DNA of 64,000 bases from Acidobacteriota bacterium (lineage in GTDB: Bacteria > Acidobacteriota > Blastocatellia > UBA7656), in the NCBI GenBank assembly GCA_016201275.1, contig JACQDB010000034.1:1-64000 (forward strand), given 5' to 3'. Made by a program: the position numbers and the translations under genes. Positions 1 to 64,000 of the stretch are shown in pieces. Position 1 is the first letter of the stretch; every line of letters starts with the position of its first letter. The notes below the pieces were generated by a model. It was given only the letters and a program-made list of their open reading frames with translations. It searched no databases and had not been told where the DNA came from.

Positions 1-118
1 GCTCTAGAATTATTGAATCTCACCTCAACAAGGTGAAGTTCAATAATTCCAAGCGCGAACCGCAACGTCAGCGCTTGATTGGTGTGGTTCAATTTGAAAT
101 TGTACAAAGTCGAGCTTA
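1..118. repeat. Family E foldback element, partial (copy E1)
   Basis: The right end of a family E element that runs off the window start. It ends in the terminus TGTACAAAGTCGAGC followed by TA. The inner part matches, in reverse complement, the left arm of copy E2 (37374-37958), including a hairpin near positions 8-52 built from GAATTATTGAA and TTCAATAATTC. Non-coding. Its relationship to E2 and E3 is read directly from the sequence. Confidence 0.75.
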
Positions 119-281
119 GTACAAGACACAGTAAATAGGCCGCTAGTTAACAACGCCAGGATTTTTCAAATAAGCCAATAAACATAGGCTTTTTGCAGCA
201 AATCAGTATTTTCTAACGAGCGGTGAAGTTGTCGCGCCCTGCACTGAGATGGTGATGGCATCATTGTGAAAGTGGCATGAT

Positions 282-1115
282 TTACCCCTGATTCGGTTCG
301 CTGCCGGGTTGATTGCCGATGGTCACGGGGTTAGGTTTGCCTTCTAAAAACGGGCTGATTAAATCGGCGAGGCGTCTTTCTTCGGCTTCGCGGCGCACCG
401 AAAAATCTATGGATTGGCGTTGCGCTTCGGTTGCTTCACTCTTCAAGGCTTCCATCTCGGCCTGCTTCTTTTTCAAATACTCCTCGACCTCTTTGGTCAG
501 TTGCTGCACCTTGTCAGTGTTGCGCTGCTCCACTTGCTGCGCTCGCTGCGCCAGCATCGCCTGATACGCATCTAACGCCCGATCACGTCGCGCGGCGTCG
601 GCAATCGGCACTTCTATGCCGATGCCTTTGGCAGACAGAGTTAAATTGACGGCGATGATTTTGACGCTCAACGGTTGATTGGCAACCATAGGATTTTCCA
701 TCAAGGTCGCCAGTTCATCAACGCTGCACGGTGTAGTAGTCACTCCTGCGTCTTTGTAAATCTGCTCGAAAGGTCTTTGCGATAAATCATCGCCCTGCTT
801 GGTTGGCACGTTGAATTTCGGCAGCGGTTCATCAGCAACCAGTTCGGCAACACGGGGGGCGGGGCGCGGCGCGCTCGGCACGGCAGAGCGCGGCACTTGC
901 GCCTGCGGTTTGGTAAATTCAGGCGGTGGCGGCGGCGGTGCGTCTTCGCCTTCTTCCGGCACGACCTTGACGAAAAAATCCATCAGCGACTTGAATGCGC
1001 CGCCGCCTTTCGGCCCGCCACCCGCGTGCGCCGATTTGCCCGTGCCTTCCGACATAGCTTCCATCTCGCGCAATATATCTTCTGTGCTTTTCGGTCTCGG
1101 TGGTTTATTCGACAT
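282..1115 (-). CDS. Proline-rich coiled-coil protein, last gene of the ABC/OmpA operon
   Basis: 277 residues with no recognised catalytic domain. The N-terminal third is low-complexity, with a run of six prolines near residue 60 followed by a Pro/Ala-rich linker. The C-terminal half (about residues 180-255) is strongly charged and rich in Glu, Gln, Lys and Arg, as expected for a coiled coil. No signal peptide or membrane segment is visible, so it is probably cytoplasmic. The ATG is preceded by GGAGGAG at good spacing. It is the last gene of a minus-strand run with an ABC importer (2178-5990) and lies 142 bp after the membrane coiled-coil gene at 1258-2148. The order suggests that the two proteins serve the transporter, perhaps as a cytoplasmic scaffold. 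That is inference from context, and I do not recognise the family. Confidence 0.7.
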   Translation of the reverse strand: MSNKPPRPKSTEDILREMEAMSEGTGKSAHAGGGPKGGGAFKSLMDFFVKVVPEEGEDAPPPPPPEFTKPQAQVPRSAVPSAPRPAPRVAELVADEPLPKFNVPTKQGDDLSQRPFEQIYKDAGVTTTPCSVDELATLMENPMVANQPLSVKIIAVNLTLSAKGIGIEVPIADAARRDRALDAYQAMLAQRAQQVEQRNTDKVQQLTKEVEEYLKKKQAEMEALKSEATEAQRQSIDFSVRREAEERRLADLISPFLEGKPNPVTIGNQPGSEPNQG

Positions 1116-1257
1116 AGCTCCTCCAGTTTTTCAAAGTAAAGGAATGTGAGAGTGAGGGAGAAGGCGAGAAAGGGAGTAGGAGAGATTTTTTATCAATCGA
1201 AAAATTCTTCATCGCATCTTCTCCCTGTCTCCCTGCCTTCCTGTTTCCTTGTCTCCC

Positions 1258-2148
1258 CTACTTCACGCGGCGCAGGTGTTCACGCGGTGGGCGGCGCGTT
1301 GCGTCATCTGCGACCGGCGCATCGGCATCAGACAAGCCTGGTTCTTCGGATGAGGCTTCAAGGGCTGAAAGATTGTCGGACTGAGTGACCAACACATCTT
1401 CGTAAGCCGAGCGAAATTCATCGCTGATGCTCAAATTGCTCAAGAGATTGTCAACCAGATCAGAGATGCCCGCGACGTTGGTGAAGGTATAGACTTCATC
1501 TTGAATCAGGCTCAAAGAATTTCTGACCACGGCGAGTCGCGCTTCGAGCAGGCGCACCAGTTCATCGAGTTTTTGAATGCGCGCCTGACGCTTCTTTAAG
1601 ATGTTCAGGTTTTGCGCCAGGGCTTGGCGCACCTGTACAGACTGCTCGCGTTCGATGGCTTTGTCGGCTTTGGCGATTTCATTGCCGAGCATGGTTTGCA
1701 GGTTGCGATAATTGCGCGACGACAACAGGTAATGAGCGCGAAGCATCTTGGCGTATTCAAGGCGAAAGGACGAAAGTTTTTCGACGATGCCGGAAAGCAT
1801 CATATTGCTGCCGGGGTCGCCCAATTCGGTCGAGCGTTTTTCAATCTCTTCGCACAAACTCCGCACCGAATGAAAGTCCTGTTGATAATTCATGGGCAGC
1901 GACAGCACGATGCTCTTTTCGGTGTCCTCTTCTTCAAGTTTGCTGTCTTTATTTTTACGGGCGCGAATGATGCGCTGCACCCGCGTGTTCTGCGCGATGA
2001 AGATGGCGGCGATTTCTCCGGCCAGCAAAAGCGGCAAAAAGCCTAAGAAATTCACGACAATCATTAAAAACGCCATCACTCCGATGTACGCCAGATTGAA
2101 GTCACTCTTTAATACTTCCTTGACATAATTGATCTCTTCATCAGCCAT
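1258..2148 (-). CDS. Membrane-anchored coiled-coil protein of the ABC/OmpA operon
   Basis: 296 residues. A hydrophobic stretch at about residues 17-53 (YIGVMAFLMIVVNFLGFLPL and onward) is long enough for two closely spaced membrane segments. The rest is hydrophilic and mostly helical, with heptad-like Leu/Arg/Glu patterns between residues 95 and 240, and a disordered acidic-to-basic tail. It starts 29 bp after the stop of the ATPase gene (2178-3086), so the two are very likely co-transcribed. I do not recognise a named family. It is probably an inner-membrane protein with a large cytoplasmic coiled-coil domain that could bind the ATPase or the next gene product. It is not a normal ABC subunit, and its fixed place behind the ATPase gene is the main functional clue. 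Confidence 0.75.
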   Translation of the reverse strand: MADEEINYVKEVLKSDFNLAYIGVMAFLMIVVNFLGFLPLLLAGEIAAIFIAQNTRVQRIIRARKNKDSKLEEEDTEKSIVLSLPMNYQQDFHSVRSLCEEIEKRSTELGDPGSNMMLSGIVEKLSSFRLEYAKMLRAHYLLSSRNYRNLQTMLGNEIAKADKAIEREQSVQVRQALAQNLNILKKRQARIQKLDELVRLLEARLAVVRNSLSLIQDEVYTFTNVAGISDLVDNLLSNLSISDEFRSAYEDVLVTQSDNLSALEASSEEPGLSDADAPVADDATRRPPREHLRRVK

Positions 2149-2177
2149 AATGTTTTCTTCTGAAGGGTTGCGTTGCC

Positions 2178-3086
2178 TTACAATTTCGGAAACTCAATCA
2201 GTTTAATCTCTTTGCGGATTTCGGCAAAGCGCGGCAAGTCTTCGGCCTCCGCCAAATTGGTGTGAAAGGCTATGCCTTCCTGCATCAGATCGTATTCTTT
2301 CATCACGCGAGAGCCGGGTATCGCTTTGCCCTCTTCGTTGCGTTCGCGTCCCAGCAGATAAATGTGATTGGAGATCGCCAGCGCCGAGGTGATGTCGTGG
2401 GTGATGATGATAAAGGTATTGAGCGTGTGTTGATTGGCGATGCGGCTAATCAGCTTGATCACATTCATGATGTTGACCGGGTCGAGGCCGGAAAATGGTT
2501 CGTCGAGAATAATGAAATGACGTTCTTTCATTAACTGCTGTAGGATGGCAACGCGCTGGCGCTGTCCGCCCGACAGTTGCACAGGCCACGCCAGTCCCTG
2601 TTTGACCAGATCGAATTCATCCAAATAATGCAGGGCTTTTTCTTTCGCCGCCGCTTTGCTCATCCCTGCGTTGAGGGCTGGAACCATCAAATTATTCAAG
2701 ACATTCAAATCTTCAAAGAGCGGATATTTTTGAAAGACCACGCCCACGTCGCCAATTTCTACCGCACGCAAGCCTTTGCCGTTGGTAATCAACACACAAC
2801 CGGAGGTTGGCGCATCAAGGCCGGCGATGAGTCTGAGCGCCGTGGTTTTGCCTGCGCCGGAGGGGCCGAGCAGACTGACGATCTGGGGTTTGTCTTTGAT
2901 GTTTTTGATGGTGAACGACAGATTTTTCAAGGCGACAAAGGTCGTGCCGTCGTTCATCAGAAATTCTTTGCAAACATCTTCAAGCGTCAGCAGCGGTTCC
3001 AGCAAAGTCACGCCATTGACCAGAGGCCCTTCGATGCAAGCGTTATCACCCTTGGCCGTTTCGGGTTGCGGTTGGTTGTCGTTCAT
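2178..3086 (-). CDS. ABC transporter ATP-binding protein (nitrate/sulfonate/taurine type)
   Basis: Cytoplasmic ATPase subunit of the importer encoded here. Walker A is LLGPSGAGKTTALR (about residues 72-85), the Q-loop is VVFQKYPLF, the signature is LSGGQRQRVA, and Walker B is FIILDEPFSGLDP, followed by an H-loop in the IIITHD context. This layout is typical of the NrtD/SsuB/TauB group. At about 302 residues it is longer than the usual 250-270, with extra residues at both ends. The ATG at 3086 overlaps the TGA stop of the permease gene (shared A of TGATG), so translation is probably coupled. An in-frame TTG one codon upstream is less likely. Together with the permease it would form the transport core; the substrate cannot be told from the sequence. 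Confidence 0.93.
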   Translation of the reverse strand: MNDNQPQPETAKGDNACIEGPLVNGVTLLEPLLTLEDVCKEFLMNDGTTFVALKNLSFTIKNIKDKPQIVSLLGPSGAGKTTALRLIAGLDAPTSGCVLITNGKGLRAVEIGDVGVVFQKYPLFEDLNVLNNLMVPALNAGMSKAAAKEKALHYLDEFDLVKQGLAWPVQLSGGQRQRVAILQQLMKERHFIILDEPFSGLDPVNIMNVIKLISRIANQHTLNTFIIITHDITSALAISNHIYLLGRERNEEGKAIPGSRVMKEYDLMQEGIAFHTNLAEAEDLPRFAEIRKEIKLIEFPKL

Positions 3087-3898
3087 CAAGCCCTCTCGGC
3101 AATCACGCTGTAGGGAAACAGCAATCGTTTGAGTAATACAAAGAGTCCGTCTTCGAGGATCGCAATCACGCCGATGATGATGAGGTAGGCATAAACTTCG
3201 GCGAGTTGATTGGTGGCGTTGTAGGCGAAAAGCTGCGCCCCGATGCCGCCTTCGGTGCGATTCGAGGCTTCAATCATAGGAATCATCACCCAGCCCATCG
3301 CCGCATTTTGCGCCACCATATCAATCATCTGCGGCAAGTTGGGGCGCACCACTACGCTGTAAAAAACCTGCCAGTCGTTATAGCCCAAGACCCGCGCCAG
3401 TTCGTATTTCAGATTCGGTATAGATTCGATGACAGCGGTCATGCTGGTCACTAAAAAGAACGACATTCCAGCGGTCAGCATCGCCACTTTCATAGGCCAG
3501 CCAATGGTGAACAAGGTCAAAAAGACCAGATAGAAGCCGATGATGGGAATGTAGCGCAACCACTGCACGATTTTGTTGAAGGGTTGCAGGATGGGCAAGA
3601 TGCTGAGGTAGGAAATGAGCAGCGACAGAAGGGCCGAATAGAGCAAGCCGACGAGGTTGAGTTTCAGCGTCGTGTAAACATTATAGACAAGGCCGCCGCT
3701 GCCTTGGGTGTTATACATTTTGCCGAACGCCTGCACCACCTCGAAAGGGTTGGGCAGCGAGGGAATCGGGTTGATGAACCAAACCAGTAAAAAGAGCGCC
3801 AACCAGATCAGTAATAGACTCGACCGCGCCAAGGCTCCGACCTGCCCATAGACCGTGAGGATATGGCGAAAAGAAGTTTTGGATGTTTTCTCAGGCAT
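3086..3898 (-). CDS. ABC transporter permease (SsuC/TauC-like)
   Basis: 270 residues with about six membrane segments, the first at residues 26-42 (LLLIWLALFLLVWFI). An EAA-type coupling loop (ELARVLGYNDWQVFYSVVVR, then PNLP) lies around residues 170-195, matching the binding-protein-dependent permease fold. It is the inner-membrane channel for the ATPase encoded immediately after it, with overlapping stop and start codons. Upstream, a 304-bp gap that holds a family C repeat separates it from the binding-protein gene. The permease is therefore in the same orientation and context as its binding protein but not tightly packed with it. Confidence 0.92.
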   Translation of the reverse strand: MPEKTSKTSFRHILTVYGQVGALARSSLLLIWLALFLLVWFINPIPSLPNPFEVVQAFGKMYNTQGSGGLVYNVYTTLKLNLVGLLYSALLSLLISYLSILPILQPFNKIVQWLRYIPIIGFYLVFLTLFTIGWPMKVAMLTAGMSFFLVTSMTAVIESIPNLKYELARVLGYNDWQVFYSVVVRPNLPQMIDMVAQNAAMGWVMIPMIEASNRTEGGIGAQLFAYNATNQLAEVYAYLIIIGVIAILEDGLFVLLKRLLFPYSVIAERA

Positions 3899-3995
3899 AA
3901 GAAAATTTATGGAAGCGTGGTTAAAAATTCATCAGGCAACAAGACCTGAATCACAGGCCCTTATTTTTTATCCATCATTTTTGATACATCTGGTT

Positions 3996-4159
3996 CGGGC
4001 GGCTATGCCGCTTTGATGTGCGGAAAGGCTTGGCCTTTCCGTGAGACTTGCCGTTTCATTCTTGCGGCGACGCCGCCAATTGGGGCGTCGCCGCGCAAGA
4101 AAAAAACGCCGCTCGGTGAGTCACAGACTCACCGCACATCAAAGCGGCACAGCCGCCCG
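3996..4159. repeat. Family C inverted-repeat element (copy C0), inside the ABC/OmpA operon
   Basis: A 164-bp non-coding element with long, nearly perfect inverted ends. The left end reads CGGGCGGCTATGCCGCTTTG and continues with ATGTGCGG; the right end is its reverse complement apart from one base. Inside is a second palindrome built on GCGGCGACGCC. Related copies lie at 6256-6509 and 45871-46038. It separates the binding-protein gene from the permease gene and could act as an attenuator or mRNA-stabilising hairpin, which is inference. Confidence 0.85.
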
Positions 4160-4202
4160 ATCATCGCACTTGCATCATCTGCCATATTTCTCCCAACTAC
4201 AC

Positions 4203-5990
4203 CTATTTCAAAATGATTACGACGCGGCGATTGGCGGCCTTTTCCTTGTCGTCCTTGTTGGTGTTGCCCGGCAGAGGCCGATAGGGGCCATAGCCTTCTA
4301 TGGAGTCTTTACGATTCTCATTAATGTTGATGCCCGTCGTGTCGGAATCTTTCAACCATTGCCACACCGCTTTGGCGCGCTCCTGCGACAAGCGCAAATT
4401 CGTTCCGACATCGCCAACATTATCGGTGTGGCCTTCAAGAATCACTTTGGTATCAGTGGCGCGAATCAGCAGGCTGCGAATCTCTTGCAGCACCGCCAAC
4501 TCCGAAGGTTTGATTTTCGCCGAGCCGCTGTCAAAGCTGATTTGATAATTGGCTTTGACGACGGTTCCCTGATTTTGCCCCTGCTCGAACTTCGCCGTAT
4601 AGACGCCTGTGCTGCTGGCCTCGTCGGTGATCTCGCGTATGAAACTTAAATCCACCACCTGATCCACCGGCACAAAGCTGTCGAGCCAATTCGGCAACAG
4701 CTTTCTGACGCGCTTCGCGTGATCGGTGTAGGTGACGCCAAAGATGCTGTCGGCGATGCCTCTGCCGCTGTCCATACCGAAAAGGTGGCGCACTTCGGCG
4801 ATGTTGTTGACCCGCGAACCGCCCAGCGATACGCCGTTTTCCACCACCGGATTAAAATAGCGCGCCCAGAATTCGCCGCCCTTACCGGCCAGATTAAAGA
4901 CCACGGCATTTAACACCGCGACGCGATTGCGGAAATAGTCCGGATCGTTTTTGATCTTTTCATTCGAGCGCGCAATGCAGCGCAACAGCGTCTTAACATA
5001 GTCGCGGTGTTGATTCATCCAGTCCTGATTGCCGAATAAGATGTGCGGCATCATGTAGCTGTATTCACGGGTCGAAACAATCTTCTGCAATTTTTCGCTT
5101 TTGCCTTTATAGGTCACGTTGGGGCGACCTTTGGCCGCCATCACATCGCCCGGCGTCCACGTCGCCACCGCATTAATTTCAACGGCTTCGGTTTTGCCGG
5201 TCGCTTTGTTGCGAAGATTGACCGAAGCATTTTGGGTGAACTTGGTTGCCGCTTCGATGTGATCGGAAGCGTTGACGAAATTAATCGCATCCGGGTCATA
5301 GACCTGCTCATCGGCATTGACGGGAATCTGATTGTCTGCAGCCCAGTTGACCGTGACGTTCCAATCGCAATACGGCACGGCGGTGACCACCAAAGCACCG
5401 CGCGCCAGTTGCGGATCCGCTTTCCAGGATTCCGGCCCCATCAAACAATCTTCGCCAAACGAATAGCCGCTCGACCATATGACTTTTGCTTTGGTGCCGC
5501 GCAATAATTTATTCGCGCCGTTGATGTCAACCGCCGATTGATCGCCGGTGGTGGTGACAAACTGCATCTGGCCGGTGGCCAGCGCCTGCACCTGTTTGGA
5601 GGTATCGTTTTCGACGATCAATTCGGTATTGGTGATGCCGGATTGACACAAACAACTATCGGTGTGGTCGCCGGATTTGCCGGGGCCGCCCACGGCGTCA
5701 ATCAAGCCGCTGACCGTCTGCCATGTCCATATGCCGATCTTGACCGGCGGATTATCGGTGGTGCGCGTCGGCGGCGAAACCGTAGAAGGCGGCAGATTGC
5801 CGACATCAATTTTATTGAGGTCAACCGGTTTATCAAGCAATTCGCCCGCCTTGTTGCTATTGCGGTTGCTGTTTGGACTGAGCTTGTCGAAAACCCCTAA
5901 CTGCTTGAGGCTGACCCACACCAGACCGGCAATTAAAAGAACAATCAGAATGATGGCTCCGGGGCCTAACTGTACACGACCTATTCTCAT
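4203..5990 (-). CDS. Membrane-anchored ABC substrate-binding protein fused to an OmpA domain
   Basis: 595 residues. An N-terminal signal anchor (GAIILIVLLIAGLVWVSL, about residues 10-28) has no clear cleavage site. A Ser/Asn-rich linker leads to a periplasmic binding-protein domain of the NMT1/taurine/nitrate type (about residues 75-420). The C-terminal 120 residues are an OmpA-like peptidoglycan-binding domain: ISFDSGSAKIKPSE, LEGHTDNVGD, NLRLSQERAKAV and an ANRRV end. The ATG at 5990 follows AGGAGA at good spacing; an in-frame start ten codons upstream is less likely. The downstream genes encode the matching permease and ATPase. The architecture implies a binding protein fixed to the inner membrane at one end and to the cell wall at the other, instead of a free periplasmic protein or lipoprotein. 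The substrate is unknown. Confidence 0.9.
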   Translation of the reverse strand: MRIGRVQLGPGAIILIVLLIAGLVWVSLKQLGVFDKLSPNSNRNSNKAGELLDKPVDLNKIDVGNLPPSTVSPPTRTTDNPPVKIGIWTWQTVSGLIDAVGGPGKSGDHTDSCLCQSGITNTELIVENDTSKQVQALATGQMQFVTTTGDQSAVDINGANKLLRGTKAKVIWSSGYSFGEDCLMGPESWKADPQLARGALVVTAVPYCDWNVTVNWAADNQIPVNADEQVYDPDAINFVNASDHIEAATKFTQNASVNLRNKATGKTEAVEINAVATWTPGDVMAAKGRPNVTYKGKSEKLQKIVSTREYSYMMPHILFGNQDWMNQHRDYVKTLLRCIARSNEKIKNDPDYFRNRVAVLNAVVFNLAGKGGEFWARYFNPVVENGVSLGGSRVNNIAEVRHLFGMDSGRGIADSIFGVTYTDHAKRVRKLLPNWLDSFVPVDQVVDLSFIREITDEASSTGVYTAKFEQGQNQGTVVKANYQISFDSGSAKIKPSELAVLQEIRSLLIRATDTKVILEGHTDNVGDVGTNLRLSQERAKAVWQWLKDSDTTGININENRKDSIEGYGPYRPLPGNTNKDDKEKAANRRVVIILK

Positions 5991-6255
5991 CTTCGTCTCC
6001 TGTTCGTGGCAAAGTTTCAACCGAACCTGCGGTTGTGAGCAACCGTTTACCGAAACTGCTAAACGATGTTTTCATCGCGGGGCGAGTCACTCCCTATGGG
6101 CAGCCGTATTATATGCGGTACGCCTGTGACTGTAAATAAACTCCGCAGGGTGCGGAAGCGTTACGGCGGACGATGAGGAGTGGAGCAGCGAACTTCGCTT
6201 TGCATAACGGCGGGCATTGACGAAGCCCTCGGCGAACTTATGACAACGATTTTGT

Positions 6256-6509
6256 AACTACCCAGCCTGGTTGTGAAAGTTGAACGCTGGGCGGCGGTGC
6301 CGCTTTGAGGTGCGGAGAGTCCGAGACTCTCCGCGAGGCTGTTCCTCCTTTTTCGCGGCTCTGCCGCATCGGAGGCCGCGCCTCAGAAAAACTTGGAGGG
6401 CGAAGCCCAAGGACGGCGTAGCCGCGAGAGTGGGGAGCATAGCTTGCGGAAAGGCTGCGCCTTTCCGCACCTCAAAGCGGCACCGCCGCAATCGCTGACT
6501 GGGTAGTTA
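6256..6509. repeat. Family C inverted-repeat element (copy C1)
   Basis: The core at 6289-6489 has ends GGGCGGCGGTGCCGCTTTGA and GGTGCGGA against their reverse complement. Outside it lie TAACTACCCAG (left) and CTGGGTAGTTA (right), again inverted, so the whole element probably spans 6256-6509. The interior carries more small palindromes and is larger than in C0 and C2. Its right-hand TA is the left border of element A1. Confidence 0.8.
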
Positions 6510-6609
6510 GAGCGTGTCGCATAAATGGATGTTCTGTCCAGATATTGTATGTGATGGTCTAACCATCTACAACATATGGGTAGTTTCTGACATTCTGCGC
6601 CACGCTCTA
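6508..6609. repeat. Family A MITE-like element (copy A1)
   Basis: A 102-bp imperfect palindrome with ends GAGCGTGTCGCA and its near-complement TGCGCCACGCTC, bordered by TA on both sides. The interior holds CCAGATATTGTATGTGATGG paired with ACCATCTACAACATATGG. Six further copies occur at 25115, 40645, 41967, 45763, 61782 and 63280. It inserted at the terminal TA of element C1. Confidence 0.88.
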
Positions 6610-6980
6610 GCTACGATTAATCTCTTCTTTGGCTTCGTGTTCTTGGTGTTCTTCGTGGTGAAGGAATTTCATTGCTGATCTGAAAGGATTGGCGACTCCT
6701 CAAACCCATGACGGTTTGTGGCCGTTGCGACGGAGTTTGTCAGGAGCGCGCAACGCCGACGTTTGCCGTCCGGGTGTTTTGCCAATGGGCGCAAACGACG
6801 CATAAGGGTTGTGGTATTGCGTTGAACCGGCAAGGTAAGATTGATGAGGCCGCGTACAGATTTGCCAACCGGCGCTGGCAGGCAATCCTTTGCGGATGCT
6901 AAGATTTCTAATTCTTTCCCAGCGCGGCTTGCCAGCAGGAAAGAAAGCACACTCAAGGACTGGGAGAGTCGTACCAATTT

Positions 6981-8366
6981 ATGCGAGCGCACGTTGTCAC
7001 CTTCGGTTGTCAGATGAATGAATACGACACTCACGCCATTCAATCCGAACTGGCGGGGCTGGGTTATTCGTTGGTCGAAGATTATCACGACGCCGATCTG
7101 GTGCTGGTCAACACCTGCGCGGTGCGCGGCAAGCCCGTGGAAAAAGCCAACACCTTGCTGGGCGAACTTCGCAAACAGAAACAGCAGCGCGGCGGTCATC
7201 TGACCATTGGCTTGATGGGTTGCCTGGCGCAACTGCCGGAAGGCCAGCGCATGGGCAAGAAGTTCAATGTGGATATTATGCTCGGCCCTGGCGCGATTAC
7301 CGAAATCGTTCCGGCTATCGAAAAAGGCCGCTTCCAATCTTTCGAGTTCAAAAGCGAATTGCAATTTTATTCGCCGCCGCCGCCGCAGGGCGCGATCAGC
7401 GCCAATTTGACGATTATGCGCGGCTGCAATCATCGCTGCACCTATTGCATTGTGCCGATGACCCGTGGCGATGAAGTGTCGCGCCCCGCCGCCGACATCA
7501 TTCAAGAAGCCCGCGCCCTGTACGCCGCCGGTGTACAGGAAGTCACCCTGTTGGGGCAAAACGTCAACTCTTACGGTCTGGATTTGGGTACAGGGATGCG
7601 CCGCAAACATCTTGATGGCTATCCGTCGTTCGGCGCGTTGCTGCGGATGGTCGGGCGCACAGGCATTCCGCGCCTGCGCTTTGTCACCTCGCATCCGATT
7701 AATTTCGATGATGAAATTATGGAAGCCATCGCCGATACTCCTGCCGTTTGTCGCTACATTCATCTGCCCGTGCAATCCGGTTCGAATCGCATTTTGAAAC
7801 GCATGGCGCGGGAATACACACGGGAGTTTTATCTGGAGCGGGTCAGCCGGATTCGTCAGTTGCTGCCCGATGCAACCATTACCACAGACATCATCGTAGG
7901 TTTTCCCGGCGAAAGCGAAGAGGATTTTCAACAGACCTTTGCGCTTTATCAAGAGGTCGAATACGACACCGCTTATCTGTTCATCTATTCAGAGCGCGAA
8001 GGCACGGCGGCGCAAAAACATTTCGATGACATCCCCAAAGCCGTCAAGACCGAACGCTTGGGACGCTTGATCGAACTGCAAAAACAGCTTTCGCTCCAGC
8101 AGAATCAAAAATGGGTAGGCCGCGAAGTTGAAGTCTTAATCAATGGCGCTGCGGTTGAAGAGGGCTTTGTCCAAGGACACACGCGAGGCAACCATGTGGT
8201 GATGTTGGAAGGCCACTTGCCGCCCGGCATTCATCAGGCGCAAGTGCTGCACGCGACGCCCAATCGTTTGTATTGCCGCGCCGTGGGCGCAGACGCGCCG
8301 CTTTCTCAAGCGCACATCAAGGGCGGACGCAGCTTGCCGATTTTGCCGACCAAGGGCTTGTCTTGA
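6981..8366 (+). CDS. miaB: tRNA-2-methylthio-N6-dimethylallyladenosine synthase MiaB
   Basis: Radical-SAM methylthiotransferase that adds the 2-methylthio group to N6-isopentenyl-adenosine-37 of tRNAs reading U-starting codons. It has 461 residues, a normal length. The N-terminal UPF0004 domain carries the auxiliary-cluster cysteines C10, C46 and C81. The radical-SAM motif CNHRCTYCIVP has C149, C153 and C156. A TRAM-like RNA-binding domain occupies about residues 380-445. The YCIVPM context and the single TRAM domain favour MiaB over RimO or MtaB. The preceding region holds only repeats, and the gene appears to be transcribed alone. Confidence 0.96.
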   Translation: MRAHVVTFGCQMNEYDTHAIQSELAGLGYSLVEDYHDADLVLVNTCAVRGKPVEKANTLLGELRKQKQQRGGHLTIGLMGCLAQLPEGQRMGKKFNVDIMLGPGAITEIVPAIEKGRFQSFEFKSELQFYSPPPPQGAISANLTIMRGCNHRCTYCIVPMTRGDEVSRPAADIIQEARALYAAGVQEVTLLGQNVNSYGLDLGTGMRRKHLDGYPSFGALLRMVGRTGIPRLRFVTSHPINFDDEIMEAIADTPAVCRYIHLPVQSGSNRILKRMAREYTREFYLERVSRIRQLLPDATITTDIIVGFPGESEEDFQQTFALYQEVEYDTAYLFIYSEREGTAAQKHFDDIPKAVKTERLGRLIELQKQLSLQQNQKWVGREVEVLINGAAVEEGFVQGHTRGNHVVMLEGHLPPGIHQAQVLHATPNRLYCRAVGADAPLSQAHIKGGRSLPILPTKGLS

Positions 8367-8800
8367 GCCGCTAGAGTTGCTAAATTACAAGCCCTGTCTA
8401 GTTCTCCACAGGGGCAAAAATCCGAGAGTCATATTCTCCATTTTCATTGGACTGAAGAGTGCTGATTCGCCTTGCTGACCAAGGGTTTTAAGCCGTTGGA
8501 GCGCTTTGTCGAAGCCTTTTTTCGGGCGCACGACGACCTGAAATTCGGTAAATCGCCCAGCCATAAGCCTTCGGTGATTAGGCTTGACAGGTAATAGAAT
8601 ACAGGGATAATAGCAAGCAGTAAGTTTACTGAGCGGCAGTAGGCAAATGGAAAAGTGATTCAACGTAAGGCATTCCCGGAAGGAGAATCTCTAAAGATTC
8701 TCGAGGGGATTTTTCTACACAAATTTTTAATAGGTATGATCCACTGTCGAGTGGCGGCAGTCTCGCGTTTACTTGATGAAAAAGGGTTAGGAGGTCCACA
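8367..8800. other. Intergenic region with a perfect short hairpin upstream of the zinc-ribbon gene
   Basis: No convincing gene. A perfect 8-bp stem with a 4-nt loop (GAGAATCT-CTAA-AGATTCTC) lies at 8683-8702, followed by GAGGGGATTTTT. It could be a weak terminator or part of a leader for the gene starting at 8801, whose ribosome-binding site (AGGAGGT) is very strong. The rest is featureless. Confidence 0.4.
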
Positions 8801-9142
8801 GTGAACGAATTTATTGATCGAATTTTACCGTGTGTTGATTGTGGTGAAGATTTCGTTTTTACCGCCGGAGAACAACATTTTTTTGCTGATAAAGGATTAA
8901 AAAACCAGCCGAAGCGCTGCAAAGATTGCAAAGTCAAAAAGAATGAACGCATACTGGCGGTGTCGCAAGCTTATGCCCAAGGTATTCATCGTGAGTCGGT
9001 TGTAGTGGCGGTGAACTGTGCTTTATGCGGCGTCGAAACTACCATTCCTTTCCGTCCGACGCAGGGCCGACCGGTCTATTGTCGCGATTGCTTTTTGAAA
9101 ATGCGCGGCACGACGACCAAGCTGCATAGCAAAGCGGGCTGA
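8801..9142 (+). CDS. Small double zinc-ribbon protein
   Basis: 113 residues starting with GTG, five bases after AGGAGGT. Two Cys-pair units can be seen: CVDCGEDFVFTAGEQHFF, continuing to KRCKDCK (about residues 8-43), and CALCGVETTIPFRPTQGRP followed by YCRDC (about residues 71-96). Each has the CxxC...CxxC layout of a zinc ribbon. The protein matches the 'probable zinc-ribbon domain' group of small bacterial proteins, usually assumed to bind nucleic acid or protein. The function is unknown. It stands alone between miaB and the converging uracil-DNA glycosylase gene. Confidence 0.85.
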   Translation: MNEFIDRILPCVDCGEDFVFTAGEQHFFADKGLKNQPKRCKDCKVKKNERILAVSQAYAQGIHRESVVVAVNCALCGVETTIPFRPTQGRPVYCRDCFLKMRGTTTKLHSKAG

Positions 9143-9279
9143 AGTTTTGCCCTTGCTGTGCCAGTAAAACATTAAGACGTTCTGGGACTTGGCGTGAAGG
9201 CTCCCTAAATGTTGTATGCCATGGCTAGGTACAACGCTATATGTTGATGCCCTGCACGCAAGAACCGGGAGAGCCAAAA

Positions 9280-10293
9280 TTAATCATTGAGAGTGTTGAG
9301 ATAATCTCTGACCTTCTTCAAGTCCTCCCACGCTTCACGTTTTTTATCCGGCGACCGTAACAGATAAGCCGGATGAAAGGTCGGCATCACCTTGATGCCC
9401 TGCCAATCACGAAACTCGCCACGTGCTCTGCTGATAGTTTCTCGGCTGCGGCATAAACATTGAAAGGCCGGTGATCCCAACGCCACAATCACCTTCGGTT
9501 TGATGATGGCAATCTGGCGAAACAAAAATGGCTCGCAGGTTTCTGTCTCGTCGCGCTCCGGCGCACGATTGCCCGGCGGTCGGCACTTCACCACGTTAGC
9601 GATATAGACCTCTTCGCGTTTGTATCCGATGGCCGCGATAATTTTATCGAGCAACTGTCCGGCGCGCCCGACAAAGGGTCTGCCGGTGGCATCTTCATCC
9701 GCACCCGGCCCTTCGCCTACAAACATGAGTCGGGCTTGCGGATTACCTTCCCCGAACACAATTTTGCTGCGCCCTGCATGAAGTTTGCAGCGTGTGCAAT
9801 CACCGAGGTCAGCGCGGATAGCTTCCAAAGAAGCATCCACGGGCAGCGCGCTCAACACCGGTAAAGCGTTTGGCGAAGCGCGCATCCCGGTGTCCGGCCT
9901 CATATCGCCAAACAGAGTGATGGCCGCTGGAGGTGCGCTGGGCTTGGCCGTTGGGAGGTCACTCGCTGCCGGTCTGTTGCTGGTCTGGCCCTCCGAGGCA
10001 AGCCAGCGATTTGGCGGCGCAGTTGGCGCAGGCTTGACAGCGGACGAAGGCTCCTCTGGAATGATAAAAGCTGCCGATGAAGCCGTCGGAGGAAGAACTT
10101 TTGGTAGCCCCTGCGGATCGGGAAAGTCGCTGGTGGTAATTTCAGGTGATGTCTTGAAAGTGGCTCCTGTAGCCGGTTCTGTGGCATTGCCTGCACCGCC
10201 GATGTTGGTTACTCCGAGGTCACGGTAAAACTTTAATTGCTCTTGAAGCTGTAAGACCATCTCGGCAAACGCTGCTTTTATCTCTGTCGTCAC
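9280..10293 (-). CDS. Uracil-DNA glycosylase, family 4 (iron-sulfur)
   Basis: Removes uracil from DNA in the first step of base-excision repair. The C-terminal 200 residues show family 4 hallmarks: TRCKLHAGRSKIVFGEGNP, GEGPGADEDATGRPFVGRAG, NVVKCRPPGNRAPERDE, then a Cys before EPFL, and the FHPAYLLR motif. Four cysteines (two in the CTRCKL segment, one in KCRPP, one in TCEPF) should bind a 4Fe-4S cluster. About 110 residues of Pro/Ala/Thr-rich, probably disordered sequence precede the domain. The frame is open further upstream, but I chose the GTG at 10293 because longer versions run into the divergent MFS gene. This start is uncertain, as no strong ribosome-binding site is visible. Confidence 0.92.
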   Translation of the reverse strand: MTTEIKAAFAEMVLQLQEQLKFYRDLGVTNIGGAGNATEPATGATFKTSPEITTSDFPDPQGLPKVLPPTASSAAFIIPEEPSSAVKPAPTAPPNRWLASEGQTSNRPAASDLPTAKPSAPPAAITLFGDMRPDTGMRASPNALPVLSALPVDASLEAIRADLGDCTRCKLHAGRSKIVFGEGNPQARLMFVGEGPGADEDATGRPFVGRAGQLLDKIIAAIGYKREEVYIANVVKCRPPGNRAPERDETETCEPFLFRQIAIIKPKVIVALGSPAFQCLCRSRETISRARGEFRDWQGIKVMPTFHPAYLLRSPDKKREAWEDLKKVRDYLNTLND

Positions 10294-10439
10294 GTAAACG
10301 ATTTTCCGACAGCGAAAGGCTGCGGTCAAGTCGCCAGGCGGCGGCATCTGGAACCGCACCTTGGTCGGCGCGACTTGGCAAAGCCACTCGCGCAAGGCTA
10401 TATCTATGATTGAGACTACCATTGCGGAGCGAGGGAACC

Positions 10440-11717
10440 TTGGCTGAATCGTATGAGAAACCACAGCGCTTCAAATTGGCAACCAGAGCGCTGCGACATA
10501 GAAATTACCGGCTCTATTTTTTCGGTATGTTCATTTCGTTCATCGGCACTTGGATGCAGTCGGTAGCGCAAAGCTGGCTGGTCTATCGGCTGACCGGTTC
10601 GGAATGGTTGTTGGGTTTGGTGGGTTTCGCCGGACAGATTCCGATTTTTTTACTGGTGCCGTTTGGCGGCGTGATGGCCGACCGTTACAACCGTCATCGC
10701 ATATTGATGGTGACGCAGACGCTTTCGCTGCTGCAAGCTTTGGCGTTGGCGCTTCTGACTCTTACGCAGCATATCCAGGTCGGCACGGTCGTAGGGCTGG
10801 CCTTTACGCTCGGCGTCATCAATGCGCTGGACTTGCCGACGCGCCAATCGTTTCTGGCGGAACTGGTGGGCAAAGACGATTTGATGAATGCCATTGCCTT
10901 GAACTCTTCTATGGTCAATGGCTCGCGCATCGTCGGCCCGGCGATTGCGGGTTTGCTGTTGGCGTGGCTTGGCGAAGGGATGTGCTTTTTGATCAACGCC
11001 ATCAGCTATGTGGCGGTCATCGCAGGGTTGATGATGATGACGGCAGTGCCGCGCCGCGACGACCAAGTGAAAGGCTCGACTTGGACAGCGTTGAAAGAAG
11101 GCTTCGATTATGTGCGAACCACGGCTCCGGTTCGCGCTTTGCTGTTGTTGCTTGCGTTGGTGAGCATCTGCGGCTTGCCCTACATTATTTTGATGCCGAT
11201 CTTCGCTGATAAAATTTTGCATGGCGGAGCCAGCGCGTTAGGTCTGATGTTGGGTTCGGCGGGCATCGGCTCGTTGGCGGCGGCGTTGCTGCTGGCATCG
11301 CGCCAACAGGTTCAGGGCTTGGGGCGCGTGGTAGCGTTCAGCGTTGCCGCATTCGGCAGCCTCTTGATTGCCTTTGCCTTTTCCCACAGCCTGTTGCTCT
11401 CGACCATACTGTTAGCGCCTATGGGTTTTTCGATTATGTTGCAGATGTCCGGCTCGAATACTTTATTGCAGGCGATGGTTGATGATCGTTTGCGTGGGCG
11501 CATGATGAGTTTTTTTTCCATGAGTTTGATGGGCATGGCACCATTTGGCAGTTTGCTTGCCGGAGCAATTGCGCGATGGATCAGCGCCCCGAAAACGCTG
11601 ATGATGGGCGGCGCTCTCTGTCTTGGCGGGGCGTTGATCTTCAGCCTGCGCCTGCCGCATCTGCGGCGCAGTGCCATCCCTTTGATGCCGCCTGAAGAAC
11701 TGACTTCCAATCAATAA
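10440..11717 (+). CDS. MFS transporter, EntS/DHA3-like exporter
   Basis: About 425 residues with the 12-helix pattern of the MFS_3/EntS group. The N-terminal cytoplasmic segment ends in LRHRNYRLYFFGMFISFIGT, and the helix 2-3 loop carries GGVMADRYNRHRIL (motif A) near residue 80. This group usually exports siderophores, drugs or other small molecules. The start is probably the TTG at 10440, which follows GAGGGA at good spacing; a TTG ten codons upstream is in frame but lacks such a site. The gene diverges from the uracil-DNA glycosylase gene, and the short gap must hold both promoters. The substrate cannot be predicted. Confidence 0.9.
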   Translation: MAESYEKPQRFKLATRALRHRNYRLYFFGMFISFIGTWMQSVAQSWLVYRLTGSEWLLGLVGFAGQIPIFLLVPFGGVMADRYNRHRILMVTQTLSLLQALALALLTLTQHIQVGTVVGLAFTLGVINALDLPTRQSFLAELVGKDDLMNAIALNSSMVNGSRIVGPAIAGLLLAWLGEGMCFLINAISYVAVIAGLMMMTAVPRRDDQVKGSTWTALKEGFDYVRTTAPVRALLLLLALVSICGLPYIILMPIFADKILHGGASALGLMLGSAGIGSLAAALLLASRQQVQGLGRVVAFSVAAFGSLLIAFAFSHSLLLSTILLAPMGFSIMLQMSGSNTLLQAMVDDRLRGRMMSFFSMSLMGMAPFGSLLAGAIARWISAPKTLMMGGALCLGGALIFSLRLPHLRRSAIPLMPPEELTSNQ

Positions 11718-11761
11718 AGACCGCTACTCTGCCTGCGGCTTGAAAACACGAAGCGAGCGCT

Positions 11762-11919
11762 TATGGCAAATTTCATATGCCCCTGACTCACCAGACCTTG
11801 TTGAGAAGCAGGTCTGTACAACACCTTGTTGAGAAACGGTCTGTAACCGCTGTGCGGCGATCATAAACCGTCGCGCCACGAAGTGTGATGCGGCGTGGGC
11901 AAATGAAAGTCGCTATAAG
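11762..11919. repeat. Family F element derivative (copy F1)
   Basis: The left end TATGGCAAATTTCATATGCCC and the right end GGGCAAATGAAAGTCGCTATA are inverted copies of the family F left terminus seen at 61402. Two degraded copies of the interior hairpin sequence (GTTGAGAA...GGTCTGT) lie between them. It looks like a rearranged or fused F element. Confidence 0.6.
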
Positions 11920-11979
11920 ATGGCGAGAGCGATCTTTTGATTGAGCCATATTTTTTTTCGCACTCTCCAGCCTTCTTTG

Positions 11980-12075
11980 CCCCGCAGGGGCGTAGGAAAT
12001 TAGCCAGTGCTGCAGGCACTGGAACTAATCTGGGCAAAGTCTTCGCGCCCTGAAAGGGTGCAGGAGATTGATTGT
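11980..12075. repeat. Intergenic repeat of type I, uninterrupted copy
   Basis: The sequence from 'ccccgcaggggcgtaggaaa' through 'gccagtgctgcaggcactgg' to 'gccctgaaagggtgcagg' contains three small palindromes. A related copy on the other strand lies at about 40395-40640, where a family D element interrupts it. This copy serves as an approximate empty-site reference. Confidence 0.55.
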
Positions 12076-12145
12076 CGCAAGCTTCCTGCGCGCTGTCAGA
12101 GCGCGACCACCTCGCAAGCCGTCAGGCGACGCTTGTACAAAATGC

Positions 12146-12180
12146 AAGCGCCTTGATTTTCCAGCAGCATCAAGGCGCTT
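12146..12180 (-). terminator. Intrinsic-type terminator of the TonB receptor gene
   Basis: A 12-bp perfect stem, AAGCGCCTTGAT paired with ATCAAGGCGCTT, with an 11-nt loop. It begins about 30 bp after the stop codon of the TonB-dependent receptor gene, read on the minus strand. It is followed by GCATTTTG, a weak T-tract. Confidence 0.7.
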
Positions 12181-12211
12181 TGCGGTTTCAGTTTATGGCT
12201 CTGAAGCTTGC

Positions 12212-15200
12212 TTAACGGAAGTTGAGGCGGAGTTGGAATTCGATCAATCTGCCGCCCGGATCGTTGGTGCCAGACACTGTGAAATCACGATAAGCATTGC
12301 GCGTTTGTCCAAAGGTCGAGCCAATGCCGGTGGTGCCGGAATCGGTGCCGACTCCCACGATGGTGAAGTTTGGTCGGTTGAAGGCATTGAGGAACTGCAC
12401 ACGGAACTCGAAGTCTGTGCGTTCGGTGATGCGCGTGCGCTTCATCAGGTTCAAATCGAAACGCGCCTGCCACGGCCCGTACAGGAAGATGCGCGAGCCA
12501 AGTTTACCGGCTTCGGTTGGCGGGCCGATGTAGGGCAACGCTTTATTGAGATTGGCGAGAGTCTTGTTGCCGACTTCAAACGCGGCCAACGTATTATCAA
12601 TCAGCGATTGCGGCAAATAATAAACGACACCTTGACAGCCACCTGCGGTGCAGACCGTGGCTTGGCGAATCTTGACCATTTCCTGAAGCTGTTTGGCGCT
12701 CAGGTTGTATAGCACCACTCCCGATTCGCCGCTATTGAAAGTGCCGCGTCCACTGGTCAACAGCACAGGAGTGCCGGATTGAAGGCGCGCCACGCCGCCC
12801 CATTGCCAGCCTTCCAATAATTTACTAAGCACCGGGATGTGGTCGCCCAGCAATTTATGGCCTTGCCCGATGGGCAATTCGTGAATCCAGTCAACCTTGA
12901 AGGCATGGCGCTGGTCGCGTGGCGCGGGGCCTTTGTCATATTCAAGATTGCGTAGCGTGGTTGGCTGACTAAGCGCGATACTTGAGGTGACATAATTATT
13001 GGCTAAAGATTTCGACCATACATAACTGCCTTGCACGAGAAAGCCGTTGGCCATTCTTCTACGCACTTCAACCTGAAGCGCGTTATAGGTGCTGTCCGCG
13101 CCGTTGGTCATTAGAAATGCTCCACCGGAACCGGCGCGTTGATTGAGTTGGAAGAAGTTCGATTGTCTAATCGTCACGCCGGAATTATTGGGGTCGGTCA
13201 GGGTGACAAAGGGAATCAATCTGGCATCCATCAGGCGATTCATTCGGGTTAAGTTATTGGCGATAGTGGCTGCGGTAGTGCCGACTGTGCCTCTGTCGAG
13301 CGCAGTCAAGGTTGTCGAATCAGTCAAGGAGCCGATGGCCGTTTGAAGGATGGGAACATTGACCTGTCCGGCGAGACCTTGATTACCATAATTGCAAGCG
13401 GCTTGTCCTGGCTGTCCGCATCGTGGATTCGCGGCACGAAATAAGGCCAGATTATTCTGAGCATTTTTGAACTCTTGCAGAAAACCGTTCTCGAAGACGT
13501 TGACTTCGTTGAGGTCGAACTGCCGCCACATCTTGAGCGCGTGGTTGCCTACATAACGAATTTCCACAGCCGTGTTCTGGTTCAGTTCGCGTTGCAGCCC
13601 AATGGTGTAAGACTGAGCATAGCCGACTTTGAGATCAGGATTAAAATCGTTGAGTCCATCGCCCGGTCTGGCGGTGAGTGGGAATTTAGCTGTCGGTGTC
13701 GGCAGGAACGGCAAACTGGCATCGCGGAATAAACGGCTGCCCGGCGCGCCAAACTCCGCAGGGAAATTGCTGGGGTCAACTCCCAGCGCCACACTAGGCC
13801 CTTGATTGGAACCGAACATTGAGAGAAAGGCGTTGAAGCCTTCGCGCACATGGGCTATCGAGTAGCCGCCGCGCAGTACGGTTTGGCCGGAATCGCCGAA
13901 TACTTTTTTCAGCAAGCCCGTTTTGAAATTCGGCGTCCAGGCAAAGCCTAGACTTGGCGCAAAGTTGCCGTAGTCATTCTTGTAGGCTTTTTCACCTTTA
14001 CCAAGCAGCGTGTATTGCGAAACGTCGGGGTTCTGAAAGACCCCTGGCGTGAAGAGGTTGCCACGGCCTGAAGCGCCAAACAAGCCATCAATTCCGGTGC
14101 GAGTATAAACTTGATTGTCATTGATTGGGGAGGCCTGGAATTCCCAGCGCACGCCATAGGTCAAGGTCAAATTCGGTTTGGCTTTCCAAGCATCCTGACC
14201 ATAGATGCCCCATTCGTCTTGATGATTGCGTTCGGTGAAAGGGATGCGCTTGAAGGTGCGATCCGTTTCGTCAAGCGTTGCGGTCAAGGTAGTGCTGCTG
14301 ACTCTGCCGGTCAACAAAGCATAGAGCGCTGCCGCTTCGCTGCGTTGCGCCGAGGTGCTGTTGGGGAAGGCCGCAGGGGTAAAGATGTTGGTTGCGCCGT
14401 TGAAGATCGGGTCTGCTGTGGCAATACCGATGCCCACTGCCGGTACGGTCTGGCGGCTGACCGCTTGGGTGAATGACAATACTCTGGTGAAGGCCATGCC
14501 AAAGTTCATGGCATGAGCGCCTTTCACATAATTCAGATTGTCGTTGATGGTTCGCAGCGGCGTATTGCGACGCGATTGCGAACTACGCGAAAAGAAGGCT
14601 CCGGTGTAGTTCGCGCTTTGCATAGGCGCATAGCCATTGAAGAGCTTGTACAAGCCCGGCGCAAATTCGCGGGTGAAGACCACCGTGCCGTTGCCGGAAG
14701 AGGTGAGGCGCACTTCGTTGACCAGTGAATTGCTGATCGTCCAGCGCTCTGCCGCCACAAAGGTAAAGTTGTTGCGATAGATGCTGCCGGTGATGCCGGG
14801 AGTGCCGACGACTATGCCGGTGCCAGGAAATTGATTCAATTGTCCATTCACGCCATCCGGGTCGGAGAAATAATGTTGATAGTTGTGAATGAACTCCAGA
14901 TGATGATTCTTGGTGAGGTTGAAATCCAGACGCACGGTGGGAAAGCGACGGATATTGCGACCGGGGTCCTGGAAGGTTAAATCCAGACGATTATAATCGC
15001 CCACCGTATCAATACGGTTTTTGAGTACGCCTTGCTTTGCTGCAGCGCTGATGAGGTCGAGGGCATTGGCAAAGATCGGGTCTGGCGTCGCTGTATAAGT
15101 GCGCCCACCGGCTCCGTTGGCAGCAAGCTGATAAAGATTGACGGTTCGCACCGCGCCCGTCGAGTCTTTGTAGGTGTAATTGCCGCTTCTGGCGTTGTCG

Positions 15201-16180
15201 GTCAACACGGTGCGCGCCGCGTCATAGGTTTGCGGCAATTTGAACTCTTCCAGGTTGACAAAGAAGAACGCTTTGTCTTTGCCTTTGAAAACTTTGGGAA
15301 TCCAGATCGGGCCGCCGACGTTGCCGCCATACTGATTTAAATTTATGCGGTCACGCGGCAGACCATCTATGTTGTTGAAATAGTAATTGGCATTAAAGGC
15401 GGTGTTGCGATTCTGCCAGAACACGCCGCCGCGATAATTGTTCGACCCTTGTTTAGTGACGAACTTAATTTGTATAGCACCTTCGCCGGAACTTTCCGCG
15501 CCCGGTGTTGCGGTCGAGACCGTGACCTCTTCGACGGCATCGGATTTCGCCTGTGTGCTGGTGAAGAAACCATCCGATGACTTCAACAAATTGTCTTGAA
15601 TATTCGCGCCGTCCAATGTGATATTGAGCGAATTTTTCGGCAGACCATTGACCGAAGAAGTGCGCGGTGTGCCGGGAGTTTGAATGCCTGGCAGAGTCAA
15701 CACCAACTGCATGGCATCGCGTGTTGCCCACGGCAATTCGCCAATTTGTCGCCCAGTGATGGTGGACGAGATATTGGCGCTCTCGGTTTGAATGACGCTG
15801 CCGCCGCTGGTCACGGTCACGGTTTCGTTGGCCGCGCCGACTTCAAGCGCAGCCTTGACGGTTGCGGTCGTGCCGGTCTCGACAGCGACGTTTTGAATGA
15901 CGGTGGACTTAAAGCCCTGCGCGGTAATCGAGACGGTGTAGATTCCGTTGGAAATTGAAGGAATGGTCCAGCCGCCTTCCTCGTTAGCTTTGGTTTTGAA
16001 TTCCGCTTGGGTTTGAGGATTTTTGGCGACAATCTGCGCTCCGCCCAGTAGCGCTCCCTGCGCGTCGGTGATTGTGCCTGTGAGTTTTCCTGTGGTGGTG
16101 GACTGTGCCGGAACACTGTTGACGATGAGTGACAGCACGATGAGCAACAGAGCCACGCGGCTTACTAACCGAAACTTCAT
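12212..16180 (-). CDS. TonB-dependent receptor with carboxypeptidase-regulatory domain (Oar-like)
   Basis: Outer-membrane receptor of about 1,322 residues. A signal peptide (KFRLVSRVALLLIVLSLIVN, cleaved after VPAQ) is followed by a carboxypeptidase-regulatory/Cna-B-like beta-sandwich (GTITDAQGALLGGAQIVAKN, about residues 30-115). Next come a plug domain with RQIGELPWATRDAMQLVLTLP and NGLPKNSLNITLDGANI, then a long barrel ending in an LIEFQLRLNFR beta-signal. The ATG at 16180 follows GGAGGAGG; a start ten codons upstream is less likely. Receptors of this type are highly repeated in Acidobacteria and are usually assigned to uptake of large oligosaccharides or peptides, or to adhesion. No SusD-like or TonB gene lies next to it, so the ligand is unknown. 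It is monocistronic, with its own terminator at 12146-12180. Confidence 0.94.
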   Translation of the reverse strand: MKFRLVSRVALLLIVLSLIVNSVPAQSTTTGKLTGTITDAQGALLGGAQIVAKNPQTQAEFKTKANEEGGWTIPSISNGIYTVSITAQGFKSTVIQNVAVETGTTATVKAALEVGAANETVTVTSGGSVIQTESANISSTITGRQIGELPWATRDAMQLVLTLPGIQTPGTPRTSSVNGLPKNSLNITLDGANIQDNLLKSSDGFFTSTQAKSDAVEEVTVSTATPGAESSGEGAIQIKFVTKQGSNNYRGGVFWQNRNTAFNANYYFNNIDGLPRDRINLNQYGGNVGGPIWIPKVFKGKDKAFFFVNLEEFKLPQTYDAARTVLTDNARSGNYTYKDSTGAVRTVNLYQLAANGAGGRTYTATPDPIFANALDLISAAAKQGVLKNRIDTVGDYNRLDLTFQDPGRNIRRFPTVRLDFNLTKNHHLEFIHNYQHYFSDPDGVNGQLNQFPGTGIVVGTPGITGSIYRNNFTFVAAERWTISNSLVNEVRLTSSGNGTVVFTREFAPGLYKLFNGYAPMQSANYTGAFFSRSSQSRRNTPLRTINDNLNYVKGAHAMNFGMAFTRVLSFTQAVSRQTVPAVGIGIATADPIFNGATNIFTPAAFPNSTSAQRSEAAALYALLTGRVSSTTLTATLDETDRTFKRIPFTERNHQDEWGIYGQDAWKAKPNLTLTYGVRWEFQASPINDNQVYTRTGIDGLFGASGRGNLFTPGVFQNPDVSQYTLLGKGEKAYKNDYGNFAPSLGFAWTPNFKTGLLKKVFGDSGQTVLRGGYSIAHVREGFNAFLSMFGSNQGPSVALGVDPSNFPAEFGAPGSRLFRDASLPFLPTPTAKFPLTARPGDGLNDFNPDLKVGYAQSYTIGLQRELNQNTAVEIRYVGNHALKMWRQFDLNEVNVFENGFLQEFKNAQNNLALFRAANPRCGQPGQAACNYGNQGLAGQVNVPILQTAIGSLTDSTTLTALDRGTVGTTAATIANNLTRMNRLMDARLIPFVTLTDPNNSGVTIRQSNFFQLNQRAGSGGAFLMTNGADSTYNALQVEVRRRMANGFLVQGSYVWSKSLANNYVTSSIALSQPTTLRNLEYDKGPAPRDQRHAFKVDWIHELPIGQGHKLLGDHIPVLSKLLEGWQWGGVARLQSGTPVLLTSGRGTFNSGESGVVLYNLSAKQLQEMVKIRQATVCTAGGCQGVVYYLPQSLIDNTLAAFEVGNKTLANLNKALPYIGPPTEAGKLGSRIFLYGPWQARFDLNLMKRTRITERTDFEFRVQFLNAFNRPNFTIVGVGTDSGTTGIGSTFGQTRNAYRDFTVSGTNDPGGRLIEFQLRLNFR

Positions 16181-16667
16181 AGCATCCTCCTCCATGCCTG
16201 TATCCGGCATGATTGCGTTGAATGGAAGTGAGCAAACGATAAGCTATGATGCGCCCAGAAATTCTTCACCCAGCGGAAGACTGAGCTTCAGTCCAAATTG
16301 TTTGATGACTTCAGGCCAAAGTTTGCGCCTTGGTCTTCACCTGATAAAACAACTCCTGCATATTCGCTCATAACTCCCTGTCTCTGAATTTCGCTTTGCA
16401 CCTGAAAAAGCAAGTTGCGGTTCTTGATGCGGGGGAATCTACTCTGCGCCGGACAAAAAGACAAGAGACGGGAAATCATTTCTGCGCCTGCTTTGGCGTT
16501 TAGAGCGGTTTTCATATGGGTGTACGGAACCCCCTATCGTTGAGCAGCGGTCTGTGACCGCGCGAAGGTCTTCGACCGCCGCTCAACGGGTTTGATATTT
16601 CAGTAATCTCAAACCAAAACCGCTCTAGGAATGATGCCGGAAATCGAACAATGGCAGTTCGATCAAT
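16181..16667. other. Intergenic region upstream of the TonB receptor gene
   Basis: Contains element B1 at 16501-16627. The stretch 16181-16500 should carry the receptor promoter, but I could not identify a convincing one, and I see no gene in it. Confidence 0.4.
16501..16627. repeat. Family B MITE-like element (copy B1)
   Basis: 127 bp with TA at both borders. The ends are GAGCGGTTTTCATATGGG and its partner ending AAAACCGCTC. The interior has a GTTGAGCAGCGGTCTGTGAC hairpin closed by CGGTC...GCCGCTCAAC. A second copy of identical length lies at 57252-57378. It sits 40 bp beyond the stop codon of comF. Confidence 0.88.
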
Positions 16668-17543
16668 TCAAGCCGGCAAAAACGAGTCGGTGACTTTAGC
16701 CAGCGTGAAGACGTTGACACGCGCCGCACCGGCTTGCAGCAGCGTCTTGGTGGTCTCGGCAATGGTGCTGCCGGTGGTGAACAAATCATCTACTAATAAC
16801 ACCGAGACCTTTTCAAGCGCGCCGGTACGAGTGACTTGAAAGGCGCGCTCTACGGATTTCAAACGGTCGAGCGCATCCATACCGGCGCGATGCCTATCCG
16901 TATGTTTGGCGCGTCGCAGCAATTTTTTTTCCAACCGCAAGCGGAAATGCGAGGCAATGACTTGTGCCAGTAATTCGGCCTGATTGAAGCCGCGTTCTAC
17001 ACGCCGCGCTGTATGCAACGGCACAGGAATTACCAGATCGCTCACCAGAAAATGTTGCTGCGCGGCAAACCTTTGAATGAGTAGATCGCGCAGACGGCGG
17101 CAGATGTGCGGCTGTGATTTCAAAAACAGGATGTTGGCTTTCAACGCCCCGCCATAGGCACCGCAGGCTCTGGCAAAGGCGAACGGCAAGGCCTCGCAAC
17201 GTCGGCAATAGCGCGCTTGGCAATCTGTCTGCGCGGTTGCGGCTTCATCGCTGGCGCGTTCGGTGGTTGCCAGTTGCTGTGCCGCTAGAGATGCCGCCGG
17301 TCTGGTGTCACCTGCAGGAGTGGCAACCGTTGCCTCACGTTCTCTTGCCGACAATGGCGCATCGCATTTTTGACAGGTTTCTGTAGCGTTGAATAATCTG
17401 GTAATCGCAGGGTCTTGCCAACAAGCGGCGCACACCACGCCGTCATTCCAAGAGTCCACCGACTGGCTGCACAGGTGACAGGCTTGCGGATAGGTTAAGG
17501 AGAGCAGACCATCTCGGAAGGTTTCCAGCGTGTGTCGTAACAA
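16668..17543 (-). CDS. comF: ComF family phosphoribosyltransferase-like protein
   Basis: About 291 residues. The N-terminal zinc-finger part carries CHLCSQSVDSW, VVCAACWQ, CQKCDAPL and a later CRRCE. The C-terminal phosphoribosyltransferase domain contains VLLVDDLFTTGSTIAET, the PRPP-binding loop, and RGFNQAELLAQ. ComF proteins are needed for DNA uptake in competent bacteria, although the biochemical role is unsettled. The linker between residues 85 and 125 is unusually long and Ala/Thr-rich. I chose the TTG at 17543, which lies seven bases after GGAGGA; a TTG seven codons upstream overlaps that site and is less likely. The next gene upstream is the DksA/TraR gene, 150 bp away. Confidence 0.9.
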   Translation of the reverse strand: MLRHTLETFRDGLLSLTYPQACHLCSQSVDSWNDGVVCAACWQDPAITRLFNATETCQKCDAPLSAREREATVATPAGDTRPAASLAAQQLATTERASDEAATAQTDCQARYCRRCEALPFAFARACGAYGGALKANILFLKSQPHICRRLRDLLIQRFAAQQHFLVSDLVIPVPLHTARRVERGFNQAELLAQVIASHFRLRLEKKLLRRAKHTDRHRAGMDALDRLKSVERAFQVTRTGALEKVSVLLVDDLFTTGSTIAETTKTLLQAGAARVNVFTLAKVTDSFLPA

Positions 17544-17695
17544 GCGGGTTCCTCCTGCACGCAACGTCGCGCCAACACTTGGTCGGCATTGTCCAGGGGC
17601 TTGCCGCGCACGCCCCGGATTGGCGCAACAAGGGGAGCGTAAACATTGAACGGCAGCGGCTCACGTTGGCTAAACGTGAGCCGTATGCAGGATGA

Positions 17696-18064
17696 CTATT
17701 CTTCTTTATCGGCGAGCAAGCCTTGCTCCTGTAGCTCTTGGCATTTGATACAGTACGGGGCCCAAGGGATGGCATCCAGACGTTTGGGTTGAATGTCCTC
17801 GCCGCAATTCAGGCATTCGCCGAACGAGCCGTCATGGACGCGCTCAAGGGCTTCTTCAATCAACTTCAGCGTATTGCGTTCATTGGTGCTTTGCGAAAAG
17901 AGTAATTCTTTGGTGTATGAGTTCGAGGCTTTGTCGGCGGGGTCCTGGCTAACATCACGGTCTGCCTCCCGACCATAATCTTCGGTGCGCTCGACCATGC
18001 CGAGCAGCATATTCCGGTATTCGTTTAACTTGGTTTCATATTGTTTCAGCTTTTTCTTGTCCAT
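17696..18064 (-). CDS. DksA/TraR family zinc-finger transcription factor
   Basis: 122 residues. The N-terminal half is a charged coiled coil (residues 1-75) with the acidic [11 protein letters not shown] segment near the tip. The C-terminal zinc finger is CLNCGEDI, continuing to YCIKCQ (C84, C87, C105 and C108 by rough count), giving the canonical C4 finger. DksA-family proteins bind the secondary channel of RNA polymerase and, with ppGpp, control rRNA and stress promoters. It is shorter than E. coli DksA (151 residues) and closer to the short forms common outside Proteobacteria. It lies between rlmH and comF on the same strand, consistent with a growth-control role. Confidence 0.9.
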
Positions 18065-18130
18065 CCAAAACTCCCAACTCTATTAAATGAAATGTCGCCC
18101 TTATTAGCAGCCCGGTTTTTATCATCTGCT

Positions 18131-18598
18131 CTATTTCTGATACGGCAAACTATGCAGTATAGCAAATGCACGGTACACTTGCTCAAGCAAAAATACACGC
18201 GCCAGTTCATGCGGCAACGTCAGGCGCGAAAGTGATAGCACTACGTCGCCGCGTTTTTTGATGCGCTCCGCCAAACCGTAATGTCCGCCCAGCACAAAAG
18301 TGATTTGCCGAGTTCCGGCGTTGCGATGTCCGGCGAAAAATTCGGCCAGTTGCAAGGAGTCGAACTGGCGGCCTTTTTCATCCAAAACGACGACGAACTC
18401 CCCCGCCTCCAAGCGCCGCAAAATCTCTTCGGCCTCTTTATCCAGTATCTTTGCCCGGTCGCTTCCGGCCTCGTCGCGGTCGCGCAATTCGATGATTTCC
18501 ACGCGAGCAAATTTTTTCACGCGCTCAATATAATCATCAGCCAATTCTTTGACGGCGGCTTTCCGGGTTTTGCCAATCCATAAAAATTGCAACTTCAT
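18131..18598 (-). CDS. rlmH: 23S rRNA pseudouridine-1915 N3-methyltransferase RlmH
   Basis: 155 residues, the normal length for this SPOUT-family methyltransferase, which uses SAM to methylate pseudouridine 1915 in helix 69 of 23S rRNA on assembled ribosomes. The start MKLQFLWIGKT is typical. The knotted C-terminal domain shows ITFVLGGHYGLAERIKKRGD and the SLSRLTLPHELARVFLLEQV segment, closing with YRAFAILHSLPYQK. It belongs to the minus-strand housekeeping run with rsfS, nadD, obgE and the L21/L27 genes. Confidence 0.96.
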   Translation of the reverse strand: MKLQFLWIGKTRKAAVKELADDYIERVKKFARVEIIELRDRDEAGSDRAKILDKEAEEILRRLEAGEFVVVLDEKGRQFDSLQLAEFFAGHRNAGTRQITFVLGGHYGLAERIKKRGDVVLSLSRLTLPHELARVFLLEQVYRAFAILHSLPYQK

Positions 18599-18677
18599 TG
18601 CATCTGCTTACCGACGACCATTCATCGCCATAATTTTTTCTGTCACTTGAAAGCCTTGGATTCAGGCGCTACGCCTT

Positions 18678-19640
18678 TCACTCGCACAGCGATTCTACAC
18701 TCTGCGCTCTGCTGAGATTGATTTTGTAGCGGTGCATCTTCTCGTACAAATTTTTGCGGCTGATGCCAAGAATTTCGGCGGCGCGGGTTTTATTGCCGCG
18801 CACATATTCCAGCACCTCGCGTATGTACACCGCTTCGAGTTCAGCAAGCGACGGTTTGTGCAAACGCGATTGCATCAAACGATTTGCCGAACGCAGATAA
18901 TCGGGCAGATGTTCCGGCTCGATGATTTCGCGATTCGTCCCCAGCACGGCGCGCTCGATGATGTTTCGCAACTCGCGTACATTGCCCGGAAAATCGTAGT
19001 CCAACAATAATTCCAATGTGGTCTTGGCCAGTTGCACGCCGGTGCGTCCGTTGCGCGCCGCAAACTGTTTGACAAACTGCTCGGCCAGCACCGGTATGTC
19101 TTCGCTGCGGTCTAATAATCGGGGTAATTCGATAGCCACCACCGCGAGGCGATAATAGAGATCGTTGCGAAAAGTGTGTGCGCGCACCGCCTCTTTCATA
19201 TCCACATTGGCAAGCGCGATGATGCGAACATCTATCTTGATGGCCTGCTTACCGCCGAGTCGTTCAAAGCTGCGCTCTTCAATAACGCGCAGCAGTTTGG
19301 CCTGTGCCGCAAGGCTGAGGTTAGAGATTTCGTCTAGCACCAAGGTGCCGCCGTTGGCCGCTTCAAATCTGCCGGGCTTGGACTCGATAGCTCCCGTGAA
19401 GGCACCTTTTTCAAAGCCGAACACTTCCGACTCGAATAAGTCTTCGGGCAAGGCCGCGCCATCAATTTTAACGAAAGGCTGATTGCGACGCGGACTTAAA
19501 TCATGTATGCAGCGCGCAAAGGCATCCTTGCCGGTTCCCGATTCGCCCAGCAACAACACACTGCTATCAGTCTGCGCCACTCGTTCGACGAGTTCGGCGA
19601 TTCGTTGCATGGCAGGTGAGGTGGTTACCAGCTTCATCAT
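18678..19640 (-). CDS. Sigma-54-dependent transcriptional activator without receiver domain
   Basis: 320 residues. The AAA+ domain starts almost at the N-terminus: Walker A is GESGTGKDAFARC (about residues 34-46), the sigma-54 contact loop is GAFTGA, and Walker B is GGTLVLDEI. A Fis-type helix-turn-helix near the C-terminus contains GNKTRAAEILGISRKNLYEK. There is no response-regulator, GAF or PAS domain, so the protein probably answers to a partner or acts constitutively. Placement among ribosome and NAD genes, between rsfS and rlmH, is suggestive, but the target promoters are not identifiable here. Signal input is unknown. Confidence 0.93.
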   Translation of the reverse strand: MMKLVTTSPAMQRIAELVERVAQTDSSVLLLGESGTGKDAFARCIHDLSPRRNQPFVKIDGAALPEDLFESEVFGFEKGAFTGAIESKPGRFEAANGGTLVLDEISNLSLAAQAKLLRVIEERSFERLGGKQAIKIDVRIIALANVDMKEAVRAHTFRNDLYYRLAVVAIELPRLLDRSEDIPVLAEQFVKQFAARNGRTGVQLAKTTLELLLDYDFPGNVRELRNIIERAVLGTNREIIEPEHLPDYLRSANRLMQSRLHKPSLAELEAVYIREVLEYVRGNKTRAAEILGISRKNLYEKMHRYKINLSRAQSVESLCE

Positions 19641-19685
19641 CGCTTGGTAAAAAGTCCTTTTGCATCAGCGGCAAAAAAAGCGGTT

Positions 19686-20069
19686 TTATAAAGTCAATTC
19701 GGTGCGTTTGGCATCGCGCCACAAGCGCTCCAGATCATAGAACCGCCGCGCCGAGTTGCTGAAAATATGCACAATAAAATCGCCGTAATCCAACAGTATC
19801 CATTCCGCCGAAGCGTAGCCTTCGATGTGCAGCGGACGTTTACCCGCTTGGCGTAGCTGGTCTTCTATGGCATCGGAAATTGCCTGTACCTGTTTGGGAT
19901 TCGCGCCGTTGCCAATCAGAAAAAACTCTGTGAAGGAAGCGACTTCGCGCAAATCTAAAATCACCAGAGCCTCGGCTTTCTTGTCACTGGCGGCGTGCGC
20001 GGCAAGCATCACGGCCTCGTCCGGTTCCGGGATGCTTGCGATGTTTTGCTCATTTGGAATACTACTCAT
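19686..20069 (-). CDS. rsfS: Ribosomal silencing factor RsfS
   Basis: 127 residues of the RsfS/YbeB/Iojap family. It binds ribosomal protein L14 and blocks joining of the 30S and 50S subunits when nutrients are short. The family core can be read as LVILDLREVASFTEFFLIGN, then IEGYASAEWILLDYGDFIVH and the F...RRFYDLERLW end. It begins 12 bp after nadD, the usual neighbour in many bacteria, so the two are almost certainly translated from one transcript. Confidence 0.95.
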   Translation of the reverse strand: MSSIPNEQNIASIPEPDEAVMLAAHAASDKKAEALVILDLREVASFTEFFLIGNGANPKQVQAISDAIEDQLRQAGKRPLHIEGYASAEWILLDYGDFIVHIFSNSARRFYDLERLWRDAKRTELTL

Positions 20070-20081
20070 ATGGTCTTGCCT

Positions 20082-20759
20082 TTATGGGTTTGCCTGCGCT
20101 TTCCTATATAAATTGTGTGTCTCTATGTACTCTATGACCGCTGGTTCGGTCAAACCTTCTATGCCGATTCCTTGTTGAACCCGGCGACGGATTTCCGTCG
20201 AAGAGACCGGGTAATTAACCAAATCCGTGAGGTAGATCAAACATTGGGGGGCGGTGTTGATCGCGCCCGCAATATTTTTTTTACCGCGCACATCCACCAC
20301 GCGGTCGCGCCAGTGGGCGGGCAGATGCGCCGCCGACATCTCGCCACCAGCGCGGGTGACCACGATGGTGTTGGTGCTGGCCAGCAAGCGCTGATAGTCG
20401 CGCCAGGTGGTGAGTTCGGCAAACGAGTCCGCGCCCATCACAAAAAACAGTTGCGCCGCCTCGCCATACGCCATACGCAAGCGTTCGATGGTGTGAATGG
20501 TGTACGGTCTTTCGGGCAGTTCGATCTCCATCTTCGAGACCCGTATGCGCGGCTCATGCTGCAAAGCCAGCACGCACATTTCGTAACGATAGAGCGACCC
20601 GGCAATCGCCTCCAGACTTTTGTGCGGCGGTTTGAAGGCGGGAATCACCAGCAATTCATCGAGCGCGAAATTCTTGACCACCGTGCGGGCGATTGCGATA
20701 TGCCCCACATGAATGGGGTCGAAGGTGCCGCCGTAAGCTCCTATGCGCTGCGCGTTCAG
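20082..20759 (-). CDS. nadD: Nicotinate-nucleotide adenylyltransferase NadD, probable CTG start
   Basis: Transfers AMP from ATP to nicotinate mononucleotide, the penultimate step of NAD synthesis. The nucleotide-binding GAYGGTFDPIHVGHIAIA signature lies at about residues 6-23, the SSTEIR motif is near residue 180, and the length (about 225) is normal. Translation cannot start at the first internal GTG (20708), because that would delete the essential GTFDPIHVGH loop. Upstream in the same frame there is a stop (TAG) two codons before a CTG at 20759, and no ATG, GTG or TTG in between. The CTG is preceded by GAGG at good spacing, so CTG is the likely initiator. obgE ends 21 bp upstream and rsfS follows 12 bp downstream. 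Confidence 0.9.
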   Translation of the reverse strand: MNAQRIGAYGGTFDPIHVGHIAIARTVVKNFALDELLVIPAFKPPHKSLEAIAGSLYRYEMCVLALQHEPRIRVSKMEIELPERPYTIHTIERLRMAYGEAAQLFFVMGADSFAELTTWRDYQRLLASTNTIVVTRAGGEMSAAHLPAHWRDRVVDVRGKKNIAGAINTAPQCLIYLTDLVNYPVSSTEIRRRVQQGIGIEGLTEPAVIEYIETHNLYRKAQANP

Positions 20760-20780
20760 TCTCTACCTCATCCGAATGGT

Positions 20781-21860
20781 TTAGCGGTTGCCGACGCTTT
20801 GGGTTTCCTGAAAATCGGCAGTCGCAGCAACTTCAAGGGCTTTGTTGGCCTGCTGAAGTTCTTCTAGGCGTTGCCCCAGTTTGAAGATCAACTCTTTGAT
20901 GCCCAAGCCTGTCGCCGATGAAATTTCCAGCATCTCCAAGCCTTGGGCTTCGCAAAACGTCCGCAATCGGGCGACCCGTTCCGGTTCATCCAGCGCGTCC
21001 AGTTTGGAAGCAACAACTATTTGCGGTTTCTCTAACAAGGCCGGATTGTAAGACGCCAACTCGTGTTGTATGGTCGTGAAATCTTCAACCGGGTCGCGCT
21101 CCGTCGAAGAGACATCCACGAGGTGCAGCAACAGTTTGTTGCGTTCGACGTGGCGCAGAAAATCGAGACCCAGACCGACGCCTTCGTGCGCTCCTTCAAT
21201 CAAACCGGGAATGTCGGCCACCACATAGGTTTTATAATCGCTGGCCTCGCCGTAAGAGACGACGCCGAGATTAGGCACCAGCGTGGTGAAAGGGTAATCG
21301 GCGATTTTCGGTTTGGCCGCTGAGATGCGCGAAATCAAAGTTGATTTACCGGCATTGGGAAAGCCCACCAATCCCACATCGGCGATCAATTTTAATTCCA
21401 TCTGCAAATGGCGAATCGCTCCCAACCTGCCGTCTTCGTGATAACGCGGGGCGCGATTGGTCGAAGTGGCAAACTGCGCGTTGCCACGACCGCCGCGACC
21501 GCCCGGCGCGATGTTGAGGCGGTCGCCTATGGTAGCAAAGTCATGAATCAATTCGCCGGTATCGGCGTTGGTGACCAAGGTGCCAACCGGAACGAGAATA
21601 GTGATGTCTTCGCCATCGCGTCCGTGTTTGTTGCTGCCTTCGCCGTGTGCGCCGCGTTCCGCGCGGAATTCAGGGTTGAAGCGAAATTGCAGGAGGGTGT
21701 TGAGTTGGTCTGTGGCTTCCATAAAGACCGAACCGCCACGACCTCCATCGCCGCCCGAAGGGCCGCCGCGTGGCACGAATTTCTCGCGGCGAAAAGCGGT
21801 TACGCCGTTGCCGCCATCGCCGCCTTTTACTACTATCCTGGCTCGGTCTAGAAACTGCAT
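20781..21860 (-). CDS. obgE: Obg-family GTPase ObgE
   Basis: 359 residues. The N-terminal glycine-rich Obg fold ([20 protein letters not shown], then [14 protein letters not shown]) covers residues 1-158. The G domain follows, with G1 GFPNAGKST, switch region [15 protein letters not shown]3 DIPGLIEG, and an ASKLDA motif in place of NKxD, as in some family members. Obg proteins act in late 50S assembly and link GTP/ppGpp levels to growth. The C-terminus is short, with no long OCT domain. It lies downstream of the L21 and L27 genes, the classical rplU-rpmA-obgE order, with a 90-bp repeat-filled gap before it. Confidence 0.97.
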
Positions 21861-21865
21861 CGTAG

Positions 21866-21951
21866 TCCTTAGTCCTTAGTCCTTAGTCCTTCGCAGTCAT
21901 CAGTCAGTGGTGAAACCCAACTAATGACTAATGACTAATGACTAATGACTA
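21866..21951. repeat. Short direct repeats between rpmA and obgE
   Basis: Four tandem copies of a TAGTCCT/TTAGTCC unit (about 21866-21893) and four copies of TAATGACTAATGAC-type units (about 21921-21949) are arranged roughly as an inverted pair around a short spacer. The array begins just past the obgE start and ends at the rpmA stop codon. It may form a long AT-rich stem on the transcript. Confidence 0.7.
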
Positions 21952-22206
21952 AGATTGTGGATAAACGCTGATGAATTTGCCTCGGCGTCCTTTTTCTTCA
22001 AACTTGACGAAGCCGGAGACCATCGCAAACAGGGTGTCGTCCGAGCCACGCCCGACGTTGTTGCCGGGTTTGAATTTCGTGCCGCGCTGGCGAACCAGAA
22101 TTTCGCCGCCGTTGACGGCCTGTCCGCCAAAGCGTTTGACGCCCAAACGCTGGGCATTGGAATCGCGCCCGTTGCGCGAACTGCCTACACCTTTCTTATG
22201 TGCCAT
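21949..22206 (-). CDS. rpmA: 50S ribosomal protein L27
   Basis: 85 residues. The start [20 protein letters not shown] and the core [15 protein letters not shown] are diagnostic for L27, the large-subunit protein whose N-terminal tail reaches the peptidyl-transferase centre. There is no cleavable N-terminal extension of the Firmicutes kind. It follows rplU by 43 bp. Confidence 0.97.
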
Positions 22207-22249
22207 AACTCCTCGAAAGCGGCTGATGAATGCCGTAGTGAAAAAAAAA

Positions 22250-22561
22250 TTATGAACCCAGTGATTCGATCTTCACGGCGGTAAAATTCTGCCGATGGCC
22301 GTGGGTCTTCTTGTATTGTTTGCGGCGTTTCATCTTGAAGACGATGATTTTTTTGCCGCGTCCATGTTCGACTACTGTGCCGGAGACGCGTATGCCATCA
22401 AGCACCGGAGTGCCCAGATGGATGTTGTCGCCATCGCCTTTGGCGAGGGTATCGAACTCGACCGCTGCGCCGACTTCGGCGATCAGTGTAGGAACGCGAA
22501 CGACTTCGCCTTCGGTGACGCGGAACTGTTTGCCGCCGGTTTGAATAACTGCGTATGCCAT
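22250..22561 (-). CDS. rplU: 50S ribosomal protein L21
   Basis: 103 residues starting at the ATG at 22561 ([19 protein letters not shown]), the standard L21 N-terminus; an upstream extension of the frame is not needed. It ends with the basic [20 protein letters not shown] region typical of L21, which contacts 23S rRNA. It is first in the run rplU-rpmA-obgE-nadD-rsfS, so the promoter should lie in 22562-22776, which it shares with the divergent DUF4870-type gene. Confidence 0.97.
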
Positions 22562-22776
22562 GTTGATTCTCCCAAAACGTAACGTAAACGAAAGTCTGTG
22601 ATTATAACGAGCGAATTTCGCCGCTGTCAACAGCAGGTTGGCGACGCGACGCGGCGGCGCTTGTCACGGTAGTGGACGCGGACGCGGCGCTTGCCTGTTG
22701 CCGGTCTCTTTAGTAGTATTCGGCGGCACGGCGACAGCCGGGATTTTGGCACAAAATAATTGAAAGGGGATAACAG

Positions 22777-23361
22777 ATGAGTAATCAACCGCCGTATGGA
22801 AATCCGCCGGGAGGCTATCCGCCACCGCCGGAAGGGGGAGGCTATCAGGGTGGAGGCTACCCGCCGCCGCCGGGTGGAGGTTATCCGCCGCAAGGAGGTT
22901 ATCCACCGCCGGGAGGTGCTGGATACGGCGGCGGCTATGGAGGACCACCGCCGGAAAATAAAACCAAGACCTTGGGCTTGAGTTATAACGTCGCAGCCTT
23001 GCTCTGTTATTTGCCATTCTGTTTGTGTTGCGTCAATCTGATTCCCTGTATTCTATGGTTGGCCACGGAACCGAAAGAAAATCGTTTCCTGCGTTTTCAT
23101 GCGTTGCAGGGACTCATACTTTTTGGTTTCTTTATGGCAATCCTCATTGTCCTCAGAATACTGGGAGCTGTTGTCAACACGGGAGCCAGAATAACCGATT
23201 CTGGTGTAGCATTCTTGGGAGGCAACTTAATACTTCTAGTAATTAATTTAGTCTTCTGGGTGGTTGTTTTGGTGGTTCACATCATCGCGATGATAAAAGC
23301 GAACCAGATGCAGATGTGGAAACTGCCGATCATTGGCGACATTGCGGAAAAGAACAGCTAA
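22777..23361 (+). CDS. DUF4870/Tic20-like small membrane protein with Gly/Pro/Tyr-rich N-terminus
   Basis: 194 residues. The first 65 are a repetitive GGYPPPPG-type sequence (about six imperfect repeats), likely disordered and facing the cytoplasm. Three or four membrane segments follow, at about residues 70-95, 108-135 and 142-168. The ENRFLRFHALQGLILFG loop is typical of DUF4870 proteins. The family's function is not established. GGGGA precedes the ATG. The gene diverges from rplU and is followed by a good terminator at 23391-23431. The GC-rich repeat encoding the N-terminus may slip during replication, so length variation between strains would not be surprising. Confidence 0.85.
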   Translation: MSNQPPYGNPPGGYPPPPEGGGYQGGGYPPPPGGGYPPQGGYPPPGGAGYGGGYGGPPPENKTKTLGLSYNVAALLCYLPFCLCCVNLIPCILWLATEPKENRFLRFHALQGLILFGFFMAILIVLRILGAVVNTGARITDSGVAFLGGNLILLVINLVFWVVVLVVHIIAMIKANQMQMWKLPIIGDIAEKNS

Positions 23362-23390
23362 TCGCTTCCGCTGCAAACGCATTTTGAAAG

Positions 23391-23431
23391 AGCCTGTCAG
23401 CGGTGTGCTGCATCGTGGGCAGGCTTTTTTT
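23391..23431 (+). terminator. Rho-independent terminator of the DUF4870-type gene
   Basis: AGCCTGTC pairs with GGCAGGCT (one G-U pair) around a loop of about 20 nt, followed by seven T residues. It lies about 30 bp after the stop codon at 23361. Confidence 0.75.
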
Positions 23432-23521
23432 CTGGTGAAACTGAACTGGCTTGCGCCATTCGTCGAGTCGAAAAATTCTCTCGAAGATTATGCCGTTGTC
23501 CGCTTCAAGCGGCGCAATTTT

Positions 23522-24562
23522 TCATTCCCGATGCGCTTCATCCGGCAACGCCGTGATGCTCAACCGCTGATCGTTGCGCTTGCCGTGTTGGATAGCTTGC
23601 GCCATCTCTTGCGTCGTTTGAAAAAGTCCGCTCTTCCAAATCAACAACGTACAACCAATCAACGTCACGGTTGCCGCGATGCCGCCTTCCGGCCCGTAGT
23701 CCGCGCCGGAAATCCATCTGTGGGTAGATTGTCCGTCCAGCCAGGCGAAATTTTTGAACACCTTGATGCCGCTTACCGGCAAGCCGAACACCAGAGTCAT
23801 TACCAGATTCCAGGAAAAATGCAGCGCCGTTGCCAGCCACAAACTCCGCGTCATCAAGTACGCGAGGCCTAGCCACACCCCCGCAAGCACGGTGTTGAAG
23901 GTCGAGAAAAAGGTCGCGCCAGCGTTTGCCAAATGCATGATACCGAAGATGGCCGACGTGATGGCGACCGCTACACCTGCGCCCAGATTATGCTCCAGCG
24001 CTTGAAAAGCAAAACCGCGAACCAACGCCTCTTCATTGGCCGCCGCGATCAAAAAGAAGAGGCAATAAATTACTACTGACTGCACCAGCGCCGCGCCCGT
24101 AGTCTGCAACGTGAAATGGGTTGCGCCAGTTGCCGCCGCGATGCCGACCGCTATGGTTAAGGTTACTGCGCCAAGCGCAACACAGAAACTGAAATCGCGC
24201 CACCAGCCTTTGTGCAATTGAAACCCTGTTGAGGCAACCGTGCGGCGTTCCAATAATCTGGCGCAGACGCCGTTGGCGATCAACACCGACAACAGGCTTA
24301 CGCTGTTGAGCAGGCCGAGACGGAATATGTCTATCCAGCCGCCGTTGGCTGAAGCGTCCGGCGGTTGTAAGAAATCGCGCAGTGCTGGGAAGAGCAGGCT
24401 GAGAATAAAAACCGTGCCGCCGATGAGTTGCGCCGCAAGCGCCAGAACAAGCAAAAACATGATGACGCGCCAACCGGAACGCCACTCGCCCTCGGCGTTG
24501 ACGAACAGCGTTTTGAGCGCAGAGACAGGCGATGGATTGGGCGGCATAGGCGATTGATTCAT
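23522..24562 (-). CDS. CPBP family intramembrane metalloprotease (CAAX/Abi type)
   Basis: 346 residues and about eight membrane segments. The family motifs are present: E177-E178 with R182 in ANEEALVRGFAFQ, and H210 in FGIMHLANAG, which are the glutamate and histidine residues of the glutamic-type active site. Related proteins process prenylated proteins, mature bacteriocins or act in membrane signalling; no partner is encoded nearby. Expression is probably monocistronic. The ribosome-binding site before the ATG at 24562 is weak, so the start could be a few codons further in. Confidence 0.88.
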   Translation of the reverse strand: MNQSPMPPNPSPVSALKTLFVNAEGEWRSGWRVIMFLLVLALAAQLIGGTVFILSLLFPALRDFLQPPDASANGGWIDIFRLGLLNSVSLLSVLIANGVCARLLERRTVASTGFQLHKGWWRDFSFCVALGAVTLTIAVGIAAATGATHFTLQTTGAALVQSVVIYCLFFLIAAANEEALVRGFAFQALEHNLGAGVAVAITSAIFGIMHLANAGATFFSTFNTVLAGVWLGLAYLMTRSLWLATALHFSWNLVMTLVFGLPVSGIKVFKNFAWLDGQSTHRWISGADYGPEGGIAATVTLIGCTLLIWKSGLFQTTQEMAQAIQHGKRNDQRLSITALPDEAHRE

Positions 24563-24689
24563 AGCTTGCGAATCTATAATTCGCCGACTATGACAGTCAA
24601 GAAGATTTCACCTTTGAGCCGGCAGGCAGAGCCGCACAACGCGCAGAGGATGGATAAGGAAAAGGCAAAATGACGGTGAGGAAAAAAAT

Positions 24690-24798
24690 GTGATTGTTGG
24701 TACCGACCAGATAGATGAGAAGAGAAGCAGGATGAAGCAGATGGGGTGTTATATCTTTAGGTTCGCTCCTCATCCATCCAGTCCGTACCAACAATCAC
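24690..24798. repeat. Inverted-repeat element H (single copy)
   Basis: 109 bp bounded by GTGATTGTTGGTACCGAC and GTCCGTACCAACAATCAC, an 18-bp inverted repeat with one mismatch. The interior is not palindromic, and no second copy is visible in the window. It is MITE-like in form, but without the TA border seen in the other families. Confidence 0.65.
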
Positions 24799-24990
24799 TT
24801 GAAGAAAGGACGAATCAACAACAACAAACAAAAACCAGAAAGGAAAAACATTCGCGATTCCCAAAATGATGAAGCGTGCAAAGCCACCTTTTTTTACGCC
24901 TGCGGTAAACGGCGCATCATCATTGGTGAATCAGTACAACCTTCAAAGAACAAAAAATTGCTATCGCTTTTAAGAAAAATTTTTCCGGTT

Positions 24991-25054
24991 TAGAGGCGGT
25001 CTTTGACCGCCGCGTTTCGAGATTTACCACACGGGCGGTCTTTGACCGCCTCTA
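24991..25054. repeat. Short hairpin element G with the shared GCGGTC...GACCGC module
   Basis: TAGAGGCGGTCTTTGACCGCC at the left and GGCGGTCTTTGACCGCCTCTA at the right are exact reverse complements apart from the central loop bases. The whole is bordered by TA and 64 bp long. The GCGGTC-loop-GACCGC module also occurs inside families B and F. Confidence 0.75.
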
Positions 25055-25114
25055 AATGGCAGGATACTTTTGCTAACGATTATCAATCACTGGCCGCGAC
25101 CACGGGCGAGCAAT

Positions 25115-25216
25115 TAGAGCGTGTCGCAAAATTCCAGCAACAGTCCATATGTTGTGGATAGTCAAACCATCGCACACAATATATGGACAGAAAATCCATT
25201 TCTTCGACAAGCTCTA
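25115..25216. repeat. Family A MITE-like element (copy A2), supplies a stop codon
   Basis: 102 bp, TA at both borders, ends GAGCGTGTCGCAAA and TTCGACAAGCTC. The right-hand TA and the adjoining C (25214-25216, read as TAG on the minus strand) form the stop codon of the FecR/DUF6600 gene. Removing the element and one TA gives AAT-TAA at the same place, so the ancestral stop was probably TAA. Confidence 0.9.
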
Positions 25217-27670
25217 ATTATCGCCGTTTTTGCGGCGTTGCTTTTCTTCGTGGCGCTGCTGCTGGCGTTGCTGCTCTTGCTGCTGCTCCTGTTGTTGACG
25301 CTGTTGCTCCTGTTGTTGGCGCTGTTGTTCCTGTTGCTGACGTTCAGCACGGCGTTGTTCATGCTCTTGTTGTTGACGACGCTGTTCTTGTTGCTGTTGC
25401 TCTTGCTGTTGGCGACGTTGTTCCTGATACTGCTGTTCCTGTTGCTGGCGTTCGGCGCGGCGTTGCTGGCGCTCTTGCTCTTGACGTTGCTGTTGCTGCT
25501 CCTGCTCCTGACGCTGGCGCTCCTGTTCCTGGCGCTGCTGGCGTTCGTGTTCCTGTTGTTGCTGCTCCTGCTGCTGACGTTCGGCGCGTCGCGCTTTGCG
25601 TTCTTCCGCATCGTTTTGGCCGTCGTTTGACGGTTGTTCACGCGGCACGTAGGTTCGCTTTGAAGCATCCTTCGGATGCTCCGCATCGCCATTTGCCGAT
25701 GGCGTTTCGTTATGGCGCGTTTCGCGTTCACGCTTTCTGGCATTGGCATCGGCGTCGCCTTCGGGATTGGTTGCCGGAATCGAACGCGAGCGCGCTTTCC
25801 AATTCGCCCCATGATCCTGATTATTTGCGTCGTTGCCTTTTTGAGTTTCCGGGTGCTCTTCAATGGTGCGGCCTATGCGCTTGCGAAGCACTTCGTCAGT
25901 GATGACGCCGTTGGGTGAGCCGTTCGCGCCACTGCCGTTTGCCGCATCCGCATTGCGATTGCGGCGATGCGGATTGACACCCGCATCATTCGCAGAGGGG
26001 TTGCCGCCGGTGATTTCTTCACCGCGCCGCGCCTTGCGATTAGTGAGCGAGTCGTCGCCGTTTTGTCTGAACGTGGGAGAACCAATGAAGCGACGCTGAC
26101 GCGGCACTTCGCTTCCGGCCTGTGTATCCAGGGTGCGTTGGCGCGTCACCACCGAACGCCCTATGACTTCTTCGGGAGGTTTCGCCGCCGGACGAAAACT
26201 GTTTTGCGTGTCGCCCGGTTTCACAACTTTCGCGTTGACATAAGCTTTGCCATCCGCACCTAAATCCGGCAAGCCGACGCGAGCGCGAGTGTTCACCCAG
26301 TTGTTCAAATCATGATCGGGCGCGTTGGGTTTGAACTTGGTGCGCCCGTTGCCCGCAAAGCCTTCTATAGGAATCACCGTAATGCCGTGTCTGGGGCGTC
26401 GTGTGCTGCCATCGCTATTGCCGGTTCGATCATTGAGGCGGCGCGCACCATCACGCGCTACCGGCAATTGCAGATGCCGATGTCCGTTGTTGTCGCCGAA
26501 GCCGTTGCCGCCGAAATGGTCTGGCCGACGCCAGTGGTCGCCTGGGGCGAGCGGATACCAGCCGACATAATCGCCGCGTGGTGTGGGACAATTGAAGAAG
26601 CCAACCAAGGCCGGTCGCCATTGATAATACGAATACCCGTAGTTGTAATAGTGCGTGTTGAAACCGGGCGACCACGCCCAGCCGATGTTATTCAAAAAGA
26701 CCCAGCGCCCGTAATGATACGGTGCCCAACCCCACGGCTCGCTTGATAACCAAGTCCAACCGACGCGCGGAATCCATAGCCACTGGCCTGCACGATACGG
26801 TGCCCAGCCAGCGCTGACACGCGGCACCCAGCAGTTGCCATAGTTGGAATAGCTTGTCCAATAGCCATAGTTGGTCAATTCGCTTGCGCCATAAAACGAG
26901 TTGTAATTGGTTTCGTATTGACTGACATAATCGGGCGCGGCGGCAACCGTAGCGTAATTGGTCTGGCGGTCGCGGTCATAGCTCCAACGGTCCCAATCAT
27001 CGTTTGAAGTATCGGCAGCGATTTGCAATCTGCCGTTCGCACTGGTGTCTATGGTTAGGCGTTGGCCTTCGCGCACTTTGAAATTGCCGTCATCGGAAAA
27101 GACTTCGGCGAGGCCGCGCCGTATGATGACTTCGGAATCGTTTGCGCCGCGCACATTGACGCGATACAAGCCGTCCTGCTTTAAGACCAATGCAGAATTT
27201 GGCGTATCTACTTCAAAGCGATCCCAAGCGCTGCCATAGCGTTCCAGCCTGACGATGGCTATGCCTTCGGTGACTTCAAGCAAAGCGGCGGTGTGCGACA
27301 GTTCGGTGATAGTCAAGGCGGTCTGTTCCGAAAGTCGTACATAGTTGCCGCGCCCGAATTGAATTTCAGCGCGCCCACGACTGCCCACATAAATCTGATC
27401 GCCGGTCAGCAGAGGCAAATTTTCCGTGGCGTCCGACCACTCCTTCACTCCGGCGCGCAGGAACGACACTTCGCCTTGAATATAAGTGATGCGCGCCACC
27501 CGTTGCACCGGATCATCATCCACGTCGGCGCTATCGGAAGCGTCGCGGTCATAGGTATTGGGAGTGCGGTCAAGTTGAAGTTTCGGGGTTTGACCGTGGC
27601 TGGTGACAGGGGTGAAGAGGACTGCACCAAAAAGCCAAAGTGTGAGAAGTACAGGGAGAGAAGCCTTCAT
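25214..27670 (-). CDS. Secreted FecR/DUF6600-type protein with a long Gln/Arg/Glu-rich tail
   Basis: About 818 residues. A signal peptide (KASLPVLLTLWLFGAVLFTP) is followed by a FecR-like domain at about residues 55-200, with GDQIYVGSRGRAEIQFGRGN and YVRLSEQTALTITELS. Next come Trp/Tyr-rich repeats, WAPYRAGQWLWIPRVGWTW and WAPYHYGRWVFLNNIGWAW (about 295-350), typical of DUF6600 proteins. A charged, Asn/Arg-rich region leads to a C-terminal stretch of about 140 residues made almost only of Gln, Glu and Arg. The ATG at 27670 follows GAGGCG. The protein is probably periplasmic or surface-attached. It is not next to a sigma/TonB receptor pair, unlike true FecR regulators, so a structural role is as likely as signalling. 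Confidence 0.85.
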   Translation of the reverse strand: MKASLPVLLTLWLFGAVLFTPVTSHGQTPKLQLDRTPNTYDRDASDSADVDDDPVQRVARITYIQGEVSFLRAGVKEWSDATENLPLLTGDQIYVGSRGRAEIQFGRGNYVRLSEQTALTITELSHTAALLEVTEGIAIVRLERYGSAWDRFEVDTPNSALVLKQDGLYRVNVRGANDSEVIIRRGLAEVFSDDGNFKVREGQRLTIDTSANGRLQIAADTSNDDWDRWSYDRDRQTNYATVAAAPDYVSQYETNYNSFYGASELTNYGYWTSYSNYGNCWVPRVSAGWAPYRAGQWLWIPRVGWTWLSSEPWGWAPYHYGRWVFLNNIGWAWSPGFNTHYYNYGYSYYQWRPALVGFFNCPTPRGDYVGWYPLAPGDHWRRPDHFGGNGFGDNNGHRHLQLPVARDGARRLNDRTGNSDGSTRRPRHGITVIPIEGFAGNGRTKFKPNAPDHDLNNWVNTRARVGLPDLGADGKAYVNAKVVKPGDTQNSFRPAAKPPEEVIGRSVVTRQRTLDTQAGSEVPRQRRFIGSPTFRQNGDDSLTNRKARRGEEITGGNPSANDAGVNPHRRNRNADAANGSGANGSPNGVITDEVLRKRIGRTIEEHPETQKGNDANNQDHGANWKARSRSIPATNPEGDADANARKRERETRHNETPSANGDAEHPKDASKRTYVPREQPSNDGQNDAEERKARRAERQQQEQQQQEHERQQRQEQERQRQEQEQQQQRQEQERQQRRAERQQQEQQYQEQRRQQQEQQQQEQRRQQQEHEQRRAERQQQEQQRQQQEQQRQQQEQQQEQQRQQQRHEEKQRRKNGDN

Positions 27671-28034
27671 AATATCGCCTCGATTATCAATTTGCATTTA
27701 GCCTGTTGCTGATTGTCGCCAACTCTTCAGCAAACCTTATGCCGAGTTGGAAAGGACAACGCACGGCTCAGAAAAGTGAAAAAAAACCTTGAAAATAAAG
27801 CCTAAATCGAAGCGCACGAAAAATCTACCGCAGCCAGCGACCACACTGGCTACAGTCAGCCGATGGAAAGGCTACACCAATTAGTGCAGTCGCTACCTTA
27901 TATCAGGACTTCGCACGGAGTCTATCGTCCGGCGTCCGGCGTCCGCTTGCCGAAGCGTGCGCTTTTATGCAGACAGTGCAAAAGTGTAAACCCGAACGAT
28001 GTACCTTAACTCAAGAGAACAACAGTAAATTGTT
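27671..28034. other. Intergenic region, little structure
   Basis: No gene seen. A segment near 27917-27945 (GTCTATCGTCCGGCGTCCGG) is an inverted relative of the tandem units at 28035-28143. The promoter of the FecR-type gene should lie in the first 150 bp. Confidence 0.4.
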
Positions 28035-28143
28035 GGACACCGGACACCGGACGCCAGACGATAGACTTCCGATGCAGGACACCGGACGCCAGACGATAGA
28101 CTTCTGATGCAGGACACCGGAAGCCGGACGATAGACTCTGGAC
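28035..28143. repeat. Three tandem units of about 35 bp
   Basis: Units beginning GGACACCGGACGCCAGACGA and ending in GATGCA occur three times in a row with few changes. The third carries GAAGCC in place of GACGCC. The array ends four bases before the stop codon of the VWA gene (28147). Confidence 0.8.
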
Positions 28144-28146
28144 GTT

Positions 28147-29325
28147 TTAGCGATAGCCGGAGCGGGCGCGGATGTGTGCCTCTTTGCGCGTCACTTCAAT
28201 TTTGAGTTTATGAAATTTGCCATCGCGTTTTTCGTTCTTTGGGTAATAGCCGACAACGTAGAGATGGCGTAACTCTTCGGCGATGGTTGCAAAAGCCGAC
28301 CGCGTTGCTTCAAAGTTTCCGGCCTCGAAGAGCGCGCCGCCGGTGCGCGAGGTGAGCGTTTTCATGTACTCGTCGGCTTCGCCATACAGGGAATCCAATT
28401 GCGTAGCGATGGCATCTTTCGGCGCATCATTGACCGATGAACGGCGATTGCCAAAACCATCTTCATAAACAATCGGTGGGCTTGGTCGTGCGCCAATTTC
28501 AATGCGCGGACGCGGCATTCCAGCGGGCGTCAAATCCGGGCCGCCGTATTCAGGCGGCAAAGGTATGCGAACGTCCACATCGAAAGGCAACTCTTTTTCG
28601 GGCTTCTTGGTTTGATGTTTGCGAGCGTCGGCTTCTATCCACCAGCGCGTGTCGAAATGCACAACATAAATCACTGCGCCGACCTCTTCGGCTAATTTGA
28701 TATTGCTTTCAAGCGACGCTTCTATGCTTTTCATATCCACGCCATCGCTGAATAAAATGACGGCGCGTCGGCCTGTGGTTTCTTTGAGTTGTTCCAGAGC
28801 TTTCGCTATCGCTTCATACAACAATTTGCCGTAGCCCGATTCCGTGCCTGTGATGGCCTCTTGCAGTTCGTTTTGATCGGCAGTGAAATCGGTCAACTGG
28901 CGCACTTCGTTATCGAAAGCGATGACCATCATTTTATCTTGCGCGCTCAGTTCTCTGGTGAAGCCTGTGGCGGTTTGTTGAATGGCGCGCAAGCGGTCTG
29001 CGCTGCTGTTCGAGGTGTCCAAAACCAGCACGGCATTGAACGGCTGTTTGATGGTAGTGAAGAAAGCGACCTCCTGACGTTTACCGTCTTCAAAGACCGC
29101 GAAATCTTTTTGCGCCAAGTCGGGAATGAATTTTCCAGCGCGGTCGAGAACGACCGCAGGAATTTGAATCAATGTCGAATTGAGTTTCAAAGCCTCCTGT
29201 TCGTCAGCCGCTTTCTCTTTTTGCGCGTTGACGAAAGCAGGCAAGACGACGAAAGAAAAAATGATGAAGAGCATTGCTGCGAAAAAAATATTCTTGCTGA
29301 AACTTGGCTTCAGTAAACTTCTCAT
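28147..29325 (-). CDS. Secreted VWA-domain protein (Acidobacterial VWFA-related type)
   Basis: 392 residues from the ATG at 29325, preceded by AGAGGG. A signal peptide or anchor (FFAAMLFIIFSFVVLPAFVN) is followed by a short beta-rich segment (STLIQIPAVVLDRAGKFIPD) and DFAVFEDGKRQEVAFF, the opening of the VWFA-related Acidobacterial domain. The von Willebrand A fold carries the metal-ion motif LVLDTSNSS (DxSxS), a threonine at TDFTAD and VILFSDGVDM. The C-terminus (YVVGYYPKNEKRDGKFHKLK) matches the family end. These proteins are exported and abundant in Acidobacteria; the function is unknown, with adhesion or protein-protein binding assumed. It lies 107 bp after hemD. Confidence 0.92.
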   Translation of the reverse strand: MRSLLKPSFSKNIFFAAMLFIIFSFVVLPAFVNAQKEKAADEQEALKLNSTLIQIPAVVLDRAGKFIPDLAQKDFAVFEDGKRQEVAFFTTIKQPFNAVLVLDTSNSSADRLRAIQQTATGFTRELSAQDKMMVIAFDNEVRQLTDFTADQNELQEAITGTESGYGKLLYEAIAKALEQLKETTGRRAVILFSDGVDMKSIEASLESNIKLAEEVGAVIYVVHFDTRWWIEADARKHQTKKPEKELPFDVDVRIPLPPEYGGPDLTPAGMPRPRIEIGARPSPPIVYEDGFGNRRSSVNDAPKDAIATQLDSLYGEADEYMKTLTSRTGGALFEAGNFEATRSAFATIAEELRHLYVVGYYPKNEKRDGKFHKLKIEVTRKEAHIRARSGYR

Positions 29326-29432
29326 AAACCCTCTGTTGAAAAATTGCCTGTATGCTTCATTGATAGAACGGGCTTCTTGAGAACGTATTGTAGCGTTGAT
29401 GTTGCAAGGGTGATAAGCCAAGCGCGACAAAT

Positions 29433-30296
29433 TTATTTTTTGCCTATGGCGTCAACGATGGCTTCGACCAGCGCGGGAGTATTGAAGACGCTCGGTTGAA
29501 TGATGTTTTGCAAGTGATATGCGGAAGCCGTAGCCGCAGTAATCGGGCCTATGCAGGCGATGAGGCAGGGCTGTAAAAGTTGCGCCAGGTTTTCGCCGCC
29601 AAAGAGCGCCGCGAAATTGACGACAGTTGATGAACTGGTGAAGGTGATGACATCAATCGCGCCGGTTTGCAAAAGCGGCAGCAGGGTTTGAGTGTCGCTT
29701 GCCGTTGGCATATTTTGATAAGCCTCGACCGTATCAACTTGCGCGCCAAAACTTCGCAGGGCTTCGGGTAAAACTTCTCTGGCAAGGCGCGCTCTGGGAA
29801 TCAGGAAGCGCAAGCCGCGCAGCGCCGTTTCATCGCCCAGATGAGCAACCAACGATTGCAACAAACCTTCGGCGGTAGCCTCCGCAGCGATGACCTCTGC
29901 GTTGAGGTCTGCTGCGGCAAGCGCCTGCGCCGTTGCCGTGCCGATGGCGCACACTTGAGCGCGTGTGAGAGCAGCAAGCGCGGCGTGTTGGTGCTGCGAC
30001 AATCGTTGCAAGAAAAAATTTACGCCGTTGGCGCTAGTGAAAAGTATCCAGTCATAGCAAGGCAATTGCTTGATGGCTGCATCGAGCGCCGCCCAACTGT
30101 CCGGCTCTGTGAGGGCAATCATCGGCGCGTGCAAAACGTGAGCGCCCAATTCTTCGAGCCGTGCGGTCATCGCTTCGGCCTGCTCGCGTGGGCGCGTCAA
30201 CAGCACGGTTTTGTGCAACAGCGGTGCAGCAGTGATGACGCGGTTTTCCCGTTCGTGTGATTGCGCCGCTGTGGTCTTTGATTCGTTGGGTTTCAT
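29433..30296 (-). CDS. hemD: Uroporphyrinogen-III synthase HemD
   Basis: 287 residues. Cyclises hydroxymethylbilane to uroporphyrinogen III in tetrapyrrole synthesis. The family is poorly conserved, but the typical opening TVLLTRPREQAEAMTARLEE (about residues 30-50), DWILFTSANGVNFF and the late FTSSSTVVNFAALF segment are all present, with the two-lobed repeat layout and normal length. The first 28 residues are an extra polar tail. No other haem gene lies next to it. Confidence 0.93.
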   Translation of the reverse strand: MKPNESKTTAAQSHERENRVITAAPLLHKTVLLTRPREQAEAMTARLEELGAHVLHAPMIALTEPDSWAALDAAIKQLPCYDWILFTSANGVNFFLQRLSQHQHAALAALTRAQVCAIGTATAQALAAADLNAEVIAAEATAEGLLQSLVAHLGDETALRGLRFLIPRARLAREVLPEALRSFGAQVDTVEAYQNMPTASDTQTLLPLLQTGAIDVITFTSSSTVVNFAALFGGENLAQLLQPCLIACIGPITAATASAYHLQNIIQPSVFNTPALVEAIVDAIGKK

Positions 30297-30662
30297 AAAA
30301 TCATTCTCGCAAACGGACTGCCTAACGGTTCACACCTTGCTCGCCGAAAGTATAAGATTTCGCTGAGGCGTCAGGCAATCACACGCCGACCTTTATTTGA
30401 ATCGCATCAGCAATAGAATATTATGGATGGCATGAATTGGAAAATTGCCTTGCCGATTTGTGCGAGATTTTTTCCTCGATGGCGATTTTCTATAATCCAA
30501 ACTAGGGCGATGTGCGAGGAATAGCAAAAATCAGCAGAGAAAATATGCTCTGTGAAATGGCACAAGCCTTGCCAAATCATCGTTGTCACCGCAAAGCAGG
30601 TTGTTTGGTGAGCGGCCTGCGGCAACGATGATGAACCCAATATGCAGGAGAGTTGAAATAAA
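30297..30662. other. Intergenic region upstream of the pilin pseudogene
   Basis: No gene or clear repeat recognised. AGGAGA at about 30646-30651 may be the ribosome-binding site of the broken pilin gene. Confidence 0.4.
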
Positions 30663-31176
30663 TTGAAGAATGAAAAAGGCTTTTCGCTAATTGAATTGCT
30701 GATCGTCGTTGCATCATCGGCATCATCGCCGCCATTGCTATCCCCAACTTGTTGAAATCGCGCCAAGCGGCCAACGAAGCTTCGGCTATCGGCTCGGTGC
30801 GTACCATCGGTTCGTCACAGGCGATCTATCAATCCACCTCTGGCGGCGGCAAGAACTTCGTCGCAGACCTCACGGTGTTAAGCGCGGATGGTCAAGTGGA
30901 CTCGGCGTTGGCAAGCGGCTCAAAGAGTGGCTATCAGTTCTAAAGAGTGGCTATCAGTTCTTTTGTACTGGTGGAGCGGCAACCTCCACCGTGCCCTCAT
31001 ACTTTGACACCATGACAAGGCCGCAATCGAGCGGCACGTTTGGCACCGGCAATCGTCAGTTTTATTCCAACGAAACCTTCGGGTTGTTCTATTGCCCCAC
31101 TTCGGCTCCCTTACCCATCGTCGCGCCGCCGCCAGCTTCGCGTAATATACCCACGGGCATGACGCCGATTGAATGA
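30663..31176 (+). pseudogene. Type IV pilin (prepilin) gene, disrupted twice
   Basis: The start KNEKGFSLIELLIVV is the prepilin-peptidase site and the first half of the hydrophobic helix. After VVA, one base is missing relative to the expected GCAATCATC; one frame over, the helix continues as IIGIIAAIAIPNLLKSRQAA. That frame runs to SGSKSGYQF and stops at a TAA created by a perfect 20-bp tandem duplication (AAAGAGTGGCTATCAGTTCT, 30924-30963). The third frame then continues FFCTGGAATSTVPSYFDTM to TPIE and a stop. Undoing both changes restores one frame of about 164 codons, a normal pilin length. The start is a TTG at 30663 after AGGAGA. Without both repairs no intact pilin can be made here. 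Confidence 0.88.
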
Positions 31177-31201
31177 GCCAAGCGACTTAGAAAAATTAAC
31201 A

Positions 31202-31240
31202 AGACAAACGGGGAAGCCTTTGGATGGCCTCCCCGTTTGT
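31202..31240. terminator. Long hairpin after the pilin pseudogene
   Basis: ACAAACGGGGA and TCCCCGTTTGT form an 11-bp stem, extended by GCC/GGC inside. T residues follow only on the minus-strand reading (CTTGTTAATTTTT), so its direction is unclear. It may be the relic terminator of the pilin gene. Confidence 0.5.
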
Positions 31241-31480
31241 GCGATTGCCAGTGCCTCTGTTCAAGAGCTATCGTGAGCTTGAAATTCAAAGTCCGCACGT
31301 TCGCTCCTTGCTTGTCGCCAGACGATTAGACCGCGAACTTTCTTGCTCATACTTCCTAAGCGATTTCCCCAGCCTCAAGCTTTTCCTTGACTTAATTTTG
31401 GTTTGTTGATATAAACCAAGCATAAATTAGAGTTATGCAGGGCTGAAGAGTAGTTATTTTATATCGCAAGCGAGGAGACC

Positions 31481-32353
31481 ATGAGCAGCCTTACTACTAA
31501 AGCCAATAAGAGCCGCTCCTCTGCTGCTCCGAAACTTGCCGCTAAAACCGGCAAAAAGACGATTAAAAAAACCGTCAAATCGTCTGTGCAAACCAAATCT
31601 GCCAGTAAATCCGCAAAGGCGGTAATCTTGAAAGAGCGAAAACCGCTTGTGGTTGAAAAGAAATCGCCATCGGCTAAGGTTGTTACCAAAGCAACTCCGA
31701 TAAAAGCGGAGCAAAAAATCGCCCTCAAAACTTCTGCTGCCAAAGGCAAAGCCGCGCCCAGAAGTAAGCCGGAAGGGATAAAAAAACTGGCGCTCAAACC
31801 CGCCAGCCGAGCGACCAAACCGGTTGAAGTGCCGGTCAAAAAAGTTTCCACGCCCAATGCGCTGGCGGCTCTCAGTGCCTTTGAGCAAGCCTTGAAACTC
31901 TTTAACAAACACGAGTATTCAGCCGCCAGAGAAGCCTTTGTCCGCATCCTGCAAAAGTTCAGCGAGCAGGCGGAAATCATCGTCAGCGTGCGCAAGTATC
32001 TGACGGTTTGCGAACAGAAGTTAGCGCGCACTCCGGCAGCGCCCAAAAATCCCGATGCCCTGTACGATCAGGGCGTGTTTGAACTCAACCGCGCCAACGC
32101 CCGCGAGGCCATTCAATTATTCGAGAAAGCCTTGAAATCGCAACCGCAAGCCGCCCACGTTCTCTATTCGCTGGCTGCGGCTTATGCGCGCACCGACAAC
32201 CCACGCAAATCGCTAGACAGTTTACGTCGCGCCATTCAACTGCAGCCCGTCCATCGCTCACGCGCCCGCAGCGATCAGGATTTTCAAAGCCTCCACAACG
32301 ATGAAGAATTCCAGAACCTCACCGGCTTTGGCCTCGGTTTTTTTGAAGAGTAG
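31481..32353 (+). CDS. TPR protein with a lysine/alanine-rich, histone H1-like N-terminus
   Basis: 290 residues from an ATG after GAGGAG. Residues 1-115 are dominated by Lys, Ala, Ser and Thr (for example AAKTGKKTIKKTVKSS), resembling the basic tails of bacterial histone H1-like proteins. Residues 122-260 form TPR-like helical repeats (NALAALSAFEQALKLFNKHE, then ANAREAIQLFEKALKSQPQA). There is no signal peptide, so it is cytoplasmic. It starts a plus-strand run, with yvcK beginning 27 bp after its stop, which implies co-transcription. A basic tail next to a protein-binding module suggests a nucleic-acid-associated scaffold, but I know of no characterised homologue. Confidence 0.8.
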   Translation: MSSLTTKANKSRSSAAPKLAAKTGKKTIKKTVKSSVQTKSASKSAKAVILKERKPLVVEKKSPSAKVVTKATPIKAEQKIALKTSAAKGKAAPRSKPEGIKKLALKPASRATKPVEVPVKKVSTPNALAALSAFEQALKLFNKHEYSAAREAFVRILQKFSEQAEIIVSVRKYLTVCEQKLARTPAAPKNPDALYDQGVFELNRANAREAIQLFEKALKSQPQAAHVLYSLAAAYARTDNPRKSLDSLRRAIQLQPVHRSRARSDQDFQSLHNDEEFQNLTGFGLGFFEE

Positions 32354-32380
32354 GAACCGCGCAGAGGAAATCAGATTTAC

Positions 32381-33454
32381 ATGGTCATCACTTCGCAGTC
32401 CGGTTTACGAATCGTGTCGGTTGGTGGCGGCACCGGTTTATCTACGCTGCTTTCGGGGTTAAAAGAATTTGTCGGCAGCGACTTCGCGCCAACTGCGCGC
32501 GTGGATTTATTGACCGCTATCGTCACGGTGACAGATGACGGCGGCAGTTCGGGTCGTTTGCGCGAAGAGTTTCAAATGCTGGCTCCCGGCGACATACGCA
32601 ACTGCATCGCCGCGCTGGCCGAAGACGAACACTTGTTGACCAAATTATTGCGCTATCGTTTCGATTCCGGCGGCGAACTCTCTGGCCACAGTTTCGGCAA
32701 TCTACTACTTACCGCCTTGACCAACATCACTGGCGATTTTTTAGACGCCATCAAAGTCATCAGCGAAGTGCTGGCCATCAAAGGCCGCATCTTTCCTTCG
32801 ACTATGGAAAACGCTTCGCTCCTGGCTGAACTCGCAGACGGGCGCATCATCACCGGCGAATCGAAGATCACCGGGGCGCGTTCGCACGTCAACAAACTCT
32901 GGCTGTCGCACGAATGTCATCCGCTGCCGGAAACGCTGGCGGCCCTACAGGAAGCCGACATCATCACCATAGGCCCCGGCTCGCTGTTTACTTCGATCAT
33001 TCCGAATCTATTGGTCAATGGCATCGTTGAGGCGATTTGCCAATCGTCCGCCCTGAAAATTTACATCTGCAACATCATGACGCAGCCCGGCGAAACCGAA
33101 GGCTTTGGCGGCGAAGACCATCTGCGAACTCTTTTGGCCTACAGCCCGCGTTTGCAATTCGATTATGTGATTGTCAACTCCTCGCCCATCAGCGCCGAAC
33201 TCCGCGAGAAATATCTAGCCGATGGTTCGGTTCCGGTCGAATTCACCAGCAATGTCGTAAGCGCCCTTGCTACCGGCACGGACGCTATCATCAACATCAA
33301 TGCCGCCGCGCCGCCGCATTATCGTGTGGTGCGCGGCGATTTGCTCAGTGAAAACTCTCATGTGCGTCACGACCCGCACAAACTGGCGCGCATGATTATA
33401 GATTTATATCTGGCCGAACCACGCACGCCGAATCATTCCGCCCGGCCTTGCTGA
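32381..33454 (+). CDS. YvcK/GlmR-type gluconeogenesis factor
   Basis: 357 residues of the CofD-like/YvcK family. The N-terminal nucleotide-binding loop is RIVSVGGGTGLSTLLSGLKE, followed by the VTVTDDGGSSGRLREEF signature, and later GPGSLFTSIIPNLLV and NIMTQPGETEGF. In Bacillus subtilis the homologue (YvcK, renamed GlmR) binds UDP-sugars, supports growth on gluconeogenic carbon sources and stimulates GlmS. Here the gene lies upstream of glmU and glmS on the same strand, a context that fits the GlmR role. The usual Firmicutes partners rapZ and whiA are absent. Confidence 0.93.
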   Translation: MVITSQSGLRIVSVGGGTGLSTLLSGLKEFVGSDFAPTARVDLLTAIVTVTDDGGSSGRLREEFQMLAPGDIRNCIAALAEDEHLLTKLLRYRFDSGGELSGHSFGNLLLTALTNITGDFLDAIKVISEVLAIKGRIFPSTMENASLLAELADGRIITGESKITGARSHVNKLWLSHECHPLPETLAALQEADIITIGPGSLFTSIIPNLLVNGIVEAICQSSALKIYICNIMTQPGETEGFGGEDHLRTLLAYSPRLQFDYVIVNSSPISAELREKYLADGSVPVEFTSNVVSALATGTDAIININAAAPPHYRVVRGDLLSENSHVRHDPHKLARMIIDLYLAEPRTPNHSARPC

Positions 33455-33487
33455 ACATTGACGGCCTAGTAGGGAACGAGAAAAGCC

Positions 33488-33590
33488 AGGGAACCACAGA
33501 TGAACACCGATCTACACCGCTAACAGAAAAACTGGAATCTGCTTTTTTCCTATCGGTGTTGATCGGTGGCTGCTATTTTGTCGCCGGGAA
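33488..33590. repeat. Degenerate inverted repeat between yvcK and glmU
   Basis: ACCACAGATGAACACCGATC at the left and CCTATCGGTGTTGATCGGTGG at the right form an imperfect inverted repeat of about 100 bp, of a type often seen in intergenic DNA. No second copy is visible in the window. Confidence 0.5.
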
Positions 33591-33721
33591 TTGACTGCCT
33601 GCTGCTGAAATTTATCCCTTCGCCTTCCCTCTAACTCTCGCATCAAAGCACGGTGCAATAGTAGAATCTTTTTCGTGAGGCGAGAAAGCCCACGTTCCAT
33701 AATTTTTTTGCGGATAAACTT

Positions 33722-35110
33722 ATGACAGACGTAATGATTTTAGCCGCAGGGCTAGGCACGCGCATGAAATCGCGGCGCGCCAAAGTCCTGCATGAACTCG
33801 CAGGCCGTCCGCTCATCGCGCACGTTATTCGCGCTGCGTTCGCGCTCCATCCTGCATCCCTCATCACCATCATCGGCCATCAGGCGGACGAAGTGGAACG
33901 CGCCGCCCGCCAAGCCGTAGCGCAATTGGTTGATGACGGCAACTTGACGCCGCCCGAATTATTTTTTGCCGTGCAGACCGAACAAAAAGGCACAGGCCAC
34001 GCGGTGATGGCGGCGCGTGAAGTTTTACAAAGCCGCACCGCGCCCTTGATTGTCACCGCCGGTGATGTGCCGATGATGCAGGGCGCTATGCTCAAGCGCT
34101 TGTTGGAAACGCACAATCAGGAACACAACGACGCGACAGTGTTGACCGTGAAGATGGACGAGCCGTTCGGTTACGGACGCATCATACGCGACGCCGAAGG
34201 CCGCTACCTGCGTTGCGTCGAACAGAAAGACGGCACCCCCGAAGAACTCGCTGTCAAAGAGATCAACGTCAGCATCTATTGTTTCAATCCCGCGTCTTTG
34301 CTGGGCGCGTTGGCGCATTTGAAAGCTGACAACGCGCAGCAGGAATTTTATTTGACCGATGTGCCGGAGATTCTGCTGCGTCAGGGCCAACGTCTGGGCG
34401 TCTTCTGTTATGAACATACCGAAGAGGTGCGCGGCATCAACACCCGCGTAGAGCTTGCCGAGTTGGAACGTCAGTTGCGCGATCAAAAATTGCGCGAGTT
34501 GATGTTGGCGGGTGTCACCATTGTTGATCCGGCAACGACCTACATTCATCAGGACGTAGTGATCGGCCCGGACACCATCATTCATCCACAGGTCATCATC
34601 GAAGGCGCAAGCCGTATCGGCGCAGGCTGCGTGATTCATTCGTGGAGTCGTTTGACCAATGTGCAAATGGATGACGATGTGCGCGTGAATAATTCCTGCA
34701 TCATCGAAAACACCACGTTGCACAGCGGTTCCAGTATTGGGCCGTTTGCACGTCTGCGAATGAACGCAGAAATTGGGGAAAATGCGGTGATTGGTAATTT
34801 CGTAGAAGTGAAGAAATCGAAGATCGGCAAAGACACCAAGGCGCAGCATCTGACGTATTTGGGTGACGCGACGCTCGGCGAAAAGGTGAACATTGGCGCG
34901 GGCACCATCACCTGCAATTTTGATGGAGTTCGCAAACACGAAACGATCATCGAAGACAACGTGAAGATTGGCAGCGACACCATGTTGGTCGCGCCGGTGC
35001 GCGTCGGCAAAGGTTCGGTGACCGGAGCCGGAACCGTGGTGACCAAAGATGTGCCGCCGGATTCGTTAGTCGTTGGCGTACCGGCGGTGGTGAAAAAGAA
35101 GTTTCGATAA
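33722..35110 (+). CDS. glmU: Bifunctional UDP-N-acetylglucosamine pyrophosphorylase / glucosamine-1-phosphate N-acetyltransferase
   Basis: 462 residues, normal length. The N-terminal uridylyltransferase domain begins ILAAGLGTRMKSRRAKVLHE (pyrophosphorylase signature GLGTRM-S-PK-like) and contains QKGTGHAVMAA. The C-terminal left-handed beta-helix has hexapeptide repeats from residue 250, with the acetyltransferase residues in FVEVKKSKIG and YLGDATLGEKVNIGAGTITC. The two domains acetylate glucosamine-1-phosphate and convert it to UDP-GlcNAc for peptidoglycan and lipopolysaccharide. It is followed by glmS 172 bp downstream and preceded by yvcK. Confidence 0.97.
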   Translation: MTDVMILAAGLGTRMKSRRAKVLHELAGRPLIAHVIRAAFALHPASLITIIGHQADEVERAARQAVAQLVDDGNLTPPELFFAVQTEQKGTGHAVMAAREVLQSRTAPLIVTAGDVPMMQGAMLKRLLETHNQEHNDATVLTVKMDEPFGYGRIIRDAEGRYLRCVEQKDGTPEELAVKEINVSIYCFNPASLLGALAHLKADNAQQEFYLTDVPEILLRQGQRLGVFCYEHTEEVRGINTRVELAELERQLRDQKLRELMLAGVTIVDPATTYIHQDVVIGPDTIIHPQVIIEGASRIGAGCVIHSWSRLTNVQMDDDVRVNNSCIIENTTLHSGSSIGPFARLRMNAEIGENAVIGNFVEVKKSKIGKDTKAQHLTYLGDATLGEKVNIGAGTITCNFDGVRKHETIIEDNVKIGSDTMLVAPVRVGKGSVTGAGTVVTKDVPPDSLVVGVPAVVKKKFR

Positions 35111-35282
35111 AGCAACTTATAGAAAAGCCCGTAAATGAGACGGGCGAGGTTCTTGCAATTCGCAAGAGTAACAACTTTCACTGAGGCTCTTGGTTCTTCT
35201 CCAATCGCTATTCTCCTACTTTTGAAGGACGCGGTTGAGAATGAAGCAACACCACCTGGAGTGAAAGCAGAGGAAGAAAATT
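35111..35282 (+). promoter_or_regulatory. glmU-glmS leader with two small hairpins
   Basis: GCCCGT pairs with ACGGGC at 35127-35145, and TCTTGC with GCAAGA at 35151-35167, in tandem 80-150 nt before the glmS start codon. Neither has a T-tract. The conserved core of the glmS ribozyme is not recognisable. It could be a weak terminator or a leader structure. Confidence 0.35.
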
Positions 35283-37145
35283 ATGTGCGGAATCGTTGGA
35301 TATGTCGGAGATAAACAGGTCGTCGGCGTCATCATTGACGGCTTGAGGAAATTGGAATATCGCGGCTATGACTCGGCGGGTATAGCCGTGGTGGATGAAA
35401 GCGCGCATATGGAAATCCGTCGCGCTGAAGGCAAGCTCAGAAACCTTGAAGAGGTCATACGCTTGAAACCGCTTGATGGCACTTACGGCATCGGCCACAC
35501 ACGCTGGGCGACGCACGGGCGACCAACCGAAGAAAATGCTCACCCGCATCGTGATGCTTCGGGCAACATCGTCGTCGTTCATAACGGCGTCATTGATAAT
35601 TTCCTGCCGCTTAAACGCAAGCTGCAAGATGCCGGTCATCAGTTTGTCACCGAAACCGATACCGAAGTCATCGCTCATCTGATCGGCAAATATTTCGACG
35701 AAGGCGCAGGCAGTCTGGAAGCCGCCACCCGTCGTGCGCTGGGCGAACTGCGCGGCATTTATGCGCTGGCTATTGTGTCGGTCAAGGAGCCGGAAAAGAT
35801 TGTCGCCGTGCGCCAGGGGCCGCCCATCGTCATCGGACTGGGGCAGAATGAATACTTCGTGGCGTCCGACATTCCACCGATTCTCTATCACACCCGCGAT
35901 CTGTTTTTTCTGGGCGATGGTGAAATGGCCATCGTCACACGCGCTGGCGTAACCGTCACCGACTTTGAAGGCAACTCGATTACGCCGCACGTTCAGCACA
36001 TCACCTGGGACCCGATTATGGCGGAAAAAGGCGGCTTCAAACACTATATGCTCAAAGAAATTTACGAGCAGCCACGCGCCATACGCGACACCGTTTTAGG
36101 GCGCGTCTCGCAACAGACAGGCCGCGTTTATCTGGACCAGATGGAGATCCGCGAAAGCGAATTTCGCAACTTCACTTCGATTAAAGCGATTGCCTGCGGC
36201 ACCAGTCTGCACGCGGCTATGGCGGGCAAATATATGCTCGAAGAACTGGCGCGCCTCCCCGTAGAGATTGATTACGCTTCAGAGTTTCGTTACCGCGACC
36301 CGATTATTGACGACAAAACTTTGGTCGTAGCGATTTCGCAATCCGGCGAAACCGCCGACACGTTGGCGGCGGTACGCGAATCGAAAGCCAAGGGCGCAAA
36401 GATTCTTTCGATCTGCAACGTGCAAGGCTCTATGTTGACACGCGAATCGCACGGCACGATTTTAACTCACGCCGGGCCGGAAATTGGCGTCGCGTCAACC
36501 AAAGCTTTCACCAGTCAGATGACGGTGTTTTATTTACTGGCATTGTACCTGGCGCAACTTCGCGGCCTGCTGAACGAAGCGGAATCGCTGGAACACGTTC
36601 GCGCTTTGAACAGCTTGCCGGTGAAGATGGAAACGCTTTTGGGCTGCGACGAGCAGATCGAAAAACTGGCGCGTGAATTTCATCGAGCGCAGGATTTTCT
36701 TTACCTCGGACGCGGCATCAATTTTCCGATTGCGCTGGAAGGCGCTTTGAAATTGAAAGAGATTTCCTACATACACGCCGAAGGTTATCCGGCGGGTGAA
36801 ATGAAACACGGGCCGAATGCGTTGATTGACGAGCAACTGCCGGTGGTGGTCATCGCCACGCAGGATGACAACAGCGAAACCTCGAAGTTGAGATTTGAAA
36901 AGACGCTATCGAATATGGTCGAAGTCAAAGCGCGTGATGGCAAAGTGATTGCGTTGGTCACCGAAGGCGACACCGAAGCGCGGCAAGTCGCCGACCATAT
37001 CATAGAGATTCCGGCGGCCAGTGATTTAATTTCGCCGACGCTTGCCATCGTGCCTTTGCAGTTATTGGCGTATCACATCGGCGTGCGACGCGGTTGCGAT
37101 GTTGACCAGCCGCGCAATCTGGCGAAGTCGGTCACGGTGGAGTAA
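35283..37145 (+). CDS. glmS: Glutamine-fructose-6-phosphate aminotransferase (isomerising)
   Basis: 620 residues, normal length. The glutaminase domain starts MCGIVGYVG with the catalytic Cys2, which is exposed after Met removal, and carries [17 protein letters not shown]. Two SIS sugar-isomerase domains follow ([19 protein letters not shown], then [15 protein letters not shown] and [20 protein letters not shown]), and it ends LAKSVTVE. It makes glucosamine-6-phosphate from fructose-6-phosphate and glutamine, the committed step towards UDP-GlcNAc. AGAGGAAG precedes the ATG. Position after yvcK and glmU places enzyme, downstream enzyme and likely activator in one cluster. Confidence 0.98.
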
Positions 37146-37265
37146 CAATGGATTTTGCGCGGGACATTGATAAAGCCAAAACGCAGGATGCTGGCGGCAA
37201 GCGTCATCGTCTCTAGCTCTCAAATTCAAGATGACTGACGGCTCCACGGAGTGAGAAAGGCAAGA

Positions 37266-37337
37266 GTTTCGTAGTCCCGCCTTGAGGCGAAAGCGTAGGA
37301 AAGCGAGCGCTTCCGCCTCAAGGCGGGACTACGAAAC
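37266..37337. repeat. Perfect 24-bp inverted repeat downstream of glmS
   Basis: GTTTCGTAGTCCCGCCTTGA plus GGCG at the left is matched exactly by its reverse complement at 37314-37337, with 24 bp between them. On RNA it would be a very stable stem-loop, and it may protect or end the glmS transcript. Confidence 0.8.
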
Positions 37338-37373
37338 CTCTCGCTTCATTAAGTCACTACCGGCAAACTTACT

Positions 37374-37958
37374 TAGCTCGACTTTGTACAATTTCAGATT
37401 GAACCACACCAATCAAGCGCTGCCGTTGCGGTTCGCGCTTGGAATTATTGAACCTCACCTCAACAAGCTGAGGCTCAATAATTCCAAGGGTTGAAAAAGC
37501 CAATGAAATCAGGCTGCTTCGCCGCTGAAAATCTAGCAACTGCGAGCCGAGGCAGTGAGGCAATTCATCTGAATCCCCCCAACGGAGAGCCGAGGCGGTT
37601 TGGCCATTCGTTTGAATCCCCCCAACGGCAGTTGGGAGATGCTTAAAGTCCAGCCTACACACCCAGCAAGCAAAGTTTTTTTGCAATCCCCCCAACGGTA
37701 GTTGGGGGATGCTTAAAGTCCAGCCTACAGAGCATCGGGCAAGGTTGGACTGTAACTATGCCCCGATTTCCATCGGGGGATTGGTTTATCGGTAGCAGCG
37801 TTTCGTAGGTTGGACTTTAACTATCCCCCAACTTCCGTTGGGGGGATTCGTTGATCTTTGGCGGTGTTTCGTAGGTTGGACTTTAACCATCCCCCAACTG
37901 CCGTTGGGGGGATTGGCAAGCTCGGTTCGCCTCTGAAAAATGTACAAAGTCGAGCTTA
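37374..37958. repeat. Family E foldback element with five hairpin units (copy E2)
   Basis: 585 bp with TA borders and ends GCTCGACTTTGTACA / TGTACAAAGTCGAGC. The arms carry hairpins of the type CCCCCAAC-nnnn-GTTGGGGG at about 37618, 37688, 37761, 37824 and 37890, each followed or preceded by TTAAAGTCCAGCCTAC or its complement. The first two point one way and the last three the other, so the whole element can fold back on itself. The spacers also recur between units and in E3. Non-coding. Confidence 0.88.
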
Positions 37959-37984
37959 GGGAAGGGGAAGAAAATCTCATCCCA

Positions 37985-38071
37985 TCATTCCCGTTGAGAA
38001 GCGGTCTGTGACCGCTGGACTGGCGGTCACAGACCGCTTCTCAACCCATCGCACACTTCTGCAAGCCGCTA
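37985..38071. repeat. Family F element, left end altered (copy F2)
   Basis: GTTGAGAAGCGGTCTGTGAC and its complement GTCACAGACCGCTTCTCAAC form a hairpin at 37993-38045. It is followed by CCATCGCACACTTCTGCAAG and a CGCTA end as in the other F copies. The left terminus is not recognisable next to element E2. Confidence 0.65.
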
Positions 38072-38223
38072 TCGTAGTCGTAAGTTCGGAATCGCTTTGC
38101 CTGGTCGAGCATCTGCGAACGATTCACCTCATAGCCGTGCAGTAAAATAAGAGTGCCTTGATGGTTTCCTGCGGGATTGCAAATTTCGCCCAACTCATAA
38201 CGCCTGAACTTCTCTTCCATCTT

Positions 38224-39933
38224 CTACAAACGACCGGCGCGGAATTCTTCGACCAGATAATCGCAAGCCCTAGCCGTCAAAGCCATCATTGTCAGCGTAG
38301 GATTTTGATTGCTGCTCGAAACGAAGCTTGCGCCATCGGTGACAAATAAATTTTTCACGTCGTGCGCCTGATTGAATTTGTTCAACACCGATGTCTTCGG
38401 GTCGTTGCCCATGCGCGCTGTGCCGGTTTCGTGAACGCTGAAGCCGGGAATAGACAAAGGACCGCGCCGCGTCTTGATCTCTTGTGCGCCTGCCGCTCGC
38501 AACATCTCTTCCGCCGTGTCGCCCATGTCTTTGGTGATCTCGCGTTCGTTGTCGCCAAACGCCATCTCGATGTGTAACGCCGGAATGCCCCATTTATCCA
38601 CTACGTTTTTATCCAGGCTGACGTGATTTTCAAAACGCGCCAGACATTCGCCGTACCCGAACAGTCGTATAGACCACGGGTGTTCATCGCGCACTGACTT
38701 CTTAAACTCGCCACCGAAACCTTGCAAGTTTTTCGCGTGAGCGTAAAGCGATTGCCCGGAACTACCTTGAAAGCCATAGCCACGTATGAATTTGTCATGC
38801 CTGGTCTTGACGTTGCGAAAACGCGGCACATAGATGCCGTTGGCGCGTCCGTCTTGCTCCATAGATTTTTTATTGAGCATAGGCATGACGCCATCCGCGC
38901 CGCCCTGTTTGCAGTGATCCATCAGATAATGTCCCAACACGCCTGAGCTATTGGCCAGACCATTCGGATACAGCGGCGACGTAGAGTGCAACAAAATGCG
39001 GGTTGATTCGAGCGTTCCTGCACACAGCACCACGGTTTTGCCGAAGACTTCGCGGGGCGTCCGGGTGAGGCCGTCAAGGTACTGCACGCCTCTGGCTTTG
39101 CCTGTGTGTGGGTCAACGATGACGTGACTGACAACGGCGTGAGTGATGAGTTTCATGCGCCCTGTGCGCGCCGCTGCCGGAAGCGTTGACGCGGGGCTGC
39201 TGTAATAAGAGCCGGTCGTGCAACCTCTGTCGCAATGGCCGCACCAGTGACAAGCGGCGCGTGCATTCGGAGTTCCCTGATGAATCGGTTTGGTCAAGAT
39301 AGCGGCGCGGCCTATGATGACGCGGCGCAGCGGGTCGCCTAGATGTTCAACGGCCTTTTTCAATTTCAACTCGCCGCAGGTGAAGGCCATAGGCGGCAGA
39401 AATTTGCTGTCGGGCAATTGCGGCAGATTTTCTACCGAGCCGCTGATGCCGATGAACTCTTCGACCTTGTCGTAATAGGGCGCGATCTCTTCATAACTGA
39501 TCGGCCAGTCGTCGCCATAGCCGTCGTGACTCTTGGCTTTGAAATCGTAATTGGAAAGTCTGTAGGTTTGTCTGCCCCAGGGAATCGAACGTCCGCCCAC
39601 TTGCCGCGAGCGTATCCAGTAAAACGGTTTGTCGGCAGGCGTGGTGTAAGGGTTTTCGATGTCGTTGACGAAGAGGTGTCGCCCGTATTCGTCGCAGGCA
39701 TAATTGCGGCTTTGAATCGGCTGCGTGCGTTGATATTCCTGTTGATTGCCAAAGCCGCGATACGGCATTTCATACGGCCATTTGTGTTCGGTGAAATCGT
39801 TCAAGGGGTCGAGCTTGCGCCCGGCTTCGAGGACAAGCACGCGCAAGCCTTTTTCGGTTAGCTCTTTTGCCGCCCAGCCCCCCGTAGCGCCTGAGCCTAC
39901 AATTATCGCATCATATATTTCCTGCTTTGCCAT
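38224..39933 (-). CDS. GMC family oxidoreductase (FAD-dependent)
   Basis: 569 residues. The N-terminal FAD dinucleotide-binding motif is [20 protein letters not shown], ending in the VLEAGR signature (about residues 7-38). The C-terminal GMC domain shows [20 protein letters not shown] with the catalytic histidine, and the NQNPTLT asparagine segment. A Cys-rich stretch, [19 protein letters not shown], is typical of the bacterial subgroup that includes gluconate- and choline-type dehydrogenases. Many members pair with a small subunit carrying a twin-arginine signal and with a cytochrome c; neither is encoded next to it. The substrate is unknown, probably a sugar or sugar acid. AGGAG precedes the ATG. 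No signal peptide is visible. Confidence 0.92.
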
Positions 39934-40182
39934 CGCTTTGCTCCTGATTTTTAAGATGAGGAAAAGCTTAGACGAAGCGCCGCGTGTTGTGAAGTTGAAT
40001 GATTAATTTGTACCTCACGATTGCGACGCTCATGGTTTAGAAGTTATTAAATCCCGCTTGCTATTGCACCACGTCGGCGTCGCGCAATGGCGCGGCGCGG
40101 CGGACTGCCGCCGAAGGCTCGTTCCTTGAGGTTGCGAATCGCGGCAATAACTTCAGGGGTTTCCGAGCGCATAGTGATTCGA

Positions 40183-40274
40183 TAGCGGGTTGCAGAGGGG
40201 TGCGATTGGTTGAGCGGCGGTCACAGACCGCCGCTCAACCAGGTGTTGTAGTCATGGGCAAATGCAATTCGCTA
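40183..40274. repeat. Family F element (copy F3)
   Basis: 92 bp with TA borders, in the opposite orientation to the copy at 61402. The interior palindrome GGTTGAGCGGCGGTCACAGA pairs with its continuation ending CCGCCGCTCAACC. The ends are GCGGGTTGCAGAGGGG and GGGCAAATGCAATTCGC. Confidence 0.85.
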
Positions 40275-40394
40275 TATTTCGTAACTACTCCGCCTGATCG
40301 AAAATTGCTGGTCGCTTCGTTTTGCGCCGTAGGCGCACAGGAGATTAGCCGGTGGGAAAGCCAGGGGAAGGCGCAGGCGGCTTGACGGTCGCGC

Positions 40395-40640
40395 ACTGGA
40401 AGAGCGCCGGAGGCTTGCAACGTCGCCTCTCCTGCACCCTTTCAGAGCGCGAAGAATTTGACTAAGGATGGTGGATGAAATCAAGTGCAACCTTGTACGG
40501 GCGACCACAGAGGGTCGCCCGTACAGGGCATTGGAAAAGCGCTCAAGTCTTGCACTTGATTTCATCCACCATCCTAACTGGCTTCCATTGCCTACAGCAC
40601 TGGCTACTCTCCTACGCCCCTGCGAGGCAAAAGGGATGCG
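40395..40640. repeat. Intergenic repeat of type I, interrupted by a family D element
   Basis: On the minus strand the sequence (GCAGGGGCGTAGGAGAG, GCCAGTGCTGTAGGCAATGG, then TTCTTCGCGCTCTGAAAGGG) follows the repeat at 11980-12075, except that element D1 (40463-40576) splits it. GC-rich flanks at 40300-40395 may belong to the same repeat. Confidence 0.55.
40463..40576. repeat. Family D MITE-like element (copy D1), nested insertion
   Basis: 114 bp with TA borders and inverted ends AGGATGGTGGATGAAATCAA / TTGATTTCATCCACCATCC. The interior carries TACGGGCGACC paired with GGTCGCCCGTA. It splits the type I repeat. A damaged second copy lies at 49634-49735. Confidence 0.85.
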
Positions 40641-40644
40641 TCGT

Positions 40645-40746
40645 TAGAGCGGGTCGCGGAATTCCAGCAATCGCCCATATGTTGTAGATGATTACACCAT
40701 CACACACAATATCTGGACAGAATACCCATTTATGCAACCCGCGCTA
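40645..40746. repeat. Family A MITE-like element (copy A3)
   Basis: 102 bp with TA borders and ends GAGCGGGTCGCG / GCAACCCGCGC. It lies 52 bp beyond the stop codon of the sigma-factor gene at 40798. Confidence 0.85.
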
Positions 40747-40797
40747 GTTACTATATTTCACAAGCCCCCAAAGTTGGCGTTACATTTTTTGCGCTTC

Positions 40798-41883
40798 TCA
40801 AAATCCCAATTCCTTCATGCGTCTGGCCAGACGCAATCGCGCCGTCTTTCGCAAATTGATTACCTGTTGGCGCTGTAGTCCGAACGCGGCAGCGATGCTC
40901 TGATCGTCCATCGGCAAGTGATTCCAAATTTCCGCCAACCAATCGGCGGCCTGGTCGAGCGCCACGGCAAGTTCAGCGAACGTCGCTACGCCGGTGATGA
41001 GAAATAAATCAATGGCGCAATTGCCTTGCTCGTCTTTCAAATTCAACAACAACGCCGCTACGTGACGCGGCGTCAATTGCTGAATTTCGCTCCACAGGGT
41101 TTGCAGATACAGGCGCTGGTCAAACTCTCTGGCGAGGTTGGTGCGGGTGTCGGCCAATTGTTCAAACCAAGGTTCCGCGTCTCTATGCTCTTTTTCCAAC
41201 GACTCATCTTTGAGGTTCCAGAGTGTGGCGACTGCGCTAACCAGCGCATCCAGCTCAACCGGCGCAGTCGTCCAATGGAAAATCGCGGTCAGCACTTCCA
41301 ATAAACTCGCGCCGCTTGCGCTGCCTTGCGGCAACCTCTTATTGATAGCCGTCCGCGCTGCATCCGACCATTCTTCAAGGTGGAGATTGGTTGTCGCCTC
41401 AAGCGCCATATCGGGCTGCTCAACTTGCCAATGCGCGAAACCCGCCAGCCATTGCGCCTCGGCGCTTTCCCACAACGCGAAACCCGTTTGATGCGTGAGA
41501 AAATAGCGCAGCTTGTTTTTCAGGCTGTAGCGTTGCGGGTACTTGCGGCGCAGATACAAATGGCAAGCGCGATAGGCAACCACGGCAACATAGCTGCGAA
41601 GATTGCGTATGCCCACCGTTTCGGGATGGTTTTTGAGGTCGGCAAGGCGGGTCAAAAATTGCAACAGCGCTTCGCTGCATACATCTTCGGCATCGCGGCT
41701 GGCGGCGCGAGACGCATTGTGCGTGACATAAACCCGCAGCTTGAAGCCGACGATGTTTTTCACCAGCGGTTCAACGTGGTCAGCGATTAATTGCGCCAGC
41801 AGTTCTTGCGCCCGCGCTTCGTCTTCGGCTTGAAGAAAAGGCAGCAACAAAACATCGGACGACGTTGTGATTTCTATGCTCAT
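40798..41883 (-). CDS. Divergent sigma-70 family RNA polymerase sigma factor
   Basis: 361 residues, about twice the size of a normal ECF sigma factor. Residues 55-125 look like region 2 (SRDAEDVCSEALLQFLTRLA, then NLRSYVAVVAYRACHLYLRR). The last 50 residues look like region 4, a helix-turn-helix in DDQSIAAAFGLQRQQVINLR. About 170 residues between them are acidic, Trp-rich and helical, and correspond to no sigma region I know. The next gene upstream on the same strand is the TPR-CHAT gene at 42131, with a family A element between them, so the two may form a signalling pair. Membership of the sigma family is a confident reading; promoter targets are unknown. Confidence 0.75.
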   Translation of the reverse strand: MSIEITTSSDVLLLPFLQAEDEARAQELLAQLIADHVEPLVKNIVGFKLRVYVTHNASRAASRDAEDVCSEALLQFLTRLADLKNHPETVGIRNLRSYVAVVAYRACHLYLRRKYPQRYSLKNKLRYFLTHQTGFALWESAEAQWLAGFAHWQVEQPDMALEATTNLHLEEWSDAARTAINKRLPQGSASGASLLEVLTAIFHWTTAPVELDALVSAVATLWNLKDESLEKEHRDAEPWFEQLADTRTNLAREFDQRLYLQTLWSEIQQLTPRHVAALLLNLKDEQGNCAIDLFLITGVATFAELAVALDQAADWLAEIWNHLPMDDQSIAAAFGLQRQQVINLRKTARLRLARRMKELGF

Positions 41884-41966
41884 CGCTTCACGATTTGCTC
41901 AGGGTCAAAACCAAATTATTTCACCACGAAGAACACCAAGACCACGAAACCGGAGGATCAATTAAT

Positions 41967-42068
41967 TAGAAGGTGTCGCAGAAATGGATTTTCTGTCTAG
42001 ATATTGTGTGTGATGGTTTAACCACACACAATATCTGGACTGTTTCTGGGATTCTGCGACACGCTCTA
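41967..42068. repeat. Family A MITE-like element (copy A4)
   Basis: 102 bp with TA borders and ends GAAGGTGTCGCAG / CTGCGACACGCTC. Its centre, CCAGATATTGTGTG against CACACAATATCTGG, is the best-preserved palindrome of the family. It lies inside a degenerate inverted repeat (about 41918-42100) and 62 bp past the stop codon of the CHAT gene. Confidence 0.88.
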
Positions 42069-42130
42069 ATTATTCTCGTGTTCTTGGTGTTCTTCCTGGT
42101 TGAGAAACTCATTTTATTTTCTACCCCCGT

Positions 42131-45100
42131 TCAATGGGCATCGCCAATCAACACGAATGCCGCCCAATAAAACGGATGACGGTATTGCGGATTTTGTAAC
42201 AGCTTCAAGGTCGCCTCGCGCAACGCTTCGGCCTTGGCGTCAGCGCCGGGGGCGCGATGCGTTGCGGTTTGCAGATGGCGATGAAATTCCACCATCAAGG
42301 CAGCGGTGCTGGCTTCGTCAACCTTCCATTGACTGACCAGCGTGGCCGATGAACCGGCAACAAAAAAAGCCCACGTCAAACCGATGACGCCTTCGCCGGC
42401 GTTTACTCGCCCACGCGCCGTTTCACAGGCCGACAGCACCACCAAATCCGCCGCCAGATTGAGTTGGGCGATTTCCCAAGCCTCCAAAAAACCATCGTCT
42501 TTGCTGTACCGATGCGCCTGCGAAAACACCAACTGCGAATACATCGGGCTGGCATTATTCAAGATGCCGTGCGTGGCCAGATGCAGTATGCGATAGCTTG
42601 CCGCTTCGCTCTTCAAGCGTTCTTCGCTGGCCTCTTCCCGCGTGTATATGGCGCTGCGACGAGCGCCGTACAAGGTCTTGAGCCGCTTTACTTCGGCTTC
42701 GGTTTCAGGCAACGGCGCAAATTTGTTTGCGCCGTCGGCGGCGGGCGCAGCCGTCGGCTTTGCGGCTTGCGCCGGGGCGTTACCAGCGTTGGCAATCGTC
42801 AGCGCGGGGTTGGCAAAAGCCAATAAATTCGGGGCTTTTTTATCAATGGCCTGACGGTCGCGTTGCTTTGCCATCTCCACAAGCAGCGCCAGAGAGGGCG
42901 CATAAGAGATGGCGAAATGCTCGATCAAATAACTTCCGTCATTGGCTTGCAAGGCTTGAAAAGGCAACTCCCAGAGCGTCGCATCCGGCACGATGAGCAA
43001 ACGGGTTTTGCCTTGCAAGTCGCCTTGCGCGGGTTTGATTAATAAATCGTAAAGCTGGGCTGCCGAGGGGCGAAAGACCAAGTTGTGCGAAGCGAGCAGG
43101 GCGCGAAAATCGCTTACCGCTTTGTCGAGTTCGGTGGGCGTGATGGTCAACTCGTAGGCTTTCAAGATTGGTCTTGCCGGGTCAGTGCTGTTGGTCAATA
43201 CGAACAGATAAACTTTATCTTTGGTTGCGGCATATTCGAGCAGCGCCGTTTGTTTATCGGTCAACAAAGCGGCGGCTTGCGTAGTACGAAAAGGCGGAGG
43301 CTGGCCGCGTTGAACTTTTAATTCGGGATGTCTGGTGTACAGCGCCGCTTGGAAAATTTGTTGATTGGCAAGGGTTTTTTTCAACTGCTCCTGCAAATCG
43401 GCGAGGCGTGCGTCATCGGTTTTCGGGCGCAGGCGTTGGCGTTCGATTTGATTGGTGAGCGCATTGAGGTGGTCTTTCAAAAGGCGCTCTTCGGTTTTTT
43501 CCGCTTCGCTCATGGCTTTGGTGATGGTGACTTTGCCGCTTTGCAATATGCTCAACAGCAAACCGGCTTTGGCGCGTTCGGCATATTCCAACGCCTTGTC
43601 GGTCGCCGCTTCGTTGAGGAGCAAATCTATCAATTGATGATATGGCGAAAGTTTTTTCAACATGAAGTTCTGTTGATTGATGGCCTCGCCAGCCGCCTGG
43701 GTTCGCAACCGTTCGATCATCTCTACAGCTTCCGCAAAGGCTTGTTGCGCTTGCGAGGTTTGCCCCAACATCTTGTAGGCATGGCCTTTGAGCGCCAGCG
43801 AGTACCACAAATCTTCCAGACTGCCGCTATGTTGATCGAGCGCGTAAGCCCGTTCGGCGGTCTGCAAAGCTTCCGCCGGACGCTGCTCCAACAGGTAGTA
43901 AAACGCCAGATTGCCCAACGACCCCGACACGCCTTTTTTATTTTGTACGCTGTCGCGCAACGCCAGACTCTCTTTGAAAGTAGCCAGCGCCTGATCGGGA
44001 TTTCCTTGCTCGTAGTAAATGGTTCCCAAGGTGTTCAACGATTCGGAAACGACTTCGAGGTTGCGCGTTTCTTTGCCGATTTGCAGACTCTCCTGCAAAT
44101 ACTTTGCGGCACGGGCGTAGTCTTGTTGTTCACGATAAATCAAACCGAGGTTGATTAACACGCCGCCCATGCCGGGTTTGTCGCCGAGCGCTCGTTTGCT
44201 GTCGAGGCTCTGATTGAGATAGCGCAACGCCTGGTCATAGTCGCCTTGTCGGTAATAGATGCGCCCGATGTTAGAGAGCGTGTTGGAAATGCCCAGCGCG
44301 TCTTTGACCTCTTCTTTCAACTGCAAACTCTTTTGATAAAACTCCATGGCCATTCGATAGTCGCCTTTGGCGGAATAGATATTGCCGAGGCTGTTTTGCG
44401 CGATAGACATCAAGGATTTGTCGGGTATAGCGGCGCTGGTCGCCAGACTTTTCAGCGCGTATTGCCGCGCCAATTCTTCATCGCCCTGCGAATGATAGAC
44501 ATTGCCGATGTTGGCCTGCATTCCGGCAATGGCGAGTTTGTCGCTGCCCAATTCATAAAGCTCAAGGGCTTTGCGTGCATACGACAGCGATTTGATATTG
44601 TCGCCCAGCGCTCGATAGGTCAGCCCCAGGGCGTTGTCCAAAGCGGCTTGTGCAGAAGTTTCTTTAATCTCCGGCAACAAGGCTTCGGCTTCGTGAAGCG
44701 CGGCCAGCGACGCATTGATATTACCTAGAAAACGCTGCACCGTTCCAAGGTTTCGCAACGATTCAAAGATAGCCAATTGATCGTTCAGGGTTCGACGAAG
44801 CGCCAGCCCCTGTTGAAAAAAATCGAGTGCCTGAGACAAGTGGTTCTGCGAAAAATAGACCGTGCCGATTTTGTGTAGCGCCGAAGCCAGCCCCGCCTGG
44901 TCGTTGATTTGCGCGGCAATTTGACGGGCGACTTGATACGCCTTGAACGCTTGCGACCAGTTGCGTTGACTATAAAATTTGTCGCCCTGCGCCAGTACAA
45001 CTTGTCGCAAGGTTACAGTCAACAGCGTTGGTTCAGCGCGCAACAGAGCCTCGCGTTCGGCGTCCGTAGCGGTTGCCAGCAAGGCCGAAGCGAAGGCTTC

Positions 45101-45199
45101 GGGCGAGGAAAATTGCGTTGACGTTTGTGCCGTGACGAGCGAGAAAACCAGAAACACAAAGAGCGAAGCACACGACCACAGATACTTGTTGTGCGGCAT
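42131..45199 (-). CDS. Exported TPR-CHAT protein (caspase-like peptidase domain)
   Basis: 1,022 residues. A signal peptide or anchor (YLWSCASLFVFLVFSLVTAQ) is followed by about ten tetratricopeptide repeats between residues 55 and 480 (units such as ALGISNTLSNIGRIYYRQGD). A helical linker, a beta-rich part from residue 640 and the CHAT domain (about 720-1020) come next. The catalytic dyad is present: the histidine in ILHLATHG (about residue 877) and the cysteine in VVLSACETARG (about residue 925). It is therefore likely an active cysteine protease that recognises partners through its TPRs. The N-terminus predicts export, unlike cytoplasmic CHAT proteases of defence systems. The neighbouring sigma-factor gene is the only obvious partner. 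Confidence 0.93.
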   Translation of the reverse strand: MPHNKYLWSCASLFVFLVFSLVTAQTSTQFSSPEAFASALLATATDAEREALLRAEPTLLTVTLRQVVLAQGDKFYSQRNWSQAFKAYQVARQIAAQINDQAGLASALHKIGTVYFSQNHLSQALDFFQQGLALRRTLNDQLAIFESLRNLGTVQRFLGNINASLAALHEAEALLPEIKETSAQAALDNALGLTYRALGDNIKSLSYARKALELYELGSDKLAIAGMQANIGNVYHSQGDEELARQYALKSLATSAAIPDKSLMSIAQNSLGNIYSAKGDYRMAMEFYQKSLQLKEEVKDALGISNTLSNIGRIYYRQGDYDQALRYLNQSLDSKRALGDKPGMGGVLINLGLIYREQQDYARAAKYLQESLQIGKETRNLEVVSESLNTLGTIYYEQGNPDQALATFKESLALRDSVQNKKGVSGSLGNLAFYYLLEQRPAEALQTAERAYALDQHSGSLEDLWYSLALKGHAYKMLGQTSQAQQAFAEAVEMIERLRTQAAGEAINQQNFMLKKLSPYHQLIDLLLNEAATDKALEYAERAKAGLLLSILQSGKVTITKAMSEAEKTEERLLKDHLNALTNQIERQRLRPKTDDARLADLQEQLKKTLANQQIFQAALYTRHPELKVQRGQPPPFRTTQAAALLTDKQTALLEYAATKDKVYLFVLTNSTDPARPILKAYELTITPTELDKAVSDFRALLASHNLVFRPSAAQLYDLLIKPAQGDLQGKTRLLIVPDATLWELPFQALQANDGSYLIEHFAISYAPSLALLVEMAKQRDRQAIDKKAPNLLAFANPALTIANAGNAPAQAAKPTAAPAADGANKFAPLPETEAEVKRLKTLYGARRSAIYTREEASEERLKSEAASYRILHLATHGILNNASPMYSQLVFSQAHRYSKDDGFLEAWEIAQLNLAADLVVLSACETARGRVNAGEGVIGLTWAFFVAGSSATLVSQWKVDEASTAALMVEFHRHLQTATHRAPGADAKAEALREATLKLLQNPQYRHPFYWAAFVLIGDAH

Positions 45200-45762
45200 G
45201 AGAACCCTTCAAGCAAACAGAGTTGGTGAGACCTTCTGACTTGCGCCGAGGACAAGTGCTGCTTCTTTTATAGCGCGAAAAAATTTTGCCGAAAAGGGAA
45301 ATCGTTGTCAAAAAAATGCGCTTGTATCGGCGCATAAAAAAATTACCCGCCGCAATATCCGCTGATTTTTTTCATCGTCTTGGATTGAACCCCGAAACTT
45401 CTCAAGATGAGAAACGGAAATTGCTGAAAGCGCGGTTCCGCTGCCCCAACTCAGCAAAGGCGAAAAACTCCGAACGACAACCAGTGAAGCGGTTTCCTGA
45501 TACGGTTGCCGAGACCATGAGATTTTCGCCCGTCCGTTGGCGTGTTACCCCCAAGAATCGCAGAGTGTGCGTTAGGGGAATATGGTGAGGCCTTACACAC
45601 TCTGCGGTTCCTATCCTGCCGCTTTCGTTTCCCTGCTGCCGCAAATCTTCGCCAGCGATTCGCGCCATCGCCAACCCGTGTAGTATTTTCTTTACACCTA
45701 TGAATGCGAAAGCGCAGGGTACGACTTTTGGTATCTATATCTGGAATGGGCGGCTGTGTAGC
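45200..45762. other. Intergenic region upstream of the CHAT gene
   Basis: No gene recognised. A stem, CGCAGAGTGTG with CACACTCTGCG, lies at about 45559-45605. GGGCGGCTGTG at 45748-45758 resembles the family C terminus and suggests a second, broken C end just before element A5. Confidence 0.4.
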
Positions 45763-45860
45763 TAGAGCGTGTCGCATCAATGGGTTTTCTATCCATATAT
45801 TGTGTGTGGTGGTGTAAACATCCACAAAATATGGGGGCTGGAATTCTGCAACACGCTCTG
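45763..45860. repeat. Family A MITE-like element (copy A5)
   Basis: 98 bp with ends GAGCGTGTCGCAT / CTGCAACACGCTC. The left border is TA, the right border has changed to TG. It lies directly beside element C2, as A1 lies beside C1. Confidence 0.83.
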
Positions 45861-45870
45861 GCTACAACTG

Positions 45871-46038
45871 GTTGGGCGGCTGTGCCGCTTTGATGTGCGG
45901 AAAGGCTCGGCCTTTCCGTGAGAGGTCTTTCAATTCTTGCGGCTACACCGCCAACTGGCGGCGTAGCCGCAGGGAGGATCGGCTAGGCTTCCGGCGAGGC
46001 ACAGCCCGCGCCGCACATCAAAGCGGCACAGCCGCAAC
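45871..46038. repeat. Family C inverted-repeat element (copy C2)
   Basis: About 168 bp with inverted ends GGCTGTGCCGCTTTGATGTG and CACATCAAAGCGGCACAGCC. An interior palindrome is built on GGCTACACCGCC and GGCGGCGTAGCC. Closest to copy C0 (3996-4159). Confidence 0.85.
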
Positions 46039-46135
46039 AACGCCGTGCGAAACTTGTATAGATTCCAATGGTCACGCCCAGAAATGATGTTGTTCACAGG
46101 TCAGTTTGTTGATCAATTGAGAGAGCCAAGTTTTC

Positions 46136-48415
46136 ATGCATAATCCTGTTCCTGTCCAACCATTCGATGAAGGAAAATCCGCTTCCTCGCAACGCCAGAT
46201 TATTTTTATGGTCGCGCTCGGCGTGCTGGTTGTCGCGGCCTGCATCACGGCGTTTTTCATCTGCAAAAAAAAGCCCCAGCTGCCGACGAGTCGCTATGCG
46301 GTTGGCAACGTCACCGTATTTGCGGGGGCGGGCTTTCCGGGCGTTCAAGATGGCGTGCGTTTTGAGGCAGCCTTCAGCGACCCTTTCGGCATAGCGGTGG
46401 ATTCACAAGGCTATGTCATCGTCACCGACGCGGGGGCGAGCAATCGCCTGCGGCGCATCACCCCGCAAGGCATGGTCGAAACGCTCGCCGGTTCCGTTGA
46501 AGGCTTTGCCGATGGCGCGGCAACCGAGGCAAAGTTCAATACGCCTTCCGGTCTGGCAATTGATGCCGACGACAATCTCATCATTGCCGACACCTCGAAC
46601 AACCGCATACGCAAACTCGATAAAACGGGGCAGGTGACGACGCTTGCGGGAAGCGGCGAACGCGGCTTGAAAGATGGCGCGGCAAACACCGCGACCTTTG
46701 ATGCGCCCGTCGGCGTGGCGCTTGACCAGCAGGGCAATGTTTATGTTGCCGACACCTACAACGACTGCATACGCAAGATTGCCAGAGACGGACAGGTGAC
46801 GACGCTTGCCGGAAAAGGCGTGGCCGGTTATCAAGACGGGCAGGCGACAGAAGCACTGTTCGACACACCTTGTGGCATAGCGGTTGATCAACAGGGCAAT
46901 GTCTATGTTGCCGACACCGGCAATAACGCGATTCGTAAAATCACTCTGCAAGGCGAAGTCACAACCTACGCGAAAAACGATGATGATGAACAGAGCAGGG
47001 AAGCGCGCTTGAATCAGCCCATCGGCTTGGCTTTCACTCACGATGGGTTTTTGTTGGTGACCAATCATCACAATGGGCGCGTGCAAGTCATCACGCCCGA
47101 AGGCGAGGTGAAATTTTTTGCTGGCAGCACGGCAGGCTTTGCCGATGGCGCAGGCGCAGCGGCGTGCTTGAATGGCGCAGCAGGAATCGCTATGGATCAA
47201 GCAGGCAATCTCTACGTCGCCGACGCCAATAATTATTTGATACGTAAAGTCGCGCCGGTTCCGGCGGCATCCATTGCCGCAACCACTGACCACAATGCCG
47301 AACTTTTCATTCAACCAATAGAGACCAATGCCGATGATGGCGACGCCAACCAGAACGCCGCAAACGCTGTTGCGGCACTGACGACAGCGCCCAAGGGTTC
47401 GATGATTCCGCGTTTGGACAAGGAGACGCTGCGCGCCAACGCGCCGTTTTTGTGGCCGCTGCAACCGCAGAATCAATGGCACGAAGTGGCGGGCGTGGTC
47501 GGCGAAGTGCGCGGCTGGTTTAACGGCGAAGCCCGTGACCATCTGCACAGCGGCTTGGACATTGCCGGAAAGATGGGCGAAGCGTGTCTTTCGATTATGG
47601 ATGAAAAAGTCAGCGCGCCCATTTCCACCTGGGGCTACAACGACAGCGGCGAAGGCATACACATAGGCTTGATGAGCTACATACATATTCGCGTAGGCCG
47701 CGATATGAAAGACCGCATTCAAATCGGCGAGAAATTCAAACCGCGACTCGATGCTCAAGGCGTGATGACAGGCGTGCGGGTGCGGCGCGGCACACGCTTT
47801 AACAGCGGCGATTTTATTGGCACTTTGAATCGCCTCTATCACGTACACATGAACTTGGGGCCGCGTCACGCCGAAGCCAACGCCATACAATTTCCGTTCG
47901 TGAATTTCAAAGACACGATTGCGCCGGTCATCGAAGCCAACGGCATAGAGATACTCGATGCCAACGCGCAGCCCTTCAAGGCGAAAGCGCAGGGGCGTTT
48001 GAAGATCACCGGCGATGTGATGATTGTGGTGACGGCTTATGATCGAGTGGATGGCAATAATCAAAGTCGTAAGCTGGGGCTGTACCAAGTCGGCTATCAA
48101 TTGTTGAACGCCAACGGCACACCCGTAAAAGGTTTTGAACAGCCGCTCATCAATATTGAGTTCAATCGTTTGCCAGCAACCGATGAAGCGGTGAAATTGG
48201 TATATGCCGAAGGCAGCGGCATCAGCGCTTATGGCACGCCTACGACATTCAAATATGTGGTGACCAATCGGGTGCGGGATGGCGAAGCGCGCCGTGGGCT
48301 GTTGCGAACCGCGCTGTTTACAAAGGGCAACTACATCGTCAAAGTGATAGCGGAAGATTATGCGGGCAATCGCGTCGTGGGCAAGGCGACGGAGTTGGCG
48401 ATCACCATAGAATGA
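46136..48415 (+). CDS. Membrane-anchored NHL-propeller protein with an M23 (LytM) peptidase domain
   Basis: 759 residues. A signal anchor lies at residues 22-43 (IIFMVALGVLVVAACITAFF). It is followed by six or so NHL repeats, about residues 55-380, each with the pattern GIAVDQQGNVYVADTGNNAI. After an Asn/Ala-rich linker comes a LytM-like domain. The zinc ligands of the M23 family are visible as HSGLD (H471, D475 by rough count) and HVH (near 568-570), so it may cut peptidoglycan cross-links. The last 150 residues form an unknown beta-rich domain. The extracytoplasmic propeller probably selects or positions the substrate. I know of no characterised protein with this fusion. Confidence 0.87.
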   Translation: MHNPVPVQPFDEGKSASSQRQIIFMVALGVLVVAACITAFFICKKKPQLPTSRYAVGNVTVFAGAGFPGVQDGVRFEAAFSDPFGIAVDSQGYVIVTDAGASNRLRRITPQGMVETLAGSVEGFADGAATEAKFNTPSGLAIDADDNLIIADTSNNRIRKLDKTGQVTTLAGSGERGLKDGAANTATFDAPVGVALDQQGNVYVADTYNDCIRKIARDGQVTTLAGKGVAGYQDGQATEALFDTPCGIAVDQQGNVYVADTGNNAIRKITLQGEVTTYAKNDDDEQSREARLNQPIGLAFTHDGFLLVTNHHNGRVQVITPEGEVKFFAGSTAGFADGAGAAACLNGAAGIAMDQAGNLYVADANNYLIRKVAPVPAASIAATTDHNAELFIQPIETNADDGDANQNAANAVAALTTAPKGSMIPRLDKETLRANAPFLWPLQPQNQWHEVAGVVGEVRGWFNGEARDHLHSGLDIAGKMGEACLSIMDEKVSAPISTWGYNDSGEGIHIGLMSYIHIRVGRDMKDRIQIGEKFKPRLDAQGVMTGVRVRRGTRFNSGDFIGTLNRLYHVHMNLGPRHAEANAIQFPFVNFKDTIAPVIEANGIEILDANAQPFKAKAQGRLKITGDVMIVVTAYDRVDGNNQSRKLGLYQVGYQLLNANGTPVKGFEQPLINIEFNRLPATDEAVKLVYAEGSGISAYGTPTTFKYVVTNRVRDGEARRGLLRTALFTKGNYIVKVIAEDYAGNRVVGKATELAITIE

Positions 48416-48657
48416 GCGTTTGGCGGCGGTTATCGGGGGGGTGCGGCGGACAAGAAAAAACTCGACAAATAAGAAAGAGGCTGGTAGCCTGTTATCGTTC
48501 GTGGCGACAGCGCGCATCACTGTCGCAAGTATTGGTGTTTGGAGCGCGCGTTCTCTGTTCGGAAGTGTCTTGCTTAGACTACCTCACATGACCTTCTTGC
48601 CGGATAGCTAAACCGAGTTCCCTTAACAAGGTGTCAATAGGACAACAGGAGAAAAGT

Positions 48658-49071
48658 ATGAGAATATTCGTTGGTAATCTGTCGTATCAGACGACAGAAG
48701 ATAACCTTACCGCGCTGTTTTCGCAAGTTGGTCAAGTCGAATCAGCTTCAATCGTGACGGACAGAGGCACAGGTCGCTCCCGTGGTTTTGCTTTCGTGGA
48801 GATGGACAATGATGCTGGGGCAAAGGCTATCGAACAATTCAACGGCTATGAGCTGGACGGGCGCACCATTAACGTCAACGAAGCGCGTCCGCGCAATGAA
48901 GGCGGCGGCGGCGGTGGTCGTGGCGGCTTCGGCGGCGGTCGTGGTGGCAGCGGCGGTGGTCGTGGTGGCAGCGGCGGCGGTCGTGGCGGCAGCGGCGGCG
49001 GTCGTGGTGGTTATGGCGGCGGCGGCGGCGGTGGTCGCGGCGGTCGTGATAATCGCGAACCGCGCTGGTAA
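48658..49071 (+). CDS. Glycine-rich RRM RNA-binding protein
   Basis: 137 residues from an ATG after AGGAG. A single RRM occupies residues 1-80, with RNP2 IFVGNL (3-8) and RNP1 RGFAFVEM (42-49). The tail consists almost wholly of GGGRGG/GGSGG repeats (81-130) and ends RDNREPRW. Proteins of this form, known from cyanobacteria (Rbp) and other bacteria, bind RNA and are often cold-induced. The 5' untranslated region could be long (up to 240 nt), which would fit post-transcriptional control, but no known element is recognisable. It ends in a strong terminator at 49091-49118. Confidence 0.95.
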   Translation: MRIFVGNLSYQTTEDNLTALFSQVGQVESASIVTDRGTGRSRGFAFVEMDNDAGAKAIEQFNGYELDGRTINVNEARPRNEGGGGGGRGGFGGGRGGSGGGRGGSGGGRGGSGGGRGGYGGGGGGGRGGRDNREPRW

Positions 49072-49090
49072 GCCGGAATCAATACTGAGC

Positions 49091-49118
49091 AAAAAGGCCG
49101 ATGCAAATCGGCCTTTTT
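49091..49118 (+). terminator. Rho-independent terminator of the RRM gene
   Basis: AAAAAGGCCGAT and ATCGGCCTTTTT form a perfect 12-bp stem closed by a GCAA tetraloop, 20 bp after the stop codon. The flanking A and T tracts let it work in both directions. Confidence 0.93.
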
Positions 49119-49266
49119 GCTTTTGCGATGATTCTCGATGAGCGTTAAAAAATGCCCGGTTTTATTGAGTATTTTGCAGTCTCTGGGAGGGGGACGAGAC
49201 TCTGTTTTCATTTGCTGTTGGTGCTGAAAAAACATCAGGTTTGACCGACGACCAACTTCGCACTCT

Positions 49267-49635
49267 TAGCTCGACTTGGTACATTTTTCAGAGGTAACCA
49301 GCCTTGCTAATCCCACCGATGGGAGTCGCTGGATAGTTAAAGTCCAGCCTACGAAACACCGCAAAACTTCAACCAATCCCCCCGATGGCTGCCGGGGGAT
49401 GCTTAAAACCCAACCTACGCAACGCTGTCAATGATAAACGAATCCCCCCGATGGCAATCGGGGGATAGTTAAAGTCCAGCCTAGCCCGATGCTCAAGGCT
49501 GGATTTTAACCTTCCCCCAACTACCGTCGGGGGGATTGAAAAAAACTTTGCTTGCTGGCTCTGTAGGCTGGATTTTAACTATCCCTCAACTGCCGTTGGT
49601 GTTGTCCAATCTGAAATTGTACAAAGTCGAGCTTA
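49267..49635. repeat. Family E foldback element (copy E3)
   Basis: 369 bp with TA borders. The ends are GCTCGACTTGGTACA and TGTACAAAGTCGAGC. There are five hairpin units, at about 49312, 49378, 49443, 49513 and 49582. The first three point one way and the last two the other. The centre (GCCCGATGCTC) occurs in E2 in the opposite orientation, and the segment AAACTTTGCTTGCTGG is also shared with E2. Confidence 0.85.
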
Positions 49636-49735
49636 GGGTGGTAGATGAAATAACCTGCAAGACTTGAGTGGTTTTCCAATGCCCTGTATGGACGACCCTG
49701 CGGTGGTCGCCCATACAGGGCGTTGACGATACCCA
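49634..49735. repeat. Family D element, damaged (copy D2)
   Basis: From the TA shared with E3 it follows the reverse complement of D1 through GACTTGAGTGGTTTTCCAAT and the interior hairpin (GGACGACC...GGTCGCCC). The second terminal repeat has been lost. Confidence 0.7.
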
Positions 49736-49743
49736 GCCTATCA

Positions 49744-51504
49744 TCAACGCACGATTGGCGGTGTAGCTATCGGAATCAAGGCGATGACTTTTTTGACGTT
49801 CACAAAGCCACGACCAATCTCGACCGGCCCTTCCCAGGTCTCGCGCAATCGCGCAATACGATTCGGCGCGGAGAGTCCCAGGTGTTTGTACCACCACACT
49901 CTGCCATCGTCGAAGATGCCGAGCATCACCCCGTCGCCTGCCGGAACGATTTGCCGAAAACTGTGCCAACCAGTGCCGACTTGTCGCGGCGTCGTCCAAG
50001 AGCGTTCGCCCGTCGCATAGCCGATGTGCTGGTACAGCAGCAGCGTGCCATCCGGTCTGACCGCATAAATTTTGCCCTCGCCGGTCGAAAAAATATCTCG
50101 AAAACCTTGCCACCCCGAACCCACGGCTCTGGGCGCGCTCAAGGTGTTGGCACCGCCGCCGTCCATATAGCCGTTGTGTTTGTACCACAACAACGTGCCG
50201 TCATCTTTGAGCGCGTAGATGATGCCTTCGCCGCCGGAAAAGATTTTCGTGAAGCGCCAGCCGGAAGCGATATTCACCCAGTTCTTCCAGCGAAATGCGC
50301 CCTCATTGAAACCATCGTGCTGCGCCCAACTCAAAGCGCCCTCGTTGGTCAACGCATAGACGCTGTTGCCGCCAGCCGGAATCACATCCTTAAATCCTGC
50401 CCAACCATTGCCCACTCGTCGCGGTCCTTGCCAGGGAGCCGCGCCGCTGTCTTTGCGATACCACATCAAATCGCCATCATTTTTGATCGCATAGATCCAC
50501 AACGGTTGATAACCCGGCGGTGTGGTGCCGAACTTACCAATGAACTGCGCGGGCGGCACGAAAGCACCGAGGTAACGATTGATGTCATCCCAGATCGGCG
50601 CAATCGGCGCATCGGCAGAACGCGGCGTTGAACTGATCCACGCCCAGTTACTGTTGGCGCACGATTGACCAGCGGGACGCCCCGGCAGGCAAGTGCTTTT
50701 GGCTCTGGCGTGAACGCCGAAGAGCAAATCGCCCGAAGCCGTCCTCACAAAAGAGGGGCCGCCGCTGTCGCCTCCGGCAATCATCGGGCCGCTGGAACTG
50801 GGAAACCACACCAGATGATCGCCGCCTTGTCCGGTTTGCTGATCGGTGGTGAAGTTGGCTACACGATAGAGGCCATCGCCTTGTGACGGCATAGCGGTCG
50901 CCCCTGAACCTTGGGCGAATTGATTGATGCCGCGCCCGTAAGCGGTGATGGTCGCAGGCACTAAATCGCCTTGATAGATTTGACGATTGTAGCCTTCATT
51001 CGGGCCGACGAAAGGATCAGCAACGCGAATGATTGCTACATCCATAGGGCGAAAGGAAATGATTCGCATGGACTGTCGCACCTGCGCGCCCTTCGTCCAA
51101 TTGGCGGTCAGGGTGATGCTGTCTTCGGGGGCGTTGATAAACTGTCCCGGATGATCGGGGTCGGGGCTGTCTATGCAATGCGCCGCCGTGATGATCCAGT
51201 TGTTGCGCAGCAAGGAACCGCTACAGCCGCTGCTCAAACTCACCAGCCCAAGTTTTTCCTGATCCGCCGCACTGACCAAGGCCGCGCCTCCGGTCAAGCC
51301 TTGTTGTTGTTGCCCGATGCGCCCATCCTGTTGCGCGCCGACAACGCCGACAAAGGTGGTGGCCAACAGCGCCACCACCGCGATGAGCCAAAGTCGGGTG
51401 TGGCGCTTGCAGCGGTTGAATAAATTAAGCGGCAGAGGTTTTTCGATTCCTGATCTGTCGTTCGTGGTTGGTGATTTCGATTGTGTAATCGTTTCGTGCT
51501 TCAT
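49744..51504 (-). CDS. Trypsin-like serine protease fused to a tachylectin-type beta-propeller
   Basis: 586 residues from the ATG at 51504, preceded by GGAG; a start four codons upstream is less likely. A membrane segment or signal (LWLIAVVALLATTFVGVVGA) is followed by a trypsin-fold domain with His109 (WIITAAHC), Asp155 (MDVAIIRV) and Ser247 (AGGDSGGPSF), an intact triad. From about residue 330 there are repeats of the form GEGIIYALKDDGTLLWYKHN, five to six units, matching tachylectin-2-like propellers that bind sugars. It is probably exported and directed to glycans by the propeller. It is the last gene of the minus-strand group headed by the ECF sigma factor at 53457, and a regulatory link to it is possible but not shown. 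Confidence 0.9.
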   Translation of the reverse strand: MKHETITQSKSPTTNDRSGIEKPLPLNLFNRCKRHTRLWLIAVVALLATTFVGVVGAQQDGRIGQQQQGLTGGAALVSAADQEKLGLVSLSSGCSGSLLRNNWIITAAHCIDSPDPDHPGQFINAPEDSITLTANWTKGAQVRQSMRIISFRPMDVAIIRVADPFVGPNEGYNRQIYQGDLVPATITAYGRGINQFAQGSGATAMPSQGDGLYRVANFTTDQQTGQGGDHLVWFPSSSGPMIAGGDSGGPSFVRTASGDLLFGVHARAKSTCLPGRPAGQSCANSNWAWISSTPRSADAPIAPIWDDINRYLGAFVPPAQFIGKFGTTPPGYQPLWIYAIKNDGDLMWYRKDSGAAPWQGPRRVGNGWAGFKDVIPAGGNSVYALTNEGALSWAQHDGFNEGAFRWKNWVNIASGWRFTKIFSGGEGIIYALKDDGTLLWYKHNGYMDGGGANTLSAPRAVGSGWQGFRDIFSTGEGKIYAVRPDGTLLLYQHIGYATGERSWTTPRQVGTGWHSFRQIVPAGDGVMLGIFDDGRVWWYKHLGLSAPNRIARLRETWEGPVEIGRGFVNVKKVIALIPIATPPIVR

Positions 51505-51685
51505 AATATTCTCCATCCTTTATGGGTCATCTAAAATTCAATTCAATCGGTGGAAGCGATCTTTGTGCTTCCACCTCTGAGTGGTCATGCCTGGCAAATC
51601 ATGTCGCTATGAGAATGGCGGTCTTTTTATCAAGACCGCTTTGGTCGGTTGGTAGTCGTTGATTGCGCTTGCCGCAACCAGCGCC

Positions 51686-52243
51686 TTATGGCAATGGTCG
51701 GCGCGCTCTTACGCGGAAATCACGAACGCTGTCCAAAGCCAGCGAACCGGTGTGATAGATTTTATTTCCCGCCCCGTCCTCGACCGTGATGAGGTAATAA
51801 TCCACGCGCTTATCCGCGCCCAGATTGGCCGTCAAATCGTGTTCGGTGCGGTCTCCGATCAAGCCCGTGGTGATTACCGGAACCAGCGGTTTATTGGGAT
51901 CATAAGGCATTTTTTTGAAGCGCGGCGGATTCAAGGATACCGGCGGCGTTTCGGAAAATTCTATGGTTACGGGCGTTGAACAGGGGGTGCGAAAATAGAA
52001 GGTATAGCGCCCTGCGCCCTTTTGCACGATGCTCAGGTCGTTGATCTTTTGTTGACAGAAGAAGCGCTTGTCCACTTGCTGTATGCGCGCCGAATCGCTG
52101 ACAGCGCTTCGGCCACGTTGCTGACCGGGCGCTTTTTCCTGCGCTGTAGCGCTGGATACGAGGGTAACGGAAAATAACGCGAGGGCAACGATCAAGGCCG
52201 CTGGCGCTGTGATTCTGGCAATGATTTCTTTCACTTTTTTCAT
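51686..52243 (-). CDS. Small exported protein of unknown function
   Basis: 185 residues from the ATG at 52243, with AGGAG nine bases upstream. A signal peptide (IIARITAPAALIVALALFSV, cleaved near SATA) is followed by a beta-rich domain (GAGRYTFYFRTPCSTPVTIE, then DYYLITVEDGAGNKIYHTGS). There are two cysteines in the mature part. I recognise no family. It lies between a membrane coiled-coil protein and the tachylectin protease on the same strand, 181 bp from the latter. Confidence 0.75.
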   Translation of the reverse strand: MKKVKEIIARITAPAALIVALALFSVTLVSSATAQEKAPGQQRGRSAVSDSARIQQVDKRFFCQQKINDLSIVQKGAGRYTFYFRTPCSTPVTIEFSETPPVSLNPPRFKKMPYDPNKPLVPVITTGLIGDRTEHDLTANLGADKRVDYYLITVEDGAGNKIYHTGSLALDSVRDFRVRARRPLP

Positions 52244-52346
52244 GATTTGTTTCTCCTTCATTCATCTGTTTCAGGCTTGCTTTCTGGCCCTTCACACACG
52301 AGTGAAAAAAGCGCACAAATCATGTCGCAGGATTTTTTTCAGAAGC

Positions 52347-53351
52347 TTATTTATTTTTGACGCGGAAGAAATAGCTCTCCACCGCTTCGACTGCGCCGGA
52401 GGACGCGACGCCGGAAAGCGTCAGCAGGTAATCGTTTCTGGCGAGCTTGCTGGCGGGGATGCGTATGGTTACGGTCGCGCCCGTTTTTGTCGGACGCGCT
52501 TTCAACCCTTGCTGACGAAAAACCTCTGCGCCGCCAATCGCGCGCACCTGCGCCTGATACAACGGATAATCATGGCTCTCGAATTGGACGTGCAGTTGCA
52601 CCGTAGCGGTGGCGTGGGCGATGACCAGCGTCTGCGCGTTGGTCGGGTTGCCTCTGACCGAACCGGGCAATAACAAAAACGAAGCGATGGCAGGCGGTTG
52701 TATTTCAGGAGTTTGCCGCTGCCCTGGTTGGCGTTCCAATTCTTCTCGCTGGCGGCGCAACTCTGCCAACTCTTGCGCCAGTTCTTCAGAGCGCGTGTTG
52801 CCCTCGGCAACCTGCTGCTCCAAATTCTGTATCTGGCGATTGAGTTCCTGCTGGCGTTGCTCGACTTGATCGCGTTGCTGATTTGCCGCCATCAAGTCGC
52901 GTCGCAGGGCGTTGATTTTGACGACCGCCCAGAGGCTGCCAATTAATAAAATGACCGCCATAGCCATTGCCATTTGCGGCAGCCACGAAGACGACCGCAA
53001 GCTAGACCGCAACGCTTGCCACCACGAAACGGGGTGAACTTTTGACGCTTGCGCTTGGCGCGCTTCTGCCGTTTGCACTTGCGAAGTTGCACGAACCAGC
53101 GCTTTGGCAAACGCCACTTTTTGCCGACGCGCCGGTGTGACCAGATAATGGCGTTCAAACAAGCCTTGCTCTTTGTGCGACAGTTGGCCGCGAACGTAGC
53201 GGTCAACCAATTGATTTTCGACTTCACAGACGCGCTCAAAAGATTCCGCATCAGCAAAGAACTGCGCTTCTATGGCCGCGCTTTCGGCTTCGGGCAATTG
53301 CCGAAGCAGGAACGCGCCGAGCTTTTCATCTGTGAAGCGTTGGTCTTTCAT
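52347..53351 (-). CDS. Membrane protein with anti-sigma-like N-terminus and periplasmic coiled coil
   Basis: 334 residues. Residues 1-85 (DEKLGAFLLRQLPEAESAAI, then VCEVENQLVDRYVRGQLSHK) match the cytoplasmic part of putative anti-sigma or zinc-finger-like membrane proteins of Acidobacteria, but lack the HxxxCxxC zinc motif. A single membrane segment lies at about 128-146 (MAMAMAVILLIGSLWAVV). It is followed by a long Gln/Glu/Arg coiled coil (150-215) and a beta-sandwich-like C-terminus. The gene lies 105 bp after an ECF sigma gene (53457-54047), the typical place for its anti-sigma factor. The function is inferred from order and topology. Confidence 0.78.
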   Translation of the reverse strand: MKDQRFTDEKLGAFLLRQLPEAESAAIEAQFFADAESFERVCEVENQLVDRYVRGQLSHKEQGLFERHYLVTPARRQKVAFAKALVRATSQVQTAEARQAQASKVHPVSWWQALRSSLRSSSWLPQMAMAMAVILLIGSLWAVVKINALRRDLMAANQQRDQVEQRQQELNRQIQNLEQQVAEGNTRSEELAQELAELRRQREELERQPGQRQTPEIQPPAIASFLLLPGSVRGNPTNAQTLVIAHATATVQLHVQFESHDYPLYQAQVRAIGGAEVFRQQGLKARPTKTGATVTIRIPASKLARNDYLLTLSGVASSGAVEAVESYFFRVKNK

Positions 53352-53456
53352 AACTCATTTGGACAGCGCCGCAACTACGGCAACGCGGTTCGGTAAAAAT
53401 TTTTCTTTTCGGGATTGTCCATCAACAGGTGGAAAAATCTCGAATCCATGTCGGCC

Positions 53457-54047
53457 TCAAGCGGATTTTTTTTCCATACATTGACTGACGCATTTTTCCA
53501 GACGGTCGCGCATACGTTGAGCGCGGCTTCTGAGCGCGTTCAAGGGAATGCCCAAACGCTGCGCCAAGGCCTTGCGATGGTCTATCTTGTCGCGCTTTTC
53601 GTCCTGATAATATTGCAAAATCACTTCGCGGCCTTCCGCCGGTAAAGTTTCCAGACAACTATCGAAGCAATCATATTGGCGGTCATCGTTCGGCGGTTCT
53701 GTGGGCGCGGCCAGCACCGGCTCCAAGTCCTCGAGCGATTCGCGCTTGCTGTCCGGTCGTTTCAAACTTTCCAGAAAAACCAGTCGCGCCACGCCATAAC
53801 AATAATTAATGAAATCCCGAATCGCGTCGCCTTCATCAATCTTGCGAGTGACGCGATTCAAAGTTTCATCGGCCAATTCATCAGGCAAGAAAGCCCCGCG
53901 CCAGTCAAAAAATTTCACCAGCAGGCGGCGCGCCGTTTCGTATTTTTCGCCAGCGCGCTCTGGGTCGGCATCCAGAAACGACAGCAACTTGGTGAATGCT
54001 TCGCCGGTTAAAACCCATTCTTTTTTTATAGATGATGAATTGTCCAT
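53457..54047 (-). CDS. ECF-type RNA polymerase sigma factor
   Basis: 196 residues from the ATG at 54047. Region 2 is weak but visible (RDFINYCYGVARLVFLESLK, with the linker KRPDSKRE). Region 4 is clear: LPAEGREVILQYYQDEKRDK followed by the helix-turn-helix HRKALAQRLGIPLNALRSRA and QRMRDRLEKC. It resembles Acidobacterial ECF groups that sit next to membrane coiled-coil proteins. It heads the minus-strand group that continues with the anti-sigma-like protein, a secreted protein and the tachylectin protease. It diverges from uvrA, and the 231-bp gap carries both promoters. Confidence 0.85.
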   Translation of the reverse strand: MDNSSSIKKEWVLTGEAFTKLLSFLDADPERAGEKYETARRLLVKFFDWRGAFLPDELADETLNRVTRKIDEGDAIRDFINYCYGVARLVFLESLKRPDSKRESLEDLEPVLAAPTEPPNDDRQYDCFDSCLETLPAEGREVILQYYQDEKRDKIDHRKALAQRLGIPLNALRSRAQRMRDRLEKCVSQCMEKKSA

Positions 54048-54278
54048 GATGTGAATTCCGCCACCAGGCACAGGCTCATAGAACTGCAAGAATACTGGAT
54101 TCGGCGTTTGATAACCAAGCGTTTTGCGCGAACGATGAAGGGCGGGTCGTCACCGGTTAAAATTGCCGCCGCACTTCTTTTGCTTCCCTTTGCGCGTGGG
54201 TGCTATCATTGGAAATTTGCAATCAACGGCGGAAAGCCGACTGAAGTGCGGGGCAATCTCTTTTATGGGTAGGAACGA

Positions 54279-57155
54279 ATGTCAGAAGAAGTAATCCGTA
54301 TCAAAGGTGCCAGAGTTCACAACCTGAAAAATATTCAAGTTGAAGTCCCGCTCGGAAAACTTACCGTCATCACAGGAGTCTCCGGCTCCGGTAAATCCAG
54401 CCTCGCTTTCGACACCATTTATGCCGAAGGTCAACGCCGCTACGTCGAATCCTTGTCGGCCTATGCAAGGCAATTCCTCGAACGCATGGACAAACCCGAC
54501 GTGGATGAAATTTCGGGCATCTGTCCGGCGATTTCGATTCGCCAGAAAAACGCTACGCGCAATCCGCGCTCGACCGTCGCTACGCAAACCGAAATTTTCG
54601 ACTACCTGCGTTTGCTGTTCGCCCGCATAGGCAAAACCTTCTGCGCCCGTTGTGGCAACGAAGTCTTGCGCGATACGCCCGATTCCATCGCCAACGAAGT
54701 TTTGCAACTCGCCGAAGGCACGCGCTTTTATGTGTTGTTTCCGGCCAGCGCCGGTTTTGAAGAGACCCAGGCAAGCGCGACCGAAAGCAATAAACCGAAG
54801 AAGAAGGCAGCGAAAAAATCTGTCAAAAAATCTGCGGCAAGCGAAGACACACGCCTCAAAGCGCACCTGATGAGTTTGATGCAACGCGGTTTTACGCGCC
54901 TCTACAAAGACGGGCGCATCATTGATCTGCAAACTCCCGACAGTTACACCGATAAAAATTTCACTGACACCTTCGTGTTGGTTGATCGCTTGGTGGCGCG
55001 TGAAGATGTCCGTGCCCGTCTGGTGGATTCCATCGAAACCTGTTATCAGGATGGTCACGGGCAGGCGGTCATCGAAACGGTCAGCGATGCGCCCGTGCGT
55101 TTGATTTTTTCGGAAGCCTTCGCCTGTAAATCCTGCGGCATTCAATACGCCGAGCCGGAGCCGCGCCTGTTCAGTTTCAACAATCCCTTCGGCGCTTGCC
55201 CTACCTGTCAAGGCTTTGGCAACACCGTCGGATTGGATTTCGATTTGGTCATACCGAATCGTGAATTGAGTCTGGCGCAGGGCGCAGTTGACCCGTTCAC
55301 CAAACCGCAATACGCCAACGCGCAAAAAGCCTTGTTGACCTTTTGCAAACGCCTGGGCATACCGACCGACGTGCCGTTTCGACAATTGAGCGCCGCGCAA
55401 CAAAAAATGATTCTGCACGGCGGCAACGGCTACGAAGGCATCAACGGATTTTTCGAGGAGTTGGAAACTAAAAAATATAAACTGCACGTTCGCGTCTTTT
55501 TATCGAAGTATCGCGGCTATACGCGCTGCCCCGAATGCGCTGGCGGACGTTTGCGTTTGGAAGCTCGCATCGTCCGCATTCAGGGGAAAAACTTGCCGGA
55601 GATTTGCGCTTTGACCGCCGCCGAAGCCGCAGACTTTTTCAGCGCGCTCACCTTGAACGATGCCGATTTGGACATCGCCGAGCGCCTGCTTTACGAGATT
55701 CGCTCGCGTCTGCGTTTCCTGTTAAACGTAGGGCTTGAATACCTGACGCTCGACCGTCTGGCCTCCACGCTATCGGGCGGCGAAGCGCAACGCATACAAC
55801 TGGCTACCAATCTGGGCGCGTCATTGGTCGGCGCATTGTATGTGTTGGACGAACCGTCCATCGGCCTGCATCCGCGTGACAGTCAGCGCCTGATTCACAT
55901 CCTCGAAAACCTGCGCGACATTGGCAACACGGTCTTGGTCGTCGAACACGAACCAGAAATGATGATTGCTGCCGACAAGATAATTGATATAGGTCCGGGG
56001 GCTGGCGAACTCGGCGGCGAAGTCGTATTTCAAGGCACCACGCAACAACTCATCAACGGCAACGGCTCGCTGACGGGCAAATACTTGCGCGGCGATTTGC
56101 AAATCAAACTGCCGAAGCAGCGTCGTCCGCGCACCAATCGCCTGCTGCAAATTCGCGGAGCCAGCGAACATAATTTGAAAGGCATTGATCTTGATGTGCC
56201 GCTCGGCATGATGACCTGCATCACAGGGGTTTCCGGCTCCGGCAAATCCACCCTCGTGCATGACATTATGTTTGCCGGTCTGAAAAAACAACGCGGCGAG
56301 TGGACTGGTCACGTAGGCAGTTTTGCGGAACTCAAAGGCGGGCAATTCGTCAGCGATGTCGTCTTGGTTGACCAATCGCCCATCGGGCGCACGCCGCGCT
56401 CCAATCCCATCACCTACATCAAAGTGTACGATGCGGTGCGCGAAGCCTTCGCCCACACACGCGAAGCGCAGGCGCATGGTTACGACGCTTCGCATTTCAG
56501 TTTCAACGTGCCGGGCGGACGTTGCGAACGCTGCGAAGGCAACGGCGTAGAGATCAAAGAGATGCAGTTTCTCGCGGATGTCGAATTGATTTGCGAGGAG
56601 TGCAAAGGCCGACGTTTCAAGCAAGGCATCCTCGATGTGAAGTACAAAGGCAAAACCATTCACGACGTGTTGAATATGACGGTGCGCGAAGGGTTGGCTT
56701 TTTTTGCGGGCATCAATCGCATTGCTACGAAGTTGCAGGTGATGGACGACGTAGGTTTGGGCTATTTGCGTTTGGGACAATCGGCGACGACGCTTTCGGG
56801 GGGTGAAGCGCAGCGCGTCAAATTGGCATTGTTTTTATCGAAACGCGAAAGCGAACGGATGTTGTATATCTTCGACGAACCGACTACGGGGCTGCACTTC
56901 GATGACATTAATAAATTGCTGGCGGCGTTCCGGCAATTGATTGAAGCAGGCGGGTCCATCATCATCATCGAACACAATCTGGATGTGATTAAGAGCGCCG
57001 ACTGGGTGATTGATTTAGGCCCGGAAGGTGGCTACGCGGGTGGCCAGGTCGTCGCGCAAGGCACTCCCGAAGAGATCGCCCGCTGCGAAGCCTCGCACAC
57101 CGGCAGATTCCTGAAAAAGATTTTGGCTAATGGCAATAGCGTTCATAGACAGTAG
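54279..57155 (+). CDS. uvrA: Excinuclease ABC subunit A (UvrA)
   Basis: 958 residues. DNA-damage recognition ATPase of nucleotide-excision repair. The first Walker A is GVSGSGKSSLAFDT (residues 33-46) and the second GVSGSGKSTLVHD; both ABC signatures (STLSGGEAQRIQLA and TTLSGGEAQRVKLAL) and both Walker B segments are intact. Zinc-binding cysteines lie in FACKSCGIQ, GACPTCQGFG and GGRCERCEGNG, with ICEECKGRRF. Around residues 163-192 there is an extra segment rich in Lys/Ala/Ser (NKPKKKAAKKSVKKSAAS) within the signature-domain region, which I do not recall in well-studied UvrA proteins. There are no uvrB or uvrC genes nearby. It appears monocistronic; no terminator is recognisable, only element B2 about 100 bp downstream. 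Confidence 0.97.
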   Translation: MSEEVIRIKGARVHNLKNIQVEVPLGKLTVITGVSGSGKSSLAFDTIYAEGQRRYVESLSAYARQFLERMDKPDVDEISGICPAISIRQKNATRNPRSTVATQTEIFDYLRLLFARIGKTFCARCGNEVLRDTPDSIANEVLQLAEGTRFYVLFPASAGFEETQASATESNKPKKKAAKKSVKKSAASEDTRLKAHLMSLMQRGFTRLYKDGRIIDLQTPDSYTDKNFTDTFVLVDRLVAREDVRARLVDSIETCYQDGHGQAVIETVSDAPVRLIFSEAFACKSCGIQYAEPEPRLFSFNNPFGACPTCQGFGNTVGLDFDLVIPNRELSLAQGAVDPFTKPQYANAQKALLTFCKRLGIPTDVPFRQLSAAQQKMILHGGNGYEGINGFFEELETKKYKLHVRVFLSKYRGYTRCPECAGGRLRLEARIVRIQGKNLPEICALTAAEAADFFSALTLNDADLDIAERLLYEIRSRLRFLLNVGLEYLTLDRLASTLSGGEAQRIQLATNLGASLVGALYVLDEPSIGLHPRDSQRLIHILENLRDIGNTVLVVEHEPEMMIAADKIIDIGPGAGELGGEVVFQGTTQQLINGNGSLTGKYLRGDLQIKLPKQRRPRTNRLLQIRGASEHNLKGIDLDVPLGMMTCITGVSGSGKSTLVHDIMFAGLKKQRGEWTGHVGSFAELKGGQFVSDVVLVDQSPIGRTPRSNPITYIKVYDAVREAFAHTREAQAHGYDASHFSFNVPGGRCERCEGNGVEIKEMQFLADVELICEECKGRRFKQGILDVKYKGKTIHDVLNMTVREGLAFFAGINRIATKLQVMDDVGLGYLRLGQSATTLSGGEAQRVKLALFLSKRESERMLYIFDEPTTGLHFDDINKLLAAFRQLIEAGGSIIIIEHNLDVIKSADWVIDLGPEGGYAGGQVVAQGTPEEIARCEASHTGRFLKKILANGNSVHRQ

Positions 57156-57251
57156 TCCCCACAGGGAGGAATTCAAGGATGAGGTGGTTGTCAATTGTAC
57201 TCTTGCTTTTTTCATCGGGTTTTTCCATTTCCCCTCAAGTGTCACAGACCC

Positions 57252-57378
57252 TAGAGCGGTTTTCATATGGGAGTACGGAACGCGCTATCGTTGAGCAGCG
57301 GTCTTCGACCGCACGAAGGTCTTCGACCGCCGCTCAACGGCTTTGAGGTTTCCGGAATCTCAAACCCAAACCGCTCTA
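57252..57378. repeat. Family B MITE-like element (copy B2)
   Basis: 127 bp with TA borders, the same length as B1 and about 90% alike by eye. The interior palindrome is GTTGAGCAGCGGTCTTCGAC, continuing to GCCGCTCAAC. It lies between the converging uvrA and anti-sigma genes. Confidence 0.9.
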
Positions 57379-57448
57379 GCGGTGCAGACGCTGCGACGGA
57401 TGAACAGGATTCGGTAGAGTCGTTGCGCCTCTCCTTTTGCCAGGCCGC

Positions 57449-58162
57449 TCAATCTTCGATGATGAAATATTCGGCGCGCCCACTAAGCGCTTCCGGCGCG
57501 ACCGTTTTGCTGACGCGGACTTTGTTGCGTTCGATGGGGAACGAGGCTACGTCGTATGTTTTGCTGTCTGGATGCAGCAAGGCGTGCAGTTCATGGTTAT
57601 CGAAACGACCGGAGGCATCGAGGTATTTCAAGGTGATTTCGCCACGTTTGTTTTTGCTCTGTTCAAACACTTCGATGCCGCGAAAATCACCGACGCGATT
57701 GACGACAATCACCGGCACCTGATGGGGCGCGGCTTTGGTGATCGCTCGGCGTTCACTCTTGGAGTCCTGGCGATTGGCGATGAGCCGCGCAAATTGCTTC
57801 AGCATTTCGGCGTTGACCGTTTCGCTGGGCGGCTTCGGTTGAGCCAAGCGATGAGCTTGCCAATCACGAATCATCTGCCAGGCGGCGGCGGGAATTTTTT
57901 CGGCATTTTTTCTACGCGGCTTGAAGGCGGCGGCGGCGCGTTCGGACTTGGCATAAAGGGCGATTTCATCAGCGCAACTTTGACAAGCGGCGAGATGCGC
58001 GGCTGTAGTCGTGGGCTTGGCCTGCCCATAAAAGAATGCCGCCAACTCGCTCGACTCCGGGTGCGAGGTCGTCGCGGCTTCGTGGTTTACGGTGTTGGCT
58101 TGCGCTTTCAAAAGCTCGCGCAGGTCGTCGAATAATTGCGGTTGTACTGATGCTGACTTCAT
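57449..58162 (-). CDS. Soluble zinc-finger anti-sigma-like protein
   Basis: 237 residues from an ATG after GAGG. Near residues 34-66 the sequence HPESSELAAFFYGQAKP and AAHLAACQSCADEI supplies His and two Cys (HxxxCxxC), the signature of zinc-binding anti-sigma domains. The rest is hydrophilic, with a basic linker and a beta-rich C-terminus (KNKRGEITLKYLDASGRFDN). No membrane segment is visible, so this would be a cytoplasmic anti-sigma factor. It follows the sigma gene at 58214-58936 by 51 bp, which supports pairing. Confidence 0.8.
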   Translation of the reverse strand: MKSASVQPQLFDDLRELLKAQANTVNHEAATTSHPESSELAAFFYGQAKPTTTAAHLAACQSCADEIALYAKSERAAAAFKPRRKNAEKIPAAAWQMIRDWQAHRLAQPKPPSETVNAEMLKQFARLIANRQDSKSERRAITKAAPHQVPVIVVNRVGDFRGIEVFEQSKNKRGEITLKYLDASGRFDNHELHALLHPDSKTYDVASFPIERNKVRVSKTVAPEALSGRAEYFIIED

Positions 58163-58213
58163 AACTGCCTCATGACTTCTGGGTAAAAAATTCTGATTCT
58201 CAACTTTGCCTTT

Positions 58214-58936
58214 TTACTTAGGCCGTATTTTCTTCGGGCGCGCTCCGGTGCCAAGCAAAGTTTCGGATGAAGTGATGCCGCGTTCGGCTAGCCACTTGAT
58301 CAAACGCACTTTCAAACGCCGGGCGCGTTGATAGATCACGTCTTCCGACATGGCGTATTTTTCGACCAACTCTTTTGCGCCGATATTGTTGATGAGGTAC
58401 TCGTTGACGATGACGCTGTCTTTCCAGTCGCGGCACACGTCTTCGAGCAGTTGGTCAACCAGTTCGCGTTTCTGCCGATTCAACAACTGCGCCTCTGGTG
58501 ATGGCTCGTGCGACGGCGCTCGATCAATCGGCGATGGCATATCTTCGTCGCGGTCGCCGACATCGGTCAGGCGCGGGTTCCAGCTTTTGTCGCGGCGCAC
58601 GCGCCGTATCGTATCAATCATTTCGCTGGTGGCGATGCGAGCGATGAAACTGGAGAGCTTGCCCTCCCTGCGCCATTGCACGAGGCCGCGATAAACTTTG
58701 AAAATCACCCGCGCAATCACATCATCCGCCGAATCCCAAGCCGGAAAGCGATAGCGCGAACTTCGCACCACATGGTTAATCAGCCATTGATACCGCGAGA
58801 TGATAGTTTCAAAGTATCGGTGCGCCAGCGGGTTGTCCGAACCGGAAGAGAGCAAAAATAAATCCACCAGTTCTTCGTCATTCAATTGTTCCGGCGCTGG
58901 AGGCGTCCGGGCTGCCGTTGCCGCGTCATTCGCCAT
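58214..58936 (-). CDS. Sigma-70 family (ECF-like) RNA polymerase sigma factor
   Basis: 240 residues from the ATG at 58936; the open frame extends 19 codons upstream. Region 2 is clear: YFETIISRYQWLINHVVRSS, then DVIARVIFKVYRGLVQWRRE and LSSFIARIATSEMIDTIRRV. Region 4 at the C-terminus is NIGAKELVEKYAMSEDVIYQ, RARRLKVRLIKWL. Between them is a charged, Pro-rich linker of about 30 residues. It precedes the zinc-finger anti-sigma-like gene. Its regulon is unknown. Confidence 0.88.
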   Translation of the reverse strand: MANDAATAARTPPAPEQLNDEELVDLFLLSSGSDNPLAHRYFETIISRYQWLINHVVRSSRYRFPAWDSADDVIARVIFKVYRGLVQWRREGKLSSFIARIATSEMIDTIRRVRRDKSWNPRLTDVGDRDEDMPSPIDRAPSHEPSPEAQLLNRQKRELVDQLLEDVCRDWKDSVIVNEYLINNIGAKELVEKYAMSEDVIYQRARRLKVRLIKWLAERGITSSETLLGTGARPKKIRPK

Positions 58937-59085
58937 GTTGCTCAACCATCTCCCTACAAAATGCGTTACGTAAAGTTGAGCGCATTCTAACATTGACGCC
59001 GATTCAGCCGAAAGCCGCTGGCGTTGACGGGGCGAAGCAGAATTGCCTGACCGCTAGAAATGAAAAAGTGGCACGGGCGCGAGTT

Positions 59086-60069
59086 TTATCTATCACCTTC
59101 AGCTAACTTCGCCAACTTTATCGAAGGTCTGAGCAGTTGCTCATAAATTACTCTGGAAATCTCGGCGATGAGTTGATGAGCGCGCTTCTCATCGCTAAAG
59201 CCGCGTGTCAAAACCACCAGCACATAAGGCTGGCGCTGCGCTGGAAAGACGATGGCCGCGTCGTGATTGATTTTGGTAATCGAGCCGGTTTTGTGCGCCA
59301 CTTTCGCAGCTTTGCCGACGCCCGCCGGTATGCCTTCGTTGAAATGTTGCGCCAACATGATGTTGATCATGGCTTCGGAAGCGGCGGCGGAAACGGCGCG
59401 ACCTGCGGCGATGCGGCGCAGGAGAATCATTAAATCTCTGGCCGTTGTGGTGTTGTTCAGGTTGCGCTCGAACGCCTTGCCATCTTCGACGCCGCGCCGC
59501 ACCTGAATACGCTTTGCGCCCATCGTGCGCATGAACTGTAGGACATTTTTCGCGCCGACTTTTTCAATCAAAAGATTGGTCGCCAGATTGCTGCTCATAT
59601 CAATCATCAGGCGCATCAACTGGCGCAGGGTTTCGCTTTCGCCCACTCGTTGATAGAGCGTCGCTTCGGAATCGCTGTTTGCATCAATCGAAAAATGGCT
59701 GCCATCGGCGATGCTGATAAAATCGTTTTTAATCGGGATGCGATCATCGAGAGAGATTTTTTTCGCCTGCGCCTGACGATAGAGTTCCATCATCACCGGC
59801 ACTTTCATGGTGCTGGCCGCATGAAAATTTTCATCTGCGTTGATGAGCAAAGTTGCGCCCGTCGCTAGATCGTAAAACGCTACGCCTACGGTTGTCGCGC
59901 CGCTGGCGTTGATCAGCGCGACGATTTTTTCTCGCATCTCGGACCGCGAATTTTTCTTCGGCGAGCGGGCAAGCGCCTGACTTGGCGTGGTCAACAGCGC
60001 CATCAACAAGGCGGCGACAACCAGCAGGCGAGCTTGAGAAAACGACTTGTCGTTGGCACGCTTGAGCAT
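59086..60069 (-). CDS. Class A beta-lactamase-like serine hydrolase
   Basis: 327 residues. A signal peptide (ARLLVVAALLMALLTTPSQA) is followed by the penicillin-recognising fold. The motifs are S86-T-M-K89 (SxxK), S159-S-N161 (SxN, where most class A enzymes have SDN), and K260-T-G262. An acidic residue, E201 in AFERNLNNTTTARD, lies where the omega-loop glutamate should be, though the loop is shorter than in TEM-type enzymes. The protein would be periplasmic. It may hydrolyse beta-lactams or act on peptidoglycan fragments; the motif set supports catalysis, not a particular substrate. It stands alone, with no ampR-type regulator nearby. Confidence 0.88.
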   Translation of the reverse strand: MLKRANDKSFSQARLLVVAALLMALLTTPSQALARSPKKNSRSEMREKIVALINASGATTVGVAFYDLATGATLLINADENFHAASTMKVPVMMELYRQAQAKKISLDDRIPIKNDFISIADGSHFSIDANSDSEATLYQRVGESETLRQLMRLMIDMSSNLATNLLIEKVGAKNVLQFMRTMGAKRIQVRRGVEDGKAFERNLNNTTTARDLMILLRRIAAGRAVSAAASEAMINIMLAQHFNEGIPAGVGKAAKVAHKTGSITKINHDAAIVFPAQRQPYVLVVLTRGFSDEKRAHQLIAEISRVIYEQLLRPSIKLAKLAEGDR

Positions 60070-60189
60070 CAGCAGGTTTTTCTAAGGGCATTTTTTGCAG
60101 GCGCTTGCACTTCCGTTGTGTTGCAAAAACCTCCGGTTTTATTGGTTGTTTTTACCGTGCGGCCAGACCCTTGCGACCGCACCACCAGT

Positions 60190-60594
60190 TTATCCGCGTC
60201 CCTTGAAGGCGCGAGCCATCAACCCCAATCCGGCGGCAAACAGCGTCAACATGATGAGCAGGTTGAACAGACTGGTGCTGCGGAAATAGATGTCGAGATT
60301 GGTCAGAATGCCAGCGAAAATAATCGCCAAGCCGCAACCGGCAAGCAGCCAGCCCAAGATGGATTTGCCATTGAAGAACAGCAGCCCTATGCCGATGATG
60401 AGCGGAACCAGTGTCAAACCAAAGGTGTGATTGCCAAACCAATTCCAGTATCCGCTGGCCACTTGAGTTTGATTCATAATCAAATAACCGCCCACCACGG
60501 TCAGCACCAGGCCGAAGAGAAACATTCCCAACCCGCCAGGGGTGCCGCCCGGCGCGCTCAGGCGTTGCGTGAATTCTTTGTTACGGTCTTCCAT
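60190..60594 (-). CDS. Small integral membrane protein with four predicted helices
   Basis: 134 residues from the ATG at 60594 after GAGAG. A polar N-terminus with a Gly/Pro-rich turn (LSAPGGTPGGLGMFLFG) is followed by four membrane segments at about residues 25-45, 60-80, 85-103 and 108-130. I recognise no family or active residues. It lies upstream of the beta-lactamase-like gene on the same strand, separated by 120 bp. Confidence 0.72.
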   Translation of the reverse strand: MEDRNKEFTQRLSAPGGTPGGLGMFLFGLVLTVVGGYLIMNQTQVASGYWNWFGNHTFGLTLVPLIIGIGLLFFNGKSILGWLLAGCGLAIIFAGILTNLDIYFRSTSLFNLLIMLTLFAAGLGLMARAFKGRG

Positions 60595-60760
60595 ATGCTT
60601 TGCTCTCTCCTCACCACGGTGAAAAATTGCCTCCACGTTATCACCGCAAATCGCGGCGGTCAATAACCGCTGTGGGCATCTTGCCTGTCGAAGAAAATGG
60701 AACTAACCTGACCACAGAGGCTTTCAATTACCGTAGCCATTTCAACCGCAGGAGCGAAAG

Positions 60761-61378
60761 ATGAACACGCGATACCGCCTTCTCATGATTTTTTTTACCT
60801 TGATGCTCTGGAGTTTTTCCGTAGCCGCGCAGCAGTCAAAACCGCGCCATCCGAAACCGCAGGCCAAACCGCTTCCCGAAGAAAAAGCTGAACCAGTCGT
60901 CGCGCCCGAAAGCCACGAAGAAGCTTTGCGTCGCGTTCTGAGCAAGCTTTCCGAACAGATTGATACACTGGCGCTCGAAGTCAAAAAGATGCGCCAAGAA
61001 ACCGAACGCAATTCCACGTTGCTGGAACTGGCTTTGCTCGAAGAACGCTTGACGCGCCTCGAAGACAAGCTCGATAACGCCGCAACGACCAAAGCCAATC
61101 TTGATATGCAAGAGGTTGAGGTGCAAAGGCGGCAGCGCAATATTCAACAGGAGTTGACCCTGCGCGGCGCGGCGGCGTTGCGACGCGATGAAACGGAAGC
61201 GGCGTTGCGGCAGGAGTTCCAACGCATACTGGAGAGCCTTCACGCGCAGCAAAGCACCTTGCAAACTCGCATCACCGATTTGCAGACCCAGGCCGACCGC
61301 TTGCGCTTTCGCATTGAAACGCTACGCAAAAAAGCCGACCGGCTGGAATTGAAAAACGACAGCGAGACCAATAAATAA
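60761..61378 (+). CDS. Exported coiled-coil protein
   Basis: 205 residues from an ATG after GGAG. A signal peptide (YRLLMIFFTLMLWSFSVAAQ) is followed by a Pro/Lys-rich segment and about 150 residues of continuous heptad-like helix (ERLTRLEDKLDNAATTKANL, through TLQTRITDLQTQADRLRFRI). It resembles small periplasmic coiled-coil proteins of unknown role. It diverges from the membrane protein gene at 60190. A 13-bp stem-loop lies 350 bp downstream. Confidence 0.78.
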   Translation: MNTRYRLLMIFFTLMLWSFSVAAQQSKPRHPKPQAKPLPEEKAEPVVAPESHEEALRRVLSKLSEQIDTLALEVKKMRQETERNSTLLELALLEERLTRLEDKLDNAATTKANLDMQEVEVQRRQRNIQQELTLRGAAALRRDETEAALRQEFQRILESLHAQQSTLQTRITDLQTQADRLRFRIETLRKKADRLELKNDSETNK

Positions 61379-61401
61379 GGATGAAAAATAAAATCAGCTT
61401 A

Positions 61402-61494
61402 TAGCGAATTTCATTTGCCCACGATCCAGGACACCGGGTTGAGAGGCGGCCTGTGACCGCCTCTCAACAAATCGCACCCCTCGGCAAGCCGCTA
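61402..61494. repeat. Family F element (copy F4)
   Basis: 93 bp with TA borders and ends GCGAATTTCATTTGCCC / GGCAAGCCGC. The interior hairpin GTTGAGAGGCGGCCTGTGAC closes with CGCCTCTCAAC. A degenerate inverted repeat of the 'accacgaaggtcaccaa' kind follows to about 61575. Confidence 0.85.
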
Positions 61495-61726
61495 TACCAA
61501 CCACGAAGGTCACCAAAAACCCGAAGGGGCTTGAGCGCTTCTTTGGCTTCGTACTCTTCGTGATGAAGTGATTTCGTTGTCGCTTCTAAAGGTCGCCGCT
61601 AGTGAGCGCCGATTTTATCGGCATTCACTGGCGGTTGAGTTGGCGAGCCGCGCTCTTTGGCAAATCAAGGAGCGCAGTTGCGGGAGTTTGATCAAGCAGT
61701 CAGCGGCGTTTCGTCAAAATAAATCG

Positions 61727-61764
61727 GGGGTTGAGTCATCGCGCTTGCGGCTATGACTCAACCC
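61727..61764. other. Perfect 13-bp stem-loop
   Basis: GGGGTTGAGTCAT and ATGACTCAACCCC are exact reverse complements around a 12-nt GC-rich loop. No T-tract follows. The surrounding 61575-61780 contains no gene I can support. Confidence 0.7.
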
Positions 61765-61781
61765 CTGCTGGCATTTTCTAT

Positions 61782-61885
61782 TTAGAGCGTGTTGCATAAA
61801 ATGGATGTTTTGTCCAGATATTGTATGTGATGGTTTAACCATCTACAACATATAGACGATTTCTGAAATTCTGCGACACGCTCTA
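61782..61885. repeat. Family A MITE-like element (copy A6), supplies a stop codon
   Basis: 104 bp with TA borders and ends GAGCGTGTTGCAT / CTGCGACACGCTC. The right border (61883-61885) reads TAG on the minus strand and is the stop codon of the DUF1573-like gene. Removing the element and one TA gives CAA-TAA there, so the ancestral stop was probably TAA. Confidence 0.9.
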
Positions 61886-63127
61886 TTGATCGGACAGGAC
61901 AATTTTGACAGGGATTTCCAGACGCGGTTTTTGTAGGTCGTCGGTTTCGACAATCAATTTGCCTTCGTAGGTTCCGGCCTTGGGCAACTTCTCGGCAACC
62001 GTGTTGATGAGGATGACATAGTTGCTGCCCTCGACCAGTGTCTGGGCTACCGGGTTGAGAAATTCGAGCGTGGAAGAAACCGCCTTCACCTGAAAACTAC
62101 CGGCGATTTTTCTCAAGCCGAGGCGGGCGACGCGGGTGGGGAATTTCTGTAAATCGCCAAGCGTCAGCGTGCCGCAATCCACTTTCGCAGGCGTCGTGAT
62201 GATGCCGTCATCCAACACCCGCAAGGTTAAAGCGACGGTCAGCGTTTCGGCGCGTCCGCCCATGCTCTGCAACTCAATCGGCCAAGTTTTGACTCCGGCT
62301 TCTGCTATCGGCGCAACTTCAATGTCCAGCCAATAGACATTGCTCTTGCCCTCGCGGCGCAGGTTGTACTTCACCGCTGCGGTATTTTGCGAGAGCAATT
62401 TCACCTCGGTGTTGTCCTCAACATTCGGGCGTATGCGAAGCGAGATTTTGCTTGTGGTTTGGCGTGCCACGCTGAGTTGCGGTTTGGCCGTAGGCCACAC
62501 TTGAAAACTGCCCACCTTGTCGCCGGTGGTGAGGTTGGCATTGCCTATGCCTTTGACATAATCCGGCAAGGGATTGACCAGGGCGCTGATGCGAAACGAG
62601 ACCGTAGAAGAGCGCGGGTCATTGGTGTAGAGTTTGAAGTTTTCAACGATTAACCCCGGTCTTTCCAGAGCATCAATGCGGATTGCCACAATGCCAGCCT
62701 GACCAGGCTGGATCACTTTGTCAAAGACAAAGTTTTTCGAGCATCAGGTGTAAGGCGCTGCGCCAGTGAAATGCGCGGCGGTCTTGGTCAGCGCCGACCA
62801 AAGCGGTCGCGCTCCAAGCGGCGCTTCGCGGTAGCGGCCAATCGTCGGCGTACCGGAAAGAATCGGCTGATCGGCTAGTTGCAAAGGCGCTGCGCCGAGA
62901 TTGCGAACCGTAAAAGTTTTCAGCAGTTCTTCACCGACAAAGACTTCGCCAAAATCATAGTTGGTTACATTAATATCGAATACCGGCAGCGCTTGATTCG
63001 CTTTCTGCGCCTGCGCCGTGACCGAGGTTGATAAACCGACCAACGAAACCAGCAGCGTCAATATGATGCTGGTAATCAGTCGCCTTTTGCCGCGCTGCCA
63101 CCTAGTGGATTGATGAACCTGAAACAT
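61883..63127 (-). pseudogene. DUF1573-like exported protein gene, interrupted by an in-frame TGA
   Basis: One frame runs from the ATG at 63127 to the TAG at 61883 (415 codons) with a single TGA at codon 128 (62744-62746). Before it: a signal peptide (RLITSIILTLLVSLVGLSTS) and a DUF1573-like start (VFDINVTNYDFGEVFVGEEL, FTVRNLGAAPLQL). After it: CSKNFVFDKVIQPGQAGIVA and a further 277 residues of beta-sandwich sequence. The 35-40 residues before the TGA (RYREAPLGARPLWSALTKTA and onward) do not look like this family. Their DNA is rich in small palindromes, so a repeat may have been inserted. Just after the TGA is a perfect 8-bp hairpin (62715-62733). Unless the TGA is read through, the gene is broken or expressed only in part. 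Confidence 0.75.
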
Positions 63128-63279
63128 AAGTAGATGATAGTAAAGATTGACGGCGAATGTTTCAAGCGCCTTGATGGAAGCCAGGTCGGTCAACGGAATT
63201 TCTGTTGGCAAACCATTGCCCCACAAGCGCTGAGGAATTTCCGCTTCGGCAGCCGCGCTTTGCCGGATTCGCCAGTCAA

Positions 63280-63381
63280 TAGCGCCTGTTACACAAATGG
63301 ATTTTCTGTCCACATATTGTACGCGATGGCTTGACCCCCTACAACATATAGGCGGTCTCTGGAATTCTGCGACACGCTCTC
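63280..63381. repeat. Family A MITE-like element, diverged (copy A7)
   Basis: 102 bp. The right end CTGCGACACGCTC and the interior CCACATATTGTACGCGATGG are clear. The left end (GCGCCTGTTACAC) has drifted, and the right TA has become TC. It lies between the DUF1573-like gene and the acetate-kinase-type gene, in their shared upstream region. Confidence 0.75.
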
Positions 63382-63537
63382 AATCGCGCCAAGGGTGAAC
63401 CGGCGGCCTGCTGCCGGTTCTGAAAATATTTCTTCAACGAAGTGCGATGCTACAGTCGCGCTTCGTTTTTCTTCTGGCGGCGTTTCCTGCTACACTTTTT
63501 CGCGCCTTCCCTGAGCAATTTTTTATCGGTGCGGCTT

Positions 63538-64000
63538 ATGAATATTCTGGTTCTCAATTGCGGCAGTGCAACGCTCAAGTTTCAACTCATCGCTACAGAC
63601 CTCGACCTCATTTCGCAGAACGCCGACCGGCGTTTCGTGCGCGGCTCCATCGAACGCATAGGCGGCGAAGCCATCATCACGTCGCAACTCGAAGGCCACG
63701 CCGTGCAACGCTCGACCGCGCCGCTGCGCGACACCCGCGCCGCCGTTGACTTCATCATACGCTGGCTGTGTTCGCCGGACGCCAACCTCGCCGAGGTGCG
63801 CGCCATCGCCGACATTCACGCCGTAGGCCATCGCGTCGTACACGGCGGCGAATTCTTCAAACACTCCGTGTTGATTGATGAAGAGGTGCTGCGCGGCATA
63901 GAAGATTGCATAGACCTCGCGCCCTTGCACAACCCCGCCAATCTCAAAGGCATTTTAGCGGCGCGGGAATTATTCGGCGTGGGCTTGCCACAAGTCGCTG
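63538..64000 (+). CDS. Acetate/propionate kinase family protein, 5' part
   Basis: 154 codons before the window ends. The start MNILVLNCGSATLKFQL is the nucleotide-binding signature of the acetate kinase family (usually NxGSSSxK; here SATLK), and VGHRVVHGGEFF and DLAPLHNPANL are the other N-terminal family motifs. Acetate kinase interconverts acetate plus ATP with acetyl phosphate plus ADP. Propionate and butyrate kinases share these motifs, so the exact substrate is open. A short upstream region with element A7 separates it from the diverging DUF1573-like gene. Confidence 0.93.
   Translation, partial: MNILVLNCGSATLKFQLIATDLDLISQNADRRFVRGSIERIGGEAIITSQLEGHAVQRSTAPLRDTRAAVDFIIRWLCSPDANLAEVRAIADIHAVGHRVVHGGEFFKHSVLIDEEVLRGIEDCIDLAPLHNPANLKGILAARELFGVGLPQVA

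Follow-up and report, generated by a model that had tools for sequence, protein, structure and literature searches.

Why an ABC transporter should be encoded together with two additional helical proteins, and with a binding protein that appears to be fixed both in the inner membrane and on the cell wall, is the question posed by the first genes of the window (the whole stretch of 64,000 nucleotides analysed, C73:1-64000 in a 6.8 Mb genome). All five open reading frames that the initial annotation had described between 282 and 5990 are present on the minus strand, and the one-base overlap of the permease and ATPase genes is seen as TGATG when the ATPase is started at its ATG. The genes are as follows:

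4203-5990, minus strand: SBP-OmpA fusion gene (open reading frame of 595 aa)
3086-3898, minus strand: type I ABC permease gene, TauC/SsuC/NrtB-like (270 aa, EAA-like loop present)
2178-3086 from its ATG, minus strand: ABC ATPase gene (intact Walker A, signature, Walker B and H-loop)
1258-2148, minus strand: CC296 gene (all-helical product; membrane hairpin at the N-terminus, helical domain predicted to be cytoplasmic)
282-1115, minus strand: CC277 gene (soluble product; short motif of amphipathic character, linker rich in Pro, helical domain, coiled coil)

The reading we favor, tentatively and as somewhat less than probable, is that these genes encode an ATP-driven envelope-maintenance machine, in which sensing or uptake by a peptidoglycan-bound receptor would be coupled to membrane maintenance of the PspA/ESCRT-III type.

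The five genes are a real conserved unit, far beyond chance. Of 57 other genomes of the class, 11 encode a full-length SBP orthologue (68-82% identity), and among the class relatives examined seven (L033-L038 and L042) have the five genes colinear. Scanning species genomes with the SBP domain only recovered 143 relatives (80 kept), and the family is found in Acidobacteriota, Myxococcota, Armatimonadota, Abditibacteriota, and Bacteroidota. With a simple ORF caller and iterative profiles, the complete set was present in 32 of 73 cellular loci, the order being SBP-permease-ATPase-CC296-CC277 in most cellular loci. Single-linkage clustering of all ORFs from 178 neighborhoods returned only the five families as widely common to viral and cellular loci. 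The two coiled-coil genes thus stay with the transporter, and the proposal that they belong to the same system stands on this point. Where the locus is split, its parts have moved and were never lost: G033 and G056 keep CC296-CC277-SBP together with the permease-ATPase pair elsewhere in the genome, G029 keeps SBP-permease-ATPase together with the CC296-CC277 pair elsewhere, and every part searched for turned up. The co-occurrence of the five genes across phyla and in phages supports one machine, and the persistence of the part sets at split loci likewise counts in favor of the envelope-maintenance reading. One relative, L039, has a TerB-domain gene as a neighbor. A relation to toxic-anion (TelA/Ter) systems was considered and set aside, as neither the scans, which showed no TelA family, nor the literature gave useful support.

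The receptor has anchor, binding domain, and OmpA domain in one chain, and this arrangement, described in the initial annotation, is kept across the family:

5901..5969, minus strand: predicted transmembrane anchor of SBP-OmpA, about residues 8-30 (hydrophobic segment and model helix)
4671..5753, minus strand: substrate-binding (NMT1-like) domain, about residues 80-440 (SxGED and WTPGD motifs)
4206..4559, minus strand: OmpA-like peptidoglycan-binding domain, residues 478-595 (matched by profiles of Pfam and PDB)
4422-4424, minus strand: D523 of the OmpA domain (invariant in full-length members tested)
4377-4379, minus strand: R538 of the OmpA domain (invariant in full-length members tested)

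The N-terminus contains one hydrophobic segment (residues 8-26) in which no lipobox was seen, and the AlphaFold2 model (pLDDT 87.8, pTM 0.83) has a helix at residues 10-30 and a confident alpha/beta domain with pLDDT mostly >90. The assignment of the binding domain to the NMT1 type is weak for the window protein itself (E 0.018, below the Pfam cut-off) and is clearer in L049, a full-length member from a 735 kb phage that matches NMT1_2 at 7e-10; a profile comparison of the window SBP with L049 reached only 33.6%, with the alignment in register. The SxGED and WTPGD motifs are conserved in 48-55 of the 52 viral and 55 cellular SBP members. Searching the SBP domain against PDB sequences gave no match, and no ligand could be inferred from family models, the closest NCBIfam models scoring far below their cut-offs. 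The OmpA domain matches Pfam with an E of 1.3e-12. Its D523/R538 pair, which we equate with the Asp/Arg pair that grips the peptide moiety of peptidoglycan in A. baumannii OmpA, is retained in all non-redundant members (52/52 viral, 55/55 cellular); the loss of these residues that would have spoken against the initial annotation is not seen. This retention counts toward an envelope machine. It would also suit the import or sensing of cell-wall material such as muropeptides, as had been proposed for this locus, but OmpA domains serve as wall anchors in many unrelated proteins, and no recycling genes are conserved nearby in the 178 neighborhoods. The SBP fold class is not known to bind muropeptides, which further counts against such a role, and we consider it very improbable.

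The permease falls 1.1 bits below the cut-off of Pfam BPD_transp_1 (1.5e-5) and also matches NCBIfam models of the TauC/SsuC/NtrB type, and the ATPase matches Pfam ABC_tran at 1.6e-24, with its motifs retained almost without exception across the family by motif counts. We count the retention of the ATPase motifs in favor of an ATP-driven envelope machine, but intact motifs suit plain transport equally, which counts against it. A serious rival is an importer of the ordinary NitT/TauT class, in which the tether prevents loss of the binding protein, the helical proteins regulate or place the transporter, and the phage copy is an auxiliary metabolic set that feeds the cell. The intact permease and ATPase motifs agree with this reading, as do the closest NCBIfam models of the transporter, which are of the NitT/TauT/phosphonate type, the match of a family member to NMT1_2 and, weakly, to a nitrate-transport-type SBP structure, and the separability of the ABC pair from the CC pair in Bacteroidota and Blastocatellia. 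However, the CC genes of G033 and G056 remain with SBP-OmpA although the permease-ATPase pair has moved, no metabolic enzyme gene is conserved alongside the set in the 178 neighborhoods, and neither the coupling to PspA and AAA+ proteins described below nor the conserved OmpA domain is expected of a simple importer. We regard plain import as unlikely, while weighing it seriously beside envelope maintenance.

The set extends beyond bacteria, and huge phages carry all five genes. A viral scan with a Blastocatellia-heavy alignment found nothing; the viral matches came from patterns of a balanced SBP-only alignment, and this SBP-domain-only scan recovered 83 relatives in IMG/VR (80 kept). The complete set was present in 64 of the 79 IMG/VR loci with a callable SBP and in both of the two GenBank phage loci. 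Many of the contigs are cut or are near-copies, and the non-redundant SBP genes number 52 viral and 55 cellular. Nearly all viral loci have the order CC277-CC296-SBP-permease-ATPase, with a phage counterpart in the CC296 slot. Terminase was found on 12 of 30 viral records and tail sheath on 5. On nine records, LR756500 (462 kb), LR756501 (735 kb), and seven from IMG/VR of 135-369 kb, the set is accompanied by portal (E <1e-70), Gp23 capsid, and terminase, all of the T4 type (Portal_T4, Gp23); three further viral records have terminase alone. Several large IMG/VR records, putatively of phages, gave no portal, capsid, or terminase match. An SBP tree from a rapid method requires five changes of the virus label; one of its clades, of 28 rows, is entirely viral and takes in the verified T4-type records together with LR756500. 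The protein of LR756501 sits on a very long branch, and its placement is unsure. The IMG/VR record L131 was not counted as phage because it clusters with Armatimonadota and lacks phage genes; it is probably bacterial. The complete set in giant bacterial viruses suggests that these phages bring their own machine for care of the host envelope. The phage set could instead serve takeover or superinfection exclusion by altering the host envelope against other phages, the bacterial copies being related envelope-stress sets. This would fit a set that is widespread in huge phages with its gene order kept, and the main text of the huge-phage study mentions membrane and surface proteins that possibly affect infection by other phages, with the set unnamed. 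The bacterial set is, however, at least equally diverse and widespread, and lies outside defense-like contexts, and exclusion strikes us as improbable.

In the envelope-maintenance reading, the two helical proteins would form the assembly that acts on the membrane:

1990..2103, minus strand: CC296 membrane hairpin, helices at residues 16-31 and 34-53 (AlphaFold2 helices, hydrophobic segment 24-42)
951..995, minus strand: FKSLMDFFVKVVPEE motif of CC277 (N-terminal sequences compared)

Neither protein matched a Pfam family, and two protein families of the set are absent from both Pfam and PHROGs. In most CC277 members, judged by eye, the amphipathic motif comes first and leads into acidic residues and a linker rich in Pro, and phage copies have a similar N-terminal motif, such as GFKDLFIVSDE. 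The bacterial and phage profiles match at 99.7% (E 2e-26) and their members also overlap, indicating from sequence that CC277 of bacteria and phages is one homologous family. CC296 is modeled by AlphaFold2 as all-helical with a membrane hairpin (pLDDT 81), and for the window type no signal to PspA or Snf7 was detectable with Pfam, PDB profiles, or hhalign. The phage membrane protein occupies the same slot in the locus, and both proteins have N-terminal membrane segments; homology between them is not claimed because profile comparisons gave 18% and then 8%. The phage protein does, by profile comparison, resemble PspA: it aligns with the PspA profile at 90.9% (E 1.2e-6, 77 columns) over a stretch that includes a conserved Asp-Pro, and the reversed control gave 0.5%. 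Sub-threshold Pfam PspA_IM30 matches were found in 4 of 35 members (best 5e-7), and the phage membrane-protein profile retrieves two PspA proteins from outside its build set (2e-7 and 4e-7), the PspA of the window genome being found at 2e-7.

Gene context and sequence together point to a tie between the set and PspA. The operon of some Acidobacteriota and Abditibacteriota includes, beyond the five genes, those for PspA (Pfam 6e-18) and for an AAA+ ATPase, and G029 has PspA, a CC296 paralogue, and AAA+ in one operon. Neither PspA nor AAA+ is present next to the set within the window. The set reaches the contig edge at which the window begins, so a further gene downstream of CC277 is possible, but the idea of a PspA gene hidden past that edge was dropped because PspA and AAA+ lie on other contigs of the genome, with no end overlap found: C75 has PspA adjoining a further gene of the CC296 family, and C52 has the AAA+ homologue. 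We count the PspA/AAA+ operons and the PspA-like phage protein in favor of an envelope machine; the window CC296, with no detectable similarity to PspA or Snf7 and low profile scores against the phage protein, and the lack of an adjacent PspA or AAA+ gene count against it.

Taking these observations together, we infer that the five products work as one complex, with the receptor stretched from membrane to wall, a helical cytoplasmic assembly under control of the ABC cycle, and a use in phages that keeps or changes the host envelope; our AlphaFold2 models, of SBP-OmpA and CC296, are of single chains. In such a complex, an inner-membrane ABC transporter of type I would partner a receptor fastened at each end: its N-terminal helix would sit in the inner membrane, and its OmpA domain would hold on to peptidoglycan. 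On the cytoplasmic face of the membrane, soluble CC277 would assemble with a helical protein anchored by a hairpin, either CC296 or, in phages and Bacteroidota, a PspA-like protein. The ABC cycle could relay to this assembly the binding of a ligand or an altered spacing of membrane and wall, and the assembly might then stabilize or remodel the membrane in the manner of PspA/ESCRT-III proteins. Huge phages may use the set to keep the envelope of a long-infected cell intact. A stronger version holds that the set is not mainly a transporter: powered by the ABC ATPase, a PspA/ESCRT-III-like layer beneath the membrane would assemble and disassemble on a cue from the membrane-to-wall receptor, and T4-type huge phages would carry the whole machine to protect or remodel the host envelope; we think this rather unlikely. 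Control of the host envelope by phages through a PspA-like membrane protein, an ABC transporter, and a receptor bound to the wall would be of a new kind.

Part of this has a precedent. Ravi et al. 2024 (PMC11237479) mention, in a few sentences, bacterial operons with PspA, TM-Snf7, AAA+, an ABC ATPase, a permease, and a PBPB-OmpA protein (example OGG56892.1), and suggest a link between membrane remodeling and solute transport. That they draw a similar link for bacterial operons counts in favor of the envelope-maintenance reading. The combination recurs here in Acidobacteriota and Abditibacteriota loci, and the window shares with those operons the ABC ATPase, permease, and SBP-OmpA in one operon; their TM-Snf7 may correspond to CC296. 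The window set differs from them in having no adjacent PspA or AAA+ and in containing the CC277 family. The initial annotation's description of the system as undescribed is thus right only in part, because the bacterial operon type is mentioned in that paper, whereas the phage set and CC277 appear new. The main text of Ravi et al. has no match for 'bacteriophage' or 'viruses', and that of the huge-phage study mentions neither transporters nor OmpA. Judged against the main texts of openly licensed papers, carriage of the complete set by phages, CC277 as a family, the split loci, and the PspA-like domain of the phage membrane protein all appear new. What emerges is a defined five-gene envelope unit whose parts are kept together across several bacterial phyla, and which occurs in huge phages including one of 735 kb, the largest genome described in the huge-phage study. 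The set would make testable why PspA-type remodeling is linked to solute transport, a question that Ravi et al. raise.

Several known systems resemble the set in part. It shares its permease and ATPase type, and perhaps its SBP fold class, with NitT/TauT importers (NrtABCD, SsuABC, TauABC), but differs in a binding protein that is anchored in the membrane and carries an OmpA domain, and in having two extra helical proteins. With the classical Psp system (PspA/Vipp1) it shares a PspA partner in some operons and the PspA-like stretch of the phage membrane protein, whereas it has no PspB, PspC, or PspF, and an ABC transporter and a receptor bound to the wall are among its parts. MotB, TssL, Pal, and YiaD likewise join an inner-membrane or lipid anchor to an OmpA peptidoglycan-binding domain; in SBP-OmpA, unlike in these proteins, a substrate-binding domain lies between the two.

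Small extra genes occur within the set in some Blastocatellia-type relatives, where a small protein family separates the ATPase gene from that of CC296, the helical protein with an N-terminal membrane hairpin, at these loci:

L033:10565-10951, small extra protein gene in the ATPase/CC296 gap
L034:2910-3638, small extra protein gene in the same gap
L038:8259-8705, small extra protein gene in the same gap

Its members are 128-148 aa long where cleanly called; the family has no Pfam match and is absent from the window. In the class relative G029, the gene immediately after that of the ATPase encodes a protein that matches TerB and DUF697 (L039:9909-10847). In other phyla, the set is adjoined by a second, membrane-anchored binding protein (SBP_bac_11) at Armatimonadota/Abditibacteriota loci L079, L093 and L123, and in Xanthocytophaga a membrane-anchored Ppx/GppA-like protein splits the PspA-like gene from the SBP-OmpA gene (L120:6613-7644). 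On contig C75 of the window's own genome, a second gene of the CC296 family comes after a PspA gene (L214:480-2235).

The phage version of the set is present at L112 and L114, from gp2 Acidobacteria MAGs. Both were placed inside a viral clade and may be contigs of phage origin that binning assigned to a bacterial genome.

Within the window, the SBP-OmpA gene is flanked by paired palindromic repeats, and repeat sites lie at:

3995-4160, palindromic repeat site
6289-6489, palindromic repeat site
45898-45918, palindromic repeat site

The repeat arms are 43-62 nt long with 79-86% complementarity, and the core CGGAAAGGCTTGGCCTTTCCG was observed in 3 places, against 0 expected by chance. The repeats flanking the gene look like REP/BIME-type elements.
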